From: Bradyrhizobium diazoefficiens
Lineage (GTDB): Bacteria; Pseudomonadota; Alphaproteobacteria; Rhizobiales; Xanthobacteraceae
Assembly: GCF_016616235.1 (NCBI RefSeq)
Contig: NZ_CP067100.1
Span: forward strand, 1,609,001-1,673,000
Reading direction: 5' to 3'
DNA: 64,000 bases
Notes under the pieces: model-generated
Seen by the model: only the letters and a program-made list of their open reading frames with translations
What the model was told of the DNA's origin: nothing
Databases searched by the model: none
Program-made: the position numbers and the translations under genes
Shown here: positions 1 through 64,000 of the stretch, piece after piece
Layout: each line of letters opens with the position of its first letter
Position numbering within the stretch: the first letter of the stretch is position 1

Positions 1-367
1 CGGCATAGAGGAAGGCCTGCAGCGGCAGGATCGATCGCGCCTGCTGGCCCGCGGTGATCACCAGCGGCGTCTGGTTGCGATGCGCGGTGTAGATGTTTCC
101 GAGCGCATTGCCGACGCCGGCAGCCGAATGCAGATTGACGAAGCCGGCGTTGCGCGTCGCCTGCGCGTAACCGTCGGCCATGCCGACGGCGGACGCTTCC
201 TGCAGCGCCAGCACGTAGTCGATGTCGTCGGGCCAGTCGCTCAGGAACGGCAGCTCGGTCGAGCCGGGATTGCCGAACACTTTTTTGATGCCGAAAGATC
301 GCAGCAGGTCGAGGGTGGCCTGCTTGACGGTGACGGACTTGCTGCCGGTCTTGCCGTTCTTGGACAT
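1..367 (-). CDS. TPP-dependent benzoylformate decarboxylase-like enzyme, N-terminal part
   Basis: The gene starts at 367 and runs off the left window edge, so only about 122 N-terminal residues are visible. They are the pyrimidine-binding domain of a thiamine-diphosphate enzyme: a FGNPGSTELPFL motif near residue 31, then VLALQEA with the glutamate that activates the cofactor, then ADGYAQATRNAGFVNLH. This pattern is typical of benzoylformate decarboxylase (mandelate pathway) and related 2-oxoacid decarboxylases. It lies downstream of the acyl-CoA genes on the same strand, so it may belong to the same transcript. The exact substrate cannot be read from the visible half. Confidence 0.8.
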   Translation of the reverse strand, partial: MSKNGKTGSKSVTVKQATLDLLRSFGIKKVFGNPGSTELPFLSDWPDDIDYVLALQEASAVGMADGYAQATRNAGFVNLHSAAGVGNALGNIYTAHRNQTPLVITAGQQARSILPLQAFLYA

Positions 368-393
368 GGTTTCCGTCCCTGTTCTTTCCTCAT

Positions 394-489
394 CCTGAGA
401 AGCGCGGAACGCGCGTCTCGAAGCATGAAGGCCCGGCTGGTGGCCCCGCCCTCGAGACGCCGCTGCGCGGCTCCACAGGGTGAGGGTCT
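394..489. repeat. intergenic palindromic repeat (CTCATCCTGAG type)
   Basis: The gap between the decarboxylase start and the dehydratase stop carries CTCATCCTGAGAAGCGCGGA, a GTCTCGAAGCATGA half, then CTCGAGACGCCGCTGCGCGG and AGGGTGAGGG. The arms are inverted copies. It resembles the short mosaic repeats scattered between genes in Bradyrhizobium. It could fold in RNA and attenuate transcription into the downstream gene; that role is inferred. Confidence 0.5.
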
Positions 490-527
490 AGATCGTCACG
501 TCGCCGCTCGCAATGACGGGGGCGTCG

Positions 528-1376
528 TCACCACACCGCCGTCCCCTTCATCGTCGGCTGCCCCTCCGCATTCGCGGTCCACAGCTCCATGCCATCAGCG
601 GTCTCGGTGGCATTCACGGAGAACTCAGTGCCCTCGAACAGGGGCTGCACGCCGCGATACGAAAACTTCTTCGGCGCCTTGCCGCCGCGCAGCTTCGCCG
701 CCATCTCGATGATCAAAGCCGCCTGCAAGGGGCCATGGAAAATGAGACCAGGGTAACCCTCGACCTTGGTGACATAGTCGCGGTCGTAATGGATGCGGTG
801 GCCGTTGAAGGTCAGCGCGGAGTAGCGGAACAGCAGCACGGGATCGGAGACATGGATCTCGCGATGCTGCGCCGTCGGCGGGGGAGGCGGGGTCTTGCCA
901 GCGGGCGCACTGCTCGTCATCTCGCGATAGACGATGTCCTGCCGCTCGCGGATCGCGGTGCCCCGTGGGCAAGAGATGCTGTGCTCGACCGAGACGAAGC
1001 ACAAAGTGCCGGTCGATCCCGTCTTCACCTGCACGTCGGCGATGCGCGAGGTCCGCGTCGATTCATCGCCGACCTGCAGCGGCTGCAAGAACTGGATCTC
1101 GCCGCCGGCCCACATCCGGCGCGGCAGCGGCACCGGCGGCAGGAAGCCGCCGCGGGTCGGGTGGCCGTCGGGCCCGAGCATCGACATCGGAAACACCGGC
1201 TGCGCCAGACACCAATGCACGGTGAATGGCGCGGCATCGCCCGTCTTGGGCTCGCCGACCTCCTGGAATAGCGTCGCGCGCAGTCCCTTGACGAGCTGCG
1301 CGGTGACGATGTCGCTGGCCTCCGTGCTGCGGCCGATCCATTGCCGCAAATGATCGATGTCGAGCTTCCCGGTCAT
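528..1376 (-). CDS. FAS1-like dehydratase / MaoC-type acyl-CoA hydratase
   Basis: A 282-residue protein of the double-hotdog MaoC/FAS1-dehydratase group, similar in layout to mesaconyl-C4-CoA hydratase and HTD2-like enzymes. Such enzymes add or remove water across an enoyl-CoA double bond. The N-terminal hotdog has PRRMWAGGEIQFLQPLQVGD near residue 90. The C-terminal one has RYSALTFNGHRIHYDRDYVTKVEGYPGLIFHGPLQA, with the histidines of the hydratase active site (roughly residues 190-220). It lies 15 bp downstream of the CoA transferase and is probably co-transcribed with it. The pairing of a CaiB-type transferase, a hydratase and an acyl-CoA dehydrogenase suggests catabolism of a branched or dicarboxylic acid; the substrate is unknown. 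Confidence 0.8.
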   Translation of the reverse strand: MTGKLDIDHLRQWIGRSTEASDIVTAQLVKGLRATLFQEVGEPKTGDAAPFTVHWCLAQPVFPMSMLGPDGHPTRGGFLPPVPLPRRMWAGGEIQFLQPLQVGDESTRTSRIADVQVKTGSTGTLCFVSVEHSISCPRGTAIRERQDIVYREMTSSAPAGKTPPPPPTAQHREIHVSDPVLLFRYSALTFNGHRIHYDRDYVTKVEGYPGLIFHGPLQAALIIEMAAKLRGGKAPKKFSYRGVQPLFEGTEFSVNATETADGMELWTANAEGQPTMKGTAVW

Positions 1377-1391
1377 GGCGCTTCGCTCTTC

Positions 1392-2495
1392 TTACTTTTT
1401 GGACTTTGGATTTTGGCCAATCGCAGGCACCGCGCCGTAGGCGCGCGTCTCGCCGACGATGATCGGGGCCGGCGCGGGATAGCTGACCTGGCCGTTCGGC
1501 GTGTCGACCTCGATGCGGCGCAGATGCGGATGGTTGGCAAGGTCGGCCATGGTGTTAACCTCGGCGAAGGCGATGTCGGCGTCGGAGAGCCGTTTCAGCA
1601 GCTCGTCCCGCGTCATCTTGCCGAAGATATCCGCCACCGTCGTATCGGTGAAGTCGCGGTTGCGCACGCGCTCGACCATGTTGGCGACGCGCGGGTCGGC
1701 CGGCAGGTCGGGCTTATCGAGCACCTTTGCGCAAAGCGTCTTCCATTCGCGCTCGCTCTGGATCGAGATCAGAATGTCCTTGCCGTCCTTCGAGGTGAAC
1801 ACGCCATAGGGCGCGATCGAGGGATGGCGCAGGCCCATGCGCTTGGGCGGATTGCCGGCTTCCGCATTGAGCAGCGGCACGGTGCACCAGTCCGCCATTA
1901 CGTCGAACATGGAGATGCGGATGTCCGCGCCCTTGCCGGTGCGCCCGCGCGCGATCAGCGCCTCCAGGATCGCTGCGTGCGCGGTGGCGCCGGTCGCCAC
2001 ATCCACGATCGACATGCCGACGCGCGAGGCGCCATCGGGATTGCCGGTGATCGAGGCCAGGCCGCTCTCGGCCTGGATCAGGAGGTCATAGGCCTTGCGG
2101 TGCGCGTAAGGGCCCTCGTCGCCATAGCCGGTGATCGTGCACGAGATCAGTTTTGGATAGTCCTTCAAGAGCCGCTCGCGCGAAAAGCCGAGCTTGTCCA
2201 TCGAGCCGGGCTTGAGGTTCTGGATCAGCACGTCGGCGCTGGCGATTAGCTGCTCCAGCTCGGCGCGGCCCTCCTTCGTCGTGAGATCGACCACCGCCGA
2301 TTGCTTGCCGCGGTTGAGCCAGACGAAGTAGCTGCTCTGGCCCTTGGCCGCCGCGTCATAGCCGCGAGCGAAATCGCCCTCGGGCCGCTCGATCTTGATC
2401 ACCTCCGCGCCGGCATCCGCCAGCCGCGAGGAGCAGAACGGCGCCGCCACGGCCTGCTCGACCGCAATCACCCTGATGCCGTCCAATGCTCCCAT
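1392..2495 (-). CDS. CaiB/BaiF (class III) CoA transferase
   Basis: A 367-residue class III CoA transferase, which moves CoA between carboxylic acids. The start MGALDGIRVIAVEQAVAAP at 2495 fits the family N-terminus. Further motifs are ADAGAEVIKIERPEGDFARG, the LVQNLKPGSMDKLG-like segment, and a conserved aspartate in GMSIVDVATGATA, which corresponds to the catalytic aspartate region. An upstream extension of the reading frame is low-complexity shadow sequence and was rejected. The stop of the acyl-CoA dehydrogenase lies 10 bp upstream and the dehydratase begins 15 bp downstream, so the three genes look like one operon. Confidence 0.9.
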   Translation of the reverse strand: MGALDGIRVIAVEQAVAAPFCSSRLADAGAEVIKIERPEGDFARGYDAAAKGQSSYFVWLNRGKQSAVVDLTTKEGRAELEQLIASADVLIQNLKPGSMDKLGFSRERLLKDYPKLISCTITGYGDEGPYAHRKAYDLLIQAESGLASITGNPDGASRVGMSIVDVATGATAHAAILEALIARGRTGKGADIRISMFDVMADWCTVPLLNAEAGNPPKRMGLRHPSIAPYGVFTSKDGKDILISIQSEREWKTLCAKVLDKPDLPADPRVANMVERVRNRDFTDTTVADIFGKMTRDELLKRLSDADIAFAEVNTMADLANHPHLRRIEVDTPNGQVSYPAPAPIIVGETRAYGAVPAIGQNPKSKK

Positions 2496-2505
2496 GATGG
2501 CGGCC

Positions 2506-3675
2506 TCAGTACGAGCGGGGCATGCCGAGCACGTGCTCGGCGACGAAGGACAGCACGAGGTTGGTCGAGATCGGCGCGACTTGATAGAGCCGCGTCTCGC
2601 GGAATTTGCGCTCGACGTCGTATTCCTCGGCGAAGCCGAAGCCGCCATAGGTCTGGATGCAGGCATTCGCTGCCTCCCAGGACGCATCCGCCGCCAGCAT
2701 TTTTGCCATGTTGGCCTCCGCGCCGCAGTCGAGGCCGGCCTCGTATTTGCGGGTGGCTTCCTTCACCATCAGCTCGGCCGCGCGCATCGCTGCGTAAGCC
2801 TTGGCGATCGGGAACTGGATGCCCTGATTCTGACCGATCGGCCGGCCGAACACGCTGCGCTCCTTGGCGTAGTTCGTCGCCTTGGCGATGAACCATTTGG
2901 CATCGCCGACGCATTCGGCGGCGATCAGGATGCGTTCGGCATTCATGCCGGAGAGGATGTAGCGAAAACCCTTGCCCTCTTCGCCGATCAGATTCTCCGC
3001 CGGCACCTTCATGTCGGTGAAGAACACTTCGGTGGTGGCGTGGTTCATCATGGTGCGGATCGGGCGGATCTCGAGGCCCTTACCCTTCGCCTCGCGCATG
3101 TCGACGATGAACACCGAAAGACCATCGGTGCGCTTCTTGACCTGATCCTTCGGCGTGGTGCGGGCCAGCAGGATCATCAGGTCGGAATGCTCGGCGCGGC
3201 TGGTCCAGATCTTCTGGCCGTTGACGATGTAGCTGTCGTTGCCCTCCTTGCGCGCAAAGGTCTTGAGCGAGGAGGTGTCGGTGCCGCTGGTCGGCTCGGT
3301 GACTCCGAAGGCCTGCAGGCGCAATTCGCCGCTCGCGATCTTCGGCAGATATTTTGCCTTCTGCTCGGCATTGCCGTGCCGCAGCACCGTGCCCATCGTG
3401 TACATCTGGGCGTGGCAGCCGCCGCCGTTGCAGCCCGCGCGCTGGATCTCTTCCAGGATTGCCGCCGCAGCCGAGAGCTTCAGGCCTGCACCGCCATACT
3501 CTTCCGGGATCAGCACCGAGAGATAGCCGGCCTCGGTCAGCGCATCGACGAAGGCTTTTGGGTAAGCCATTTCGCGATCGAGCTTGCGCCAATATTCGCC
3601 GGGAAACTGCGCGCAGAGCTTTGCGACGGCCTCGCGGATGTCGGCGTGATCTTCGGTGTGGTGGTCTTCACTCAT
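2506..3675 (-). CDS. acyl-CoA dehydrogenase
   Basis: A 389-residue FAD-dependent acyl-CoA dehydrogenase, nearly full family length, that introduces an alpha-beta double bond into an acyl-CoA. Signature motifs include FGVTEPTSGTDTSSLKT (FAD/substrate loop, about residue 130), GQKIWTSRAEHSD, the ERSVFGRPIGQNQG helix, and the C-terminal QTYGGFGFAEEYDVERKFRETRLYQ. It is the first gene of the minus-strand block and is divergent from the LysR gene, with 125 bp between the two starts, an arrangement typical of a regulator and its target operon. Confidence 0.93.
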   Translation of the reverse strand: MSEDHHTEDHADIREAVAKLCAQFPGEYWRKLDREMAYPKAFVDALTEAGYLSVLIPEEYGGAGLKLSAAAAILEEIQRAGCNGGGCHAQMYTMGTVLRHGNAEQKAKYLPKIASGELRLQAFGVTEPTSGTDTSSLKTFARKEGNDSYIVNGQKIWTSRAEHSDLMILLARTTPKDQVKKRTDGLSVFIVDMREAKGKGLEIRPIRTMMNHATTEVFFTDMKVPAENLIGEEGKGFRYILSGMNAERILIAAECVGDAKWFIAKATNYAKERSVFGRPIGQNQGIQFPIAKAYAAMRAAELMVKEATRKYEAGLDCGAEANMAKMLAADASWEAANACIQTYGGFGFAEEYDVERKFRETRLYQVAPISTNLVLSFVAEHVLGMPRSY

Positions 3676-3800
3676 GGCGTTTCCTGTTCGGTGCGGCAGT
3701 CAAGATAACGCCGGCCAACCCTCTGGCGTTGTGAAAACATCGCCAGCCCCCTATGCTCATTTGCTATAGCGTATGAAGTAGCCTTCCAGGATTGGCAAGC

Positions 3801-4721
3801 ATGGATTTCCGGCAGCTCAGGACCTTCAGTTGCGTGGCGGAGCTCGGCAGCCTCTCCAAGGCCTCCGACACGCTGCGCGTGGCGCAGCCGGCGCTTTCCA
3901 GGCAGATCAAACTGCTGGAACACGAGCTGCGCACGGAGCTGTTCACCCGCAACGGCCGCGGCATGGTGCTGACGGAAGCGGGGCACCTGCTGCTGGTGCG
4001 CACCTCCGGCATCGTGCGGCAACTGGACCAGATCCGCGACGACATCCAGTCGGCCAAGGGGCCGCCCTCGGGGCAGGTCGTGCTCGGCCTGGTTCCGACC
4101 GTGAGCTGCGTGCTGTCGGCGCGCTTTGCGCGGCGTTGCGTCGAAAGATTTCCCGGCATCTCGCTGCGCATCGTCGAGAGCTACAGCGGCCATCTCGTCG
4201 AATGGCTGCATCGCGGCGAGATGGATCTCGCGATCCTCTATGGCCGCTCGGCCGATCTGCATCTCAACGTGCAGAGCTTGGGGCGCGACAACATCGTCGC
4301 GGTCGGCCCGCGCGGCTGCGGGCTCGCGCGCAAGAAGAGCGTCGAGATCGGCTGGCTGCTGCGGCAGCGTCTGGTGCTGCCCAGTCATTCCCACGGCCTT
4401 CGCGCGCTGATCGAGCACGCCGCCGCGCAGCGCAAGATCAAGCTCAATGTCCAGCTGGAAGCGGATTCGTTCCGCGTGCTGACGAGCCTCGTCGAAGAGG
4501 GGCTCGGCTTCGCGTTGTTGCCGCCGTCATCGGTCCACGGCGAGGTCGCGGATGGGCGGCTGGAAACAACAGCGGTGTCAAAGCCGATGACGCGCGAGCT
4601 CATTTTCGCTTCTCCAATCGACCGCCCGGCCTCCACAGCCTCGCTGGCCGTCACCGCGCTGCTCCGCGAGGAAGTCGCCGCCTGCCGTAGGGAAGGCGTG
4701 TGGGACATCAAGTTGAGTTAG
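3801..4721 (+). CDS. LysR-family transcriptional regulator
   Basis: A 306-residue LysR regulator. The N-terminal winged helix-turn-helix is MDFRQLRTFSCVAELGSLSKASDTLRVAQPALSRQIKLLE, followed by an effector-binding domain with PSGQVVLGLVPT and DLAILYG. I took the ATG at 3801; a TTG three codons upstream is in frame but less likely. It is transcribed away from the acyl-CoA dehydrogenase operon, so the shared 125-bp region probably holds its operator. The inducer is not evident. Confidence 0.92.
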   Translation: MDFRQLRTFSCVAELGSLSKASDTLRVAQPALSRQIKLLEHELRTELFTRNGRGMVLTEAGHLLLVRTSGIVRQLDQIRDDIQSAKGPPSGQVVLGLVPTVSCVLSARFARRCVERFPGISLRIVESYSGHLVEWLHRGEMDLAILYGRSADLHLNVQSLGRDNIVAVGPRGCGLARKKSVEIGWLLRQRLVLPSHSHGLRALIEHAAAQRKIKLNVQLEADSFRVLTSLVEEGLGFALLPPSSVHGEVADGRLETTAVSKPMTRELIFASPIDRPASTASLAVTALLREEVAACRREGVWDIKLS

Positions 4722-4784
4722 GTGCTTTCAACGCGGTTTAGGACAGAAGGCCGCGAGCAACCCTTCGCATGTTGTGCGAGCTGT

Positions 4785-4945
4785 CATGCCGGAATTTTAT
4801 AGCTGGCGGCTCCATACTCCGGTGTCATTGCCCGCCTTGTGCGCGCTTGCGCACTGGGGCGGGCAATCCACATTCCAGAGACCGCGCGGCTAAACCGAGA
4901 GGCCGCGGCGTACTGGATGCCCCGCTTTCGCGGAGCATGACAGGG
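4785..4945. repeat. degenerate intergenic mosaic repeat
   Basis: The 270-bp gap between the LysR stop and the P450 stop holds no convincing gene. It contains TTGCCCGCC and GGGCGGGCAA as inverted arms around TTGTGCGCGCTTGCGCAC, then GGATGCCCCGCTTTCGCGGA and GCATGACAG, the kind of repeat dispersed in Bradyrhizobium intergenic DNA. It lies between convergent genes and could end transcription from either side. Confidence 0.45.
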
Positions 4946-4991
4946 AAGCTTGAGGAGGCGGCTTGCCTCAAGGGAGTCCGTAGAAGCGCGG

Positions 4992-6266
4992 CTACCCCGG
5001 AATCCTTACCGGCAGCGACTCATAGCCTTTGATGAAGCTCGAATAGATCCGCTTGGGCTCGCCGACCACCTCGATCCGGTCGAACCGCTTCAGCATCTCC
5101 TCCCAGACAATCTTGAGCTGCAGCTCGGCGAGGCGCATGCCGACGCAGCGGTGAATGCCGAAGCCGAAGGAGAGATGCGTGCGCGGGCGCGGGCGGTCGA
5201 TGATGAAATCGTTCGGCCTCTCGAACATCTCCTCGTCGCGGTTGCCGGAGACGTACCACATCACGACGCGGTCGCCCTTCCTGATGTGCTTGCCGCCGAT
5301 CTCGGTGTCTTGCAACGCCGTGCGCCGCATATGCGCCAGCGGCGTCTGCCAGCGGATCACCTCCGGCACCATGGAATCGATCAGCTCCGGATTGGCGCGC
5401 AGCTTGTCGTATTGGTCCGGGTTCTCGTTCAGCGCCAGCACCGAGCCGGTCATGGTATTCCGCGTCGTGTCATTGCCGCCGACGATCAGCAGGATGATGT
5501 TGCCCATGAGGTTGTCGGGGTCCATGTGGCGGGTGGCGTCATTGTGCGCCATCAGCGACAGGAGGTCGTTGCGCGGCGCGGCGTTGACGCGCTCGTTCCA
5601 CAGCTTGGACATATAGGCGTAGCATTCGTCCATCTCGCGGCGGCGCTCTTCGGCCGACGCGACGATGCCGCTCTTGGGCAGCGCGGTCGAGACGTCCGAC
5701 CAGCGCGTCAGCTTGCGCCGCTCCTCCCAGGGAAAATCGAACAGGGTCGCCAACATCTGCGTCGTCAGCTCGATCGAGACGCGCTCGACGAAGTTGAAGG
5801 TCTCGTTGCGCGGCAGGTTGTCCAGCACGGTCCGCGAACGCTGACGGATCAGCTTTGCCAGCTCGTCCAGATGGGTCGGCGTGAACATCGGCGACACCGT
5901 CTTGCGCTGTGCCGAGTGCTTGGGTTGGTCCATCGCGATGAAGCTCGGCCAATCGTAACCATCAGGCACGTCTCGGATCGAGATGCCGCCGAGCGTCGAG
6001 TCCGAGGAGAAGATGCCGTGATTGGTGTCGACATGCATGATGTCGTTGTATTTCACCACCGACCAATAGGGCTCGATCGGCGCATTGGTGCAGTAATGCA
6101 CCGGCTCTTCCTTGCGCAGCCGCTCGAACCACGGCCACAGGGTGTCGTCCTGGAATAGCCTGGGCGCGCCGGGGTGGAATTGCGCCAGCGGTGTCGCATA
6201 GGCCTCCTCGCGGGCTCTGCGCATGCGTTCGGCTTTGTCCACTTTAACCGGCGCTTGAATGTTCAT
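4992..6266 (-). CDS. cytochrome P450, CYP153 family
   Basis: A 424-residue soluble class I P450. The haem-ligand motif FGFGIHRCVG places the cysteine near residue 374, and the I-helix oxygen-activation motif is VGGNDTTRNT near 270. Segments such as VERVSIELTTQMLATLFDFPWEERRKLTRWSDV and RWQTPLAHMRRTALQD match the CYP153 family of terminal alkane and fatty-acid hydroxylases, judged from memory of that family. No signal peptide or membrane anchor is visible. It needs a ferredoxin and reductase, which are not adjacent. It is followed upstream by a closely similar P450, so the pair is a tandem duplication with divergence. Confidence 0.9.
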   Translation of the reverse strand: MNIQAPVKVDKAERMRRAREEAYATPLAQFHPGAPRLFQDDTLWPWFERLRKEEPVHYCTNAPIEPYWSVVKYNDIMHVDTNHGIFSSDSTLGGISIRDVPDGYDWPSFIAMDQPKHSAQRKTVSPMFTPTHLDELAKLIRQRSRTVLDNLPRNETFNFVERVSIELTTQMLATLFDFPWEERRKLTRWSDVSTALPKSGIVASAEERRREMDECYAYMSKLWNERVNAAPRNDLLSLMAHNDATRHMDPDNLMGNIILLIVGGNDTTRNTMTGSVLALNENPDQYDKLRANPELIDSMVPEVIRWQTPLAHMRRTALQDTEIGGKHIRKGDRVVMWYVSGNRDEEMFERPNDFIIDRPRPRTHLSFGFGIHRCVGMRLAELQLKIVWEEMLKRFDRIEVVGEPKRIYSSFIKGYESLPVRIPG

Positions 6267-6284
6267 GGTGGTGGCTCCAGTGTG

Positions 6285-6425
6285 TCTGCTTAACCTCTCC
6301 CGCTTGTGGGAGAGGTGGGCGCGTAGCGCCGGGTGAGGGCTCTATCCTCTCGGGGATTGTCCCGTTGCGGAGGCACCCTCTCCCCAACCCTCTCCCGCAA
6401 GCGGGAGAGGGGGCGCGGCATCCTC
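6285..6425. repeat. palindromic repeat CTCTCCCGC...GCGGGAGAG between the P450 genes
   Basis: Contains CCTCTCCCGCTTGTGGGAGAGG near one end and CCCTCTCCCGCAAGCGGGAGAGGG near the other, with GGTGAGGGCTCTATCCTCTC between. The same element recurs near 18.24, 19.46 and 22.1-22.3 kb. Each arm is a near-perfect hairpin. It separates the two P450 genes, so they may be transcribed apart despite sharing a strand. Confidence 0.75.
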
Positions 6426-6435
6426 GTGGTTTAAC

Positions 6436-7701
6436 TCACGCCGCAATCTTCACGGGCAAGCTTTCGAGTCCCTTTACGAAACTCGAATAGACCCGCCTGG
6501 GTTCGCCGACCACATCAATATGGTCGAACCGCTTCAGGATCTCTTCCCAGATGATCTTGAGCTGGAGCTCGGCAAGCCGCAAGCCGACGCAACGGTGGAT
6601 GCCGAAGCCGAACGAGAGGTGCGTGCGGGGGCGGGCGCGGTCGATGATGAAATCATAGGGCTTTTCGATCGCCTCCTCGTCGCGGTTGCCCGAAACGTAC
6701 CACATCACGACCTTGTCACCCTTCTTGATCTGCTTGCCGCGGAACTCGAAATCGGAGAGCGCGGTGCGGCGCATATGCGCCAGCGGCGTCTGCCAGCGGA
6801 TCACCTCCGGCACGAAGCTGTCGAGCAGCGCCGGATTATCGCGCAGCTTGCGATACTGCTCCGGATGCTGGCTCAGCGCGAGCAGCGAGCCCGACATGGT
6901 GTTGCGGGTGGTGTCATTGCCGCCGACGATCAGGAGGATGAGATTGCCGAGGAAGTTTTTCGCGTCCATGTCGCGGGTGGCGTCACTGTGGGCCATCATC
7001 GACAAAAGGTCGCTCTTCAGCGGCTGGGCGATGCGCTCCTTCCACAGCCGCGAGAAATACTGCGCGCATTCCGTCAGCTCGACCTGCCGCTCGTCCTCGG
7101 TCGCGACGAGGCCGTCCGGGCCGGGAATGGTGGTGGCGATATCGGACCAGCGCGTCAGCTTGCGGCGATCCTCCCAGGGAAAGTCGAACAGCACCGCCAG
7201 CATCTGCGTGGTCAGCTCGATCGAGACCTGATCGACCCAGTCGAACACCTCGCCGCGCGGCAGATTGTCCAGGCACTCGGCGGAGCGCTTGCGGATGTTG
7301 ATGGCGAGATTGTCCAGATGCGTCGGCGTGAACATTGGCGCCACGCTCTTGCGCTGCGCGGCGTGGCGCGGCGGGTCCATCGAGATGAAACTCTCGCGGC
7401 GCAAATCCGGGTCGATGTCGCGGATGGTGATGCCGCCGAGCGCCGAGGCCGAGGAGAACACGGCGTGATTGGTCTCGATCTCCATGATGTCGTTGTAGCG
7501 CGTCACCGACCAGTACGGCCCGAACATCGAGTCCTTGCAATAGTGCACGGGATCCTCACGGCGCAGCCGGTCGAAATATGGCCAGAACGTATCGGTCCTG
7601 AACAATTCAGGATCGCCCGGATCGAACTGCTCCAGCGGCAGCGACGTGGCGCGTGCGCGAAGTGCGTCGAGCTTCGCCGCGCTCTCGATCGTCCCATGCA
7701 T
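6436..7701 (-). CDS. cytochrome P450, CYP153 family (paralogue)
   Basis: A 421-residue P450 of the same family as its downstream neighbour, with FGFGIHRCVG (haem cysteine near residue 372) and VGGNDTTRNTMSG. The N-terminal part DPVHYCKDSMFGPYWSVTRYNDIMEIETN is even closer to described CYP153A sequences. I chose ATG 7701 because AGGGAGAA lies 6 bases before it and because this length matches the paralogue; in-frame codons to 7767 lack a ribosome site. The expected role is terminal hydroxylation of a medium-chain alkyl substrate. The two copies differ throughout, which suggests an old duplication with separate substrate preferences. Confidence 0.9.
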   Translation of the reverse strand: MHGTIESAAKLDALRARATSLPLEQFDPGDPELFRTDTFWPYFDRLRREDPVHYCKDSMFGPYWSVTRYNDIMEIETNHAVFSSASALGGITIRDIDPDLRRESFISMDPPRHAAQRKSVAPMFTPTHLDNLAINIRKRSAECLDNLPRGEVFDWVDQVSIELTTQMLAVLFDFPWEDRRKLTRWSDIATTIPGPDGLVATEDERQVELTECAQYFSRLWKERIAQPLKSDLLSMMAHSDATRDMDAKNFLGNLILLIVGGNDTTRNTMSGSLLALSQHPEQYRKLRDNPALLDSFVPEVIRWQTPLAHMRRTALSDFEFRGKQIKKGDKVVMWYVSGNRDEEAIEKPYDFIIDRARPRTHLSFGFGIHRCVGLRLAELQLKIIWEEILKRFDHIDVVGEPRRVYSSFVKGLESLPVKIAA

Positions 7702-8004
7702 GACCGTTCTCCCTGACATCGACCGCGCGTTCTCGTTGAATTCTGCGCTGCGGTATTTGATTTGCAATTACAGCCGGTTGTCTGCGCCGGAGCAAGGGCG
7801 AGTTTTGCCACATCCAACCTTTGCGAGCGGAATCGGGCGGACGTCACGTGGATGTGTCAACGTGATCTGCCGCACGCCGTTGGCCGGAGAATCCTGCGAG
7901 AAATCGACCACAATCGAGGCAAATCGAACCTGCCCATCTTGGGGATCGACCAATCCTTGATCTATAGTTTGCCCCTGACAGGTCCGCACCCCGAGGTTGC
8001 CGCC

Positions 8005-9159
8005 GTGAACGACATGCAATGGGCCCCCATCGGCTCCGAACCCCTGCCGCCGCCACTGCCGTCGACGCAGGTCGATTTCACCGGCGACCGCTCCGTGTTC
8101 CGGAAAATGGTCACCAAAGGTGCCATGCTGGAGCTCGTCACCTTCGGCTTCTACCGGTTCTGGCTGGTCACCGACATCCGCCGCCATCTGTGGTCGAACA
8201 CCGCGATCGACGGCGATGCCGCCGAATACACCGGCCGCGGCAAGGAGCTTTTGATCGGCTTCCTGTTCGCACTCGCGATCCTGATGCCGATCTACCTTGC
8301 CTATTTCCTCGTCGGTATCGAGTTCGAGCGCTGGCAGGGCTTTGCCTCGACGCCGCTGTTCATCAGCTTCTACGCCTTCGGCCAGTTCGCGATCTTTCGC
8401 GCGCGGCGCTACCGGCTGACCCGCACGGTCTGGCGCGGCGTGCGATTCTGGATGGACGGCTCGGGCTGGGCTTATTCATTCCGTGCCATGGCCTGGGGCC
8501 TGCTGGTGTTCCTCACGCTCGGCCTGGCGCTGCCCTGGCGCGAGGCTTCGCTCGAACGCTACAAGATGCGGCACACCTATTATGGCGATCTGCGTGGTGA
8601 CTTCGAAAGCGACGGCTGGACCTTCTTCAAGCGCGGCTGGTGGCTGTGGCTGCTCAGCCCGGTCGCGCTCGTCGTCTTCCCGCTCGCCCCGTTCTTCTAC
8701 GCCGAGTTCAAGGCGCGCGAATGGCGCTGGTGGCTCGACGGCATCCGCATCGGCGGCGTCAGCCTGTCCTCGGACCTCCCGCACAACGCGTTCTACGGCC
8801 TCTATTGGAAGGTGACCGGCTGGTCGCTGCTGCTGAGCACCATCTTCGGCTTCTATATCGGCGGGGCCACCGCTCTCGCTGTCAAGCTGAGTGGCCTTCC
8901 GGTCCAGCAGCTATTGGGTCCCAATGCTCACGCGAAGAGCATCCCCATGCTGGTGATGATGGTCGTCGGCTATTTCGCCCTCGCCCTTGCGCTCAACATC
9001 GTCATGCGGGTCTATCTGCAGCGCGACATCTGGGCCAGGGTGCTGGAGACCGTCGAGGTGCACAACATCGGAGCCGCGGCGGACGTGCGTGGCAGCGGCG
9101 AGCTTGCCAGCGCGCTCGGCGAAGGTTTTGCCGATGGGCTCGATGTCGCGGGATTCTGA
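8005..9159 (+). CDS. DUF898 (YjgN-like) integral membrane protein
   Basis: A 384-residue multi-pass membrane protein. The DUF898 signature is FGFYRFWLVTDIRRHLWSNTAIDGDAAEYTGRGKELLIGFL near the N-terminus, with a second half showing the same arrangement of W, R and aromatic residues. I see about six to eight hydrophobic helices. The GTG at 8005 is preceded by CGAGG; an ATG at 8014 is an alternative. The function of the family is not established. It sits 3 bp before the M48 protease gene, and in related genomes this pairing recurs, so the two are probably translated from one message. Confidence 0.85.
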   Translation: MNDMQWAPIGSEPLPPPLPSTQVDFTGDRSVFRKMVTKGAMLELVTFGFYRFWLVTDIRRHLWSNTAIDGDAAEYTGRGKELLIGFLFALAILMPIYLAYFLVGIEFERWQGFASTPLFISFYAFGQFAIFRARRYRLTRTVWRGVRFWMDGSGWAYSFRAMAWGLLVFLTLGLALPWREASLERYKMRHTYYGDLRGDFESDGWTFFKRGWWLWLLSPVALVVFPLAPFFYAEFKAREWRWWLDGIRIGGVSLSSDLPHNAFYGLYWKVTGWSLLLSTIFGFYIGGATALAVKLSGLPVQQLLGPNAHAKSIPMLVMMVVGYFALALALNIVMRVYLQRDIWARVLETVEVHNIGAAADVRGSGELASALGEGFADGLDVAGF

Positions 9160-9162
9160 GCT

Positions 9163-10272
9163 GTGAGTGAGTTGTCCACCGAGGCGCCGGCGCAGTCGGC
9201 CAAGCCGACCATCTTCTTCGATGGCGTGTCGAGCCGCCGGCGTCAGGTGAGGCTGGCGCTCGGGGATGCGCTCGAGATCGCTGAGGAGGGCGGGGCGCCG
9301 GTTCGCTGGGCCTATGCCGACATCCGCCGCGCCGACAGTCCGGCGGGCATCCTGCGGCTTGCCTGCACGACCGCGCCGCCGCTGGCGCGGCTCGAGATCC
9401 GCGATGCCGCGCTGGCCGCCGATGTGACCGCGCGCTGCATGCGCCTCGACGAGCACCAGACCTCGCGCCGCGGTATCGCAAAAATCGTCGGCTGGTCGGT
9501 GGCGGCCGCCATCTCCATCGTCTGCGTCGTCCTGTTCGGCGTGCCGCTCGCGGCCGATCGTCTCGCGCCGCTGGTGCCGAAGCCGATCGAGCGCCGCATC
9601 GGCGATGCCTCCGAAGTCCAGGTCAAGACCATCTTCGGCCGCAGCGTGTGCCAAGACCCCGCGGGCAAGGCCGCGTTCACGAAGCTCGTCAACCGCCTGC
9701 GCGATGCCGCGGGCCTCGACGACGATGCCATGACCGCTGGCGTGCTGCCGACTCCGGTGCCGAACGCGTTCGCGCTGCCCGGCGGCAAGGTGTACGTGCT
9801 GCGGGGGCTGCTCGACAAGGCGCAAGACCCTGATGAACTCGCCGGCATCCTCGCCCACGAGCTCGGCCATCTCAAGCATCACGACAACATGCGCGGGCTG
9901 ATCTACAATGGCGGCACCTCGTTTCTGATCGGCCTGCTGTTCGGCGACATCACCGGCTCATCCGCCGTGATCTTCGCTTCGCGCAGCGTGGTCGAAGCCT
10001 CCTATTCGCGCGAGGCGGAAACCGCCGCCGACACGTTCGCGATCGAGATCATGCACAAGCTCGGGCGCTCGCCGAAGCCCGCGGCCGAGCTGATGTTCCG
10101 CATCACCGGCAAAGAAGGCGGGAGCGGATTTACGATCTTGGCGAGCCACCCACTCACCGAAGACCGTCTCGCGCGCATGACGAAGGAGGACCGCCCCGCC
10201 AGCGGCCCGCCGCTCCTGACGGACAAGGAATGGCAGGCGCTGAAAGGGATCTGCGGCAGCGGGAAGATCTGA
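9163..10272 (+). CDS. M48-family zinc metallopeptidase, membrane-anchored
   Basis: A 369-residue protein starting with GTG. One transmembrane helix near residues 109-129 precedes the peptidase domain. The zinc site HELGH lies at about residues 232-236, and the third ligand glutamate lies in SREAETAADTFA near residue 284. This is the gluzincin arrangement of HtpX/Oma1/BepA-type proteases, which act on misfolded membrane or periplasmic proteins. The N-terminal 100 residues form a small soluble domain found in proteins paired with DUF898 partners. The immediate upstream neighbour is the DUF898 gene, so a joint envelope-quality role is a reasonable inference. Confidence 0.9.
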   Translation: MSELSTEAPAQSAKPTIFFDGVSSRRRQVRLALGDALEIAEEGGAPVRWAYADIRRADSPAGILRLACTTAPPLARLEIRDAALAADVTARCMRLDEHQTSRRGIAKIVGWSVAAAISIVCVVLFGVPLAADRLAPLVPKPIERRIGDASEVQVKTIFGRSVCQDPAGKAAFTKLVNRLRDAAGLDDDAMTAGVLPTPVPNAFALPGGKVYVLRGLLDKAQDPDELAGILAHELGHLKHHDNMRGLIYNGGTSFLIGLLFGDITGSSAVIFASRSVVEASYSREAETAADTFAIEIMHKLGRSPKPAAELMFRITGKEGGSGFTILASHPLTEDRLARMTKEDRPASGPPLLTDKEWQALKGICGSGKI

Positions 10273-10338
10273 GCTTTTCCCTCCGGAACAATCGCTCCAG
10301 ACAGGCATATCCTCTCTGACAACGACAGGATGTATCGC

Positions 10339-10830
10339 ATGTCTTATGGTCGCTTTGCCGCGATGATCGCGGCTTCCACGCTGATCATGTTCGGCCTGAT
10401 GTACCTCAACACGTTCGCCCTGGATCACGTCTGGTACAGCCAGACCCGGACCTGGATGGCGCTGCTGATGGGCGCAGTCATGGCCATCGTGATGCTCGGC
10501 TTCATGTGGGGCATGTACCGGAACCGGACCGCGAACGTGGTCATTCTGATAGCGGGTGCCGCCGTGTTCGCAATTTCGCTCTGGCTCGTTCGCAGCCAGG
10601 AGACGGTGTCCGACGTCGCCTACATGAAAGCGATGATCCCGCATCATTCGATCGCGGTGCTGACGAGCGAGCGCGCGCACATCCGCGATCCACGCGTGCG
10701 CAAGCTGGCTGACGGCATTATCGAGGCGCAAGTGCGGGAAATCGGCGAGATGGAACGTCTGATTGCCGACCTCAAGCAAAAGCCGGCGCCGGCCGATGCA
10801 AAGGACCTGCCGCCGAGACCGCCAACCTGA
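10339..10830 (+). CDS. DUF305-domain membrane protein
   Basis: About 163 residues from ATG 10339, which has AGGA eight bases upstream; an ATG three codons earlier is possible. Three hydrophobic helices fill residues 5-85. The DUF305 signature YMKAMIPHHSIAVLTSERAHIRDPRVRKLADGII follows, with the paired histidines that characterise this four-helix family, often linked to copper or other metals. A proline-rich tail ends the protein. It stands alone between the M48 gene and a convergent small membrane protein. Confidence 0.85.
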   Translation: MSYGRFAAMIAASTLIMFGLMYLNTFALDHVWYSQTRTWMALLMGAVMAIVMLGFMWGMYRNRTANVVILIAGAAVFAISLWLVRSQETVSDVAYMKAMIPHHSIAVLTSERAHIRDPRVRKLADGIIEAQVREIGEMERLIADLKQKPAPADAKDLPPRPPT

Positions 10831-10844
10831 GCGGCGAGAGCGCG

Positions 10845-11057
10845 TTACTTCGCCGGCGCGGCCGGCGCATTCGAGCCCGTGGTGACGTTCGGCGCAGTGC
10901 TCGGGTTCGAGGTCGTTGTCTGCGGACCAATCTCGCGTCCATTGTAGAAGAACACGGCCGCGACCACGGCGATCACGAAGATCGCGCCGATTGCCCAGCC
11001 GATCGGACTGTTGCGGCGGGTTCCGTCAACCCTGCGGTCGTCATCCTGATAGGTCAT
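10845..11057 (-). CDS. small single-pass membrane protein, unknown function
   Basis: A 70-residue protein. ATG 11057 was chosen because GGAGAG lies 5 bases upstream; two earlier in-frame starts lack this. It has a charged N-terminus rich in Asp and Arg (YQDDDRRVDGTRRN), a single helix WAIGAIFVIAVVAAVFFY at about residues 22-39, and a Thr/Ser/Pro/Ala-rich tail probably outside the membrane. It is convergent with the DUF305 gene. Proteins of this form are common in Bradyrhizobium and have no assigned role. Confidence 0.65.
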   Translation of the reverse strand: MTYQDDDRRVDGTRRNSPIGWAIGAIFVIAVVAAVFFYNGREIGPQTTTSNPSTAPNVTTGSNAPAAPAK

Positions 11058-11108
11058 GTCGCTCTCCATCATCCAGCGGAGAACCGCGCAGGATGGAAGG
11101 CGTTCCTA

Positions 11109-11157
11109 GAGCATGATCCGGAAAAGTGCGCAGCGGTTTTCCGAAAAGATCATGCTC
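11109..11157. repeat. Rhizobiales inverted repeat GAGCATGATC / GATCATGCTC
   Basis: GAGCATGATC at 11109-11118 and its exact reverse complement at 11148-11157 flank CGGAAAAGTG and CGGTTTTCCG, themselves an inverted pair. This element is widely dispersed in Bradyrhizobium and relatives. It lies in the gap between upp and the small membrane gene. Confidence 0.8.
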
Positions 11158-11167
11158 AAACAACAAC

Positions 11168-11199
11168 CTAAAGCGCGACGACGATTCGTCGCGCTTTAG
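11168..11199 (-). terminator. perfect hairpin overlapping the upp stop codon
   Basis: CTAAAGCGCGACGA and TCGTCGCGCTTTAG form a 14-bp perfect stem around a 4-base loop. The stem includes the upp stop codon (11196-11198). It lacks a long T run, so it may be an RNA 3'-end stabiliser rather than a strong intrinsic terminator. Confidence 0.6.
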
Positions 11200-11825
11200 C
11201 GCGTGCCGTAGGCGCGGTCGCCGGCGTCGCCAAGGCCAGGCAGAATGAAACCATTCTCGTCGAGGCCTTCGTCGACCGCAGCGGTCCAGATCGGCACGTC
11301 CGGATGCAGTCCGCGCAGCCGCTCCAGGCCTTCCGGCGCGGCAATCAGGCAGGCGAGGCGGATGTCCCTGGCGCCGCGTTCCTTCAACCGGTCCACGGCG
11401 GCGACGGCGGTGTTGGCGGTGGCGACGACAGGCGTCACAACGATGGCGAGGCGCTCGCCGAGATCGGACGGCGATTTGAAGAAGTACTCGACTGCGGCAA
11501 AGCTGTGCGGCTCGCGGTAGAGGCCGATATGGGCGACGCGCGCGGTCGGCACCAGGTCCATCATGCCGTCGACGAAGGTGGTGCCGGCGCGCAGCATCGG
11601 CACGAACACCAGCTTCTTGCCGGCGATTTTGGCCGAATGCATCGTTGCGAGCGGCGTCTCGATCACGGTGTCCGTGAGCGGCAGGTCGCGCGTCACCTCA
11701 TAGCAGAGCAGCATGCCGATCTCCTTGATCAGCTCGCGAAACGATTTGGTCGAGATGGACTTGTCCCGCACCAGCGTCAGCTTGTGCTGCACCAGCGGAT
11801 GATCGACGATGGTGACGCCTTCCAT
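11196..11825 (-). CDS. upp: uracil phosphoribosyltransferase
   Basis: A 209-residue UPRT, full length, which makes UMP from uracil and PRPP. Visible motifs are the family N-terminus [35 protein letters not shown], the PRPP-binding stretch [25 protein letters not shown], and the C-terminal [22 protein letters not shown]. The PRPP loop reads VTPVVAT where typical enzymes have DPMLAT, so the acidic residue is replaced; this is a noticeable deviation. AGGAG precedes the start by 9 bases. It is the last gene of a URC-type uracil degradation operon, where a UPRT paralogue (URC6 in yeast) acts catabolically. Confidence 0.92.
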
Positions 11826-11861
11826 GATCGGATGCTCCTGAAATGATCAATGCGCAATGCG

Positions 11862-13100
11862 CTAGAAAACCGTGCCGTCGCTGATCACCTTGAGCGGCGG
11901 CGAGCCGTCGGGACGGCGCGCAAACGCAATGGCGCGGCCCGCGGCCCAGGTGCCGCCTTCGAGGATGCTGGCGAGCGGCAAGGTCTCAGGCGTGCGGCCG
12001 AGCTTGGCGCGAACAAGTTCGCCAACACGGTCCAGCAGCGCGACAGTCAGCGCGCGCCATTCGACGACGAGCAGCGAATCGACCGCATGTGCGCGTTCGG
12101 CATCCGCGGCATCGCGCAGGCGCAGCACCTCGTGATCGACGAACAGGCCGCCATTGCGGTACTCGGCAAGCCCGGTCAGGCCGTCGATGTCCGTCACCTC
12201 AAATCCGGCGCGCTGCAGCGGCTCGATCAGCGAATAGCTCAGCCATTGCGACAGCTTGTGCAGCGGAACGAGGCCGGCGGTCGCATCGTCGGCCTCGATC
12301 GCGGGATGCCGCCAGCAATCGCCGAGCGGAATTCCTGCAAGCTCGAGCCGCGACGGCCAGATCGGCCCGAGCTGGTTCAGCACGGCCGACAGGATGGCGG
12401 GCGCCGCGATAGCGCCGCCATTTGCCTGCGCCGCGATGTGGTCGAACAGGCCGCCCGGCCGCGGCGTGTCCTGCATGCCGAAAATATCCGCGCGCTGCGC
12501 AACCAGCTTGCCCAGACGTCGCAGCAGATCGGTACGTCCTTCGAGCCCGAGCAGCCGATTGGTATCGTTGACCTGAAACGCCGAGGTGAGGGAGGCGAGC
12601 GGCAGTTTTGCAAGCACATTCGCATCCGCCCTGAACGGCGCATGTGCGTCGCCCGAGAACAGACCGCTGGCGAACATGTCGAGGCTTGCGATCGCGAGCC
12701 CCTCCGACCGGCCGATGGCCTCACCCGTCAGGGCGTCACGATAGCGCCACGCAGCGCCCGCGCCGGCGTCGAGCAGCACGCTGACAATGGCAAGGTCGAA
12801 CTCCGCGCGCGCCCGCGCCGCGCGGTCGGGCCACGGTGTCGCGTCCGCGAGCCGCGCCCAGCGGTCGACGCCGCCAAGCACGAAGTGGCGCCAGCGCGCA
12901 TGGAATGGAATCTCCAGTGTCGGATAGGCTTTTCGCGTCACCGCGAGCACCGCCTCCGCAACGCCGTCCATCCGGTCGAGATCGATCGTGAAGTGGCTCA
13001 AGCCGCCGGCAAGGCCGATCTCGAGCATCTGCCCGGCCCGTGCGCGCACCGCCTGTGCGGTGAGCAGCGAGCGAGCGTGCAAGTCCAAAGCGTCCGCCAT
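11862..13100 (-). CDS. URC4/Urg3 family protein (DUF1688), uracil catabolism
   Basis: A 412-residue DUF1688 protein. Fungal URC4/urg3 is required for the second, non-reductive uracil degradation route, although its reaction is unresolved. Typical segments are FTIDLDRMDGVAEAV, IPFHARWRHF, SEGLAIASLDMFASGLFS and GLTGLAEYRNGGLFVD. ATG 13100 was chosen, one codon after a GTG. It starts 7 bp after the stop of the URC1-like gene and ends 36 bp before upp, so the order URC1-URC4-UPRT is a single operon. The neighbours are the strongest support for function. Confidence 0.88.
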   Translation of the reverse strand: MADALDLHARSLLTAQAVRARAGQMLEIGLAGGLSHFTIDLDRMDGVAEAVLAVTRKAYPTLEIPFHARWRHFVLGGVDRWARLADATPWPDRAARARAEFDLAIVSVLLDAGAGAAWRYRDALTGEAIGRSEGLAIASLDMFASGLFSGDAHAPFRADANVLAKLPLASLTSAFQVNDTNRLLGLEGRTDLLRRLGKLVAQRADIFGMQDTPRPGGLFDHIAAQANGGAIAAPAILSAVLNQLGPIWPSRLELAGIPLGDCWRHPAIEADDATAGLVPLHKLSQWLSYSLIEPLQRAGFEVTDIDGLTGLAEYRNGGLFVDHEVLRLRDAADAERAHAVDSLLVVEWRALTVALLDRVGELVRAKLGRTPETLPLASILEGGTWAAGRAIAFARRPDGSPPLKVISDGTVF

Positions 13101-13106
13101 CACCGA

Positions 13107-14363
13107 TCAGTATTTTTCCAGCGAACGCCCGACCACGCCGTCGACGTCCTTCTCCGGCGCGATGTCGGTCGAGTAATAGCCGGCGGCCTTCTTGGCGGCG
13201 ATCTCGACATAGGCGTCGGCCGGGATCAGCTCCGGCGGGATCGGCACGCGCTCGACGATGTCGATGCCCTGCGAGGTCAGCGCGTCGTACTTCATGTCGC
13301 TCATCGACAGGAAGCGGTCGATGCGCTTCAGGCCGAGCCAGTGGATCGTATCCGGCATCAGCTGCTGGAAGCGGGCGTCCTGGACGCCGGCGACGCATTC
13401 GGTGCGCTCGAAATAGGCGGCGGCCGCATCGCCGTCCTCCTGGCGCTTGCGCGCATTGTAGACCAGGAATTTGGTGACCTCGCCGAGCGCGCGGCCTTCC
13501 TTGCGGTTGTAGACGACGAGCCCGAGCCCGCCCTCCTGCGCACCGCGCGCGGATTCCTCGATACCGTGGATCAGATAGGGACGGCAGGTGCAGATGTCGG
13601 AGCCGAACACGTCGGAGCCGTTGCACTCGTCATGGACGCGGCAGGTGATCTTGGTGCGATGGTCCGGCAGCTTTGTCACATCGCCGAACATGTAGACGGT
13701 GGTGCCGCCGATCGGCGGCAGGAACACCTTCAGGTCCGGGCGCGTCACCAGCTCCGGGAACATGCCCGCGGTCTGCTCGAACAGCGTGCGGCGCAGCTCG
13801 GTCTCGTTGGTGGCAAAGCGCTCCGCAAGGCCCGGCAGGTACCAGACCGGATCGATCGCGATCTTCACCACGGAGACGCTGCCATTGGCGTGCACGACCT
13901 CACCGTCGGCGCGCAGCCGCTTTTGCGCCAGCGCCTCCCGGATCTCCGGCAAATCGAGCCGGGCCCGCGTCACCGCGATGCTCGGGCGGATATCGACGCC
14001 CTCGGCGATGTCCTTGCCGAAATTCTCGGCGACGAGATGCCCCCATGGATCGAGCGCGACGATCTTTGCGGGATCGCGCCATTGCTCGAACGGGCCGATG
14101 GTCGCGGCCGGAAAGGTGTTGGTGAGATCGGGCCGGCGGATCGGATCGAGCGCGCCGGCGGAGACTGCGAGCGCGCGGTACATCGCATAGGAGCCGCCGT
14201 GGCTGCCGATCACGTTGCGGTCCCCGGCGCGCGACACCGTGCCGATGATCGGCCCTCGCGCCCGCGCATCCGCGGCGCCCCAATGGATCGGGTAGGCGGC
14301 TTTCTTGCCCGGCTCCGGATGGGAGGTGAGGCGGATATGCTCGGTACGGTTCGCGCGGCTCAT
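13107..14363 (-). CDS. URC1-type GTP cyclohydrolase II paralogue
   Basis: A 418-residue protein related to RibA but larger, as in URC1. The zinc cysteines keep RibA spacing: HDEC (Cys247), then CTC (Cys258 and Cys260). The NRKEGRALGEVTKFLVYNARK stretch corresponds to the RibA active-site segment. URC1 is thought to act on a uracil-derived nucleotide rather than GTP for riboflavin. The start at 14363 has GGGAG upstream; the longer frame to 14513 has no ribosome site. It is the first gene of the URC operon, divergent from a PLP enzyme. The long N-terminal part (residues 1-210) is not found in ordinary RibA. Confidence 0.87.
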   Translation of the reverse strand: MSRANRTEHIRLTSHPEPGKKAAYPIHWGAADARARGPIIGTVSRAGDRNVIGSHGGSYAMYRALAVSAGALDPIRRPDLTNTFPAATIGPFEQWRDPAKIVALDPWGHLVAENFGKDIAEGVDIRPSIAVTRARLDLPEIREALAQKRLRADGEVVHANGSVSVVKIAIDPVWYLPGLAERFATNETELRRTLFEQTAGMFPELVTRPDLKVFLPPIGGTTVYMFGDVTKLPDHRTKITCRVHDECNGSDVFGSDICTCRPYLIHGIEESARGAQEGGLGLVVYNRKEGRALGEVTKFLVYNARKRQEDGDAAAAYFERTECVAGVQDARFQQLMPDTIHWLGLKRIDRFLSMSDMKYDALTSQGIDIVERVPIPPELIPADAYVEIAAKKAAGYYSTDIAPEKDVDGVVGRSLEKY

Positions 14364-14674
14364 GGCCAAACTCCCAAAAAGCCAACGGCCCGCCGCTCGG
14401 ACGGGCCTGGCTCGGTCGCGTCGGCGGTCGAGGACCAGCGACGCAAGCTCAATCCAACATATTGTAGCGGCCAGCCACGACAGACAAGTTAATCGTGCGC
14501 GGCAGGCAGCCACCGTTCGCGTGCCCGCCTCGATCGGCGAACGACACCGGAACGCGTCTTATATCTATGTAATCGTTCGATTTTTTGAAGGGGCGGCGTC
14601 CACGCCGTCGAAACAGGTGGCTGGATAAAACCTGCGTATTCGGACATATCGGGCGGATCGCCCTGGAGAACGCC
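14364..14674. promoter_or_regulatory. divergent intergenic region of the URC operon and PLP enzyme
   Basis: A 311-bp region between two divergent starts with no credible gene. It must hold the promoters for both directions. An AT-richer stretch near 14560-14590 (TATATCTATGTAATCG, then TTTTTTGAAG) stands out from its GC-rich surroundings. No specific operator could be identified by eye. Confidence 0.4.
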
Positions 14675-15802
14675 ATGCCCGCCGCCAGCTATATCGACCC
14701 CCGCAATGGAAAGCTTTACCCGCTCGACCAGCCGCGCTGGTGCTCGGACGAGCGCACGCCGCTGCTGGTGACGCCGGGCGCAGGCATATCGCGGGAGGAC
14801 ATCGACAGCCGCGCGCGGTCGCTCTGGCGCTATCGGGCGGCGCTGCCGGTCGAGATCGCAAAGCCGATCACGCTCGGCGAAGGCTGCACGCCGCTGGTCC
14901 AGCAGGATTGGGGCGATCTGCGCCCGTTGTTCAAGCTCGAATGGTTCAATCCGACCGGCAGCTTCAAGGACCGCGGCTCGGCGGTGATGCTGTCGTTCCT
15001 GCGGCAGATCGGCATTGACGCCATTCTGGAGGACTCGTCCGGCAATGGCGGCTCGTCGATGGCGGGGCTGGGTGCTGCCGGCGGCATACGCGTGAAGATT
15101 CTCGCGCCCGCCTCGACGTCGCCGGCCAAGATCGCGCAGGTGCGCGCTTACGGCGCGACCGTGCAGCTCGTCGAAGGCCCGCGCGAGGAATCGGAGGCCG
15201 AGGCTATCAGGCAGTCGAGCCAGACGTTTTACGCCAGCCACAACTGGCAGCCGTTCTTCCTCGAAGGCACCAAGTCGCTCGCCTATGAGATCTGGGAAGA
15301 CCTCGGCTTCCGCGCGCCTGACAACGTCATCGTTCCCGTCGGCGCGGGCAGCAGCCTGCTCGGCTGCGCCTTCGGTTTCCGCGAGCTCTTGAAGGCCGGC
15401 CAGATATCGAAGCTGCCGCGGCTGTTCGCGGCGCAGCCGCTCAACTGCTCGCCGATCGACGCGAGCTTTCAGGCCGGCGTCGACACGCCTGTTACGCGCG
15501 AGGTGAAGAAGACCATCGCGGAAGGCACCGCGATCAAGAATCCGCTGCGCCTGCGCGAGATCATCGCCGCCTTGCGCGAGAGCGGCGGCGGCACCATTGC
15601 GCTCACCGAAGACGAGATCGTCGCTGCCCTCCGCCGCCTCGCGCGTCAGGGTCTGTTCGCCGAGCCGACCAGCGCCAGCGCAGCCGCGGCGCTGGAGAAA
15701 CTCGTCGCCGCCGGGGCCATCAAGGCGAGCGAGACCACGGTTGCGGTCCTTACCGGCACCGGCCTCAAGGCCGCAACCACGGTGGCCGATCTCGTGGAGT
15801 AG
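14675..15802 (+). CDS. threonine synthase-like PLP-dependent enzyme
   Basis: A 375-residue fold-type II PLP enzyme. The cofactor lysine lies in NPTGSFKDRGSAVML (about residues 92-106), the substrate/phosphate loop is SSGNGGSSMAGLGAAGG, and the C-terminal glycine-rich TGTGLKA also fits the family. It is closest to threonine synthase, which converts O-phosphohomoserine to threonine, but is shorter than the housekeeping ThrC and could act on another substrate. GGAG precedes ATG 14675. It is divergent from the URC operon; a functional link is possible but not shown by sequence. Confidence 0.82.
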   Translation: MPAASYIDPRNGKLYPLDQPRWCSDERTPLLVTPGAGISREDIDSRARSLWRYRAALPVEIAKPITLGEGCTPLVQQDWGDLRPLFKLEWFNPTGSFKDRGSAVMLSFLRQIGIDAILEDSSGNGGSSMAGLGAAGGIRVKILAPASTSPAKIAQVRAYGATVQLVEGPREESEAEAIRQSSQTFYASHNWQPFFLEGTKSLAYEIWEDLGFRAPDNVIVPVGAGSSLLGCAFGFRELLKAGQISKLPRLFAAQPLNCSPIDASFQAGVDTPVTREVKKTIAEGTAIKNPLRLREIIAALRESGGGTIALTEDEIVAALRRLARQGLFAEPTSASAAAALEKLVAAGAIKASETTVAVLTGTGLKAATTVADLVE

Positions 15803-15849
15803 AGCGCAGCGGGCGCTTACCCTCCCCTGGAGGGGGAGGGTCGGCTCGC

Positions 15850-17161
15850 TGTCCAGACCGGATAGATAGGTAACAGAGTAGACCGGATGGATGGGTGACA
15901 GTTCTCTGTCGGCTGGGAGGATCAGCCGATGCCTTGGCGGGAGAGCTGTACAATGGACGAACGAGTTCGCTTCATCTCGGATCAGCGAACCGGCTTGTGG
16001 ACGATGACGGAGCTTTGCGAGCGCTACGAGATTAGCCGCAAGACCGGTTATAAGTGGCTGGAGCGCTACCGGTTGGAAGGACCTGCCGGGCTGGCGGATC
16101 GCTCCCATGCCGCGCGGGTTCATGGACGGGCGACACCACAGCACATCGTGGATGCGATTGTGGGGCTGCGGCTTGAGCGGCCGAGCTGGGGACCGCGCAA
16201 GATCGTCAGCAAACTTGAGGCTCGCCAAGGGGACGTCGATTGGCCGTCGGCCTCGACGGCGGGCGGGATTCTCAAACGGGCGGGACTGGTGAGCAACCGT
16301 CGGACCCGGCGGCGTGCGCCGCCGCGCATGGGGCAACTGACGGTGCCTCAGCATGCCAACCATGTATGGGCGCTCGATCACAAGGGCTGGATCCGCCTGG
16401 GCGACGGATCTCGCGTTGAACCGTTCACGGTGACCGATGGCTTCAGCCGCTATTTGATTAGCCTGGCGGCGACGGGCAGCACGCAACATGCCGAGTGCCA
16501 ACCGCTGCTGGAGCGGGCGTTTCGCGAGTACGGCTTGCCGCAGATCATCCGCTCCGACAACGGCTCGCCGTTCGCCTCGACCGGAACCACGGGCCTGACG
16601 GCACTGTCGGTATGGTGGATCAAGCTTGGCATCCGCCATGAACGGATTGATCCCGGCCATCCACAGCAGAACGGCCGCCACGAGCGTTTTCACCTCACGC
16701 TTCTGGAGGCCATGCAGCCGCCGCCGCCGACCCAGGCCGCGCAGGCTCGTCGCTTCGCGGCATTCGTGCGCGACTACAACGAAGAACGACCGCACGAGTC
16801 ACTTGGCCAGCGCCCACCTGCCAGCGTCTATCAGCCTTCGTCTCGTGCGATGCCGAGGCGGCTTCCGGAGCCGGATTATCCAGCCGAAGCCGCGGTGCGC
16901 CAGGTCCGCTCCAACGGCGAGATCAAGTGGCGCGGCGAACTCATTCACATCTCCAGCGCTCTCATTGGTGAGGCCGTTGCCGTCGAGGAGGCCGCCGATG
17001 GGCAATGGCAAGTGCGCTTCTTCCACATACCGATCGGCATCATCGACCAGAAAACACGCAGGCTGCGGCGCTGCGCTAGCGCAGCGCCGCAGCCGACCAA
17101 ACCATGAACGATTGTTACCTATCCATCCGGTCTGTTTTGTTACCCATCCATCCGCTGGACA
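15850..17161 (+). mobile_element. complete IS481-family insertion sequence
   Basis: A 1312-bp element. Its ends begin TGTCCAG on the left (15850) and finish CTGGACA on the right (17161). Each end carries two tandem blocks similar to GACCGGATGGATGGGTAACA, inverted with respect to the other end. A TCGC direct repeat flanks it at 15846-15849 and 17162-17165, consistent with a target duplication. It landed in an intergenic GC-rich repeat downstream of the PLP enzyme. It has one intact transposase gene, so it looks recent and possibly active. Confidence 0.88.
15929..17107 (+). CDS. IS481-family transposase
   Basis: A 392-residue DDE transposase. The N-terminal helix-turn-helix is TMTELCERYEISRKTGYKWLERYRLEGPAGL. 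The catalytic rve domain has ALDHKGWI (first Asp), IIRSDNGSPFAS (second Asp) and HPQQNGRHERFHLTLLEAM (Glu). It also has the C-terminal YNEERPHESLGQRPPASVY typical of IS481. The frame may start at 15929 or at ATG 15953. No frameshift or stop is seen. Confidence 0.93.
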   Translation: MPWRESCTMDERVRFISDQRTGLWTMTELCERYEISRKTGYKWLERYRLEGPAGLADRSHAARVHGRATPQHIVDAIVGLRLERPSWGPRKIVSKLEARQGDVDWPSASTAGGILKRAGLVSNRRTRRRAPPRMGQLTVPQHANHVWALDHKGWIRLGDGSRVEPFTVTDGFSRYLISLAATGSTQHAECQPLLERAFREYGLPQIIRSDNGSPFASTGTTGLTALSVWWIKLGIRHERIDPGHPQQNGRHERFHLTLLEAMQPPPPTQAAQARRFAAFVRDYNEERPHESLGQRPPASVYQPSSRAMPRRLPEPDYPAEAAVRQVRSNGEIKWRGELIHISSALIGEAVAVEEAADGQWQVRFFHIPIGIIDQKTRRLRRCASAAPQPTKP

Positions 17162-17326
17162 TCGCGATCGAGCGAGGCGAGATTGCGAGACGGGGTGGGG
17201 TGACAGTCCCTCCACCGATGCGGTGCCCGAGCGGAGAGATCACCCCACCCCGCTCGCGCTACACGCGATCGACCACGGGCGAGCTACGCTCGTCCCGGAC
17301 CCCTCCAGGGGAGGGTAAGAGCCCCC
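17162..17326. repeat. right part of intergenic repeat split by the IS481 element
   Basis: Runs from the target duplication TCGC through GGGGTGGGGTGACAGTCCC and CACCCCGCTCGCGCTAC to CCCTCCAGGGGAGGGTAAG. The last motif mirrors CTCCCCTGGAGGGGGAGGG at about 15822-15840 on the other side of the IS. The element therefore sits inside a palindromic intergenic repeat. Confidence 0.55.
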
Positions 17327-18142
17327 TCACTCCTTCAGATCATTCACCTGCTTCACCCAGGCCCGGACGTCCGCGAGCACTTGCGGCAGCACGGCCTTGA
17401 CCTCCGGCACGGTCATGCCGGCCTTGATGCGGGGATCGTAGAGCAGATTGAGGATGTACTGGTCGTAGACATCGAAATATCCCATCGAGACGTTGTCGTT
17501 GAACATGGTCCAGGGCACGCTCGTGGTGTCGTTGATCGGCCCGAGCGATTGCAGCAGCTCCTCATAGGCGCAGTCGAGGAAGGTGAAATCGCCGTTGTCG
17601 ACGGTGAGGATGACGTCGGAATGCTCGATCTCGAAATTGTCGTTCTTGCGGAAGCCGGACAGGCATTGCGGATCGAGCGAGGCGCGAATCTCGCGCGCCT
17701 TCTCGGCGCCGTAGAAGCTGGTGAGAGTCCGGAAGAAATCGCGGTCGCGCACGAGCTTCACCCGCACATTCGCCGCCTCGCTGGTGCCGGTCATGGCGAT
17801 GTCGAGATGCTGCACGCGTGCGCCGATGTCGGCGACGACTTTGGCGAGCTGCGTCTTGCGGTCGGCGCGGTCGCTCTCGGCGTAGACCCGCACCGGCCCA
17901 TCGAACTTGCGGATGCGGTCGACGCGGCCGGCGAGGTGGTATTCGGCGCCGAACGCCGTCTTCAGGAAACCCTCGACGATCTCGCCGTCGGTGAAGCTCT
18001 TCTTCTCGCTGCGCTGGCGCGCGGCGATCGCCGGCAGTTCGCCGGCGGCCGCGATGGGGGCGATGTCAGCAACATAGGTGAGCACTGCGAGCGCCAGCAG
18101 GGCGAGGCGGAAGGCAGCCGAGGGCTGGTTGAATGCGCTCAT
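17327..18142 (-). CDS. DUF2927-domain secreted protein
   Basis: A 271-residue protein with a signal peptide (hydrophobic LALLALAVLTYVADIAPIAAAG at residues 12-33). It then has the DUF2927 pattern: EGFLKTAFGAEYHLAGRVDRIRKFDGPVRVYAE, a middle segment with ECLSGFRKNDN-like cysteine context (DPQCLSGFRKND), and DCAYEELLQSLGPINDTTSVPWTMFNDNV. DUF2927 proteins are secreted and adopt a zincin-like fold in some members; no function is assigned. ATG 18142 was chosen over a start 12 codons earlier because the signal peptide begins there. Confidence 0.8.
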   Translation of the reverse strand: MSAFNQPSAAFRLALLALAVLTYVADIAPIAAAGELPAIAARQRSEKKSFTDGEIVEGFLKTAFGAEYHLAGRVDRIRKFDGPVRVYAESDRADRKTQLAKVVADIGARVQHLDIAMTGTSEAANVRVKLVRDRDFFRTLTSFYGAEKAREIRASLDPQCLSGFRKNDNFEIEHSDVILTVDNGDFTFLDCAYEELLQSLGPINDTTSVPWTMFNDNVSMGYFDVYDQYILNLLYDPRIKAGMTVPEVKAVLPQVLADVRAWVKQVNDLKE

Positions 18143-18248
18143 CGTCGCGCAACGCTGCCGTATTCGCCTCGCGCGCACAAGTCCGCAAATTCACGCGTTG
18201 GGCGGGTTCCCGTAGTACGTCGCGCTCCGCTCAACCTCTCCCGCTTGC

Positions 18249-19453
18249 GAGAGCTTTGCTTAATTGGATGTGCGGAGGTAGTTCCCGCTGCCGGGCTTTT
18301 TTTGCGCAGCGTCTGACGGCGCACGGCATGGAACGGTTGCGTTTTGGTGGCGACGGATGGCTTCGGGCGACGACGGTCATGCTGCAGCTCCCACAGCAGA
18401 CAGCACCGCCCATCGTTTGAGATTCATGGCGAGGCAGATCAGGCGCAGATGGGTCTGGTTGCGCGCCAGGCCCAGATAGCGGGCGCGCGCCCAGCGGTAG
18501 CCGCCCTTGAGGCGGGCGAAGACCTGCTCGACCGGCGCGCGCCGCTTTCCCACAGCGTCGTTGAAGCGCTTCTGCCGCTCGGTCAGCGGATGATGCTTGT
18601 TGGGGCGGAACATCAGCCGCGGCTTGATGCCTCGCGCACGAAGGCCGCTGCGGCGCTCGTGCTTGTCATAGGCCTGGTCGGCATACACCGCCTTCTCATC
18701 ACCGCAGATCAACTCGTCGGCGGGCACCGTGTCGTTGACCGCAGCATCGGTCAGCTTGCTGCGGCGGATGATCGCCGAGCCCTGGTCGATGCCCACATGT
18801 GCCTTGTAGCCGAAGTATCGTTTGCCGCCCTTCTTGGTCCAGCGCGCGTCAGGATCGCGCTTGCTGTTGACCAGTTTGCTCGGCGCCAGACCGTCCGGGC
18901 CGGGCGGTTGCGGATCCTCTGGCGGCTTCGGCGGCTTCACCGCCGCCGGGATCAGGCTCGCGTCGATCAACGTGCCCCGGCGCAGCACCAGCCCGCGCGC
19001 GTCGATCTGATGCAGGATCTCGGCGAACAGCTTCTCGTCCAGACCGGCCTGCTGCAAAGTCTCACGGAAGCGCCAGATCGTCGTATGGTCGGGTGTCTCG
19101 TCGCTCAGCACAAAGCCGCAGAAATCGCGGAACGAGGCGCGGTCATCGAGTGCTTCTTCGAGTTCCGGATCGGACAGCCCATACCATTGCTGCAGCAGCA
19201 GCGCCTTGAACATGACCAGCCGCGGATAGGGCGGCGAGCCACGCTCCGGCTCCGGAAGGCCGCGCAGCACGCGCTCCACAGCCGCCCAGTCGACCAGCTC
19301 GGAAATCCGCCTCAGCACCGGGCTTCCTTTTCCTCGCCGCGATACCAGCGCATCCGCGAAGCCCGGTTGCCCAACCTGTCGATATGCCATTCCGAGCCCC
19401 CTCCGAACTTCGGCCCTAGAGAATCGCAGATTCGCCCTTTATGCAAAGCTCTC
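18249..19453 (-). mobile_element. complete IS5-family insertion sequence inside a palindromic repeat
   Basis: A 1205-bp element. Its left end GAGAGCTTTGCTTAA and right end TTATGCAAAGCTCTC are near-perfect inverted repeats. GCTTGC occurs on both sides (18243-18248 and 19454-19459). Removing the element restores CTCTCCCGCTTGCGGGAGAGG, so it inserted at the centre of the dispersed hairpin repeat. The transposase is intact. Confidence 0.87.
18377..19390 (-). CDS. IS5-family transposase
   Basis: A 337-residue DDE transposase with the IS5 N-terminal helix (FKALLLQQWYGLSDPELEEALDDRASFRDFCGF), the LIDASLIPAA catalytic Asp segment, GYKAHVGIDQGSAIIRRS, and VYADQAYDKHERRSGLRARGIKPRLMFR. The acidic residue near the C-terminus lies within KRRAPVEQVFARLKGGYRWARARYLGL. 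No disruption is seen. Confidence 0.93.
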   Translation of the reverse strand: MAYRQVGQPGFADALVSRRGKGSPVLRRISELVDWAAVERVLRGLPEPERGSPPYPRLVMFKALLLQQWYGLSDPELEEALDDRASFRDFCGFVLSDETPDHTTIWRFRETLQQAGLDEKLFAEILHQIDARGLVLRRGTLIDASLIPAAVKPPKPPEDPQPPGPDGLAPSKLVNSKRDPDARWTKKGGKRYFGYKAHVGIDQGSAIIRRSKLTDAAVNDTVPADELICGDEKAVYADQAYDKHERRSGLRARGIKPRLMFRPNKHHPLTERQKRFNDAVGKRRAPVEQVFARLKGGYRWARARYLGLARNQTHLRLICLAMNLKRWAVLSAVGAAA

Positions 19454-19600
19454 GCTTGCGGGAGAGGTTGCCGTGGCCGGGCGATGCGAAGCATCGTCCC
19501 GCGCGGCGGGTGAGGGTTCTTTCCTCTGGGGGATTGTCCCGTTGCGGAGATACCCTCTCCCCGACCTCCCCCGCACGCGCGGGGGGAGGGAGCGCACCAT
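19454..19600. repeat. palindromic repeat, right half of the IS5 target
   Basis: Continues GCTTGCGGGAGAGGTTGCC, then CGGGTGAGGGTTCTTTCCTCTGGGGGATTGTCCCGTTGCGGAG and CCCGCACGCGCGGGGGGAGGGAG. It is the same composite repeat as at 6285-6425. The left arm CCTCTCCCGCTTGC lies just before the IS at about 18235-18248. Confidence 0.7.
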
Positions 19601-19610
19601 CGGTGTGGCC

Positions 19611-20189
19611 CTAGTTGTTCAGCACCACCACGGGGGTGCCGACCGAGACGCGGCTGTAGAGGTCGGTGACGTCGTCATTGGTCATGCGGAAGCAGCCGGA
19701 GGAGACCGCCTGGCCGATCGTCTCCGGCTCGTTCGAGCCGTGGATGCGGTACAGCGTCGATCCCAGATACATCGCGCGGGCGCCGAGCGGGTTTTCGATG
19801 CCGCCCTTCATGTGGCGCGGCAGGTCGGGCCGGCGGGCCAGCATCTGCGAGGGCGGCGTCCAGTCCGGCCATTCCTTCTTGGCGGTGATCCTGTGCACTC
19901 CGCCCCAGCGGAAGCCGTCGCGGCCGACGCCGATGCCGTAGCGCAGCGCCTGGCCGTTCTGGAGCACCAGATAGAGCCGCCGCTCGGCCGTGTTCACCAC
20001 GATCGTGCCGGGGGCGTAATTGCCGTTATAGATGACGGTGGTGCGGGGAATCGGGCTGGAGCCGCCCTGGAAGAAGTTCGGCCCGCCCCCCATGACGTCG
20101 CGCGAATCGAAAAATTCGGCGCGTGCGCTGCCCGCCAGGACCGAGAGCAGTGCGATGGCGGCAATCGGCGCGGCAAAAAACCGGATCAT
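19611..20189 (-). CDS. L,D-transpeptidase (YkuD domain), secreted
   Basis: A 192-residue exported enzyme that cross-links or modifies peptidoglycan. The signal peptide is residues 1-24 (FFAAPIAAIALLSVLAGSARA). The catalytic motif places His150 and Cys166 in HGSNEPETIGQAVSSGCFRM. The substrate-side segment VVNTAERRLYLVLQNGQALRYGIGVGRDG starts the YkuD domain. GGGGGAG precedes ATG 20189. It stands alone between repeats. Confidence 0.93.
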   Translation of the reverse strand: MIRFFAAPIAAIALLSVLAGSARAEFFDSRDVMGGGPNFFQGGSSPIPRTTVIYNGNYAPGTIVVNTAERRLYLVLQNGQALRYGIGVGRDGFRWGGVHRITAKKEWPDWTPPSQMLARRPDLPRHMKGGIENPLGARAMYLGSTLYRIHGSNEPETIGQAVSSGCFRMTNDDVTDLYSRVSVGTPVVVLNN

Positions 20190-20333
20190 TGTCTCCCCCA
20201 GCAAAAATCGATTCAACGAAGGCCAGAGGCCATATTTGCGGGCTTTTCGCAAGCCACGGCCCCGTGAGGGCGCCATGCTTAACGATTGGCGTTACCAAAT
20301 CGGCAACCGCGCCAATTTGCCGGAAAGCGGTTA

Positions 20334-20428
20334 GAGCGTTTTCAAGCGAAGTGGATGCCGGTTCGCATAAAGAAAACGCGTCAAAACAAGAATCTGATGC
20401 CCCGTTCCGATCCCATCGGAACGGGGCA
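20334..20428. repeat. Rhizobiales GCGTTTTC repeat plus strong hairpin
   Basis: AGAGCGTTTTCAAGCGAAGTGG and CGCATAAAGAAAACGCGTCA form the known inverted GAGCGTTTTC/GAAAACGC element. Beside it, TGCCCCGTTCCGAT and ATCGGAACGGGGCA (20398-20428) make a 14-bp perfect stem with a 3-base loop. The rest of the 363-bp gap upstream of the TPP enzyme shows no gene. Confidence 0.7.
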
Positions 20429-20552
20429 TTAGCCAAGCGAGCGCGTCGTCATGCGGGGCAGGGCCGCGATGCCGGCTATTGCTTTGACGGGACGCGCGAA
20501 CAATGATTGGTCGGAAGGATATTTGAACCCAGCCGGTTGCAGGAGCTGACGG

Positions 20553-22100
20553 ATGAACGGTGCGGAAAGCCTGGTGCGGACGATGGTCAAGGGCGGGGTC
20601 GACGTCTGCTTCACCAACCCCGGCACCTCCGAGATGCATTTTGTCGCGGCGCTCGACCGCGTTCCCGGCATGCGCTGCGTGCTCGGCCTGTTCGAAGGCG
20701 TGGTGACGGGCGCCGCCGACGGCTATTTCCGCATGAAGGGAACACCGGCCTCGACGCTCTTGCATCTCGGCCCGGGCCTCGCCAACGGCCTTGCCAATCT
20801 GCACAATGCCAAGAAGGCCAATTCCGGCATCGTCAACATCGTCGGCCAGCATGCGGTCTACCACATCGGCTACAACGCGCCGCTGACCTCCGATATCGAG
20901 GGCCTGGCCCGGCCGATGTCGTCCTGGGTCCGCACCTCCCCTGATTCCAAATCGGTCGCCGCTGACGGCGCCGCCGCGATTGCGGCGGCGAAAAGCGCGC
21001 CGCCGCAGATCGCGACCCTGATCCTGCCCGCCGACACCGCCTGGAACGAGGCCGACGGCATCGCCGAGGTGCCGGCCGAGCAGCAGCGCGCGAGCTATTC
21101 GCCGCAGGCGGTCGAGCAGGCCGCAAGAATCCTTCACACTGAGGGCGAGGGCACGCTCTTGCTGATGACCGGCAGCGCGCTGAGCGAAAAGGGCTTGGCG
21201 CTGGCTGAGCGCATCGCCGGCAAGACCGGCTGCACCGTGATGGGGCCGACCTTCCGTCCGAAGATGGCGCGCGGCCGCGGCCGCTTCTCGATCGACCGCA
21301 TCCACTACGTGATCGAGAACGCGCTGCCGATGCTGGCGAAGTTCCGCCACATCGTGCTGGTCGAGTCCGACGATCCCGTCGCGTTCTTCGCCTATCCGAA
21401 CAAGCCGAGCATGCTCAAGCCCGAGGGCTGCGAGGTGCATCGCATGACCTCCTGGGGCGAGAATTCGGTCGCAGCGCTCGAAGCGCTCGCCGGCGCCGTG
21501 AAGGCCAGCCCCAAGGACGTCAAGCCGCAGGCATTGGCCGAGCTGGTCAAGCCGACCGGCGCGCTGACCTTCGCCTCGATCGCGCAGGCGATCGCCTGCG
21601 CCATCCCCGAGAACGCGATCATGGTGGATGAGTCGCTCACCACCGGCCGCGGCTTCTTCCCGCCGACGGCGGCGGCCGCGCCGCACGACTGGCTCCAGAA
21701 CATGGGCGGCTCGATCGGCTTCTCGACGCCGCTGTCGATCGGCGCGGCGATCGCCTGTCCGGACCGCAAGGTCATCACCATGGTCGGCGACGGCAGCGCG
21801 ATGTACACGATCCAGTCGCTGTGGACGCAGGCGCGCGAGAACCTCGACATCGTCACCATCGTGTTCGCCAACCGCATCTACCAGATCCTGCGCGGCGAGT
21901 TCGACAATGTCGGCGCAGGCGAACCCGGCCAGCGCGCCAACGACATGCTCCGCCTCGACCGCCCGACGCTGGATTTCGTCGCCTTGGCCAAGGGCATGGG
22001 CGTGCCCGGCCGCGCCGTCACCAATGCCGACGAGTTCAACAAGGCGCTGGCCGAAGCCGTCGCCGAGCCGGGGCCGCGGCTGATCGAAGTGCAGATGTAG
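20553..22100 (+). CDS. acetolactate synthase large-subunit-like TPP enzyme
   Basis: A 515-residue thiamine-diphosphate enzyme. The N-terminal domain has CFTNPGTSEMHFVAALD and GLFEGVVTGAADGYFRM with the cofactor-activating glutamate. The C-terminal cofactor motif is GDGSAMYTIQSLWTQARENLDIVTIVFAN, where GDG is intact but the usual NN end is shifted. It is annotated in relatives as acetolactate synthase large subunit, yet it is shorter than the biosynthetic IlvB (about 570) and has no small-subunit gene beside it. A catabolic decarboxylase or ligase on another 2-oxoacid is equally possible. Confidence 0.8.
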   Translation: MNGAESLVRTMVKGGVDVCFTNPGTSEMHFVAALDRVPGMRCVLGLFEGVVTGAADGYFRMKGTPASTLLHLGPGLANGLANLHNAKKANSGIVNIVGQHAVYHIGYNAPLTSDIEGLARPMSSWVRTSPDSKSVAADGAAAIAAAKSAPPQIATLILPADTAWNEADGIAEVPAEQQRASYSPQAVEQAARILHTEGEGTLLLMTGSALSEKGLALAERIAGKTGCTVMGPTFRPKMARGRGRFSIDRIHYVIENALPMLAKFRHIVLVESDDPVAFFAYPNKPSMLKPEGCEVHRMTSWGENSVAALEALAGAVKASPKDVKPQALAELVKPTGALTFASIAQAIACAIPENAIMVDESLTTGRGFFPPTAAAAPHDWLQNMGGSIGFSTPLSIGAAIACPDRKVITMVGDGSAMYTIQSLWTQARENLDIVTIVFANRIYQILRGEFDNVGAGEPGQRANDMLRLDRPTLDFVALAKGMGVPGRAVTNADEFNKALAEAVAEPGPRLIEVQM

Positions 22101-22104
22101 GATG

Positions 22105-22320
22105 TCTTTACCTCTCCCCGCCCTTCTGCGGGGAGAGGTCGGATCGCTATGGCGCGCAATTGCGCGCCTGAGCGATCCGGGTGAGGGGCAAGGCGGGCTG
22201 CGAACCCGGGCAATAGTCTGTCCGACTCGCACGCCGCAAGCGTTCGACCTATCATTCAATCGAGTTTGCGGAGACGGCCCTCACCCCAATCCTCTCCCCG
22301 TAAGAACGGGGAGAGGGAGC
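22105..22320. repeat. composite palindromic repeat downstream of the TPP enzyme
   Basis: Holds CCTCTCCCCGCCCTTCTGCGGGGAGAGG and, 170 bp later, CCTCTCCCCGTAAGAACGGGGAGAGG, with GATCCGGGTGAGGGGCAAGG between. This is the same repeat family as at 6.3 and 19.5 kb. No gene is seen in the 267-bp gap. Confidence 0.65.
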
Positions 22321-22367
22321 AAGAGACCGGACGAAACGCACAAGGTCGAAATGGGCCCGGAGGCACG

Positions 22368-22886
22368 ATGCAGACCGAGCTGAACAAGGTGATCGCGGCG
22401 CTCCGGGACTTCTACGCGCAGGAAGCATTTTTGTTCGAGAAGGACATCGGCGAGCGTGCGATCACGCATCGCTTCGCCGTGCATCTGGAGAAGCAATTTT
22501 CCGGCTGGGCGGTCGACTGCAACTACGACCGGCTCGGCGAGCGCACGCTGCATCTGCCGCACGGCACCATCATCTCGACCGACGATCATCTGGGCAAGTC
22601 GATCTATCCCGATGTCGTGGTGCATCAGCGCGAGATCCCGAACAATCTGCTCACTGTGGAGATCCGCAAGGCGAGCAACCACACCCCGCTGGAGCACGAC
22701 CAGCACAAGCTGAGGGCGCTGACCGATGCGCATGTCTGGTTCGCCTATTGGATCGGCGCGCTGCTGGTGCTGGACAAGCAGCATGTGACGATGTCGGAGG
22801 TCTATGTCAGCGGTCACGTCGACGAGCCGCTTTCGCGCTGGTTCGCGGCGCGGCTTGTGGAGAATGGTCTTGGAGCCGCGCCTTAG
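22368..22886 (+). CDS. conserved hypothetical, possible PD-(D/E)XK-like fold
   Basis: A 172-residue cytosolic protein with GGAGG before ATG 22368. I do not recognise a named family. The pattern YPDVVVHQR (Asp82) followed by LLTVEIRKASN (Glu98, Lys101) and a DQHKLRALTD helix looks like the core of PD-(D/E)XK nuclease-like domains, with an extra residue between E and K. The rest, including AITHRFAVHLEKQF near the N-terminus, fits a helix that often carries a conserved Glu or His in such folds. It stands alone with no methyltransferase nearby. Confidence 0.6.
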   Translation: MQTELNKVIAALRDFYAQEAFLFEKDIGERAITHRFAVHLEKQFSGWAVDCNYDRLGERTLHLPHGTIISTDDHLGKSIYPDVVVHQREIPNNLLTVEIRKASNHTPLEHDQHKLRALTDAHVWFAYWIGALLVLDKQHVTMSEVYVSGHVDEPLSRWFAARLVENGLGAAP

Positions 22887-23100
22887 GGGGTGTGCTTCCC
22901 CCGGGCCAAAACATCGAGGGCTATTGGCATCGGTTATGGATCGTGGCTGCGGAAGACGAACGACACGTGATGACGTTCCGTCCTGTTGGTTTCTGCGTGA
23001 AATGTGTCAACGTTGCAGTCACAAGTTTTCAGCAGCTTGGTGGAAATGTTCGGAGATGCGCACGTTGATGCAGGTGGCAGGGTTTAGATGGAGAACAGCC

Positions 23101-23433
23101 ATGCGAGCGCTTTCTGTGGCAGTGCTTGCCATACTTCCACTGATATCGATACCTGCTGCCGCCCAGCAGCAAACGGGCGCGACGTCTCAGGCCGGTGTGG
23201 ACCAAAACGTGCAAACTGAAGCCGATAAGGGCATAAAGACCCGCAATTCCGGCGAATCCGGCTATGTTGCCAATCAGGATAGGCCTGGCGCGGCTTCTCA
23301 TGCACCGGGAGAGACAACCAGCACGGTCGGAACGACAACCGGAAGCAGTACGTCCGGCAATCAGTCAAACATCAACAGTTCGCAGGCCGATTACAATGCT
23401 TCTCTAAAGGACGGCTCTGCGCCGAAGAAGTAG
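23101..23433 (+). CDS. small secreted Ser/Thr/Gly-rich protein
   Basis: A 110-residue protein with GGAG upstream of ATG 23101. The signal peptide is residues 1-21 (LSVAVLAILPLISIPAAA). The mature part is hydrophilic and low-complexity (TTSTVGTTTGSSTSGNQSN), without cysteines, and ends in a basic APKK. It is probably a periplasmic or exported intrinsically disordered protein. A terminator follows at 23515. Confidence 0.65.
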   Translation: MRALSVAVLAILPLISIPAAAQQQTGATSQAGVDQNVQTEADKGIKTRNSGESGYVANQDRPGAASHAPGETTSTVGTTTGSSTSGNQSNINSSQADYNASLKDGSAPKK

Positions 23434-23514
23434 CGAACTTCGAAGACGGCAAGGCGTTTCGCAGTTCCGAGGCACAATCAAAACCGCCCGTGGCAGCCAG
23501 CGCCACAAGAACTG

Positions 23515-23545
23515 AAACCCGCGAGCAGCCCAAGCGGGTTTCTTG
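23515..23545 (+). terminator. intrinsic terminator
   Basis: AAACCCGC (23515-23522) pairs with GCGGGTTT (23534-23541) and runs into TCTT. It is placed 80 bp after the small secreted protein and is the best candidate for its transcription end. Confidence 0.75.
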
Positions 23546-23650
23546 ATTTACGCCGCGGGGTGTTGCCCCGGAGATGTCCGTTCCTGTGAAGGAGATCTCC
23601 ATTCCCGTGAAAAAGGCCGACATGATGTCGACGCGACTTGAGCGTGAAAG

Positions 23651-23677
23651 GCCGCTCGCGTGACGCGAGCGGCTTTT
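23651..23677. terminator. hairpin terminator between convergent genes
   Basis: GCCGCTCGCG and CGCGAGCGGC form a 10-bp stem with a TGA loop, followed by TTTT on the plus strand. It also lies 18 bp past the stop of the minus-strand haem peroxidase, so it can serve both directions. Confidence 0.75.
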
Positions 23678-23694
23678 CATCGTCCGTCGCAAGT

Positions 23695-25230
23695 TCAGTG
23701 CAGCGGATCGCCCTGGCCGAGCGCGTAGGCGACGAGGTCCTTAAGTGCGAAGCCGGAGCCGGTCACCGGCGTCCATTGCGGGTCGAGCGACAGCACGGAC
23801 GAATTGTCGCCGAACAGCATGCCGAGGAAGACCTCGGCGACGATGCGGCCGCCGACGGGGCCGAGTTGCGGCGTGTTGACGGTGCCGGGCCCGCCGGTGA
23901 CGGGAATCGTGACGGCGGTCTGGAACTGCCGTGCTTCGGCCAGGATATAGGTCCAGAGCGGGCAATTGCCGGCAAACACGCCGTTCGCGATGGTTGCGAT
24001 CTTGGTTTGCGGATCACCCGCGCCGGGCTCGTCAACGGCCCTGCCGATGATGATCTGATCGTCGTTCAGCGGCGTCAGGTGCATTGCCCTGGCGACGGCC
24101 TGGCCGGAGGGGAGGCCGAGCCGCCAGCCGCGCTCGAGATTGCGCAGCGCCAGCGAGGCCGGATTGGACGCGACCTCCGGCGGCAGCTTGCGCAGCGGAT
24201 CGACCAGCGACGTGTCGATGCGATAGGCGAACTGAAGCCGCCGCTTGTTGTCGGGATTGGTGTCGTCGTTCTCGTCGCCGAAGGCGCGTTTGTCGATGTC
24301 GATGAAGCGGCCCCAGTCGATGGCGCGTCCCGGGCCCATGGCGCGGAAGCCGGTCAGCGCGTTCGTGTCGGGATTGTTGGGGTCGGGGAAGATCTGGAGC
24401 AGCATGTTGTCGGCGTTGTTGAGCCGGTAGCCCGGGCGGATCATGGAATGCCCGAGCCGGTAGGCGGCGACCGAGAACTCGACCGGCATGAACGGATAAG
24501 TGTGCCAGTGGTAGTAGGCGAGCTTGCTGCGGTCATAGTGGCCCGCGGTCTTCAGCCCGTTCAGAACGTCGGCGTGGACGATGCGCGGCAGGAAGTCGTT
24601 CAGCACGACGTATTGATAGTGGAAGCGGACGCGCTGCTGCACCTCCTCGAACGACAGGCTGTCATTGTCGTCGACCATGCGGTTGTGAAAGCGCAGCATC
24701 AGGGCCTGAAACTGCGAGACGATGCTGTTCTCGTCGTTGCGGGGATCGCCGATCAGCGCGCGGCCCTTGAAGCGCGGCAAGTCGCTGGCATCGGATACGC
24801 CGGCGCCGGTCAGCTTCTCGCCGAGCAGGAACTTGATGCCGTCATACATGTAGGGCTGGTCGTTCGGACCGCGGCCATAGAGATTGTCCAGATCGAGCGA
24901 CGGCGTGCGGAAGTCGACAAGCCCGTCAGGATCCTGCTGCTTGGTTAGCGAGCTGACCGGATCGAAGGTGATGTCGTGGTCGATGAACTGGCCGAAATAG
25001 GTGTAGAGCGCGGGAATGCCGCTCTCTTCGGCGTCCGGCCCGTTTTTCGGCGCATCGAAGCTGCCGATCATCCTGTCGGCGAGCGCCGACAGGTTGCCGA
25101 CATTGTCGGCGTCGTTGGCGCCGAATTTGGCCGGGCTGAGGTTGCGGAACATGCGGCCGAACCGGCCTTGCGAAAGCGGCGAACGGGTTGCGTTCAATCC
25201 GCGCGGAACAATTGCGTGGCGGCTGCTCAT
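23695..25230 (-). CDS. animal-type haem peroxidase family protein
   Basis: A 511-residue member of the peroxidase-cyclooxygenase superfamily. The distal motif is YFGQFIDHDITFDP (Asp84 and His85) and the proximal histidine lies in EFSVAAYRLGHSMIRP near residue 257. The intervening RFHNRMVDD and the arginine segment fit the family. I see no signal peptide at MSSRHAIVPRGL; GGGAGG precedes ATG 25230. Bacterial members oxidise halides or organic substrates with H2O2, but the substrate here is unknown. It is divergent from a small secreted protein across a 500-bp gap. Confidence 0.88.
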   Translation of the reverse strand: MSSRHAIVPRGLNATRSPLSQGRFGRMFRNLSPAKFGANDADNVGNLSALADRMIGSFDAPKNGPDAEESGIPALYTYFGQFIDHDITFDPVSSLTKQQDPDGLVDFRTPSLDLDNLYGRGPNDQPYMYDGIKFLLGEKLTGAGVSDASDLPRFKGRALIGDPRNDENSIVSQFQALMLRFHNRMVDDNDSLSFEEVQQRVRFHYQYVVLNDFLPRIVHADVLNGLKTAGHYDRSKLAYYHWHTYPFMPVEFSVAAYRLGHSMIRPGYRLNNADNMLLQIFPDPNNPDTNALTGFRAMGPGRAIDWGRFIDIDKRAFGDENDDTNPDNKRRLQFAYRIDTSLVDPLRKLPPEVASNPASLALRNLERGWRLGLPSGQAVARAMHLTPLNDDQIIIGRAVDEPGAGDPQTKIATIANGVFAGNCPLWTYILAEARQFQTAVTIPVTGGPGTVNTPQLGPVGGRIVAEVFLGMLFGDNSSVLSLDPQWTPVTGSGFALKDLVAYALGQGDPLH

Positions 25231-25731
25231 TTCAAATTCCTCCCTGAAAAAGTCGCGACAACGAATAAAGCTCAAGTTGTTGGCCGTGGAATATGCAGGC
25301 GAAGCTAGATCAGGGATTCTCGGGCCACAAGCGGTCGCTTCACACAGTTCGCGATATCGATGCTGCTCCGGAGCAGAGCATTGCGAGCAAGCTGTGGGTG
25401 TGCTTTGCAAATTCTTCCCTGAGCGATGACGGATAACATTCTCGTCATCGACAGGCGCAAGCAGCTGGCGCAGTGCCGGCTCGCCCGCGTGTCGGCGAAG
25501 CGGATCGCATTTGAAGATTGTGGCGCGGCGCGCATATGCGTGCAGCGCGCAATGCTGTCAGGAGTCGCGCTGCTGCGAGAACGCATGCGATGATGAGGCA
25601 AGTCGCGCTGAGCAATGTGATCTCGGCCACAGTTGGCGGGCCTGGGCCGGCCTATCGTCAACAGGCTTGCACGCGTCGATCCGGCAGGCCTACGCTTGGC
25701 TTCATTCGGGTCAGGCAATTTGGAGGTTTTG
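25231..25731. other. 501-bp divergent intergenic region
   Basis: No gene supported on either strand; open frames through it are compositional shadows. The stretch 25240-25300 next to the peroxidase start is AT-richer (GCGACAACGAATAAAGC) and is the likely promoter area. GGAGG precedes the gene at 25732. Confidence 0.4.
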
Positions 25732-26088
25732 ATGCAAAGGTCATATTTACTGGCTGCGACAGCAGCGCTGGCGCTTCTTGCGCAAACGCCGCTCGCTCTG
25801 GCGCAGGGCACGCCGGCTGCCGGCGGAACCGCCGCGCCTGCGGCAACAACCACCGCGCCGGCTGCGACGACGACAGCGCCCGCGGCGACAACGTTGACGC
25901 CGAGCGCAACCGACGCGTCCAGCCAGTCATCCGACTCCAAGAAGAGCGCGTCGAAGAAGCCGGCGAAGAAGAAGATGACGCGGCAGCAGGAGATCGACCA
26001 TTCCGTCGATACCGGCACGGTGCCTGCGCGCTACCGCAGCTCGGTGCCCAAGCAGTACCAACAATATATTCCGTTCGATAAGCAGTAG
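25732..26088 (+). CDS. small exported Ala/Thr- and Lys-rich protein
   Basis: A 118-residue protein. The signal peptide is residues 1-24 (YLLAATAALALLAQTPLALA). A repeated APAATTT unit follows (four near copies, residues 35-55), then a lysine-rich stretch KKSASKKPAKKKM, and a C-terminal segment IDHSVDTGTVPARYRSSVPKQYQQYIPF that looks folded or binding-competent. GGAGG precedes ATG 25732. Similar short exported proteins are frequent in Bradyrhizobium, with no known role. Confidence 0.7.
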   Translation: MQRSYLLAATAALALLAQTPLALAQGTPAAGGTAAPAATTTAPAATTTAPAATTLTPSATDASSQSSDSKKSASKKPAKKKMTRQQEIDHSVDTGTVPARYRSSVPKQYQQYIPFDKQ

Positions 26089-26269
26089 CGGATCGCACGG
26101 CGGCGCGACGCGATCGGCCGTTGCGCCGCAAGTGCTGTCGATGGATTTGTCCTTCGAAAGACAGGGCTGGCCATGCAAAATCCGGCCGCACATGCCCGGT
26201 GGCGGCCGGCGCGAGCGGTGCTAGAGTAGGCTAGAGCCGTGGGAAGTGACGTGGGGGGGACGCGACGGA

Positions 26270-26743
26270 ATGAGCGACGAGAAGGATGCTGGCCTTGTGG
26301 CCATGATCAGCAGCATCCTCGGCGGCAACAGGCGCGCAGACAATGTTGCACCGCCGCTCATCGAGACGCCGCCGACGGCACCAATAAATGGATTCGAGCC
26401 GGCCGCCGTGCCCATCCTCGATGCGGAGGCGGCCAAGCCAGAGACCGCATCTGCGCCGGCCGCGCCGAAGCCGGTCGAGCCGCCGGCGAAGATCGCGAGG
26501 ACAGCGGACGGCAAGCAGTTGCTGCCTGCGGAAGCGATCGCCGATCTCGTGCTCGGCGAGCTGCGCAAGCTGGAGGACTTTCCCGCGACCGGCGCCTCGG
26601 TCACGGTCTACGGTTACAGGCACTGGAACGCGATGATCACCTTCGCGCCGTTCTCGACCAGCTTCCAGAACGCGACCCGGTTCCGCCAGGCCGTGCCGGA
26701 CCTCGTCTTCAAGCTCCGCCGTTTCGTCGAACTTGAGATATAG
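26270..26743 (+). CDS. hypothetical protein
   Basis: A 157-residue cytosolic protein of unknown function. A proline/alanine-rich linker (residues 30-80) separates a short N-terminal helix (DAGLVAMISSILGGNRR) from a compact C-terminal domain containing VTVYGYRHWNAMITFAPFS and FRQAVPDLVFKLRRFVELEI. ATG 26270 follows a G-rich stretch. It is 65 bp upstream of the GreA-like gene on the same strand. Confidence 0.55.
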   Translation: MSDEKDAGLVAMISSILGGNRRADNVAPPLIETPPTAPINGFEPAAVPILDAEAAKPETASAPAAPKPVEPPAKIARTADGKQLLPAEAIADLVLGELRKLEDFPATGASVTVYGYRHWNAMITFAPFSTSFQNATRFRQAVPDLVFKLRRFVELEI

Positions 26744-26808
26744 TCAGGCAAATCGCCCGCGGCGCCAACGCGCCGCGATCGCCAGACACGTTCGACAGGA
26801 TCTTCGAA

Positions 26809-27291
26809 TTGAGCGTCGCCTTTACCAAGGAAGAAAGCGCCGAGACCGCGTCCGAGACGCTGCTGCCGGATCGTCCGATCTCGCCGCATCCAAACCTCGT
26901 GACGGAAGCGGGCTTGCAGGCATTGCAGACGCAGCTTCAGGACGCGCGCGCGGCCTATGAAGCCGCGCAAGCCATCGAGGACGTCAACGAAAAGCGCCGG
27001 CAGTCCGCGGTCCCCCTGCGGGACGTTCGCTATCTCACCGAGCGACTGCGCACGGCGCAACTGGTCCCCGCTCCGGCCTCGACCGACATCGTCGCCTTCG
27101 GCAGCACGGTGACCTTCAGCCGCCCCGACGGCCGCGTGCAAACCTATCGTATCGTCGGCGAGGACGAAGCCGATCCGAAAGCTGGATCGATCTCGTTCGT
27201 ATCGCCGGTTGCGAAGTCGGTGATGGGGAAGGCGGTCGGCGATGTCGTCGGTGCGGGGAGCCAAGAGATCGAGATTTTGGCGATAGCGTAA
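26809..27291 (+). CDS. GreA/GreB-family (Rnk-like) transcription elongation factor
   Basis: A 160-residue protein starting with TTG 26809. An N-terminal coiled coil (LQALQTQLQDARAAYEAAQAIEDVNEKRR) is followed by the GreA/B C-terminal FKBP-like domain: VAFGSTVTFSRPDGRVQTYRIVGEDEADPKAGSISFVSPVAKSVMGKAVGD. The family binds RNA polymerase through the secondary channel. The coiled coil is shorter than in GreA and its tip lacks an obvious acidic pair, so it may be a regulator or anti-Gre factor rather than a cleavage factor. Confidence 0.85.
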   Translation: MSVAFTKEESAETASETLLPDRPISPHPNLVTEAGLQALQTQLQDARAAYEAAQAIEDVNEKRRQSAVPLRDVRYLTERLRTAQLVPAPASTDIVAFGSTVTFSRPDGRVQTYRIVGEDEADPKAGSISFVSPVAKSVMGKAVGDVVGAGSQEIEILAIA

Positions 27292-27371
27292 GGGCACAGG
27301 GCGAGGCGAAGGGGTGCGGATTTGGGAGGCAATCTGCGAGCAAGATCAAAATTCCCCAAGAAAAGAAGCGA

Positions 27372-27662
27372 TTGAGTTATGAACACGACCGACGCAACAC
27401 TTATGGGGAAAATCAGAAAAGCAGCCGAAAGAATATTCCGCACAGCAAGCAGATCTCGCATCAAGACGAGCGTCGCTCCGTGCGACAAGCTCTCATTCCC
27501 GCGCAGGGGGCCGTTGTAGATGAAGTGGCCGACGAAGCGCAGTCGCAAGCACTGCGCAAAGGCTGGATGAAGAAGCTTGAGGCATTTCGAAAATCGCCTG
27601 ATCGCCCGCTGGGAGAAGTCATTGAGCGACGGTTACGTAGACGGACCAGCAAAAAAGAATAG
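27372..27662 (+). CDS. hypothetical basic protein
   Basis: A 96-residue frame starting with TTG. It is very hydrophilic, with SVRQALIPAQGAVVDEVADEAQSQALRKGWMKKLEAFRK and a strongly basic C-terminus (RRLRRRTSKKE). A second frame from ATG 27379 would give 46 residues, also basic. I do not recognise either. It lies just outside the island attachment site. Confidence 0.35.
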   Translation: MSYEHDRRNTYGENQKSSRKNIPHSKQISHQDERRSVRQALIPAQGAVVDEVADEAQSQALRKGWMKKLEAFRKSPDRPLGEVIERRLRRRTSKKE

Positions 27663-27867
27663 TCGCCTGATCCTCTTCCGGATGCTGCCATCATGCTCCT
27701 GTTTTGCCCGACGGGTCAACGCGATTTCGGAAAATACGCAACCCATTGATCCGACTGAGGTCGGCTACTGTGCATGGGGTTGTTTTCGAAATTTTTGATT
27801 GAGACGGGTCTCGAACGCCGTAAGGCCGCGATGACGATCCGCAACCGGCAGGGTTCAGGAGGATGGA

Positions 27868-27912
27868 TGGTGGGCGCACAAGGGATCGAACCTTGGACCT
27901 CTCCCGTGTGAA
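27868..27912 (-). other. 3' half of tRNA-Val(CAC): island attachment-site remnant
   Basis: Read on the minus strand this is anticodon loop TTCACAC, stem GGGAG, variable AGGTC, T-stem CAAGG with loop TTCGATC and CCTTG, acceptor TGCGCCC, then A and CCA. The T-stem pairs perfectly. The 5' partner of the anticodon stem (expected CTCCC) is absent; the sequence reads TGTGG instead, so homology ends exactly at the anticodon loop. That is the usual crossover for tRNA-targeting integrases, and an integrase begins 260 bp away. The intact tRNA should be at the other end of the island and is not in this window. Confidence 0.8.
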
Positions 27913-28171
27913 CCACAATCCGTAGACCCGAGCCAACCAAATCCGGCCATAGTTGAGGTGTAAAAACTCTTTTTACTTGAATGTGTTGTGGCCATGTTGG
28001 ACCATAGGAGCCCATAGGTGGCCTTACTACATTTTGTATGCCCCCGTTGTGCCCGTCGCGGATTTTCCCTTGGGGCACAAAAAACGGGGGAGGTCTGAGA
28101 CCCGGTCTGTTCGAGGGCTGACCGCCCCTCTTGCGGGGCACACCGGGCCACACAGAGAGAGGCAAGAAATC

Positions 28172-29503
28172 ATGACGGCGCCAGCCAACCAGCTGACACT
28201 CACTGATGCGGTGATCCGCAACGCAACGCTGCCGCCGGGTAAGGCGCAGCATTATCTCCACGACGACAAGCTGCCCGGCCTCGCCTTGCGCATGCGCGCC
28301 ACCGGCGGCCGGACCTGGGTCTTCCTCTTCACCAAGCCGGGGGTGAGGGGGACCCAGCGCAAGACTCTCGGTGCGTGGCCCAAATATAATGAAAAGGCCG
28401 CGCGCAAGGCCGCCACCATCGCCGCAGGCGAGGTCGTCAAGGGCTTGGACCCGAACGACGCGAAGCGGGAGGCGAGGCGGCAACAGGCAGCCGAGAAGCA
28501 GCGCACCACGCTCGCGACCCTCATTGTTGAAGATGGTCCATACCAGACGTCCCTGACCGAACGTCAAGTTGTAAACTGGAAGCCAGCAATGTCGGCGCTG
28601 CGGCGCGGGCTCAAGGATAACGCCGAAAGCGGTGTGGGGGACCTGACGCGACGGCAGATCATGGCTGCGGTCGACAAGATTGCCAAGACCGGCAAGCGCG
28701 GTGCAGCTAGGGACTTGCGCAAGCACGTGCATACCTTCCTCGAATGGTGCGTCGGCGAAGGTTACGTCGAGCACAACGTGCTCGCTGGTTATCGCGCGCC
28801 CAAGGAAACCCGCGCGCAAAGGATCGGACGCCGAACGAAGGGTCGCGCGCTGACCGATGAGGAAATCATCAAGGTTTGGGATGCATGCGGCAAGCTCGGG
28901 GCTTTCGGTCTTCTGGCACGCATGTGCCTGCTTGGTGGCCCGCGCCGCAGCGAGCCTACCATGATCGAGTGGCGAAAGCACATCATGGACGAGCGTATCA
29001 CCTTCGATGCGGCGTGGACCAAGATGGGCTTGCACCACGATGTACCGCGCACTCACCTAGTTGACGAGGTGCTCGCGGCCGCGAAACATTTCCAGCGGGC
29101 AACCTCCGACTATGTCTTCCCGTCACCGAAGACCGGCGGCCAGATGTCCGGGTTCACCAAGATGGTCAACCGCCTGGTCAAGGAAGCGAGCGTCGCCAAG
29201 TTCACCATGCATGATCTAAGGCGCAGCCTGCGCACCATCATGTCACGCTGTGGCTACGACAACGAAATCCAGCGGCTGTGTGTTGGGCAAAAGCCAAGCG
29301 GAATCGATCAGGTATACAATCACGACGAACAGTGGATCATCCGCAAGATGGCGTTCGAAGCGGCTCACGACTACATTGCGGAGTTGGTTGGCGCCAAACG
29401 GGTCGGCAAAATCGTGCGCTTGCAGCGGACGAACCCGCTTGACCCGATCAAGGCCGAGCTCCTCGGCCGTCTCCGTGAGCATTATGCGGCTGAGGCGTCT
29501 TAG
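28172..29503 (+). CDS. tyrosine recombinase, P4-type integrase
   Basis: A 443-residue site-specific recombinase. The N-terminal DUF4102-type arm-binding domain is seen at residues 10-90 (YLHDDKLPGLALRMRATGGRTWVFLF). Catalytic residues include Arg in LLGGPRRSEPTMIEW, the HDLRRSLRTIMSRCG box, and the terminal Tyr in GIDQVYNHDEQ. ATG 28172 was chosen, since the upstream frame extension crosses the attachment region. Placement next to the tRNA-Val fragment fits integration of this island at that tRNA. Confidence 0.93.
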   Translation: MTAPANQLTLTDAVIRNATLPPGKAQHYLHDDKLPGLALRMRATGGRTWVFLFTKPGVRGTQRKTLGAWPKYNEKAARKAATIAAGEVVKGLDPNDAKREARRQQAAEKQRTTLATLIVEDGPYQTSLTERQVVNWKPAMSALRRGLKDNAESGVGDLTRRQIMAAVDKIAKTGKRGAARDLRKHVHTFLEWCVGEGYVEHNVLAGYRAPKETRAQRIGRRTKGRALTDEEIIKVWDACGKLGAFGLLARMCLLGGPRRSEPTMIEWRKHIMDERITFDAAWTKMGLHHDVPRTHLVDEVLAAAKHFQRATSDYVFPSPKTGGQMSGFTKMVNRLVKEASVAKFTMHDLRRSLRTIMSRCGYDNEIQRLCVGQKPSGIDQVYNHDEQWIIRKMAFEAAHDYIAELVGAKRVGKIVRLQRTNPLDPIKAELLGRLREHYAAEAS

Positions 29504-29816
29504 TGGTTCTATTGCGCTGGGCCAGATAGTCGCGCACTGCGTCGACACGATAGAGCGGCCGGCCATCGACGTAACGCCATTTCAGCGGGTGGTTCGGATG
29601 CCTCCGCCACTGCTCCAGCGCGCCGGGCGTGCGCCGGAGAACGGCAGCTGCCTCCAACGCCGTCAAATTAGAGCTCCCCGGCAGAGTATCGATATCGAAC
29701 GGCGCGGGCGGCGGCATGCCACGGTTCTTGCGACCGCGCTTCGTGGGCCGGGGCGTTTCCGTGCGATCTGGCGACCCTAACGCCTCGATCCGAGTTCTCT
29801 CGTCCTTGCCGTCCAT
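29448..29816 (-). CDS. helix-turn-helix (excisionase-like) protein
   Basis: A 122-residue basic protein with GGGAG before ATG 29816. The middle part LTALEAAAVLRRTPGALEQWRRHPNHPLKWRYVDGRPLYRVDAVRDYLAQR is the winged helix of the MerR/AlpA/excisionase type, which recognises short DNA sites and controls excision. It is convergent with the integrase and overlaps its 3' end by 56 bp, so transcription of the two may interfere. The N-terminal 50 residues are a Lys/Arg/Pro-rich extension. Confidence 0.7.
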   Translation of the reverse strand: MDGKDERTRIEALGSPDRTETPRPTKRGRKNRGMPPPAPFDIDTLPGSSNLTALEAAAVLRRTPGALEQWRRHPNHPLKWRYVDGRPLYRVDAVRDYLAQRNRTTKTPQPHNAHGDGRGARP

Positions 29817-30260
29817 GTCTCCCACCGAACCTCGACCGGCCTGGGTAATAGGATCGCAAATCTTGCCAGCAAAAAAGAAATCTAGGGCGCCGGTGCGGCT
29901 GCTGGATGCCGTGGCGTACGAATAGGACGAACGATGCGAAGTGTCGCTCACCCTACCAGGCAGATGTAGGGCGGGCGGCATCAAGCGTTGCACATTAGGC
30001 AGCCGAGAGCACGCCATGGCGCATTGTGCCCCCCGCGGTATTCTTGGCAGGTCGCCCAGTCTGCCCCTACATCGGTCAGATTACTTCAAGTTCGAATTGG
30101 CCCACCAGCAATTGCTAAAACAATTCAATAGTTGCGCAAATCCCCGCAATACTGCCGTCGAGAGAGTTCACGGATGTACTAACACATAGAGTCAGCCGAT
30201 GGAGAGTTGCGCCTCAACGCGGCTGTGCTAGTACGCCACTCTCGAATCGAGGAGCTAAAA
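29817..30260. other. 444-bp gap in the island, no gene supported
   Basis: Open frames here are short and have no homology I recognise. Base composition drops near 30080-30200 (CAATTGCTAAAACAATTCAATAG), in contrast to the GC-rich chromosome, and a promoter for the gene at 30261 probably lies there. Confidence 0.4.
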
Positions 30261-30458
30261 GTGGCGAAGAAGGCAAACAAGACGGCTACGAAGAAAGCAA
30301 TGCGTCGCGAATACACAAAGGCCGACGTGAAAGAGCTGCGCGCTCATTCGAAAGAGAAGACGCCGGTTGCAAAAATCGCGAAGCTCACAAAGCGCTCCGA
30401 AGGCTCACTCCGCCAAAAGGCACTCAAGCTCGGAATCGGGCTCGGTCACCAGCGCTAG
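30261..30458 (+). CDS. small Lys-rich DNA-binding-like protein
   Basis: A 65-residue protein starting GTG 30261 with GGAG upstream. The N-terminus is VAKKANKTATKKAMRREY, followed by TKADVKELRAHSKEKTPVAKIAKLTKRSEGSLRQKALKLGI, a likely helix-turn-helix of the type that reads short repeats. Close homologues recur in Bradyrhizobium genomes as stand-alone genes. The role is unknown; DNA binding is inferred. Confidence 0.65.
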   Translation: MAKKANKTATKKAMRREYTKADVKELRAHSKEKTPVAKIAKLTKRSEGSLRQKALKLGIGLGHQR

Positions 30459-30468
30459 AGGCGGTGTC

Positions 30469-30570
30469 ATGAGGCTCTTCAATAGAGTGTTCTCGACCAG
30501 AACATTGCTGCAAATCATCTGCGTTCTCGTCGCTGTTGTCGCAATGAAAGTTGTTGAGCGCTCACTATGA
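30469..30570 (+). CDS. tiny membrane protein (33 residues)
   Basis: MRLFNRVFSTRT then LLQIICVLVAVVAMKVV makes a single hydrophobic helix with a basic N-terminus. It begins 10 bp after the preceding stop. The small size makes it uncertain. Confidence 0.35.
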   Translation: MRLFNRVFSTRTLLQIICVLVAVVAMKVVERSL

Positions 30571-30910
30571 CTTCAGCTGGGCAACCGCAGTTAGCGGTTG
30601 ACTAGAAGCACCTGGAACGCTGAGCAGAAAACAAGCCCATCGAGTGGCGAGCTATCACGAGCCGTTCAGGCCTGCGAGGCGCCTCCAGCCGCAAGGTCAG
30701 GAGGCCGGTCAAAAATCAACTGGGGCGATTTCCCGACATGCCCGGCAGGCCTCAAACCATCGATCAGGCGGTTATGAGCGGCAGAATATCGATGGACTTC
30801 TTGATTTTGCTGCACTTTCGTTGCGTTTCAATCGTCTTCGTTGCGTTTTGTTCGCGCTGTTTCTGGTGCGACACTGGTGCGGTTGTATCTTGACCTTTGT
30901 TCTGTGGAAC

Positions 30911-30946
30911 AGGAGGTCGGTGGCTCGAGCCCACCCAACTGTACCA
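30911..30946 (+). other. tRNA 3'-end-like sequence, possible second attachment remnant
   Basis: AGGTC, T-stem GGTGG, loop CTCGAGC, CCACC, then CAACTGT and ACCA has the geometry of the 3' third of a tRNA, with a perfect 5-bp T-stem. The preceding bases do not complete an anticodon arm, so it is not an intact tRNA. I cannot name the donor tRNA. The 1-kb stretch 30571-31608 has no intact gene besides the features listed. Confidence 0.35.
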
Positions 30947-31149
30947 TCAAAATCAATAACTTACTCTAGCAAGCGCTCGAAGCCAAAGTCGGCTAGCTAC
31001 CATATAGCTAGCATGGCAACGGGGGATGCGGTGCGGTGATAACGCGACAACGCAAGTCAGTTCCGGCGACCGAAGGCAAGCGAATTCCCTACACCAACGT
31101 ACTGGCTGATCGCGGCGGCGTGTCCCCATCCGGTTCGTAATGCGCTACC

Positions 31150-31310
31150 CACGAAATGTTGGTTGTCACCGGCGAAGGTGAAGGTGCGTTCTGGACCAAA
31201 CTCGGTGCGGCCTGGCCTCATGACGATGGCAAGGGTTCAACGTTGAACTGATCGCCTTATCCGTCAGCGGCCGGCTTGTCATCCGGGAGCGCAAGGTGGG
31301 AGCGCCTGAG
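31150..31310 (+). pseudogene. frameshifted copy of the 39624 small-gene family
   Basis: One frame gives VVTGEGEGAFWTKLGAAWPHDDGKG; the next frame continues FNVELIALSVSGRLVIRERKVGAPE. Together they match the intact 66-residue protein at 39624-39824 (YVIEGEGDNAFWTKIGAAW, FNIQLSCLPLNGRLVIREPK). One base is missing at the AAGGGT junction near 31235. The N-terminal start is also lost. It is therefore a decayed relative 8.4 kb from the intact copy. Confidence 0.7.
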
Positions 31311-31475
31311 CGGATCCACGGTCGGCGTTTCCCGCCGGTCTCGCAAATAGCTTTGTGCGATTCTTCCCAGAGCAGCGGCTAGGCACGCTGCCGCGGTGAG
31401 GGAAACCATTTTCCAAGACTCGGAAATGGTCGAAGCCCGTTGAGAGCTAATGACTCGCAACGTGCAATGCTATTT

Positions 31476-31504
31476 GCCCCACATAGGCGACGATGTGGGG
31501 CTTT
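31476..31504 (+). terminator. intrinsic terminator-like hairpin
   Basis: GCCCCACAT (31476-31484) and ATGTGGGGC (31493-31501) form a 9-bp perfect stem followed by TTTGGCTT. It insulates the following defence operon from upstream transcription. Confidence 0.65.
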
Positions 31505-31549
31505 GGCTTAGTCAGCGGAGTTGAGCCGCTCCTCATTTCATGATGACAC

Positions 31550-31565
31550 TCAGCTAATTAGCTGA
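31550..31565. promoter_or_regulatory. perfect 16-bp palindrome upstream of the XRE gene
   Basis: TCAGCTAATTAGCTGA is a perfect palindrome, 43 bp before the XRE start. An AT-rich TGTTATAAAAT at 31571-31581 could be a -10 element, which would place the palindrome over the -35 region. This is the expected position for an autorepressor operator of the XRE protein encoded directly downstream. Confidence 0.6.
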
Positions 31566-31608
31566 TATGCTGTTATAAAATACAAGAGGCCAGAGCCAGA
31601 GAAAGAAT

Positions 31609-31938
31609 ATGAGTCTAGATATGTCGTCCTTCGGACGCGCAATCGCTTCAGCACGCAAGCAGAGGGCCATGAGTCAAAAGGAGCTGGCGGCAAAGGTCGT
31701 TAAGGAAGACGGCGAAGCTATAACTCCCCAGTATCTGAATGATATTGAACACGATCGAAGGAATCCTTCATCGGATCATCTGGTAAGTGAGTTTGCAAAG
31801 GTTCTGAAAATAGATCCGCTGGCTTTGTACGGACTGATTGGAATGCTCCCCGAGCAAGACCGGAAGCTCATAAGAAAGTCCACTCCCGACCAGGTCAACC
31901 AAGCGTTCGTTGCGTTTCGGAGGCACTTGAAAGGATAG
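31609..31938 (+). CDS. XRE-family helix-turn-helix regulator
   Basis: A 109-residue protein with the lambda-repressor-like fold: FGRAIASARKQRAMSQKELAAKV, the recognition segment ITPQYLNDIEHDRRNPSSDHLVSEFAKVLKIDPLALYGL. It is followed 3 bp later by an ImmA/IrrE protease gene. In ICEBs1 and Deinococcus, such pairs consist of a repressor and the protease that cleaves it on a damage or mating signal. Here the pair heads the ubiquitin-like operon, so it probably controls it. Codon use is less GC-biased than in the flanking chromosome. Confidence 0.88.
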   Translation: MSLDMSSFGRAIASARKQRAMSQKELAAKVVKEDGEAITPQYLNDIEHDRRNPSSDHLVSEFAKVLKIDPLALYGLIGMLPEQDRKLIRKSTPDQVNQAFVAFRRHLKG

Positions 31939-31941
31939 CTC

Positions 31942-32646
31942 TTGAGGTACGTTCGCGACACGATGCATGGGTTTCGGGAAAGGCCACACTACGAGCCTGC
32001 CGAGCTTGATTCCATGTTTGAGAAGATCGTGGCGGAACATTTGCGGAGCAAGCACGGCAAGGTCGAATTTCCCATCTCGACCGACGATATTACCACCCTG
32101 ATCGAACGCGATGTGGCAGATCTCGACCAGTACGCTGACCTGACGATATACGGCACCGGCGTGGAGGGCGTGACGGAATTCGCCCGCACGGGGAAGCCGA
32201 AGGTGTTGATCTCCAATGATGTTCACAGGGTCGAGAACCGGCTGCGCACCACCCTCACCCATGAATACGGACACGTTATCCTGCACGCCTACCTTTTCGC
32301 ACTGGAGCAGCGCCGGCTACCGGTAGACGGCAATCGGAAGCCCAATGCCATCTATTGCAAGCGGGACACGATGATTTCCGCGAGCAAGACAGACTGGATG
32401 GAGTGGCAGGCCGGATATGTATCCGGCGCCGCCCTCATGCCGAAGACCTACGTCCAGAAGATTGTTGGTGAAATCCAGCGGGAGCGCAACATTTACGGGC
32501 CCTCGCTGCCGACGAGTGAGAACGGCCTAGCGCTTATCGGCGCGGTCGTGAATGGCTTTTCCGTGTCGCGCGAAGCGGCCACCGTGCGACTGAAGATTCT
32601 TGGCTTCCTTGGTCAAGAACTCGCGACGGGCAACCTTTTCTCCTGA
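31942..32646 (+). CDS. ImmA/IrrE-family metallo-endopeptidase
   Basis: A 234-residue protein from a TTG start 3 bp after the XRE stop, hence translationally coupled. The zinc motif HEYGH is at residues 107-111 (RTTLTHEYGHVILHAY). The third ligand probably lies in TDWMEWQAGYVSGAALMP (Glu near 154), as in family members with an E-x2-A-x2-FA-like helix. The family inactivates XRE-type repressors by cleavage. No membrane segment is seen. The partner relation to the adjacent regulator is inferred from the arrangement. Confidence 0.9.
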   Translation: MRYVRDTMHGFRERPHYEPAELDSMFEKIVAEHLRSKHGKVEFPISTDDITTLIERDVADLDQYADLTIYGTGVEGVTEFARTGKPKVLISNDVHRVENRLRTTLTHEYGHVILHAYLFALEQRRLPVDGNRKPNAIYCKRDTMISASKTDWMEWQAGYVSGAALMPKTYVQKIVGEIQRERNIYGPSLPTSENGLALIGAVVNGFSVSREAATVRLKILGFLGQELATGNLFS

Positions 32647-32742
32647 AATCAATGGTTTGCCAGCCTATTGACTCGGCTGTCGCTTGGCGTAAAATACGCT
32701 AATCAGCATATCCGCGGACTGTTTGATGAAGGAGACGGCAAT

Positions 32743-33594
32743 ATGAGCGAAGCGAATCAGGAAGGTCATCAGGAGCCCATTGAGGCGGGGCCCAAGGGCC
32801 GCGAGGCCTGCGGGCATGATGAAGTCAAAGCCCTGCACGACGTTGAGGAGGCCAAGGCCGACATCGACAAGGCCAAGGGGGAGATCCGGCACGGGATGGA
32901 AGACCTGAACGCGGCAGAGCAAGAGTTCGATACCGCCGAGCATGAGCTTGAGGAGGCCCACCACCACCCGAAGGTCATTCATTTCTCGGTAGACGGGGAG
33001 AACTACGAGACCGAACAGCGCAACTGGACGCCGAACGAGATCATCAAGGACTTTTCCGGTCTGGATATCGCGACCCACTACCTCATCGAAACCGATCCCC
33101 ATCATCAGGCCAGCTTTCAGGGCAAGGGCGACGTTCCCTTCCAGTTGCACGAGGGCGCGCGCTTCCAGGTGATCTCAGTCGGGCCGGCTCCGGTCTCCGA
33201 CGGGACCGCAAGAACCGGGGTGCCCTTCTTCATGGCGGGTCTGAAATCACTTGGTTTCAATCCCACGGTCGTCCCCGGCAAGTCCGAGCACGTCTACTTC
33301 GCCTATGAAATCCCGACCGGCAATTTCGCCGGGCGGCAGGTGCAGCTTGGCTTGATCGTGCCGGCGGATTTCCCGATGACATCGCCCGGCGGAATCCACG
33401 TGTCGCCGAGGTTTTATCCCAACCGGGGCGGAGGCACACACCCGACGGGTGGCATTCACGACAGCGCGGACTTTCAGAACGCGCTGGGCGGTGAATGGCA
33501 ATACTGGTCTCGCCCCTACAGCAACTGGGGCGCCGCGAAGAAGGCGGTAGCCACCTACATGAGCCACGTCTGGAAATTGTGGGACACGCAATGA
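32743..33594 (+). CDS. ubiquitin-like domain fused to E2-like (Prok-E2_E type) domain
   Basis: A 283-residue protein with AAGGAG before ATG 32743. Residues 25-75 are a charged helical/coiled-coil stretch. Residues 76-148 match the bacterial multiubiquitin-type beta-grasp pattern: VIHFSVDGENYETEQRNWTPNEIIKDFSGLDIATHYLIETD. Residues 158-283 look like a prokaryotic E2 family E domain, with LGLIVPADFPMTSPGGIHV, the HPTGGIHD stretch and WQYWSRPYSNWG near the C-terminus. The only cysteine is Cys23, outside both domains, so the E2-like part has no thioester cysteine. Ub-like tail cleavage or a scaffolding role must be considered. The next gene overlaps by ATGA, so the products are made together. Confidence 0.78.
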   Translation: MSEANQEGHQEPIEAGPKGREACGHDEVKALHDVEEAKADIDKAKGEIRHGMEDLNAAEQEFDTAEHELEEAHHHPKVIHFSVDGENYETEQRNWTPNEIIKDFSGLDIATHYLIETDPHHQASFQGKGDVPFQLHEGARFQVISVGPAPVSDGTARTGVPFFMAGLKSLGFNPTVVPGKSEHVYFAYEIPTGNFAGRQVQLGLIVPADFPMTSPGGIHVSPRFYPNRGGGTHPTGGIHDSADFQNALGGEWQYWSRPYSNWGAAKKAVATYMSHVWKLWDTQ

Positions 33595-35078
33595 CAAAGG
33601 CCGTCCGAGGTGCGGCCATGTCTGAGTCGGTCGACGCGCTGGGGCGACGTCACCTGTTGCGCGCCGACCGGCAGGAAGATCTCTGCTTTGCGCTCTGGCA
33701 CCCGAGCACCGGGCAGACGAGGACGACTGCTCTCGTTGAACGGCTCATCTTGCCGACGGAGGGCGAGCGAAACGTCCACGGCAACGCCAGCTTCGAATCC
33801 CACTACTTCACACGGGCCCTTTCAGAAGCTGCGCAGGCGGGCGCCGGCTTAGCCCTGATGCACAGTCATCCAGGCGGGTTATCCTGGCAGGGCATGAGCA
33901 CGGATGACGTCAATACGGAGCAAGGTCATGCTGCAGCCGTCTATGGCGCAACGGGGCTTCCGTTTGTCGGCTTGACGATCGCAGGCGATGGAGCCTGGAG
34001 CGCCCGATTCTGGGAGCGCACGGCACCGCGGCAGTACGCGAGACGGGACTGCGCCACCGTTCGCGTGGTTGGAGAAAGGCTTCGATCGACGTTCATGGAG
34101 GCTCTCGCACCCGTCCCGCGCGGAACAGAGGCACAGATTCGAACGATTTCCGCCTGGGGAAAGAAGAAACAAGCCGATCTCGCGCGGCTCCGGGTGGGCA
34201 TCGTCGGAGCAGGCAGTGTGGGCGCCTTCATCGCCGAGGGCATGGCCCGTTCCGGGATTGAAGATGTTACGGTGATCGATTTCGACAGGATCGAGACTAA
34301 GAATCTGGACCGCCTCCTGTACGCGCGGAGGGGTAACGTCGGCGCGCTAAAAGCGAACGGACTTGCTGACCACTTGGGCGAATGCGCAACGGGAGCGCGA
34401 TTCGACGCCATTCCGGTGGTCGCCGCCGTGTACGAGGATGCCGGCTTTCGCGCTGCGCTGGATTGCGACATTCTGTTTTCCTGCGTTGACCGCCCCTGGG
34501 GGAGGCATGTCCTCAATTTGATTGCCTATGCTCACCTAATCCCTGTCATTGATGGTGGAATTTCCGTTCGCACAAACCGGCATGAGGAATTGGCCGCAGC
34601 TGACTGGCGCGCTCATACAGTCACCGTGGGGCATCAATGTATGCAATGCATCGGCCAGTACGATGCCGGGCTGGTTCAACTGGAACGAGAGGGCTACCTG
34701 GATGACCCGACCTACATCCAGGGATTGGACAAGGGCCATCCGCTGAAAGCTCGGGAGAACGTATTCGCGTTTTCGATGGCTTGCGCGAGTCTTCAGACGC
34801 TCCAGATGCTTGCAATGGTCCTCGATCCCCTCGGCCGGTCGAACCCGGGTCAGCAGCTCTATCATTTCGTCGGCAGCTTCATGGAGCCAAGTCAACACGG
34901 GAAATGCAGCCCCGAATGTCTGTTTGCCGACATCATCGCACTCGGGGATCACTGCGGGTTTGAGGTGACTGGCGCTCCTCCAGCGAACAGAGACCCTGTC
35001 GTAGAGAAGTTGCCTGAGCCGGTGCCGAGCCTGTTCCAACGAATCTCGCGCGCGGTCAAACGCCTTTTCATCGGCTGA
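33591..35078 (+). CDS. JAB (JAMM) peptidase fused to E1-like ThiF domain
   Basis: A 495-residue fusion whose ATG overlaps the previous stop (ATGA). Residues 1-140 form a JAB/MPN domain with His91 and His93 in MHSHPGG, Ser103 and Asp106 in MSTDD, and an upstream Glu near 57. It is a zinc-dependent isopeptidase signature. Residues 195-450 are an E1-like adenylating domain: nucleotide loop GIVGAGSVG (206-211), Asp230, and NLDR at 238-241. Two cysteine pairs, Cys350/Cys353 and Cys439/Cys443, form the structural zinc site. A basic tail ends the protein. With the fused ubiquitin-like/E2 partner, this makes a complete conjugation-deconjugation set in two genes, similar to predicted bacterial defence operons. 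Confidence 0.88.
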   Translation: MTKAVRGAAMSESVDALGRRHLLRADRQEDLCFALWHPSTGQTRTTALVERLILPTEGERNVHGNASFESHYFTRALSEAAQAGAGLALMHSHPGGLSWQGMSTDDVNTEQGHAAAVYGATGLPFVGLTIAGDGAWSARFWERTAPRQYARRDCATVRVVGERLRSTFMEALAPVPRGTEAQIRTISAWGKKKQADLARLRVGIVGAGSVGAFIAEGMARSGIEDVTVIDFDRIETKNLDRLLYARRGNVGALKANGLADHLGECATGARFDAIPVVAAVYEDAGFRAALDCDILFSCVDRPWGRHVLNLIAYAHLIPVIDGGISVRTNRHEELAAADWRAHTVTVGHQCMQCIGQYDAGLVQLEREGYLDDPTYIQGLDKGHPLKARENVFAFSMACASLQTLQMLAMVLDPLGRSNPGQQLYHFVGSFMEPSQHGKCSPECLFADIIALGDHCGFEVTGAPPANRDPVVEKLPEPVPSLFQRISRAVKRLFIG

Positions 35079-35100
35079 TGGGTGAGCCAGGGACCGACTC

Positions 35101-35490
35101 ATGCGCTTCGACCTTCCAGTCGATGTAGGCACGTTCGAGATCCCGGACGATTGGTGGCACTTCGCCGAAATGGAGCACTTCCGTCCCAGTCCTGGCGGCT
35201 ATTACCCATACAAGATCCGGCCGGAGAATGACATTGACGTAGTGCCGATCACCGACATCGAGCCGCCTCGACGCGATCCCGGCGTACCGATGCTGAAGAA
35301 GTTCAAGATGATGCCGGTCCTCTTCGCATTCCAGTCTCCCGAATGCGCGCTCCCGGCCGTAGAGGTCTATCTCGCGACCTCTGGTCCGTACCGATTCACG
35401 GTGCACAACGGCTTTCACCGATTCTACGCTTCGGTAGCCGCAGGATATAAGCACCTGCCAGTCCTTATTTGCGAACCTCTCGACCTCTGA
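35101..35490 (+). CDS. ParB/sulfiredoxin-like domain protein
   Basis: A 129-residue protein 22 bp downstream of the JAB-E1 gene, so it is the likely last gene of the operon. The C-terminal half shows VVPITDIEPP, then PAVEVYLATSGPYRFTVHNGFHRFYASVAAGYKHLPVLI. This has the ParB/Srx layout, where a conserved G-x-HR sits in the nucleotide pocket. Such domains bind CTP or ATP and occur in defence and partition proteins. The N-terminus IPDDWWHFAEMEHF is unfamiliar. Function in this system is unknown. Confidence 0.6.
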   Translation: MRFDLPVDVGTFEIPDDWWHFAEMEHFRPSPGGYYPYKIRPENDIDVVPITDIEPPRRDPGVPMLKKFKMMPVLFAFQSPECALPAVEVYLATSGPYRFTVHNGFHRFYASVAAGYKHLPVLICEPLDL

Positions 35491-35523
35491 TGCGCGTCAA
35501 ATCTCCGCCCACTCGACCACAAA

Positions 35524-35690
35524 CTCAATCTGGCGCGGTTCTATTGCGTCTCAGGCCTACTTCCGTGTGGGGACTGCATCCATTGCGCGACCAGTGGGAC
35601 GGGGGATTTTGACCCGACGCGGGTCGGCCAAGTATGTCGGACGGGCGGAGCCTCCTCCGCCGCTCATCCTTTGCGTCTCCTGAACCCTCT
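35524..35690. repeat. cassette-boundary repeat, copy A
   Basis: TGGCGCGGTTCTATTGCGTCTCAG, then TGCATCCATTGCGCGACCAGTGGGACGGGG and later GGAGCCTCCTCCGCCGCTCATCCTT. The same order of motifs is found at 39387-39590 with strong identity. The gap 35491-35830 holds no gene. It sits directly upstream of the DUF262 gene. Confidence 0.75.
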
Positions 35691-35830
35691 CTGGCAGTGA
35701 ATGGCGCCATCCGAGGATGTCGCTTTGCACGGAGCGCCGCTGAAAAATACGTTGCCTTCTGTTCACAACCGAAAATAGTATCCCTCCAGCGGCTTGCGGT
35801 ATACATTGCCTCCGGAGGAATTTTTGGAAG

Positions 35831-37510
35831 ATGACTCGCCATACGATCGAAGCTAACGAGAAGCCGATACTTGATATCTTTTGCGACAAGTACCTTTTCA
35901 GTATCCCGTCCTACCAGCGGCCGTATGCCTGGACGACCGAACAGGCGAGCGAACTGCTTGATGACATAACGACTGCCTGCGGCGACACGGCAGACGTCGC
36001 CAATGCGAGTCCGTACTTTCTTGGCAGTATTGTCCTGATCAAGAACCCACAGGCGCCGGAAGCCGATGTTGTGGACGGCCAGCAGCGCCTAACGACGATA
36101 ACCATTCTCCTTTGCGTCCTCCGGGACCTGGCGGATGCGAAAATCGGTCAGGCGATCCATAAGTACATCTGCCAAACGGGCGACCCGATTAAGGAAACGG
36201 ATGATGTTTTCCGGTTAGCACCCAGGGAGCGCGATGCCGAGTTCTTCCGATCGATGATCCAGACGATTTCGCAGACGGGAAGTCTGCCTGACGCCCGGCA
36301 GTTTTCCGATTCACGCGCACGCATGATCGAAAATGCGGCGTTCTTCCGCGAGAAACTGAAGGACGTACCTGACCAGCAGCGACGGCGGCTCACCATGTAC
36401 ATCGCTCAGCGGTGTTATCTGGTCATAGTGGCGGCTTCCGATCAGGAATCAGCCTTCCGGATATTCTCGGTCCTGAATTCCCGCGGCCTGGACTTGTCTC
36501 CAGCAGACATTCTTAAGGCCGAAATCATCGGCGCTCTCCCAGGCGACAAGCAAGATGACTACAACAGCATCTGGGAAGACATTGAGGACGAGCTGGGGAG
36601 GTCGCGATTCGCCGAACTTTTCGGCCACATCCGGATGATCCATCGAAAGCAGAAAATGCAGGGCACACTGATCGCGGAGTTCCGCGAGTTCGTACCGACC
36701 CGAAAGAACCCTGCAGACTTCATCAAGAAGGAATTGTCGCCCTACGCCGATGCCTATGAGCAAATCACTGATAAGAGCTTTGTCAGCTTTAAGCACGCCG
36801 ATGAAATCAACCGCGAGTTGACCCACCTCTCTCGCCTGGACAACTTCGACTGGCAGCCGCCGGCGATCGAAGTCATTGCGCGAAAGAGAGAGAGCCCCGA
36901 ATTTATTCTTCGCTTCTTGTCGGACCTGGAGCGGCTCGCCTACGGCCTTTTCCTCATGAGGAGCGATCCGTCCGAGCGTATCCGGCGTTACGGTAAGCTT
37001 CTCGGTTCAATTCAGGCCAGTGACGACCTATTCGCGGCCGAGTCGCCTCTACAGTTGAGCGTTGACGAGAAGAGATTCGTGCGGGAAGCCTTGCAGGGCG
37101 ACATCTACAGAGTCACGCGCATTCGCTTGCCGCTCCTCCTCCGTCTCGACGAGCTGCTGTCCGGTGGCAGCGCCGTCTACAATCAGCCGATCGTCACCGT
37201 CGAACACGTACTTCCCCAAAACCCCTCCGAGGGAAGTCAATGGCTGACTGACTTCCCGGATGCGCCGGAGCGAGACCGATGGGTACATAAGCTCGCCAAC
37301 CTGGTCCTTCTCACCCGCCGCAAGAACTCCCAGGCGAGCAACTTTGATTTCGTCGATAAGAAGGAGAAGTACTTCGCGATGAAAGCTGGCGTCGCCAATT
37401 TCGCGATCACGAGCAACGTCCTGAAGGAAAAGGAGTGGACGGTCGCAACGCTGGAGCGGCGCCAAGCGGAGATCCTTGGTGCTATTGCCCAGCTCTGGAG
37501 GCTTGATTGA
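35831..37510 (+). CDS. DUF262/DUF1524 (GmrSD-like) nuclease
   Basis: A 559-residue protein with GGAGGAA before the start. The N-terminal DUF262 (ParB-like NTPase) has PSYQRPYAWTTEQASELLDDI at residues 26-46 and VDGQQRLTTITILLCVLRDL near 79-98. The C-terminal DUF1524 HNH-type nuclease has the catalytic VEHVLPQNPSEGSQW near 457 and NLVLLTRRKNSQASN. This is the architecture of type IV restriction enzymes of the GmrSD class, which cut modified phage DNA. It is a single polypeptide, as in fused members. The length matches the family. It is flanked by the boundary repeats, consistent with a mobile defence cassette. Confidence 0.9.
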   Translation: MTRHTIEANEKPILDIFCDKYLFSIPSYQRPYAWTTEQASELLDDITTACGDTADVANASPYFLGSIVLIKNPQAPEADVVDGQQRLTTITILLCVLRDLADAKIGQAIHKYICQTGDPIKETDDVFRLAPRERDAEFFRSMIQTISQTGSLPDARQFSDSRARMIENAAFFREKLKDVPDQQRRRLTMYIAQRCYLVIVAASDQESAFRIFSVLNSRGLDLSPADILKAEIIGALPGDKQDDYNSIWEDIEDELGRSRFAELFGHIRMIHRKQKMQGTLIAEFREFVPTRKNPADFIKKELSPYADAYEQITDKSFVSFKHADEINRELTHLSRLDNFDWQPPAIEVIARKRESPEFILRFLSDLERLAYGLFLMRSDPSERIRRYGKLLGSIQASDDLFAAESPLQLSVDEKRFVREALQGDIYRVTRIRLPLLLRLDELLSGGSAVYNQPIVTVEHVLPQNPSEGSQWLTDFPDAPERDRWVHKLANLVLLTRRKNSQASNFDFVDKKEKYFAMKAGVANFAITSNVLKEKEWTVATLERRQAEILGAIAQLWRLD

Positions 37511-37545
37511 CGGCTCCGGTGGGCGCGCTTCACACAGTGCCGCTG

Positions 37546-37600
37546 AACTCATTTTGGCGCTATTCTATTGCTTCTCTCGCATCCTCTCGGCGCATCCGCC
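37546..37600. repeat. cassette-boundary repeat, degenerate copy B
   Basis: GAACTCATTTTGGCGCTATTCTATTGCTTCTC aligns with the first 30 bases of copy A (AACTCAATCTGGCGCGGTTCTATTGCGTCTC), and CGCATCCGCCGCTGAAAGCC follows. The rest is weaker. It lies between the DUF262 gene and the hydrolase gene, the position a boundary repeat would have. Confidence 0.5.
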
Positions 37601-37711
37601 GCTGAAAGCCAGGGCAGAAGGCCCACTATTGCCGATCGCCAGGTGGTCCGGTTGTATTCCCACTCTCGGGCCTTTATAGTTTGATCAATTAAGACGTCGG
37701 TCGGGGGGCTG

Positions 37712-39238
37712 ATGCTGTCCTTTGAAGAAATTTTAAAGCGTCTCATTGCGCACCTGCGCCGACGCGGCCGCTTTGAGAACATCGATCCTAATCTTCCGCT
37801 GAGCCGCTATCTATCCAAAGAGCAGACCCGCCTCTTGATTGAGGAAGTGAGGCACTTGCCTTGGATCCAGAGTGGTAAGATGCAATTGCATCAGCGGGCG
37901 CCTACCACCCTGGCCGCGATGGCTCTGGATCTGTATCAGAGCCAGCCGCAACGTACTCGTATCGGAAGCCTCCCAAAAGGGAAGGCTCGAGCATCGAAAA
38001 AAGCCAAAAAGGCGGCCAAGAAAGCCGTCAAGAAGGCGGCCCCCAAGAGCGCAACCAGAGTGCCTAGGAAGGCCACAAAACCTGCGCGCCCCCGAGTTTA
38101 TGACCGAGGCGACTCCCAAGACCAGGCTTCCGTTGATCCGGGCGAACCGTATCAAATGCCGGAGTCGTCCGACTCTGGCGCCACGTCTAGCCCGGCTCCC
38201 GCGAGCCCGCCCCCGCTTCCGGAGGAAGCAACAGCTGGTGACGCTATAACTCGCAAAGATCTCACCTACAGCGTCTGGTTCGGCACGAACCGGAAGCCCA
38301 ATGATGCCAGCGACTATGGAAAGGGCTTTTCCGGCAGCCGGGATTCACGGATGCATCTGGGAGTATGTAAAGTCTTCGTGCCTGAATCGCACATGATAGG
38401 CTCGACTGGCTCAAGTTGGTGGAAGCGCCTGATAAAGGGCGCTGATGACCGGCTGAAGCTCTCGGATATCAAGGCGCTGGCAGAAGCAGAATTCTGGGCG
38501 GACGTTACGTTGCAACTACAACGATTGCGGATTTCCGACCGCGAGGCGGTCATCTTCATTCATGGCTATAACGTCTCTTTTGAAGATGCCGCAATTCGGG
38601 CAGCGCAGCTTGGCACCGATCTTTCAGTGCGGGGGTGCATGGCGTTCTATAGCTGGCCATCACGCGGCAAGACCAGCCTATATTCCAACGACGAAGCGAC
38701 CATCGAAGCCAGCGAACAATACATCGCGCAATTCTTAACAGATTTTGCGCAGCGATCTGGCGCCTCGAAAATCCATATCATTGCGCACAGCATGGGCAAT
38801 CGCGGTGTCCTCAGAGCTGTGAATAGAATCGCTACAGCGGCAGCCCGCCGGACCGGGAAAGCATTTGACCAGATCATTCTAGCTGCTCCCGATGTTGATG
38901 CAGACACGTTCAAGCAGCTCTACGAGGCCTACGGGAAGATCTCCCGGCGGACGACTCTTTACGCCTCAGCCAAAGATCGAGCGGTTGGGCTCTCGAATTG
39001 GCTACACGGATATGACCGGGTCGGGCTTACCCCTCCGGTAACTGTTCTTCGCGGCATCGATACGGTTGTCGTGACGAATGCCGACGTGACGGTTCTTGGG
39101 CACGGATACGTCGCTGAATCCAGGGGCGTCCTTACCGACATTCACATGCTGATAAAACACGGAGCACCCCCGAGCAAACGCTTCGGTCTGCAAGCTCAGT
39201 CGCAAGGCGACCTGAAATATTGGCTTATCGGAGCTTAG
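37712..39238 (+). CDS. DUF900 alpha/beta hydrolase with Lys/Ala-rich linker
   Basis: A 508-residue protein. Residues 1-85 form a charged helical domain (EEILKRLIAHLRRRGRFENIDPNLPLSRYLSKEQTRLLIEEV). Residues 86-125 are histone-H1-like, KKAKKAAKKAVKKAAPKSA, followed by a Pro/Ser linker. The hydrolase domain begins near residue 190 (YSVWFGTNRKP) and has IFIHGYNVSFEDAAIRAAQL (oxyanion region, about 283) and IIAHSMGN with the nucleophile serine near 359. The C-terminal His in GHGYVAES or DIHMLIKH completes the triad. Activity on a lipid or ester is predicted. The gene lies in its own repeat-bounded segment of the island. Confidence 0.8.
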   Translation: MLSFEEILKRLIAHLRRRGRFENIDPNLPLSRYLSKEQTRLLIEEVRHLPWIQSGKMQLHQRAPTTLAAMALDLYQSQPQRTRIGSLPKGKARASKKAKKAAKKAVKKAAPKSATRVPRKATKPARPRVYDRGDSQDQASVDPGEPYQMPESSDSGATSSPAPASPPPLPEEATAGDAITRKDLTYSVWFGTNRKPNDASDYGKGFSGSRDSRMHLGVCKVFVPESHMIGSTGSSWWKRLIKGADDRLKLSDIKALAEAEFWADVTLQLQRLRISDREAVIFIHGYNVSFEDAAIRAAQLGTDLSVRGCMAFYSWPSRGKTSLYSNDEATIEASEQYIAQFLTDFAQRSGASKIHIIAHSMGNRGVLRAVNRIATAAARRTGKAFDQIILAAPDVDADTFKQLYEAYGKISRRTTLYASAKDRAVGLSNWLHGYDRVGLTPPVTVLRGIDTVVVTNADVTVLGHGYVAESRGVLTDIHMLIKHGAPPSKRFGLQAQSQGDLKYWLIGA

Positions 39239-39386
39239 CCACCTCCCCTTGACGAACGAGCGGGATCACCACCAGTCTCAAGGTATCGCATTCAGAATCA
39301 TTGAGATTGTATCAGCCCATTTGGCCATTTCCACGGAGCTTAGTCAGCTAGGCCAGGGTGTGTCTCCTACCCCGACCCTCGAAAAC

Positions 39387-39590
39387 CAATTCAGCGCGGT
39401 TCTATTGCGTCTCAGCCCTACTCCCGTGAGGAGCTGCATCCATTGCGCGGCCAGTAGGACGGGGAATTTGGGACCGAAGCGCGTCAGCGCAAGGCATCCA
39501 ACCGTATCCCGGAGGGTCCCTCGGTCGGAGCCTCCTTGCCCTGCCGCTCATCCTTCGTTCCTCAAGGAATTCCCGTCCGGCCGCGATTGG
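39387..39590. repeat. cassette-boundary repeat, copy C
   Basis: CAGCGCGGTTCTATTGCGTCTCAG, TGCATCCATTGCGCGGCCAGTAGGACGGGG, and GGAGCCTCCTTGCCCTGCCGCTCATCCTT repeat copy A in the same order, 3.86 kb away, with a short extra segment in the middle. No gene is present in 39239-39623. It precedes the small gene at 39624. Confidence 0.75.
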
Positions 39591-39623
39591 CGCAGCCGGT
39601 AAAACCAAACGGGAGTACCGAAG

Positions 39624-39824
39624 ATGAAACGCAACGAAAAGAAACCGGCGCCGCATGCGGTCTATGTGATCGAGGGAGAAGGTGACAACGCCTTCTGGAC
39701 CAAGATCGGCGCAGCCTGGGAGCATCAGGACGGCAAGGGCTTCAACATCCAGCTCAGCTGCCTGCCCCTGAATGGCCGCCTGGTCATTCGCGAGCCCAAG
39801 GCCGACGCGGAGGCGGGGCGATGA
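39624..39824 (+). CDS. small conserved protein of mobile elements
   Basis: A 66-residue protein, MKRNEKKPAPHAVYVIEGEGDNAF then WTKIGAAWEHQDGKGFNIQLSC and PLNGRLVIREPKA. GGGAG precedes it. The domain is known from alphaproteobacterial plasmids and ICEs near methyltransferase and replication genes, with no assigned function. It overlaps the next, broken gene by ATGA and shares ancestry with the frameshifted copy at 31150. Confidence 0.75.
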   Translation: MKRNEKKPAPHAVYVIEGEGDNAFWTKIGAAWEHQDGKGFNIQLSCLPLNGRLVIREPKADAEAGR

Positions 39825-40027
39825 GCCCCGCCGCTTCGCGGCGCTACCGCGTCGGCTTCATCGATTACGAGCTGCACGAGACCATCGTGCTTGCCGAAAG
39901 CTAGGAAGCCGCGATTGCCAAGGCAGTCGCCATGTATGAACTGAACGGTCCGGCCGAGTTCGATTCCAGTTCCGCTCACGGCATCGATTGGGAGGCCGAA
40001 CTTCTCGGCCTGGAGGTGCGCTCATGA
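39821..40027 (+). pseudogene. small gene interrupted by an in-frame amber codon
   Basis: ATG 39821 overlaps the previous stop. After 27 codons (MSPAASRRYRVGFIDYEL then HETIVLAES) there is TAG at 39902, then the same frame continues EAAIAKAVAMYELNGPAEFDSSSAHGIDWEAE to a TGA that overlaps the next start. A single change of a Gln codon (CAG) to TAG explains it. Confidence 0.7.
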
Positions 40028-40137
40028 GCACCGCCATCAATCAGCCGCTCAACACGGTCGTCCATGGCGACTGTGTTGAGGTGATGCGCCAGATGAAGTC
40101 CGCCTTGGTGGAGTTCACTCTCACCGACCCGCCCTAC
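40024..40137 (+). pseudogene. 5' fragment of a DNA adenine methyltransferase
   Basis: MSTAINQPLNTVVHGDCVEV then MRQMKSALVEFTLTDPPYL is the start of an alpha-type N6-adenine/N4-cytosine methyltransferase, including the catalytic DPPY. Homology stops immediately after it, where minus-strand SRAP sequence begins. The rest of the enzyme, including the SAM motif FxGxG, is missing. Confidence 0.75.
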
Positions 40138-40496
40138 TTGTGCAGCGGTTCTCGGCTCGCAGCCATCGCGTCCAGTGTTTGCTCTTGACATTGCGGATGT
40201 TCGTGGTCCCGCCGTCCGGCTCCATCCGGAGCAACTGCTTGAAATCGACGGGTTGCCCCTTGGCCTCGAGTTTCTTTGCCCGTTTTTTGGTCGCCTCCAT
40301 CAGGGCCTGCTGGGATGACGGCATTCCCCACCGCGCGATAGCAAGCTCGCGGCCTTCGGCGCCGTTGCGCACGATTGGCGCCTTGTAATCCGGAAACACG
40401 CCGGATCGGCGCCAGGTTGCCGACATATCGGTTCACAACGCGAAATAGCGCGCTGATAGCGGCCTGATGGGTCGTGATTGAATAGAGATCGCACAT
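40134..40496 (-). pseudogene. truncated, frameshifted SRAP (SOS response-associated peptidase, YedK-like)
   Basis: The gene begins MCDLYSITTHQAAISALFRV then VNRYVGNLAPI, with the catalytic Cys2, then changes frame to GVFPDYKAPIVRNGAEGREL and MVNIRN-like NIRNVKSKHWTRWLRAENRC. One base is missing near 40400. It ends at the methyltransferase junction, before the remaining half of the SRAP fold. Intact SRAP crosslinks to abasic sites in single-stranded DNA. Confidence 0.72.
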
Positions 40497-40499
40497 CGG

Positions 40500-40868
40500 T
40501 CAGGATTCGGTTCGAGGTTGGCGCGGCTGCCACGTCAACTGTAGCAGAGTCGCGGATGGACGCCGGCTCGCCTTGGCGCATTTGCGACAGCGCAGCCGGC
40601 TGGCGAGATCGTGCACGAAGGTGGTCGGCGGGTGCTTCATCGCCGCGAGGTCAATGTCGCTCGGCGTCTTGCAGCGCGCGCACCTGATCTCCAGCCATGG
40701 GAAGCCTCCGTTCACGGCCTGATCGATGGTCGGCGACGGATCGATCGGTTCGCCGTCACTCCACATCCGCTCGTTCCAGCTTTCGCAAAGCAGCCTCTCG
40801 GCCTCCTGGATCATCGCCTCGCTTTTGGCCCGCATCTCCGCCGATCGGGCAGCCAGGATGTTTGCCAT
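40500..40868 (-). CDS. zinc-ribbon protein paired with SRAP (copy 1)
   Basis: A 122-residue protein with helical N-terminal half ending in LCESWNERMWSDGEPIDPSPTIDQAVNGGFPWLEI. It has CARCKTPSDIDLAAMKHPPTTFVHDLASRLRCRKCAKASRRP, so two CxxC pairs form a zinc ribbon. It begins 3 bp before the SRAP gene on the same strand. A close paralogue lies at 44126-44464, also beside an SRAP fragment. Function is unknown. Confidence 0.65.
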   Translation of the reverse strand: MANILAARSAEMRAKSEAMIQEAERLLCESWNERMWSDGEPIDPSPTIDQAVNGGFPWLEIRCARCKTPSDIDLAAMKHPPTTFVHDLASRLRCRKCAKASRRPSATLLQLTWQPRQPRTES

Positions 40869-40889
40869 CGCGCGTGCCTTGCCGCGCTC

Positions 40890-41278
40890 TTTTGCCAGAA
40901 GCGATCAATCAGCGCGAAGGGAGTTCGAAGTCCGCTCAGTTCCACCGAGGCGGTCGGTCCGAGCAGGATTCGCGTCCCCACCGGCAGACTCTCAAGATCC
41001 AGGTCGGCGGTCGTGATGTTCTCGCCGAGTTGTCCCGGAGCGATTTCGTAGCCGCAGCTCCGGAGCGTGCCGAACAGCTCGGACGGTATCAGGTGTGCCT
41101 GGCGCAGATTGGGCAGGCGAGGCTGCCTTCGGGCGAGGTATCTGTGCCGAACGAAACGGCCAGCGTGCGCGTCTCCTTCGACGCCATGGCCTTCCACCAA
41201 CAGGATGTCGCGTTGCGGCATCTTGCTGAAACGATGCCCGCGATCTGCCGACACCGCCAGAACGATGCCTTGGAGAAC
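40890..41278 (-). pseudogene. MOSC-domain gene truncated at both ends
   Basis: The frame gives GIVLAVSADRGHRFSKMPQR, then VEGHGVEGDAHAG, PNLRQAHLIPSELFGTLRSC and PGQLGENITTADLDLESLPV. This is a MOSC (molybdenum cofactor sulfurase C-terminal) domain protein. The expected initiator codon is absent (CTC), and after LRTPFALIDRFW the frame runs into unrelated sequence next to the zinc-ribbon start. The last third, with its metal-binding part, is missing. Confidence 0.65.
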
Positions 41279-41295
41279 GAGGCCCTCATCGTCCG

Positions 41296-42207
41296 TCAGG
41301 CTGCACGTGCAAAGGAGCGCCGCCGCTGGCGAAGGTATCGCGCGATGTCCGCCAGCGGCATGGCATTCAGCACTCGGTCCGCTGGCACGCCGCCTTTTCG
41401 CGCCATCTCGACACCCCAATGCATGTGATCAAGCTCCGCGACCGAGTGCGCGTCCGGATTGATGCTCAACATGCAGCCGCATTCGAGCGCCCGCTGATGC
41501 CAGCGCCAGTCCAGATCGAGTCGCCACGGATGGGCGTTGATCTCGACCGCGACGTCGTGCTTGGCGCAGGAGCGAAGGACCTTTTCGACGTCAATCTCGT
41601 ACCCCGGCCGGCGCTGGAGCTGGCGGCCAGTCATATGGCCAACGATGGTGGTGTAGGGGTTGGCAATCGCGCGGAGCAGCCGTTCGGTCTGGGCCTTTCT
41701 GTCCAGCTTGAAGCGTCCGTGGATACTGGCGACCACAAAGTCGAAGCTTTCCAGCACGTCGTCAGGATAGTCGAGCGCTCCGTCTGCCAGGATGTCAGAT
41801 TCTACGCCTTTCAGGATGCGGAAGTCCTTGCCAGACTTCTTGTTGAGCCGGTCGGCTTCCTGGTGCTGCTCCTTGATCTGCTCAAGCGAGAGGCCTCCGG
41901 CGTAGTGCGCAGACTTGGAATGGTCGGCAACGCCGAAATATTCGAAGCCGCGCTTCAGCGTCGCATTCGCCATGGTCTCGAGGCTCTCGGTTCCGTCCGA
42001 GGCGTCTGTGTGGCAGTGCACGATCCCGCGCAGGTCCTGGTCAGTGACGAGCCTTGGCAGCTTCCCCTTCAGCGCCCGCTCGATCTCGCCGTGGCCCTCG
42101 CGCAGTTCGGGCTCGATGAATGGCAACCCGAGCGCGCGGTAGATGTCTTCTTCGGTGCGTGCGATCACGCTGCGCCCCTTCTGCAGTCCGTCTTGTTCAA
42201 GGCGCAT
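41296..42207 (-). CDS. PHP-domain half of a split PolX protein
   Basis: A 303-residue protein matching the C-terminal PHP phosphoesterase of bacterial PolX: GIVHCHTDASDG (metal ligands), EYFGVADHSKSAHYAGGL, LKGVESDILADGALDYPD, VASIHGRFKLDR, VEINAHPWRLDLDWRWH and NPDAHSVAELDH. The metal-binding histidine/aspartate set looks complete, so a 3'-5' exonuclease or phosphatase activity is plausible. It begins with ATG directly after the TAA that ends the upstream half and is in the same frame. Confidence 0.85.
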   Translation of the reverse strand: MRLEQDGLQKGRSVIARTEEDIYRALGLPFIEPELREGHGEIERALKGKLPRLVTDQDLRGIVHCHTDASDGTESLETMANATLKRGFEYFGVADHSKSAHYAGGLSLEQIKEQHQEADRLNKKSGKDFRILKGVESDILADGALDYPDDVLESFDFVVASIHGRFKLDRKAQTERLLRAIANPYTTIVGHMTGRQLQRRPGYEIDVEKVLRSCAKHDVAVEINAHPWRLDLDWRWHQRALECGCMLSINPDAHSVAELDHMHWGVEMARKGGVPADRVLNAMPLADIARYLRQRRRSFARAA

Positions 42208-42993
42208 TTACTTCTTTTCGGCGAGCGCCTGAAGCTGCTCCAGGTGGGCCGCCGATCCTGTTGCCTGCAGCAGGGCGGCGCCAAAGTGCTTGCGATCGGT
42301 GAGGTGAACCTGCAGTCCGCCGGAGTCGACCACGTTTGGCTCGCTGCCGCTCCCTGGTGCTTCGGCGACAATGGCCAGATCAGCGACGAGCTCGCAGCCC
42401 CGCCTGAAGTCGCCGGCGATGGTGAGCCGTTTGAGCTCGGGCCGGGCGTTCTGCAGCGAGTCCTTCGCGTGCTTGAGCAGGGCGGCAGCGCGATGCAGGT
42501 GCAGACGACCTTCGCCGCTTTTGGCGATCGCGAGATTTTGCAGGATCTTGGTCTGCAGCGCCGACCCGAGCCCCTTGGCCTTCTTGATCCGGTCCTCCTT
42601 CGCTGCCTGCTCCAGTTCGGCGAGGGAGGTGACGCCCAAGTCCTTGTAGAGCCGCAGCACCTTGTCGGGCCGAAGCCCGGGCACGCTCAGGAGCTCCAGC
42701 ACACCGGCGGGGATCTCCTGCCGGAGCTTCTCCAGGCTGGGGTGAGTGCCTGTGCGGTGAAGCTTGATGATGATGTCGGCGATGGCATCACCCACGCCAG
42801 GTATCTCCGTCAACCGGTCCTCTTCAATCAGACGTTCGATCGGGACGGCCAGTGCCGTCAGGCTGTCGGCGGCGCGGGAAGCGGCGCGGGAATAGGCTTT
42901 CGCGCGGTAGGGATTGCCGCCGCGCAGCGCGCTCCGCTGCGCGTACTCCCGCAGCAGCTTTGCGATATCTTGCTTACCGATCTTGGTCACCAT
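42208..42993 (-). CDS. polymerase-X-like half (helix-hairpin-helix plus palm) of a split PolX
   Basis: A 261-residue protein with HhH motifs LTEIPGVGDAIADIIIKLH and LLSVPGLRPDKVLRLYKDLG, then the palm domain AGDFRRGCELVADLAIVAEA. The catalytic pair in active PolX is GDxD; here it reads ADLA, so the second aspartate is absent and polymerase activity is doubtful. It ends in AEKK and TAA, which directly precedes the ATG of the PHP half in the same frame. In related PolX proteins the chain continues AxKKGxxL. GGAAG precedes ATG 42993. Confidence 0.83.
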   Translation of the reverse strand: MVTKIGKQDIAKLLREYAQRSALRGGNPYRAKAYSRAASRAADSLTALAVPIERLIEEDRLTEIPGVGDAIADIIIKLHRTGTHPSLEKLRQEIPAGVLELLSVPGLRPDKVLRLYKDLGVTSLAELEQAAKEDRIKKAKGLGSALQTKILQNLAIAKSGEGRLHLHRAAALLKHAKDSLQNARPELKRLTIAGDFRRGCELVADLAIVAEAPGSGSEPNVVDSGGLQVHLTDRKHFGAALLQATGSAAHLEQLQALAEKK

Positions 42994-43551
42994 GTCTTCC
43001 GCACGCCTTTTCGAAATCCCAACGGGCCGCAGCGGCAAGCAGTTCCGGAAGGGCTATTGCCGAGCTTGGAACAGCCGGGAATTGAGCTGGTTGGCGAGCG
43101 GGACCGTGGAGACGCTTGCATGATCGAGACCGAGACTCGCTGGGAGAAATGCCCACGCGGCGGCGCTTGGCCGATTGCTGCGAGACTGCAGCGGGGTCGT
43201 CTCCGCAGCCGCAAGTCCGGTTCAGGTGCGCGAGGTGTCACGCCAACGAAGCCGGTCGGCTACGCCGCAGGCCGGTGCGTCACTCCATGGTCCGGGATCT
43301 GGACGCAGCCTAACCCGGTGCTCCCAACGGAAACCGAGCTGGCACTCTTTGCCGGCTACGAGAGGACCTCGCATCCCTCGGCGCCATGGCTGATCGTCGT
43401 GCGAGTGCTGCGGCGCGGCAAATTCCAAGTCTTGCGAAGAGCCAGTCCGAATGTAGACTAGTTTAGCCTGGATTTTACGCCGCTTTAACAATGTTGAATT
43501 CGGCGCCTTTACCATTGCAAAACGGCTGCTTTTCCTTTTGGGGGGTCTGCC
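42994..43551. other. 558-bp stretch with no supported gene
   Basis: Long frames run through it but lack recognisable domains and overlap the PolX gene on the opposite strand. The last 60 bp before 43552 are AT-richer (TTTAACAATGTTGAATTC, TTTACCATTGC) and probably contain the promoter of the following, broken gene. Confidence 0.4.
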
Positions 43552-43753
43552 ATGTTCGATCGGGCAACGACCGCGCTGTTGCGCGCTGTCCTCGACGAGG
43601 TCTGCGAAGACGTTTCGCGCTCCGAATCTGGCACACGCGCCCACGTGGCGTCCAGGATACTGGAAGCCGCCGCGGAAAGGTGACACTTCGCCGGACCGGC
43701 TCAAGCAGATCGGCCGCGAGGCTCTCCACGACGCGCCGACCATGTGGCGATAG
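43552..43753 (+). pseudogene. small conserved gene with a frameshift
   Basis: ATG 43552 gives MFDRATTALLRAVLDEVCED then VSRSESGTRAHVASRILEAA and stops at 43681. The next frame continues GDTSPDRLKQIGREALHDAPTMWR to a stop at 43753. The two parts read together as one family protein of about 67 residues often seen in Bradyrhizobium. The break is at GAAAGGTGAC near 43680. Confidence 0.6.
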
Positions 43754-43770
43754 CGGGGAGGGAAGGGGGC

Positions 43771-43960
43771 GTGAACTTCCAGGTCACGGTGCTCAAGATC
43801 CTGGTGAGTTATCCGGACGGTTTCGCCGTTATGGCGGACCTCAAGCGCGACATGGCCATTCTTGCGACGAGCGGACGGGATTGGGCTGAGCGCACCAAGC
43901 GGCTCGCCGCGCGCGTACCGGACCTCGACATCTTCTCGCAAGGGCTGGACGCGTTTGACC
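43771..43960 (+). pseudogene. 5' fragment of a winged-helix-like gene
   Basis: GTG 43771 starts VNFQVTVLKILVSYPDGFAV then MADLKRDMAILATSGRDWAE and RTKRLAARVPDLDIFSQGL. It resembles the N-terminus of a small winged-helix protein known in Bradyrhizobium next to the preceding gene. After LDIFSQGL the plus strand becomes the complement of SRAP sequence, so the C-terminus is lost. Confidence 0.5.
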
Positions 43961-43961
43961 T

Positions 43962-44123
43962 CGGCGTTTGGATCGCAAGTCAGAAAACCGAAGAGGTCGG
44001 CCGTGATCTCGCCTTCCATGGCCTTCCGGACAGACGTCCAGTTGGTCCAGAGGCCGGCAAACGCTAGGAGTGGGCGGCTCGCGTCGCGTCGACGTTTTTC
44101 GTCATCGAATAGAGATCGCACAA
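43962..44123 (-). pseudogene. internally deleted SRAP fragment (copy 2)
   Basis: TTG 44123 gives CDLYSMTKNVDAT in one frame; the next frame gives SRPLLAFAGLWTNW then ITADLFGFLTCDPNAEV. These are the N-terminus and a middle segment of SRAP, with roughly 100 or more residues missing between them. The initiator ATG has become TTG and the C-terminus is gone. Confidence 0.65.
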
Positions 44124-44125
44124 GG

Positions 44126-44464
44126 TCACGTCTCCGGAGCGGAGTGGGGCCGCTGTGTTAATTGGAGAAGGGTCGCCGCAGGACGCCGACCAGCCTTAGC
44201 ACATTTGCTGCACCGGAGACGGCTGGCCAGGTCGTGCACGAAGGTGGTCGGCGGGTGAGGAAGGGCGGCCAGATCGACATCCCGGCGTGTCTTGCAGCGG
44301 GAGCATTCGATCTCAAGCCAAGTGTAGCCGCCGTTGACCGCTTGATCGACGCTCGGCGATGGGTCGATGGGCTCACCGTCCGCCCACATCCGTTCGTTCC
44401 AGCTCTCGCAAAGCAATCGGTCCGCTTGGCGGATAAGTGCGTTGCCTTTGCTGCGGGCTATCAA
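44126..44464 (-). CDS. zinc-ribbon protein paired with SRAP (copy 2)
   Basis: A 112-residue paralogue of the protein at 40500-40868: LLCESWNERMWADGEPIDPSPSVDQAVNGGYTWLEIECSRC then PHPPTTFVHDLASRLRCSKCAKAGRRPAATLLQL. Both CxxC pairs are kept. It directly precedes an SRAP remnant, so this is a second copy of the same two-gene unit. Confidence 0.65.
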   Translation of the reverse strand: MIARSKGNALIRQADRLLCESWNERMWADGEPIDPSPSVDQAVNGGYTWLEIECSRCKTRRDVDLAALPHPPTTFVHDLASRLRCSKCAKAGRRPAATLLQLTQRPHSAPET

Positions 44465-45034
44465 AGCGCCGCTAGGCCAGATACGCTGTGCGCCGATAAG
44501 AAAACAGGGCCTCCGAAATAGTGGGTTTAGCGATGTATCGGTCTATTGACTCGAACCCCCGACAGATCACCGCATAGCCACAGCGATCCTTCGCCGGCTC
44601 TTGTGCCTGCGCGATCCGAAGCCACGGTCACCCCCGCTGTTGGGGGATTGTGTTGAAAAAGCCCCGTCCGGCGTTGGGGCCAATTTTTTAAGAGCCGTGG
44701 GTGCGATCGTCGTTTTGGCACGTGGGGACCGCTTTGACTTGTGCGGATTCATTCGTAAGCGCTGTTCAGCGGCCACCTACCGGACTGTGGGTCTACGGTC
44801 TGGTTTCGACCGTTGGGCTTAGAATGAACACAGTGCGTACTGCTATCATGGGGCCGGTGCGTCGGCTTGAGGTCTTCACCAGAGCTGGTCGTCGGCGAAC
44901 AATGGCTGTGTCTTCACAACCTGAGATAGTGACCTCATGGTAAGTGCCAGCCGAAATCCGCGAACCGGGAGATACGGCGTGACAGGTCGATCACGATGAT
45001 CGTCCGTAGCGACACCGCGCGGGCACAACGGTTT
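44465..45034. other. 570-bp stretch with no supported gene
   Basis: Frames are short and without recognisable motifs on both strands. No strong hairpin or tRNA was found. It appears to be decayed island DNA. Confidence 0.4.
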
Positions 45035-45856
45035 TCACCCGAGCTGCTCCGGCACTTGCTCGATTTCTTGCCGCTTCTCGATCTTCCCGCGATACCATCC
45101 ACCGACTTCGACAGTCACCTTAGTTATTCGCAGGGCGATCGCGGTCGACAAAAGCATGAAGCCAATGTACCGCATCGCATCCATTATTGCAGGTGACAGC
45201 CAGACGAAATCGACGCCGGTCTTGACGGTGGCAGGCATGTATTTCTGAAATTGTTCTTCAAAGTGATCGTAACCGGCTCCCGGCACCAGGTGATCTAGCT
45301 GCCTCACCGTGACGATTCTTTGGGCCAGAAGCCCGTACGAAGCATCGCTATCGAGCGGTCCGTCGATGTCGTAAGTGTCCAACCACTCCTTCAAATACCG
45401 ACATTTGTCCTTGTCGAACGGTATCAGGAGCGCCCGGATGGAGACGTTCTTGTCATCGGTGCAATTGTGCGAATATGTCGCACCGTAGATTTCTCGTGCG
45501 GCCGTGAGCGCTGACACGACGTGGGAAACTGCATCTCTTTGGGTCTTGTCCAGGCGACTGTTGGTGTATTCGATCGAACTGGCGAAGAGACCTACCGCGC
45601 CGACGAAAAGATAGACGTAGTCGATATACCTCGGCACGTCGGGGCCGTGCTGCTTGCGAAAGAAAAAGAACCAGCAATGGCACGCGACGAGACTGACGCC
45701 GAAAGCTACGAGTATGCTGGCGGGAACGGAAAGTCCCAGTAAACGACCTAGCCAACCGAGACCGGCAGCCAAGATCATCAGCAATACGACGATCAACGGC
45801 ATTTCTTCGTAAGGGGAAAATGCCCGCATTCGGCTACGCTCCGGCTTCGCTATCAC
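45035..45856 (-). CDS. four-helix membrane protein of unknown function
   Basis: A 273-residue protein with hydrophobic helices at about residues 20-42, 44-66, 78-97 and 228-248. The soluble segment between the third and fourth helix (residues 100-225) contains three cysteines (SHNCTDDKN, DKDKCRYLKEWL) and could be periplasmic. The C-terminus is charged (RGKIEKRQEIEQVPEQLG). No family is recognised. It stands alone in the decay zone and its base composition is lower in GC than the core genes. Confidence 0.6.
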   Translation of the reverse strand: MIAKPERSRMRAFSPYEEMPLIVVLLMILAAGLGWLGRLLGLSVPASILVAFGVSLVACHCWFFFFRKQHGPDVPRYIDYVYLFVGAVGLFASSIEYTNSRLDKTQRDAVSHVVSALTAAREIYGATYSHNCTDDKNVSIRALLIPFDKDKCRYLKEWLDTYDIDGPLDSDASYGLLAQRIVTVRQLDHLVPGAGYDHFEEQFQKYMPATVKTGVDFVWLSPAIMDAMRYIGFMLLSTAIALRITKVTVEVGGWYRGKIEKRQEIEQVPEQLG

Positions 45857-46174
45857 TTACATATACTAATCAGAGCGCAAAGGCAGTTGGGAGATCGACC
45901 GATTGGCGGATGTCGCAGACTGTCCTCCGAGTGAGCACGGGCGAGTGAACGTCTGCAGTTGCCGGTCGGATTGTCGCGGGAGCCTACGGTCGCGGCCGAT
46001 CTCCGGTTCGGGGGCGAGCCCCGTGGGGGAATGTTCCTGAGCGGCCTCGGATGTGGTCCCATCGAGCGCGACGAGCGGACCTTTCAATTCGCCTCCCATG
46101 AATGAGGCTCGCCGGCGGTATTACCGTTGAAAGAGCGAGCTGCATCGGATGCAGCCGGACCCGGGCAGAAAATC
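45857..46174. other. 318-bp gap, no supported gene
   Basis: A minus-strand frame reads LVALDGTTSEAAQEH, which faintly resembles transposase sequence, but it is too short and lacks catalytic residues to call. Nothing else is seen. Confidence 0.35.
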
Positions 46175-46444
46175 ATGATCAAGAGATCTCTCGTCACCTA
46201 CGTCCTGATCTCCGCGTTCTTCCTTTACGGCAATGGGGTGCGTTCAGCTTCCGTGGCTCCTCCCGCGGGAGAGCATGGCATGGTCGTAACGGCGCAGCAT
46301 TTGGCTTCGGCGGTGGGAGCCGATGTTTTGAAGAACGGCGGTCATGCGATCGATGCGGCGGTCGCGATCGGCTACGCACTGGCCGTTGTGTATCCCGCAG
46401 CCGGCAACTTCGAAATCGCGGTGACGCGAACCTGCCGGGACTGA
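46175..46444 (+). pseudogene. 5' fragment of gamma-glutamyltransferase
   Basis: A signal peptide (LVTYVLISAFFLYGNGVRSA) is followed by MVVTAQHLASAVGADVLKNG then GHAIDAAVAIGYALAVVYPAAGN, a distinctive gamma-glutamyltransferase N-terminal region. Homology stops there, followed by unrelated FEIAVTRTCRD. The catalytic threonine region in the second half of the enzyme is absent. Confidence 0.75.
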
Positions 46445-46449
46445 ATTAG

Positions 46450-46720
46450 TGTCAGGGATCTGATGCGAATAGCTACGTCGGGGCGCTGAGGCGAACGGGT
46501 TGATCCACAAGGTCGGGACGCTTTCGCCGGGTAAGCAAGCTGACATCGTATTGCTCCGAGCCGACGCTGTGAACGTGCCACCGGTCAACGATTTGACGGG
46601 GGCCGTAGTGTCCGGCACGGACGTAAGCAACGTGGACACCGTCTTGGTTGCCGGGCGGGTCGTCAAGCGTTCAGGTCGTCTCTACGCCATGGTCTACGCT
46701 GCTCGAGATCGCGTGTTCGC
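46450..46720 (+). pseudogene. 3' fragment of an amidohydrolase
   Basis: LMRIATSG in one frame and AEANGLIHKVGTLSPGKQAD then IVLLRADAVNVPPVNDLTGA in the next match the C-terminal part of cytosine-deaminase-like amidohydrolases. A base is missing near TCGGGGCGCTGAGG (about 46480). The catalytic domain is gone; only the C-terminal beta-sandwich region VDTVLVAGRVVKRSGRL remains. It lies just after the gamma-glutamyltransferase fragment, so two unrelated enzymes are fused by deletion. Confidence 0.65.
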
Positions 46721-46935
46721 CAAAGCCGAGGTTCCGTGTGGTGTTGCCGACACTTTGCTGGTCGGCATCTTTTTGCCCGCCATCCCGCGGCTCACTAGAC
46801 TAGCTGGCCTCGCAGCTCCGACCCAGATTTCAGGAATGATTTTCCCTTAAAGTTGCAGGCCGGGATTGTGTGCGATGCATTGTTGTGATCAACTAGTGAT
46901 TGCATGTGCCATGCAATCACCCCAAGGAGGATGTC

Positions 46936-48714
46936 TTGAATATCAAGATCTGCGTTGGGTTACAGAAGAGCGCACGTTGCTTCCTTACGGTGCTGGCGCT
47001 GACATCCGTGGGTCAAGGCGCGAACGCTGGCACTACCCTGCCCACGAACGTCATGTCGACCTGCTCCTTCACGTCGCAGGAATTCAGCGCGATATTCGAA
47101 GCCGGCAGCGTCTCGAATAACGGCGGCGTTCGGCCGGCGAACAGTTTCTCGTTCGCACCGAATTCGCTGTGTTCGTTCTATAAGTGGGCCGAACAGATGT
47201 TTCTCTGGGTGGGTTCGCCGGTGCCATCGCGACTGGGCAGCGGCTCCCACGTATTCGAATCCTCCATCTTCTTTGCCGTCTCGCCGCTCGATTCGAACGG
47301 TCAGCGCAATCTTATTCCCGCCGCGCCAGGGCGCTCCTTGCCGTTCCTGTCCTCCATCTCGCAGCGCGGAAGCAGAGGACAGGAAGTCGTGTTCGATAGC
47401 AAAGGAAAAGTGCACGACGTCATTCATCTGGCTGTCGGCGCGAACGGCAAGCTGCTGGCGCGCGACAAGGCGGGCCAGTCGGTCGAGATAGAGCGGATTC
47501 AGGCGTCTCCAGACGGCAAGCCGGTCTTGTTCGACCGGTCGAACAAACAGATCGAATTCCAGGGGACGCCGGGAGGCGCGCCCATCTTGTTCAGCGACCG
47601 GGGCACACCTCTGGGCTTGCGGCCGGATACCGTGCTGGTGAACGGGCGTCCTCGTCTGGTGACGTCGTCGGGCGCGGTGATCGAGACCGAAGAGAGCCAA
47701 GCGGGCGGTGGCGCGTTGATGGCGCAGAACGGATCGCTGGTCTTCTATCTGCTCCAGGTGAACGATGTATGGGCTTACTTCAACACGGGAATGAACGACA
47801 ATAAGATCACCAATCCCATTCCGTCGACATTCCCGACCACGGGCGCCACTCTCGGCCAGATCAACACCGTCGCGCAACAGGCGCCGGCGCCGTTCAAGCA
47901 GTCCGCCTTCCCAGATAGCGTCGCGATGGCCGTGGAGATCAAGTCGTCATGGATCGACGCGACCGGCCTTGCAAACCCGGGCGACTACATCACCATTGAC
48001 GCGACGATTCCGACCTACGATCCACCATTGACGCAGCCCAACAACACCAAATCGATGCAGTCAGGAACAAAACCGACCAAACTGGCGCTGCTCGGCATCC
48101 ACATCGTGGGCAGCACGCTCGGCCATCCGGAAATGCTGTGGGCCACGTTCGAGCACATCAACAACGCTCCCAATCCGCAATATACGTTCACCACGACGTC
48201 GGGCACAGTAGGCACACAGCCGGCAGATGGACCTAGCGGCTGGGTGTTGTCGTCGACCGGCGCAGCGGCTGCCAATCCGAACAACCAGCGAATAATTCCG
48301 AACGGCACCACCCTCGGTGTGGTCCCCGGCCAAACGATCGGTCCAAGCGACATTGTTCGGATCGCGCCCTGGGGCACTGCCGCGAACGATCCCAATTTTA
48401 CCGCCAACAACACCGACATCGTTTCGCTCAACCACAACGTCATGGGGCTGCTGGCCGCGGGCGACGTGCGCCGGAACTACCTCCAGGTCGGCACGACTTG
48501 GGTTGCGAACGGCGGCCTGCCAAGCAAAGGTTCGGTGGTCGGCACGCCGCAACTGGCTAACTCGACGATGGAAACCTTCCTCCAATTCGGCAGCTGCTTC
48601 GGATGTCATACCGATACCGACGGCAGCGGCATGCTCGGTACGCAGGCTAATCCAGATGGCTTTCGCGGCGGCCTCAGCCACATCTGGGCTGCGATGCAGC
48701 CGCTGTTTCGCTGA
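46936..48714 (+). CDS. secreted protein with a C-terminal CxxCH haem-binding motif
   Basis: A 592-residue exported protein. I chose TTG 46936 because AAGGAGG lies 7 bases upstream; it then has a signal peptide ending near ANAGTT. The central part is a long, beta-rich, Gly/Asn-rich domain with no family I recognise. The C-terminus has FGSCFGCHTDTDGSG, a single c-type haem motif (CxxCH), with no obvious distal Met motif. It is likely a periplasmic redox partner or electron acceptor. It is followed on the same strand by a YCF48-like propeller. Confidence 0.75.
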   Translation: MNIKICVGLQKSARCFLTVLALTSVGQGANAGTTLPTNVMSTCSFTSQEFSAIFEAGSVSNNGGVRPANSFSFAPNSLCSFYKWAEQMFLWVGSPVPSRLGSGSHVFESSIFFAVSPLDSNGQRNLIPAAPGRSLPFLSSISQRGSRGQEVVFDSKGKVHDVIHLAVGANGKLLARDKAGQSVEIERIQASPDGKPVLFDRSNKQIEFQGTPGGAPILFSDRGTPLGLRPDTVLVNGRPRLVTSSGAVIETEESQAGGGALMAQNGSLVFYLLQVNDVWAYFNTGMNDNKITNPIPSTFPTTGATLGQINTVAQQAPAPFKQSAFPDSVAMAVEIKSSWIDATGLANPGDYITIDATIPTYDPPLTQPNNTKSMQSGTKPTKLALLGIHIVGSTLGHPEMLWATFEHINNAPNPQYTFTTTSGTVGTQPADGPSGWVLSSTGAAAANPNNQRIIPNGTTLGVVPGQTIGPSDIVRIAPWGTAANDPNFTANNTDIVSLNHNVMGLLAAGDVRRNYLQVGTTWVANGGLPSKGSVVGTPQLANSTMETFLQFGSCFGCHTDTDGSGMLGTQANPDGFRGGLSHIWAAMQPLFR

Positions 48715-48755
48715 GTAACTAAAACGACCGGACGAGCTGTGAAAGGGAACAGCCC

Positions 48756-50192
48756 ATGAGTACGGCAAAGGATTGGAAGTGGGTGGCGACGAACTCGCCG
48801 GTGGCCAATTCCCGGACCGACGACATTTGGTTCTTCAACGAGAAGAAAGGCTGGCTCGTGAATAGCAACGGGCAAGTCAGCCAAACCTTGGACGGCGGCC
48901 ATACCTGGACCCCTCGGAAATTCATCGATCCGAATACCAACGGCTTTCCGTATCTGCGTTGTACGGGTTGGGCAAACGAGCAAGTCGGCTGGGTCGGCGC
49001 AGTTACGACGTTCGACGCCGGTAACAAAGACTTCTTGAAAATTCTGCTGCATAGAACCGTCGATGGCGGAGCAACCTGGGACAATATTTCGAACATGCCC
49101 GACAGCTCACCTGCTGGCATTTGCGGCATGTCAGTCGTCAACGAGAAGGTCGTCTACGGAGCCGGAACTAACGATCCGAACCTGCCGGGCCCGGGGCTTG
49201 TCAAGACCACGGATGGCGGCGGGACCTGGACGCACACGGATCTCAGCCAGCATGCCGACAACTTGATCGACGTGTATTTTTCCGATGAGAACACCGGATG
49301 GATCGTCGGCGGGAAAAAGGAATCTTCGTGCCCCGCTGTCAAGCCTGGCTACGAAACGCATCCGCAATATTCGCAGCTAAAGCCGGTGGTTCTAATGACG
49401 GCCGACGGAGGCGCCACATGGGTCAACAAGGCCGCAGGCGTTGCCGGTTTTGATTGTGGCGAGTGGGGCTGGAAGATTCAATTTGTGGACGCCATGACGG
49501 GGTTTGTATCACTCGAGAACTTCTCTACGGCAGCAATTCTCAAGACGACGGATGGAGGAGAGACCTGGGTGCGGTTGCCGGTCGTCGACAGCGCCGGTCA
49601 GTCCATCAACATGGACCTCGAGGGCGTCGGTTTCATTGATGCGCAATCCGGCTGGGTCGGCGGATGGGCCGACAATTTCGAGGGCCTCTTCAACAGCCTG
49701 TCCGTAGACGGCGGCAAGTCCTGGACCGCACAAAACAACGTGCCGGGCAATTCGAATAGCGATCCGAGAATTAAGATCAACCGGTACCGGCTGCTAGGCA
49801 GCCCCGCTTCGACGGGGTATTGCAGCGGAGCAAAGGTTTACAAGCGCGCGGACCTCGCCGCACTCGACGCCGTGGTGGCCGCCGCGGGGATCTCCACCCC
49901 GCAATCACCGGGTCTGGCGCTGTCCCACACCTCCAATTTCAGCAGCCGTTCCGTCGAAATCACCTATGTGCTCCCGCAAGACACCAAAAGCGTGTTCGTG
50001 GGGATTTGGAATCACTTCGCCTTTCACGTGCGCACACTTGTCGACGGTGAAAGCCAGCGCGCTGGAAGGCACACCGTCACATGGGACGGCTCTGACGATA
50101 AGGGAAGGCCTCTGGGCGGCGATCTCTACATCTGCCGAATGTCCGTCGACGGCAAAACAGGAGAAAGCCAGTCGGTTCGGTTGCCCAAATAG
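48756..50192 (+). CDS. YCF48-like beta-propeller protein
   Basis: A 478-residue protein with six BNR/YCF48 repeats of the kind DGGxTW: LDGGHTWTP, VDGGATWDN, TDGGGTWTH, ADGGATWVN, TDGGETWVR, VDGGKSWTA. A C-terminal FlgD/Ig-like domain contains HTVTWDGSDDKGRPLGGDLYICRMSVDG. No signal peptide is apparent at MSTAKDWKW, which is odd for a protein next to a secreted one. Such propellers assist assembly or bind glycans or metals. Its neighbours suggest a role with the redox cluster. Confidence 0.82.
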   Translation: MSTAKDWKWVATNSPVANSRTDDIWFFNEKKGWLVNSNGQVSQTLDGGHTWTPRKFIDPNTNGFPYLRCTGWANEQVGWVGAVTTFDAGNKDFLKILLHRTVDGGATWDNISNMPDSSPAGICGMSVVNEKVVYGAGTNDPNLPGPGLVKTTDGGGTWTHTDLSQHADNLIDVYFSDENTGWIVGGKKESSCPAVKPGYETHPQYSQLKPVVLMTADGGATWVNKAAGVAGFDCGEWGWKIQFVDAMTGFVSLENFSTAAILKTTDGGETWVRLPVVDSAGQSINMDLEGVGFIDAQSGWVGGWADNFEGLFNSLSVDGGKSWTAQNNVPGNSNSDPRIKINRYRLLGSPASTGYCSGAKVYKRADLAALDAVVAAAGISTPQSPGLALSHTSNFSSRSVEITYVLPQDTKSVFVGIWNHFAFHVRTLVDGESQRAGRHTVTWDGSDDKGRPLGGDLYICRMSVDGKTGESQSVRLPK

Positions 50193-50266
50193 GCCATGCC
50201 CCTGGTCGGTTGCCGTGGGGACGATCACATGCGGTTTGAGTCAATGAGCGAAGACAGGAGTATCCG

Positions 50267-50524
50267 ATGGCGGTGACTTGGGAGACGATCAAGGCTTACT
50301 TCACCGATATGGACGTCGATCACATGAAGCGCGTATCGGTTAATTGGCCGAAGGTCCTCGATTTGCACGACGAGACAAGTGTTCTCTATTACGCCACGCA
50401 GGTTCATGCCTCCGTCGACAGCGGACGCATGCCAATCGGCGAGCCACGCTGGACTCCGCAAATGGTGGCGGACTTCCTAGATTGGTGGCAAAGTCAGGCT
50501 CCGGGTGCCAAGCCGATTGTGTAA
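50267..50524 (+). CDS. small hypothetical protein of the redox cluster
   Basis: An 85-residue acidic protein (TWETIKAYFTDMDVDHMKRV, FLDWWQSQAPGAKPIV). No cysteine and no membrane segment. It starts 74 bp after the propeller gene and is on the same strand. The WTPQMVADFLDWW segment looks like an amphipathic interaction helix. I do not recognise a family. Confidence 0.5.
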   Translation: MAVTWETIKAYFTDMDVDHMKRVSVNWPKVLDLHDETSVLYYATQVHASVDSGRMPIGEPRWTPQMVADFLDWWQSQAPGAKPIV

Positions 50525-50596
50525 CGGCACGGCCCTTCGCGCGCGCCGACACTGCCGGGAAACGGTTGTTGAGACACTTTGAGCGCTGGTGTCCGG

Positions 50597-51526
50597 ATGA
50601 GCGCGCTCTGCGGAGCTTGTAGGAACAAGGAGATGTCGTCCGGACCGGATCAAAGCAATTGGTACATGCAGGGCATTCAACAAGCCGAGCAGAATGGGCT
50701 CATCCATTATGCGTACAAAAAGGCCGCCAGTTGGTTCGTCGATTCAGATGACTACGGTCACATTTGTCGTGACGATGGGACGCCACTTCTACTGAAGTAT
50801 ACAAACACACGGCCACTTTCATTCATCGCTAGACAAATCCTTACTCTGTACAGGAACAACGCAGATGTCCGATTTCTGGAGTTGGGACCAGGGGCCGGCG
50901 TCGCGTGTGCAACCGTTGATCGCCTTCTACATCGTGCAAGAATCGATACCATCTCCCTGACGCCTCTCAACCCCTATTTGAGATTCCGTTGGGATGATGT
51001 GTACGATCACTTGGCGGAACCAAATTCGCGCGAGAAGTGCTTTCTACGTTTTTATAGTTCTTGTCGCACCCCATTCGTGCAGAAACAATACATAGGACAG
51101 TTTCCGCGAGAGGTCAGCCTTCCAAAAGAGAGCTATCATTTCATCTACGAAAACCATGGCGCGATCTTTTATAACTTTCATCCACATCGAAATAGCGACA
51201 TGATGGAGCTTTCTGCAGTGTCGATCTTCGCGGCTCTGTCGCTTTTGCGACGCGATGGAACGATGTTGATCATGGCCTCTGACGGCCGGCACAGATTGGA
51301 GGACGTCCTCGAATCAATTACGGCCGACACGGATGTAATTGTGACCTGCGAGCGAACATCCGCCTACCATAGCTTTCCCTGCATTGTAGCGAGAAACGAG
51401 AGTCCGCTGTCGATGCGTCTTCGCGGGGGCGATACAGCCTTATTGTCAAGATCGGAAGGAGTATTGCGACTAGATGCGCAAACGTTCCAAGAATCCATTT
51501 CGCGAATTTGTCGACTGCGATATTAA
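50597..51526 (+). CDS. methyltransferase-like protein
   Basis: A 309-residue protein (ATG 50597; a TTG at 50579 and ATG 50633 are alternatives). The SAM-binding motif is ADVRFLELGPGAGVACATVDRLL, followed by an acidic strand. The rest (YENHGAIFYNFHPHRNSDMM) is unusual for a known family. It has many Phe, Tyr and AT-rich codons, and its base composition is clearly lower in GC than the surrounding genes, which suggests recent transfer. An IS66 element lies 240 bp downstream. Confidence 0.55.
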   Translation: MSALCGACRNKEMSSGPDQSNWYMQGIQQAEQNGLIHYAYKKAASWFVDSDDYGHICRDDGTPLLLKYTNTRPLSFIARQILTLYRNNADVRFLELGPGAGVACATVDRLLHRARIDTISLTPLNPYLRFRWDDVYDHLAEPNSREKCFLRFYSSCRTPFVQKQYIGQFPREVSLPKESYHFIYENHGAIFYNFHPHRNSDMMELSAVSIFAALSLLRRDGTMLIMASDGRHRLEDVLESITADTDVIVTCERTSAYHSFPCIVARNESPLSMRLRGGDTALLSRSEGVLRLDAQTFQESISRICRLRY

Positions 51527-51765
51527 GCCTGGCATAGATCAAACCCGCTGGTCCATGGATCTGAAGCGACATCCGCGGCGCCAAAATGCCTGGTTGCTCC
51601 TATCGTCTGCATCGGTCGAAGGGGCTCCGCGTCGCTGCGGATGCCCGCGCGAAGGCCACCGTGCATCGATCTCGATACCGCCGATTTGGTACGCATACGA
51701 CGAAGGCCGCCTGATTGACGCGTGCGCGCGAGCACGGCGAGTTCTACGATGGCGTTGCGTGAAGG

Positions 51766-53427
51766 TCAGGCGGCTTGCTGATCGGCGGACTTGCCGGCTT
51801 GGTGCAGGAGGTTCCGTTCCCAGGGCAGCAGTTCGCGCAGACGCGAGGTGGGAAGATCAGCGATCCGGGCGAGGACGTCGGCGAGCCAAGCCTTGGGATC
51901 GACGTCGTTGAGGCGACAGGTCGTGATCATCGTCAGCATGATAGCTGCACGATCGGCGCCACGCTGGCTGCCAGCGAAGGTCCAGTTGCGCCTTCCCAAT
52001 GCAATGCCTCTCAATGGACGCTCAGCGCAATTGTTGGTCAAGCAAATCCTGCCATCGTCGAGGAAGCGGACGAAGTCGTCCCAGCGCTTAAGCATGTAGT
52101 TCATGGGCTTCAGGACCTCGGCGGAGCGCGAGAGGCTTTCTCGCTCGCGGAGCAGCCAGTCGTGCATGTCGTCGAGCAGCGGCTTGCTCCGCTCCTGGCG
52201 CACGGCACGCCGCTCGTCGGCACTGCGGCCGTTGATGGCGCGCTCGATCTCGAACAACGCATCCAGACGTCTTACCGCCTCCAGCGCGATCGGGGAGACC
52301 GGTTTGCCCTTGCCTTCCCGGGCGGCTTTCTCGATGTCAGCCAGCTCGAAGAATCCCCGCCGCGCATGGGCCAGGCAAAATGCCGGCGTGATCGGCATTG
52401 CTTTCCTTTTTGGGTCGAACAACGGCTCGAAGCCGCCATAGCAATCCGCCTGCAGAATGCCGGCGAAGGCGGCCAGATGCCTCTGAGGATTTTCGCCCCG
52501 TCGGTTGCCCGAGGCATAATAGACCGCCGCCGGCGGCGCAGGCCCGGCGAACGGCCGGTCATCCCGCACATACGTCCAGATCCGGCCGGTCGTGCATTTG
52601 CCCTTCGCCAGGATGCGGATGGTGGTGTCGTCGCCATGAAGGCGCTCGGCTGCGAGCACATGACGCTCGATCAGCTGGAACAGCGGCATGACGGCGAAGG
52701 TTCCGTGGCCGACCTGGTCGGCCAGCGTCGACAGCGGCAGATCGATCCTCTCGGCCTTGAAGCGCACGCTCTGGCGGTTGAGCGGGATATGCATGCCGAA
52801 CTTGTCGAACAGAATCGTCGCCAGCAATTGTGGGCCGATGAAGCCGCGCGGCGTCGCATGGAACGGTGCCGGCGGCTGGCTGATCTTCTCGCAATCGCGG
52901 CAGGTGAACTTCTCGCGTACCGTCTCGATGACCTTAAAGCGACGCGGAATCTCCTCCAGCGTCTTGGTCACATCCTCGCCGACCTTCGCCAGCCGCGATC
53001 CACCGCAGCAGGCGCAGGTCGTTGGAGCCTCGATGACGACGCGCTCACGTTCGATGTCGTCCGGCCACGGCTTGCGCACCGGCCGCTTGCGCGTGAAGGC
53101 GCTCACGCTCTGGGTTTTTGCCGCGGCAGCCTGCGCAGCCAGCTCATTCTCGGTCGCCGTGGTGGCGAGTTCTTCGAGCTCCAATTCCAACTGCTCGAGT
53201 AGCCGCGCCGTGCGCTCGGAGCGCTGCCCGTGCAGTTCGCGTTTGAGCTTCTCGATCCGTAGCTCAAGATGAGCGATCAGCACCTCGCTGTCCGACAGCT
53301 CCGCCCGCGCGTTGGCGGCATCCGCGACTGCTACATCGCGTTCAGCCTGCAACGCCTCGCGCTCGGCCAGCAGCGCAAGGTAGGCGCTTGCGAGATCCGA
53401 CGGAAGATCGTCCGGCTTCGATGTCAT
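51766..53427 (-). CDS. IS66-family transposase (TnpC)
   Basis: A 553-residue DDE transposase. The N-terminal coiled coil (LLAEREALQAERDVAVADAANARAELSDSEVLIAHLELRIEKL) precedes the zinc-binding CACCGG and the DDE domain. Catalytic segments include LHGDDTTIRI, QADCYGGFEPLF and ERPLRGIALGRRNW with the terminal NCAERPL. Full length and intact. Confidence 0.94.
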   Translation of the reverse strand: MTSKPDDLPSDLASAYLALLAEREALQAERDVAVADAANARAELSDSEVLIAHLELRIEKLKRELHGQRSERTARLLEQLELELEELATTATENELAAQAAAAKTQSVSAFTRKRPVRKPWPDDIERERVVIEAPTTCACCGGSRLAKVGEDVTKTLEEIPRRFKVIETVREKFTCRDCEKISQPPAPFHATPRGFIGPQLLATILFDKFGMHIPLNRQSVRFKAERIDLPLSTLADQVGHGTFAVMPLFQLIERHVLAAERLHGDDTTIRILAKGKCTTGRIWTYVRDDRPFAGPAPPAAVYYASGNRRGENPQRHLAAFAGILQADCYGGFEPLFDPKRKAMPITPAFCLAHARRGFFELADIEKAAREGKGKPVSPIALEAVRRLDALFEIERAINGRSADERRAVRQERSKPLLDDMHDWLLRERESLSRSAEVLKPMNYMLKRWDDFVRFLDDGRICLTNNCAERPLRGIALGRRNWTFAGSQRGADRAAIMLTMITTCRLNDVDPKAWLADVLARIADLPTSRLRELLPWERNLLHQAGKSADQQAA

Positions 53428-53472
53428 GAAGCCATTGAATCAGATCGAGCATCAGATTCAAACCCAAAACGA

Positions 53473-53820
53473 TTATCCGACCCGCGTCGGACGCTGGGTT
53501 TCTTGCGGATTGCGCCAATCGATCCCGGACAGCAGGTAGCTCAACTGCGCCAGCGAGATCGTTACCGCTTCACCGGCAACCGATGGCCAGATAAACTTTC
53601 CTCTCTCGAGTTTTTTTGTGAACAAGCAGGCTCCCTGACCATCGTGCCAGATCACCTTCACAAGATCGCTGCGGCGACCGCGGAAGACAAACAAATGACC
53701 GCTAAGCGGTTCTTTGTGCAGCACCTCCTGCACTTGGAGGGCCAGCGATGGAAAGCCTCTGCGCATATCCGTGTAGCCTGTAGCCAGCCACACTCGCACA
53801 TTCCCTGGTACAGAAATCAT
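53473..53820 (-). CDS. IS66 accessory protein TnpB
   Basis: A 115-residue protein, VRVWLATGYTDMRRGFPSLA then FRGRRSDLVKVIWHDGQGACLF, which is the IS66 Orf2 signature. It helps the TnpC transposase. The start at 53820 overlaps the tnpA stop by 4 bp, so the two are translationally coupled. Confidence 0.92.
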   Translation of the reverse strand: MISVPGNVRVWLATGYTDMRRGFPSLALQVQEVLHKEPLSGHLFVFRGRRSDLVKVIWHDGQGACLFTKKLERGKFIWPSVAGEAVTISLAQLSYLLSGIDWRNPQETQRPTRVG

Positions 53821-54218
53821 CGGCGTCCAAGCACATCGAGGACCCGCGCCAACGCCTCCGGATCGACGTGCGCATCCACCCGGATGCACCGTCGGTTGCC
53901 GAGATCGATCTCTATCAATCCAGTACGCGCGGCTGCCGCCGAACGAACTCGGCCATCAACCGTAGGCAAAAGCTTCGGAGTTTCTTCAGCCGAGGCCGCT
54001 ACGGCGGCGATCTGCACCGGCGTAAAAGATGGCGCAACTTGTTCCGATGTCCGTGCTTGTCGACGCCAGGTAAACACCAGGCTGGCCGCTACTCCGTTGC
54101 GCCGCGCAACCTCAGTTACCTTCGCGCCCGGTGCCAGCGTCTCCTCGACAATCCGTGCCTTGTCGTCCTGCGACCAACGCCGCCGCCGCTCGAGCCCGCC
54201 CAAAACCTCGACCCGCAT
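53817..54218 (-). CDS. IS66 accessory protein TnpA
   Basis: A 133-residue helix-turn-helix protein: RRRRWSQDDKARIVEETLAPGAKVTEVARRNGVAASLVFTWRRQ. Like other IS66 Orf1 proteins it binds the element's ends. It is the first gene of the three-gene operon. Confidence 0.9.
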   Translation of the reverse strand: MRVEVLGGLERRRRWSQDDKARIVEETLAPGAKVTEVARRNGVAASLVFTWRRQARTSEQVAPSFTPVQIAAVAASAEETPKLLPTVDGRVRSAAAARTGLIEIDLGNRRCIRVDAHVDPEALARVLDVLGRR

Positions 54219-54476
54219 CGCCTGATGACCTTAAAGCTAGACTTAAGGTCACACGCTTCGCGAATTACCACCCGTCACGCAAGACGGTTCTTGTCGGAGG
54301 CGTACCCGATTTGCGCGCAAGACCGATGTGATACCTGACAGGGGCGATCGAGTTGGATCGGTTGCTCGCATGCGGCTTGTTCAGGCGTGTTGGCGCAGTG
54401 ATCTACGACTGATGAGGGATGCCGACATGAATGAAGACGTTCGCTATACGCTGTGGCTCGAGGAACCTGAACTCGA

Positions 54477-54992
54477 TCAGGACGATCGCGTTGCCGCGGA
54501 AGGGCTGACGTTCGAAAACGAGATCAGGAAGTCACGTCGCCGGGCAATGGGATCCGCGAGCAGCATGATCGGCCCGTCGGGCGACGTGGTTTCCAATTGA
54601 ACCGATATTTCCTGATCCGGATTGTTCACTGTCGAATCCCATTCGAACTCGGTCTCGAAGCTCGTTCCGTTTTGGCGTAGCCGGAAATCCGCTTGTTTGG
54701 CGATCGCTCCCGAATATCGATATCGTTCTACGATGCGCAGAGTTGCGCCGGTTACCGCCGAGGGATCGGACGGACGAACCACGATCTTCACGGGAGCGGC
54801 GTTGTAGTGGCCTGCTCGCGAGCCCAGAAAGTGAAAGGTCCAGTTCATCTGGATGGTGGTGCCGTCCGTCCAAGCGCCGGTGCCGCCCGAGATCAGTGTC
54901 GCCACTCGTTCCTCGGTCATCAAATCGCCTGAACTCATATCGTTTCCCGTTGCTGACACGTAACCGATGCGTTCGACCGACAGGCTTGCCAT
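54477..54992 (-). CDS. small beta-sandwich-like protein, last gene of the GMC operon
   Basis: A 171-residue protein of alternating polar and hydrophobic strands, such as WTDGTTIQMNWTFHFLGSRAGHYNAAPVKIVVRPS and EFEWDSTVNNPDQEISVQLETTSPDGPIML. No signal peptide, no cysteines. It begins 32 bp after the second cupin gene and closes the operon. A plus-strand frame at 54328-54600 overlaps its C-terminus and was rejected. The IS66 element lies just beyond its 3' end. I do not recognise its family. Confidence 0.6.
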   Translation of the reverse strand: MASLSVERIGYVSATGNDMSSGDLMTEERVATLISGGTGAWTDGTTIQMNWTFHFLGSRAGHYNAAPVKIVVRPSDPSAVTGATLRIVERYRYSGAIAKQADFRLRQNGTSFETEFEWDSTVNNPDQEISVQLETTSPDGPIMLLADPIARRRDFLISFSNVSPSAATRSS

Positions 54993-55024
54993 GCATGCTG
55001 CCGGTCCGGGGGGCTTGCCGCTTC

Positions 55025-56344
55025 TCAGTCGTAACCACCAAACATAAATAGCAGCAGGTTTTCGTCGAGAAGATTGACGAGAGCATGGAATTGGCCCGGC
55101 TTCACCAGAGATAAATCGCCCGGCTTCATGATCCGCAGCTCGACCGCGCGGTCGCGCGAAGGAAATTTCTCCCAGTCGCCCATCACCATCAGACCCCGGC
55201 CTTCCATGAGCAAGAAGACCTCCTGGTTGTCGCGATGCCGATGCATTCCGATGATCGCGGCGCGCTTGAGGATGTGGAGATCCATATAGTCAACGGCGAA
55301 GAAATCCTCTCGGCTCTTTTCGGAAGGCTTGTTGTGGTCGGCATCGAACTGCCAGTTCCTCAAGACACGGCCTAGCTCCGGCGTCCACTGCGCCCCTAAT
55401 TCTCGGCGCCGTTGGCCCTCGTGGCCGAAATAGTTCGAATAGAGATTGCGGTATTCCAGGCCGCCGACGCCGCCGTGGGGATTCTGGCTGTCGCCGATGG
55501 CGAAATAGCTGCCCCACCCGCGCATCGCCATCGAGAATTCGTAGACGTAGTTGCTGCCGTTCGCGTTGTCCCATTTCGTCGCGCCGGCGTCGGTCCAAGC
55601 GAGTTCGAGCCGCAGCGTGCGAACCGGATGCATGGTGTGGTTGGGCGCACGAGCCATCATATCCACGCCTTGTCCTGCGGACCGGGCTGCTGCCGCGCGG
55701 GCATCGTCGAACGGGACCCCGACGAAATCGCTGAATTCGCCGTGCACCAGATCCGGCCTTGAAACGAGAGCGCCACGCGCTACGGCGTCCTTGCCGCGCG
55801 GGCCGAGTTGCGCCGCCAGATCTCGACCGGGATACGCCCAAAGCTCGATCTCGTACCGGGCGGAGTCCATACTATATGGGACGATCAGATAATTGGAGCC
55901 GGTCTCGTCTTGTCCCACTTTCAGGTACAGCCGGACGGAATCTCCCGGAAATACGCCGTCGGCTCCGACCAGCGGGGAGCGGGGCACGTACGCGATGCGC
56001 AGGAAGCTTCCTACCCAATCGCCGGCTCGCGCAAAGCCGCGTGTGACTTCGGTGCCCGTCAATATGAAGTCGTAGAGGTTCTGCTTCTGGAAGTCCTCCT
56101 TGACGTCCTGCTGGCGGGGATTCTTCTTGTCACGGTCGTCGCCGGATGGACCGAGGAGAGCCAGGCTTTCGAGGCCGAACAGATGTTGGAGCGTCTCCGG
56201 AAGATAGTGCTCGCGATCGGCCTGTAGGACTGCGGCCTCCAGCACCTTGACGAGCTTCCAAATGGGATTGTTCTGATCGTAGTTGGGCCGAGCGTTCGGC
56301 GGAAACGTCCTGACGTTGGCGATTTCCGCATCGACGATGGACAT
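55025..56344 (-). CDS. cupin-domain protein
   Basis: A 439-residue protein starting MSIVDAEIANVRTFPPNARP. Two halves are visible; the C-terminal one is a clear cupin: HILKRAAIIGMHRHRDNQEVFLLMEGRGLMVMG and IMKPGDLSLVKPGQFHALVN. The H-x-H plus Glu and His form a metal site. The N-terminal 200 residues have beta-rich sequence with no known motif. It shares architecture with the upstream neighbour, so the two probably function as a pair or heteromer. Cupins in such clusters are often oxygenases or isomerases on a small substrate. Confidence 0.72.
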   Translation of the reverse strand: MSIVDAEIANVRTFPPNARPNYDQNNPIWKLVKVLEAAVLQADREHYLPETLQHLFGLESLALLGPSGDDRDKKNPRQQDVKEDFQKQNLYDFILTGTEVTRGFARAGDWVGSFLRIAYVPRSPLVGADGVFPGDSVRLYLKVGQDETGSNYLIVPYSMDSARYEIELWAYPGRDLAAQLGPRGKDAVARGALVSRPDLVHGEFSDFVGVPFDDARAAAARSAGQGVDMMARAPNHTMHPVRTLRLELAWTDAGATKWDNANGSNYVYEFSMAMRGWGSYFAIGDSQNPHGGVGGLEYRNLYSNYFGHEGQRRRELGAQWTPELGRVLRNWQFDADHNKPSEKSREDFFAVDYMDLHILKRAAIIGMHRHRDNQEVFLLMEGRGLMVMGDWEKFPSRDRAVELRIMKPGDLSLVKPGQFHALVNLLDENLLLFMFGGYD

Positions 56345-56367
56345 GATCCGACAAGCTCCGGATTGCA

Positions 56368-57519
56368 CTAGGTGCTGTGGTAAAGAAAGGCGACGAAGCG
56401 CAGCGGCTCGTCGTATGGATTTTCGATGCCGTGGATGCCTCCGCTCTTCGTGTAGATCACGCTTCCCGGAGCGACATCGAGCTTCTTGCATGGCTTCGGG
56501 TCGAGGCCGAAGATCTTGCGTTCCACGACGGGAATGGAGGCGTCCTGGGCGAGAGCCGGGTCGTCGTCGGCGCCCATGTAGGCGATGCCGCGCCCTTCGA
56601 AGACGTAGTAGAGCTCCTCGCTTCCGATGTGCTGGTGGGTTCCTTCGATCGTATGCGGCGGGATAGTCACCTCGTGGAAGAAGACGACGGTGCCTCCGAA
56701 CTCCTGCTGCAGCACCCATCGCATCTCGATGATATTGGCGTCACTCGCTTGCGGATTGTCCCCTTCCATCATGCCGTTGCGATAACGGACCGGCGCGATG
56801 TCGCGAACCTTTTTGATGAACCAGCCGCGCTGGAAATCCACGCCGTAGCCGTCTTGGCGCACGGTGTTCTGCCCGCTGCTCGGTTCCTGGGTGTTCGGGA
56901 CCTGGACGTTCCGTTGGTAATAGTTGTCCCAGGCCGCGTCTGAATCCGGAATGGCGGTCCGGGAGGGATAGGACACGTCGTTCTCGCGGAAGGCCAGGTC
57001 TATCCGCTTCAGGGCATCGAGATTGGCGAGAGCGTCCGCGAATGCCGGTACTTTGGTGATGGGACCGCGATAGCCCATCATGTCAACGACCTGGTAGTCG
57101 TGATGCTTGCCGGCCGGCGCATCGAGCGTTTGCCACAGCTCGATCTGAAAGGCATGGATCCATGGGCAGAAGTGCAACCGCACCTGCGCGTCCACCCTTT
57201 TTCCGTCGGTTGTCGTCAGGCCGACATTGGCCATGATGTCGGGGCCCATGAACCGCCCTTTCTCGCGGACCACTTCCGCAAGACGGCCGCCTCGTGTCTC
57301 GATCCGCAGAAAGTTGCAGATCTGCAGCCCATCGATGAAGACGAACCCCTTCAGCAGGTTGCTGTCGGACTTTCCGCGGACCTCCTGCACGACATAACGG
57401 TAGCGACTGCTGCGCGTCGCGTTGAGATATTGCGCGTGGTAGACCCGGTCGGGAAAGAACACGACCTCGAAGATCGAGTTGCGCGGGTCGGCGGCGATGT
57501 CGTTGAATCTCGGGTCCAT
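56368..57519 (-). CDS. cupin-domain protein
   Basis: A 383-residue protein. The cupin core is IPPHTIEGTHQHIGSEELYYVFEGRGIAYMG and VAPGSVIYTKSGGIHGIENP, with His ligands and Glu as in metal-dependent cupins. The N-terminal part (residues 1-200) is beta-rich and includes VRLHFCPWIHAFQIELWQTLDAP. It lies 7 bp from the GMC gene and 23 bp from the next cupin gene. The role is unknown, but metal-dependent chemistry next to an oxidoreductase is plausible. Confidence 0.72.
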   Translation of the reverse strand: MDPRFNDIAADPRNSIFEVVFFPDRVYHAQYLNATRSSRYRYVVQEVRGKSDSNLLKGFVFIDGLQICNFLRIETRGGRLAEVVREKGRFMGPDIMANVGLTTTDGKRVDAQVRLHFCPWIHAFQIELWQTLDAPAGKHHDYQVVDMMGYRGPITKVPAFADALANLDALKRIDLAFRENDVSYPSRTAIPDSDAAWDNYYQRNVQVPNTQEPSSGQNTVRQDGYGVDFQRGWFIKKVRDIAPVRYRNGMMEGDNPQASDANIIEMRWVLQQEFGGTVVFFHEVTIPPHTIEGTHQHIGSEELYYVFEGRGIAYMGADDDPALAQDASIPVVERKIFGLDPKPCKKLDVAPGSVIYTKSGGIHGIENPYDEPLRFVAFLYHST

Positions 57520-57526
57520 CCGATCC

Positions 57527-59338
57527 TCAGATCGTCAGCAGGTGCGAAGCGACGCGGAATGCGTTGGCTTGGATGGTCAACGTCGGATTTGCTCCGCCGG
57601 ACGTCGGCATGAACGAGCCGTCGGTCACGTAGAGGTTGTCGGCGTCCCAGACCCGGCAGTTCGGGTCCAATACGCCGAGTTCGCGCGAGGGCGCGAAGCG
57701 GGCGCCGCCCATGATGTGATTGGCTATCCGGACCGCGTTGCCGTAGACCGACCCTGAACCTAGCTCGGTGTACTTCGGCACGCCCTCGACCATTATCTGT
57801 CGGCATACGTCGGCGAACAAGTTCATCACTTGTTCGTCGTGCGGGTGGAAATTCTTGATGACGTGTCCGCATTTCCGGTTCCACTTGTCTCGGACATCCG
57901 GATGCAGTTCGATCCGGTTCTCGAAGCGCGGTATCTGGTTTGCCATGAACGCCGCCGACAGGCGCGATCCGAACGCTCCGTTGAGCCATTGCAGCGCGGC
58001 TTCCGAGGTGTGGTCCTGCGCTCCGATGAAGCCGCCCCAGAAGAAATCGAGGTCGGTGTCGCCTTCGGTCCGTGCCATCGTGATCGGCAGGCATTGATCG
58101 GACGTGTTGTTGTAGATGGCTCCTCCAGCCCACAATCCGTGCGCGTCCAGGAAGTCCTCGGAGGCGCACGAGTCGGTCGCATAGTCGCTATCGAGCGAGA
58201 TCGACTTGTCGAACCGCTGTCCCTTGATCTGGACCTCGGCTCCGCCGAAGGCATGCGTGAGGAAGAACCGTCCGAGCAGGCATCCGTCCTGCCGATAGCG
58301 GACCAGAGAGGCGAAGTTCTCCGGATCCTCCTCGGCCGACAGCATGAGCAGACGAACGGACTCGATCGCCGAGCATGCGACGATCACGAGTTTGCCGCTG
58401 ACGGTACGCCGATTGCCGCTAGGATCGCGGTAGTGGACCTTCGAAATCTTGCGTCCGCTGGCCTCGAGATGGGTCACCACGCAGTTCGGTCGCAGCTCGA
58501 GATCATGCCCGTCGCGTATCGTCGGTCGGAGCAGCGAAACCCAAGTATTCGACTTATATCCGAGAGGGTCGCCGTAACGGTTGACGTAGCCGACCTTCGG
58601 ATCTCCCGCCGTACGGCCGCTCGGCTCGTGTTTCTGCGTGATGACCGCTAGGGGCGTGCGGTAGGTCTGAAGTCCAAGCCTCTGCATTCCAAGCCGTGCG
58701 AATTCGCTGATCGGGTTCGGCAGCAGAGGCGTCTGGTAGTTGTCCTGCGAAAACTTCTTAATCTGTCCGGCCACCGTGCCGTTGATGCCGATGAGATGCT
58801 CGGCCTTCGCGTAAAAGGGCTCGATCGCGTCGTAGTCGAAGGGCCAGTCGATCACGTGCTTCAATGCGTCCCCGCCCGGATCGCCCTTCAACTGCCGTCC
58901 CTGGTTCGCCGTCTTGAGCTTGAAGTCCCGCTCGGCGAAGCGCAGGGATACCGCGCCGTATAGCTGGGTGCCTCCGCCCACGACCTGCGCAGTATAGCCC
59001 TCGATCGTGATCTTGGACCCGTCTTGCGGCCGGTCGACGTTCGTGAAGACGTGAGGTTCGTCGTTGAGGTCGGGTTCGACGTGGCTGGTGAAGAAACTGG
59101 CGCCGGTGTTGACCATGCCAGGGGTGGTGATGATCCGTTCCGGTCCGGCGTTGAACATCTCGTCGCGCTTGAAATCGCTGAGTCTGCCCGGACCTCTTTC
59201 GTCCTGTGTGCGCAGGAGTGCACCCTTTTCCAACACCAGGACCGACCTCTTCGCCCTTGCGAGTTCATAGGCGATCGGCGCTCCTCCGGCGCCGCTGCCG
59301 ATCACCACCACGTCGAACTCGTCGCGTAAGTCGGCCAT
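57527..59338 (-). CDS. GMC-family FAD oxidoreductase
   Basis: A 603-residue flavoprotein. The FAD Rossmann motif is VVVIGSGAGGAPIAYELARAKRSVLVLEKG (residues 10-39), and the C-terminal GMC motif VTDGSFMPTSGGANPTLTIQANAFRVASH contains the catalytic His541-side region HIMGGARF and Asn584. It resembles the large subunit of gluconate or sorbitol dehydrogenases. It starts 2 bp after the subunit-3-like gene, which supports a two-subunit dehydrogenase. No signal peptide is seen, unlike typical periplasmic gluconate dehydrogenases. Substrate unknown; polyol or sugar is likely from the domain next door. Confidence 0.88.
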   Translation of the reverse strand: MADLRDEFDVVVIGSGAGGAPIAYELARAKRSVLVLEKGALLRTQDERGPGRLSDFKRDEMFNAGPERIITTPGMVNTGASFFTSHVEPDLNDEPHVFTNVDRPQDGSKITIEGYTAQVVGGGTQLYGAVSLRFAERDFKLKTANQGRQLKGDPGGDALKHVIDWPFDYDAIEPFYAKAEHLIGINGTVAGQIKKFSQDNYQTPLLPNPISEFARLGMQRLGLQTYRTPLAVITQKHEPSGRTAGDPKVGYVNRYGDPLGYKSNTWVSLLRPTIRDGHDLELRPNCVVTHLEASGRKISKVHYRDPSGNRRTVSGKLVIVACSAIESVRLLMLSAEEDPENFASLVRYRQDGCLLGRFFLTHAFGGAEVQIKGQRFDKSISLDSDYATDSCASEDFLDAHGLWAGGAIYNNTSDQCLPITMARTEGDTDLDFFWGGFIGAQDHTSEAALQWLNGAFGSRLSAAFMANQIPRFENRIELHPDVRDKWNRKCGHVIKNFHPHDEQVMNLFADVCRQIMVEGVPKYTELGSGSVYGNAVRIANHIMGGARFAPSRELGVLDPNCRVWDADNLYVTDGSFMPTSGGANPTLTIQANAFRVASHLLTI

Positions 59339-59340
59339 CG

Positions 59341-60381
59341 TCAGCCCCGATATTCGCCGCTATTGCCCAAGGGTGGTTCGATCGCGCGCGCCCAGTTGAA
59401 GGCGGATAGGGACGGATCGGCGGAAGTGCGGAAGGTCTCTCCCAAAAATGCCCAACCGAGGCCTCCGGGATTGCCACCGTATTTCGGATGCGAGAAGGCA
59501 CCCGTCCACGTGTGCCTTCGCAGGATATAAAGAAAGTAGCCCGGATTGCCGTAGGCGTTGTGATCCCATCCGTCCCGGGCGAGTTCCGGCGTGTCGTTCT
59601 TCATGTCGTCGAACAGACCCTTGTATATCGGATCGCTCAAGTCGGCGGGCTCGACGCCCGGGTTGCGTCGCCTGAGGACCCTGTCGATCATCGGTAGGCA
59701 TAGTTTGTATGAATGAAGATGGTGGCGTTCCTCGCGTGCCAGAATATTGTCGATGTAGTTTGCGACGCCGACATGAATGTCCATTCGGAAGAAATGCGCG
59801 ACGTTGCCGTCGTTGAGCCCGCGCTCGATGAGATTGCGCGTTTCGCGTCCTTGAAACGGCAGAAGCGCGGACGTCATGCGGCCGATCAGGGCCATTTCCG
59901 AACGTTCGAGGTTGATGGGCTCGTTGTAGGACGACGTCCAAAAACACGACCAGGGTTCGTTCTGCGCCGTGTCCATGACCTGAGGGTTGATCGGGTCGAG
60001 TTGCGCTCGACCGTCGACGATGAATCGGTAGCGGTACCGGCGCCCTTTCGGCACTCGGAGGGTCAGAGAAAGATAATTGCTGTCCCCGACCGGCCTCAGG
60101 TCCGCTGGCGCATGCAGCCCGAGACATGGGGTCAGAAGTCGGACGACGGCGTCCCGACCGCGATACACGAAACTAACATGATTGTGCTCGGACGCGCCCG
60201 CTTCGCCACTGTCGTCCGCGTCGACGACAGGAAATCGCCAGCATTCGCTGATCTTCGCCCGCGGCAGACCGGCGTCCAGTCCGAAGAAGCTGTGCCGTTC
60301 GTCAGTGTTGTCCCGCGCCAAGTACTTTGTGCAGTGGTTCAGAATCCAGTCGGACTCCTTGTCGACGACCCTCGCGAGCAT
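59341..60381 (-). CDS. gluconate 2-dehydrogenase subunit 3-like protein with N-terminal E-set-like domain
   Basis: A 346-residue protein with GGAGG before ATG 60381. The C-terminal half shows the subunit-3 pattern HPKYGGNPGGLGWAFLGETF, which in gluconate dehydrogenases partners a GMC large subunit. The N-terminal 150 residues look like an immunoglobulin-like E-set or carbohydrate-binding fold: VRLLTPCLGLHAPADLRPVG, YLSLTLRVPKGRRYRYRFIVDGRAQLDP. The combination is unusual: subunit 3 is normally a short secreted protein. It is the first gene of a tight five-gene operon and is divergent from the GH13 glycosidase, with 89 bp between their starts. Confidence 0.7.
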   Translation of the reverse strand: MLARVVDKESDWILNHCTKYLARDNTDERHSFFGLDAGLPRAKISECWRFPVVDADDSGEAGASEHNHVSFVYRGRDAVVRLLTPCLGLHAPADLRPVGDSNYLSLTLRVPKGRRYRYRFIVDGRAQLDPINPQVMDTAQNEPWSCFWTSSYNEPINLERSEMALIGRMTSALLPFQGRETRNLIERGLNDGNVAHFFRMDIHVGVANYIDNILAREERHHLHSYKLCLPMIDRVLRRRNPGVEPADLSDPIYKGLFDDMKNDTPELARDGWDHNAYGNPGYFLYILRRHTWTGAFSHPKYGGNPGGLGWAFLGETFRTSADPSLSAFNWARAIEPPLGNSGEYRG

Positions 60382-60470
60382 GGACCCACCTCCGACGAAA
60401 AGGATCACATATCGATTGGTTCTCGTCTAGGTGGCAAAATTGTGCAAAGCTGATTTGGGGAGAGAGCGAA

Positions 60471-62411
60471 ATGTCGGCGAGTCAAATGCACATCGGTCGC
60501 GGCACGGCGATGGGTTCCAATCTGGTGGGCGGTGGTTGCGCATTTCGTCTATGGGCCCCCCGCGCGAGCGAAGTGCACGTACTCGGCGATTTCAACGACT
60601 GGCGCAGATCCGACGCCTCTTTGCTCGTCGAGAACCAAAGCCATTGGACCGGTTTCTTTCCGCATGCGAAGGAGGGGCAGCACTACAAGTATTGGGTTGC
60701 CGGACCGGGTTCCACCGGAATGAAACGGGACCCTTATGCGCGCGAGCTCGAAGGAGCGTTCTGGAATTGTGTCATCCGCGATCCGCTGGCCTATCCCTGG
60801 CACTCCGCCGGGTTCAGGTCGCCGGCTTTCGAGGATCTGATCGTCTATCAATTCCACGTCGGAGTTTATTATGCGACCGACGACCGCGGCGGCGATGCGA
60901 GAGCGGCCCGTGGAGCCCGCTTCCTGGACGTGCTCGACCGGGTGGAATATTTCGTCGAGCTCGGCGTGACGGCAGTGCAGCCCCTACCGATCGTGGAATT
61001 CTCGACGAGGTTCAGCCAAGGCTACAACGGCACCGACTACTTCTCTCCCGAGTTCGCCTACGGCGTCGAGGCCCGCGATCTGGATCGCTATCTGGCGACC
61101 GCGAACAAATTGTTGGCGGCTCGGGGAGGGGCGCCTCTCCGCCGGGAGCATCTCGTGGGCGCTGCCAACCAGCTTCGTGTGCTCGTGGACGTCCTCCACG
61201 TCTACGGCATCGCCGTGATCCTGGACGTGGTCTACAATCATGCGGGCGGCGAGTTCGGCGACGAGAGCCTGTTCTTCGTCGATCGCCTTCCCTTCGGAAA
61301 CAACAACGACAGTCTCTACTTCACGGATCGGGGCTGGGCGGGCGGCTTGGTTTTCGCCTACTGGAACGGCGGCGTCAGGCAGTTCCTGATCGACAATGCC
61401 AAATTCTTCCTGGACGAGTTCCATCTCGACGGCTTCCGCTACGACGAGGTGAGCGTGATCGACCGCTTCGGCGGCTGGTCGTTCTGTCAGGCGCTGACGC
61501 AGACGCTGAAGTTCGCCAAGCCGTCGGCTATCCAGATCGCCGAGTTTTGGAATCCGAGCAAGGAGTTCGCGGTGAAGCCCGTCGGGGACGGCGGGGCAGG
61601 GTTCGATCTCGTATGGGACGATCGGCTGCGCGACACCGTGCGGGGCGCGCTTGCTCAGGCTACCTCAGGGCGTGACGGGAGCTTCACGTGGTCGGGGGTG
61701 GCTGCCGCGCTCGCTTCCGCGCCCGGCTTCGACGCTCCCTGGCGCGCGGTCGCCATGCTCGAGAACCACGATGTCCTTCTCGCCTCGCACTCGGAAGCCG
61801 ACAAGAAGCCACGGATCGCCGCCGCGGCCGACCCAAGCAATTCCCGCTCCTGGTATGCGCGCAGCCGTGCCCGTGTGGCGGCGGGATTACTCATGACGGG
61901 CCCGGGCGTGCCGATGCTCTTCATGGGGCAGGAATTTCTGGAGGACAAATACTGGAGCGACTCGACGGAGCAGGCCAACCTTTTCATCTGGTGGGACGGG
62001 CTCGCGGTCGACCGTGTCATGTCGGACTACCTGCGCTTCATGCGCGAGCTGATCGCGAGGCGTCGGGCCGAGGTCGCGCTCCGGCGGGGCCGGATCAATG
62101 TCTACCACGCCTGGGATCCGACCCGGGTGTTGGCGTTCCACCGTTGGATGCACGGTTCGGGCGAGGACGTCGTCGTGATCGCGTCCATGAGCGAGACCAC
62201 CCACTACGGCTACAGGATTGGCTTTCCGCGCGCCGGCCGATGGACCGAGTCCTTCAATTCCGACGTCTATGACGGGTGGGTCAACCCGGAGGTGGCGGGC
62301 AACGGCGGCTCCATTGAGGCCCACGACGGTGAGATGCATGGTCTTCCGGCCTGGGCCGAGATCGTTGTGCCGGCGAACGGCCTGTTGATCTTCCGCTTCT
62401 CGTCGACCTGA
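60471..62411 (+). CDS. GH13 glycoside hydrolase with CBM48
   Basis: A 646-residue protein. The N-terminal CBM48 spans about residues 18-90 (CAFRLWAPRASEVHVLGDFNDWRRSDASLL). The catalytic GH13 barrel has DVVYNHAGG near 253 (region I), GFRYDEVSVID near 321 with the nucleophile Asp (region II), QIAEFWNP near 354 with the acid/base Glu (region III) and MLENHDV near 430 (region IV). It looks like a branching-enzyme or maltooligosyltrehalose-hydrolase-like protein that acts on alpha-1,4 glucans. No signal peptide. It is divergent from the dehydrogenase operon, which may share its regulation. Confidence 0.87.
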   Translation: MSASQMHIGRGTAMGSNLVGGGCAFRLWAPRASEVHVLGDFNDWRRSDASLLVENQSHWTGFFPHAKEGQHYKYWVAGPGSTGMKRDPYARELEGAFWNCVIRDPLAYPWHSAGFRSPAFEDLIVYQFHVGVYYATDDRGGDARAARGARFLDVLDRVEYFVELGVTAVQPLPIVEFSTRFSQGYNGTDYFSPEFAYGVEARDLDRYLATANKLLAARGGAPLRREHLVGAANQLRVLVDVLHVYGIAVILDVVYNHAGGEFGDESLFFVDRLPFGNNNDSLYFTDRGWAGGLVFAYWNGGVRQFLIDNAKFFLDEFHLDGFRYDEVSVIDRFGGWSFCQALTQTLKFAKPSAIQIAEFWNPSKEFAVKPVGDGGAGFDLVWDDRLRDTVRGALAQATSGRDGSFTWSGVAAALASAPGFDAPWRAVAMLENHDVLLASHSEADKKPRIAAAADPSNSRSWYARSRARVAAGLLMTGPGVPMLFMGQEFLEDKYWSDSTEQANLFIWWDGLAVDRVMSDYLRFMRELIARRRAEVALRRGRINVYHAWDPTRVLAFHRWMHGSGEDVVVIASMSETTHYGYRIGFPRAGRWTESFNSDVYDGWVNPEVAGNGGSIEAHDGEMHGLPAWAEIVVPANGLLIFRFSST

Positions 62412-62792
62412 TCGATGTCCGGATCGGTACCGGGAATGGGAGCGGCTGCGACCGCGGGTATAGGGCGGGCGTTAATCTATCGGCTCGTTCGACGCATTAA
62501 CGTACGCCCCGGTGGAACCGGGTTGATTTTATAACAACAAAGACTAGCGCTAGTGGATCGGGGCGCGTCGGTCACAGACGTTCGCACAAACCGAGCAAAC
62601 AGCTCGGGAGGTCGTCGAAAACGATCGCTTAGGTATGTTGAGGTCGGAGTTGGCATTCCGGGCCATGTCGGTCGGGACTTGCTCCCCGAGCGCGCTTGTG
62701 CCGACGTCAGCCCTATTGGGCTCAGCTCACTGGGACGGCTACTCCTTCTCCCGTCTCGAAGAGTCCGGCAAACACCACGCCTCCGGATCGCT
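62412..62792. other. 381-bp gap, no supported gene
   Basis: Lies between convergent genes. Short frames on both strands are not credible. A stretch near 62530-62550 (TTGATTTTATAACAACAAAG) is AT-rich and may relate to transcription ends, but no stable stem was seen. Confidence 0.4.
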
Positions 62793-63614
62793 CTAGGGAG
62801 AAGAAACCTGCTCGGATCGTCGTCTGCCGCGGTCCACAAGGTGTGGACGGCGACTGTAATCGGTGCGCCCCGCTGTCCTAGCTAACACGTATCGAACAAG
62901 ACGAAAGATCGCGGAAGGATACCGCAGGCTCCACTCAGGTCGCCGTGGCTTGTCCAGACGCTCAGCCGATAGAACTGCGCAAACTCCAGTCATGGCAACG
63001 AGGTGATGGTCTTCCATTGCGAGAGGAATCATCATCAGAGCCCAACATGCGCCGCAGCACCAAACGCCCTGCGTGTATCCAAATCTCCACGCGGACACAT
63101 CCGCTTCGAGACCGTGGATGTCGAGAGCCGGCAGGCTATGGCAGTGGTTCAAGCACAGTTGCTTTGCCGGACTGCACTGCCACGCGAGACCGATCGCGAA
63201 AACAATCGCGAGGGAGACGATAGATACTGGGAAAAAGATAGGGATCGCTATCACCATCGTCACGATGGGCAACGCGGCGGCGATCCAGACCATACAGTAT
63301 CCGGTAATAAAAAAAGCCGTCGCCCTGAAGCGGCGGTGCGGCAAGCTTCTCGCCCGCACATGACTTACCGGGCCACCGAGCATCGGCGTCATCATCGCCG
63401 CGACCATGAGCAGCCAGCCCCCTGTGAGAAGGGGGAGATAGGCTGCTACGGCAAAAGACAGTCGGTCGAGAGAGAGCGTAGGCCAGGATGTCGGCCTGCA
63501 AAACTGGAGAATGACACCCTGTCGATCGTCGGCGATGACCGCAGACCAAGCAAGCAGCGATATCGCGACAAGCGGAATGCGCGATCGCCTCCGCTCATGG
63601 GCTGCAGGGGTCAC
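62793..63614 (-). CDS. DUF2182 membrane protein
   Basis: A 273-residue predicted metal-binding integral membrane protein with about six hydrophobic helices. Signature segments are WLLMVAAMMTPMLGG, FFITGYCMVWIAAALPIV, LAWQCSPAKQLCLNHCHSLP with paired cysteines and YTQGVWCCGACWALMMIPLAM. Many DUF2182 genes sit beside DUF1326 genes; that partner is not found here. It ends with a long basic tail (RTAGRTDYSRRPHLVDRGRRR) not usual for the family. It starts 10 bp downstream of the tyrosinase-like gene. Confidence 0.8.
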   Translation of the reverse strand: MTPAAHERRRSRIPLVAISLLAWSAVIADDRQGVILQFCRPTSWPTLSLDRLSFAVAAYLPLLTGGWLLMVAAMMTPMLGGPVSHVRARSLPHRRFRATAFFITGYCMVWIAAALPIVTMVIAIPIFFPVSIVSLAIVFAIGLAWQCSPAKQLCLNHCHSLPALDIHGLEADVSAWRFGYTQGVWCCGACWALMMIPLAMEDHHLVAMTGVCAVLSAERLDKPRRPEWSLRYPSAIFRLVRYVLARTAGRTDYSRRPHLVDRGRRRSEQVSSP

Positions 63615-63624
63615 GGAAGCACCA

Positions 63625-64000
63625 TCATCCGCCTTGTCGCACGATGCTTATGCGGCCGACCTTCACGTCGGCCGAAGGCTGGACGGGGGCGACGGGCTCC
63701 AAGCGGACGCCGATCTGGCTCAGATCTGTGTTGACCGTGTTGGCGGCGTCGGCAAAAGCCTTCGTGATGTTCAACACGTAAGACAGACCGTTGCCGACAT
63801 GCCCGTCTTCCGGCTCCGTGGCCTTCGTGACGCCGAACAATCCGATGCTTCCCACAGGTTGCTCGACCGCGGGTGTCCCGCTCTTTCCCGGGAACTGAAC
63901 GTAGATTTGTAGAACTGTCGCGTCCGAATATCCACGAACATTCTCCAAATTGAGCAGCACCTTTTCTGCTCTTGCGCCGGGAGCGGGACCCGCGGCGATC
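63625..64000 (-). CDS. tyrosinase-like protein, C-terminal part
   Basis: The frame continues off the right window edge (about 125 residues visible). It reads EKVLLNLENVRGYSDATVLQ then IYVQFPGKSGTPAVEQPVGS and ends VKVGRISIVRQGG. This is the C-terminal beta-sandwich of polyphenol oxidase/tyrosinase-type proteins, where a VGRISV strand is typical. The copper site lies outside the window, so the assignment rests only on the C-terminal domain. Confidence 0.55.
   Translation of the reverse strand, partial: IAAGPAPGARAEKVLLNLENVRGYSDATVLQIYVQFPGKSGTPAVEQPVGSIGLFGVTKATEPEDGHVGNGLSYVLNITKAFADAANTVNTDLSQIGVRLEPVAPVQPSADVKVGRISIVRQGG

Follow-up and report, generated by a model that had tools for sequence, protein, structure and literature searches.

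Type 6e operons, as described in the available portion of Iyer 2006 (PMC1779556), combine a JAB-E1 fusion with a cysteine-free E2/RWD-like domain, which is either fused to the ubiquitin-like protein (Ubl) or encoded by its own gene between those for Ubl and JAB-E1; that text calls the E2 likely catalytically inactive and describes neither a controller nor the Ubl end for the type. In the classical Bub operons of Citrobacter and Enterobacter (PDB 9ea4, 9ea5, 9ea8, 9eae, 9eav and 9d59) a Ubl-E2 fusion is likewise followed by a JAB-E1 fusion. Of the 544 Bub operons counted in a further study (PMC13373217), 219 reportedly have CapW or CapH+CapP as their controller; the same study states that ssDNA activates CapP, which then cleaves CapH.

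The operon analysed here lies at 31550..35490 of a 64,000-nucleotide stretch of Bradyrhizobium diazoefficiens (the window) and comprises five plus-strand genes. All five frames are open where the preliminary description had placed them, and both the 3-bp gap between the XRE and ImmA genes and the ATGA overlap of Ubl-E2 and JAB-E1 are as it reported. Its central claim, that the Ubl set is compressed into two fusions and preceded by the genes of a repressor and a protease, is borne out, but its view that this is unusual is not: the same two fusions occur on an Enterobacter and a Bradyrhizobium plasmid and in type 6e as far as the text available goes (PMC1779556), and controllers of the CapW or CapH+CapP kind are already reported for Bub operons (PMC13373217). 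The layout, Ubl-E2 and JAB-E1 with XRE and M78 in front, is already known from type 6e and Bub operons; what seems to be new is that the operon belongs to a lineage distinct from classical Bub, with a Ubl that is apparently serine-ended. Judged by sequence or predicted fold, it encodes a putative Ubl, a cysteine-free E2-like domain, a JAB-E1 with intact catalytic residues, an XRE repressor and an M78 protease, together with an operator-like palindrome. We consider it fairly probable that this is a Ubl conjugation and deconjugation set of the 6e/Bub kind, belonging to a diverged branch, borne on an island, governed by a CapH/CapP-type switch and working by the mechanism proposed below. This explanation is the best one because JAB-E1 is homologous to Citrobacter BubCD, the modelled Ubl and E2-like domains superpose on their Bil/Bub counterparts, and an M78 gene accompanies the core in every informative locus.

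The Ubl-E2 fusion (283 aa, 32743..33594, plus strand) scores 28.2 bits against Prok-E2_E (cut-off 25) in a Pfam search of the operon proteins, each score being set against its own family cut-off. In the AF2 model a long N-terminal helix (residues 25-74, 32815..32964, plus strand) precedes a β-grasp Ubl domain with its tail (residues 77-152, 32971..33198, plus strand) and an E2-like domain that bears a W-S-R motif and no cysteine (residues 159-283, 33217..33591, plus strand). Neither the Ubl nor the whole Ubl-E2 sequence found a trusted match in the PDB. The Multi_ubiq profile does not match the protein either, and membership of that family by HMM was rejected, so the Ubl assignment rests on the predicted fold; structural superposition pairs the Ubl and E2-like domains with multi-ubiquitin Bil/Bub proteins and with BubB. 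Profile match, fold and superposition agree with the earlier designation of this protein as Ubl plus E2, and no HMM or structural result contradicted it. A thioester-forming E2 was rejected because the E2-like domain is devoid of cysteine; the preliminary description remarked neither on this feature nor on the proposed serine terminus.

The JAB-E1 fusion (495 aa, 33591..35078, plus strand) is BubCD-like, matching PDB 9ea4 at 3.5e-20 and ThiF at 94.7 bits (cut-off 28.1; 6.2e-27). Its Prok-JAB score of 14.8 lies below the cut-off of 25, so that the JAB assignment depends on the homology to Citrobacter BubCD and on invariant residues: E29, H91, H93, S103 and D106 of the JAB domain are unchanged in an alignment of 17 rows, made up of the window and 16 relatives, as are the Zn-type cysteines C350, C353, C439 and C443 of the E1 domain. 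The JAMM residues His91, His93 and Asp106 and the zinc cysteine pairs of an E1-like domain, all named previously, hold up; among the profiles suggested for checking, Prok-E2_E and ThiF match, whereas Prok-JAB and Multi_ubiq fail to. As in the 6e/Bub systems, the JAB precedes the E1 in one protein with its catalytic residues intact, alongside a β-grasp Ubl and an E2/RWD-like domain without cysteine, and the W-S-R, JAMM residues and E1 motifs are common to this operon and classical Bub. It differs from classical Bub in having one Ubl domain rather than several, a Ubl tail of -VS/D rather than -NNG/E, and Zn-type cysteines in the E1. The third, metal-binding protein of type 6e (Y, DUF6527-like, in the available text of PMC1779556) was not found in the operon's branch: a DUF6527 HMM built from two sequences, L054 and L055, matched at E 1 only those two sources, with none in the window or in 23 other loci, some of whose contigs end near the operon.

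The JAB-E1 tree places the operon on a branch separate from classical Bub. L002 and L005, in which the JAB-E1 frame is broken into two pieces, were omitted for that reason from both alignment and tree, and the tree also left out L030, a fragment. Eight of its rows are labelled Gly; a glycine junction is seen in six, and L025 and L026, where the E2 is a separate gene, were labelled by kinship alone, the Ubl of L026's genome ending ...SPSHS. Long branches were flagged by the tree tool for L053 and for L025/L026.

Where does the mature Ubl end? Unlike the solved Citrobacter BubA, which is glycine-ended, the Ubl of the window is predicted from alignment, free-standing genes and superposition to end at Ser152 (codon at 33196..33198, plus strand), with a proposed JAB cut between S152 and D153. 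Ordinary Bub chemistry would instead put the end at Gly154 (PVSDG), like the NNG of BubA, and make the serine merely a recognition motif. Such an end would accord with the classical NG/E junctions of L029, L033, L036, L037, L054, L055 and L062, with the BubA chain in PDB 9d59, which stops at that glycine, and with the presence in the window of a glycine two residues past Ser152. Yet Gly154 is found in 22 of 34 aligned Ubl-E2 fusions, against 34 of 34 for Ser152, and the last residue of BubA pairs on superposition with Ser152, not Gly154, in what is a low-confidence stretch of the model. Free-standing Ubl genes, moreover, stop at or soon after the conserved "-V-S", and among the 120 relatives listed 65 stop exactly there, with no glycine beyond (the serine-tail counts include P0250, P0283, P0286 and P0295, added by eye). 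We therefore regard a glycine end as improbable.

All four Actinobacterial Ubl relatives end in "-V-A". The Actinobacterial plasmid loci L049-L052 resemble the window in possessing a Ubl, an E2-like protein, a JAB-E1 (40-43% identical) and, in the vicinity, an M78 gene (annotated as such in L049-L051, recognised by Pfam in L052), but differ in that these are separate genes and that the Ubl ends -VA. The broader reading, to which we give an even chance, is that a widespread branch of E1-activated Ubls ends in serine, or alanine in Actinobacteria, the JAB cutting after the serine, the E1 activating the serine carboxylate, and the relay operating without an E2 cysteine under an M78 switch; this branch is proposed to span Proteobacteria, Acidobacteria, Bacteroidota, Gemmatimonadota, Patescibacteria and at least one uncultured archaeon. 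A serine-ended branch goes unmentioned in the titles and abstract openings listed by searches of the related literature, though it may nonetheless have been published.

Adenylation in the MoeB/ThiF or MccB manner serves sulfur carriage or the modification of small molecules and peptides. If the E1 domain adenylated the Ubl tail for such an end, there would be no protein-protein conjugation and the E2-like domain would be a scaffold. The missing catalytic cysteine of the E2, the MoeB/ThiF-like E1 with its Zn-type cysteines and the oddity of a serine end for a conjugated Ubl could all be accommodated in this way, as could the likely inactive E2 of the available Iyer 2006 text (PMC1779556). The JAB ligands, however, are intact in every aligned row, which fits deconjugation. 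The operon also matches Bub domain by domain, and Bub is reportedly a protein conjugator, to go by the title of Ye 2026. A purely non-conjugating role is on balance unlikely, and conjugation and deconjugation of the 6e/Bub kind remains our preferred reading.

The two leading genes encode a CapH-like XRE repressor (109 aa, 31609..31938, plus strand; HTH_3 34.2 bits, cut-off 23; PADLOC capH weakly, 1.5e-4) and a CapP-like M78/ImmA metallopeptidase (234 aa, 31942..32646, plus strand; Peptidase_M78 24.4 bits, cut-off 22; PADLOC capP 1.8e-11). The latter carries HEYGH at residue 107, the HExxH of M78 proteases, and starts 3 bp past the XRE stop with TTG, as in L001 and L012. The pair is of the CapH+CapP kind: as in the immune operons of PMC13373217, so far as its accessible part describes them, a repressor and an adjoining M78 protease stand next to an immune-type operon, but the match to capH is weak here, and ssDNA sensing and cleavage would be assigned by analogy. 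Two promoter-like sites lie between 31400 and 35700, no more than in shuffles (mean 1.7): P1, 5' of capH (ATGACA - 17 - TATGCT, 31543..31571, plus strand), and P2, 5' of Ubl-E2 (TTGACT - 16 - TAAAAT, 32668..32695, plus strand), the latter with a -35 spacing that differs in L012. Inside the P1 spacer lies a predicted CapH operator, the perfect palindrome TCAGCTAATTAGCTGA (31550..31565). A palindrome is not in itself rare, since the window holds seven perfect ones of at least 16 bp, this one included; TCAGCTAATTAGCTGA has a single site in the 7.67-Mb genome, allowing at most one mismatch, and is retained in L001 and L012 as ATCAGCTAATTAGCTGAT. A partial copy, GCTAATCAGC, forms a second predicted CapH site just 3' of the P2 -10 (32698..32707), which L001 and L012 likewise preserve. 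L056, with a core 84-91% identical, has another XRE+M78 pair, divergently placed, and there both the palindrome and the operator half-sites are gone, in keeping with CapH-type control.

In line with the preliminary description, the M78 gene is linked to the core, adjoining it in all 18 informative loci, with one gene between them in L006; these loci were fetched by similarity to Ubl-E2 or JAB-E1, not by the controller. That XRE and M78 are mere housekeeping genes of the island, beside an unrelated Ubl operon, is already disfavoured and very unlikely indeed: an integrase does lie 2 kb upstream of the operon, and XRE/M78 pairs commonly regulate integrative elements, but the linked M78 genes span several phyla, lie on either strand and may be separate or fused, an operator-like site recurs in the Ubl-E2 promoter, and the conserved DNA block begins 70-233 bp 5' of capH in L012 and L001.

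Of the five-gene order, which the preliminary description proposed to look for in other genomes, the M78 gene keeps company with the core in the 18 informative loci, and the ParB-fold gene lies next to the core beyond the window only in L001. This fifth gene (129 aa, 35101..35490, plus strand) earns its earlier ParB-like label through an AF2 model (pLDDT 91.7) that matches ParB/Noc and sulfiredoxin (Foldseek 7bnr_A, E 6.2e-4, TMq 0.49; box NGFHR). The part alignable to the ParB fold covers about 85 columns, the HTH and dimer domains of ParB partition proteins are absent, and searches of PDB (by sequence), Pfam, NCBIfam and PADLOC gave no match. It was rejected as a fixed member of the operon, being present in 6 of 257 genomes searched in the genus and adjoining the Ubl core only in its own genome and in G388 (the source of L001). 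In L081 a distant ParB-like homolog adjoins XRE+M78 and a different Ubl system.

The integrase is of the tyrosine type (27953..29503, plus strand; Arm-DNA-bind_3, Phage_integrase). Adjacent to it are the 3'-terminal 46 bp of a tRNA-Val(CAC) gene (27867..27912, minus strand), a 100% match within the intact tRNA-Val region at 6.43 Mb and probably the attachment-site remnant of the island; no complete tRNA occurs in the window. Phages as carriers of the operon find no support, since 33 stretches of viral contigs fit a pattern but none was confirmed as a relative, and 50,697 phage records contain none. Among plasmids, JAB-E1 has matches in 136 records, none of which reaches 60% identity, and Ubl-E2 has no relative at E 1e-3.

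We propose that in unstressed cells CapH would close both P1 and P2, until ssDNA from damage or phage replication activated CapP, which would cut CapH and turn the operon on. The JAB would then cut the fusion after Ser152, giving a Ubl ending -GPAPVS and a free E2-like partner, and the E1 domain would adenylate the carboxyl group of that serine. Lacking cysteine, the E2-like domain could carry the activated Ubl to target proteins, perhaps through the conserved W-S-R serine or simply as a scaffold; the JAB might also undo the linkage, and the ParB-fold protein may be accessory. Such a system would probably serve in defence against phage or in the response to damage.

E1-activated ubiquitin-like proteins are generally taken to be recognisable by a glycine at the C-terminus. 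If our reading is true, a natural branch ending in serine or alanine would show how far E1/Ubl chemistry stretches, and its free-standing Ubl genes would need no processing. It would also provide small systems of two expressible proteins in which activation and transfer could be tested in the absence of an E2 cysteine, and the swapped controller of L056 would be a natural experiment on switch exchange in immune operons.

The compression of conjugation and deconjugation functions into two proteins, which the preliminary description regarded as unusual, is in fact a known Bub layout, since the same fusions occur in type 6e systems and in two plasmid relatives. As described in PMC1779556 (Iyer 2006), type 6e combines a JAB-E1 fusion with a Ubl protein that has between one and three domains, a metal-binding protein and an E2/RWD-like domain that lacks the cysteine and is either fused to the Ubl or encoded between Ubl and JAB-E1. 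The classical form, with multi-Ubl-E2, JAB-E1 and DUF6527, is found on plasmids of Enterobacter (L055) and Bradyrhizobium septentrionale (L054). In contrast, no DUF6527 gene was found in the window or in 18 searched loci of its branch, although some contigs stop near the operon.

The five plus-strand genes themselves (31609-35490, open reading frames) are confirmed, with the spacing first noticed. The XRE gene (P0003, 31609-31938) lies 3 bp before that of the M78 protease (P0004, 31942-32646; HEYGH at 107), whose TTG start recurs in the L001 and L012 orthologs; the Ubl-E2 (P0001, 32743-33594) and JAB-E1 (P0005, 33591-35078) genes overlap as ATGA, and a gap of 22 bp separates the latter from a ParB-like gene (P0002, 35101-35490). 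The HMM matches of the operon proteins vary in strength: the scores for HTH_3, M78, Prok-E2_E and ThiF lie above their cut-offs, that for Prok-JAB lies below, and Multi_ubiq has no match. JAB-E1 has one match in its own genome at E 1e-5.

Across 17 aligned rows of the branch, window included, the JAMM residues E29, H91, H93, S103 and D106 of JAB-E1 are invariant, as are the adenylation residues G206, G208, G211, D232, N238, R241, K254 and D300. The JAMM triad and E1 zinc cysteines claimed earlier hold throughout these rows; the invariant cysteines are zinc-type 350, 353, 439 and 443, plus C292 and C298, the last present also in actinobacterial and classical rows. The JAB-E1 frame is broken into two in L002 (4839-6331) and L005 (8609-10111), by decay or sequencing error. 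No cysteine is common to the 14 aligned E2-like domains; a W/H-S-R motif occurs in all except the haloarchaeal one (13/14). A haloarchaeal plasmid relative (L053) encodes a Ubl ending RS, an E2-like domain and JAB-E1; its annotation also places a Piwi-domain gene in the vicinity.

In the 33-row JAB-E1 tree, a branch (82/79) sets off the 17 rows with a predicted Ubl end of -VS, which stand beside four actinobacterial -VA rows; together these (100/99) split from the classical group (100/99).

How firmly is the controller tied to this branch? We examined 19 loci (window, L001-L016, L056, L057), L010 being uninformative with a contig that starts at the Ubl gene. The proposed link is borne out: an M78 gene adjoins the core (Ubl-E2 plus JAB-E1) in 18 of the 18 informative loci, which are partly non-independent (e.g. 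window/L001/L012 and L002/L004/L011), with one small frame between in L006. Pfam recognises M78 above cut-off in 15 loci, and the L001 and L012 copies were identified by BLAST against the protease of the window; the L011 copy, a contig-end fragment without a Pfam match, was recognised by eye. An HTH partner is recognisable in 15 of the 18, seven by eye only, and was not seen in L005, L006 or L057. According to PMC13373217 (EMBO J 2026), CapW or CapH+CapP accompanies 219 of 544 Bub operons, ssDNA activates CapP so that CapH is cleaved, and phage protection by Bub has not so far been demonstrated.

A predicted operator palindrome, TCAGCTAATTAGCTGA (31550-31565), lies inside the spacer of P1, the promoter-like site before the XRE gene; with up to one mismatch allowed, it has no second copy in the 7.67-Mb genome, and it is conserved in L001 and L012, and partly in L008. 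A second predicted site, GCTAATCAGC (32698-32707), follows the -10 of P2, before Ubl-E2, and is likewise conserved in L001 and L012. Both half-sites are missing from the 2.5 kb examined of L056, whose core is 84-91% identical and whose XRE+M78 pair is different and divergent. Because the window holds seven perfect palindromes of at least 16 bp, the operator case rests on place, conservation and this contrast. A 34-bp perfect palindrome lies at 17061-17094.

Blastn blocks end differently by relative (31376-35490 against L001, 31539-35065 against L012, and 32795-35150 against L056, stopping 50 bp into the ParB-like gene), which suggests that the controller, the core and the ParB-like gene are gained or lost as units. 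A stretch of about 400 bp, 75% alike (39402-39795; L012 10473-10854), directly follows JAB-E1 in L012; in the window it is found 4 kb farther downstream, which would fit a gain or loss of the ParB-like, GmrSD and DUF900 genes in between. A distant homolog of the window's ParB-like gene occurs in another Ubl system, L081 (5834-11620), with M78-like, HTH, Multi_ubiq (by Pfam), E2-like, JAB, E1 and AAA ATPase frames, the others called by eye. A dCTP deaminase-like gene lies behind the operon in L008 (10303-10869, Pfam DCD) and L005 (10276-10737, by eye).

The core is rare. In the order, 2 of 347 genomes have it; in the genus, 6 of 265 genomes carry JAB-E1 at an identity of at least 66% (own genome included in both counts), and 65 of the 265 show a match of any level. 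No operon relatives were found in the viral contigs or phage records searched. A tyrosine integrase (27953-29503) lies 2 kb from the operon beside a 46-bp tRNA-Val(CAC) 3' end (27867-27912), the intact tRNA being at 6.43 Mb, and a GmrSD-type restriction protein (35831-37510; PADLOC Orf5, 9e-179) is encoded directly downstream; the setting is therefore an island with at least one further defence-type gene. An IS66 transposase is present at 51766-53427.

We conclude that its predicted Ubl end and its close link with M78 controllers make this operon a new variant worth biochemistry.
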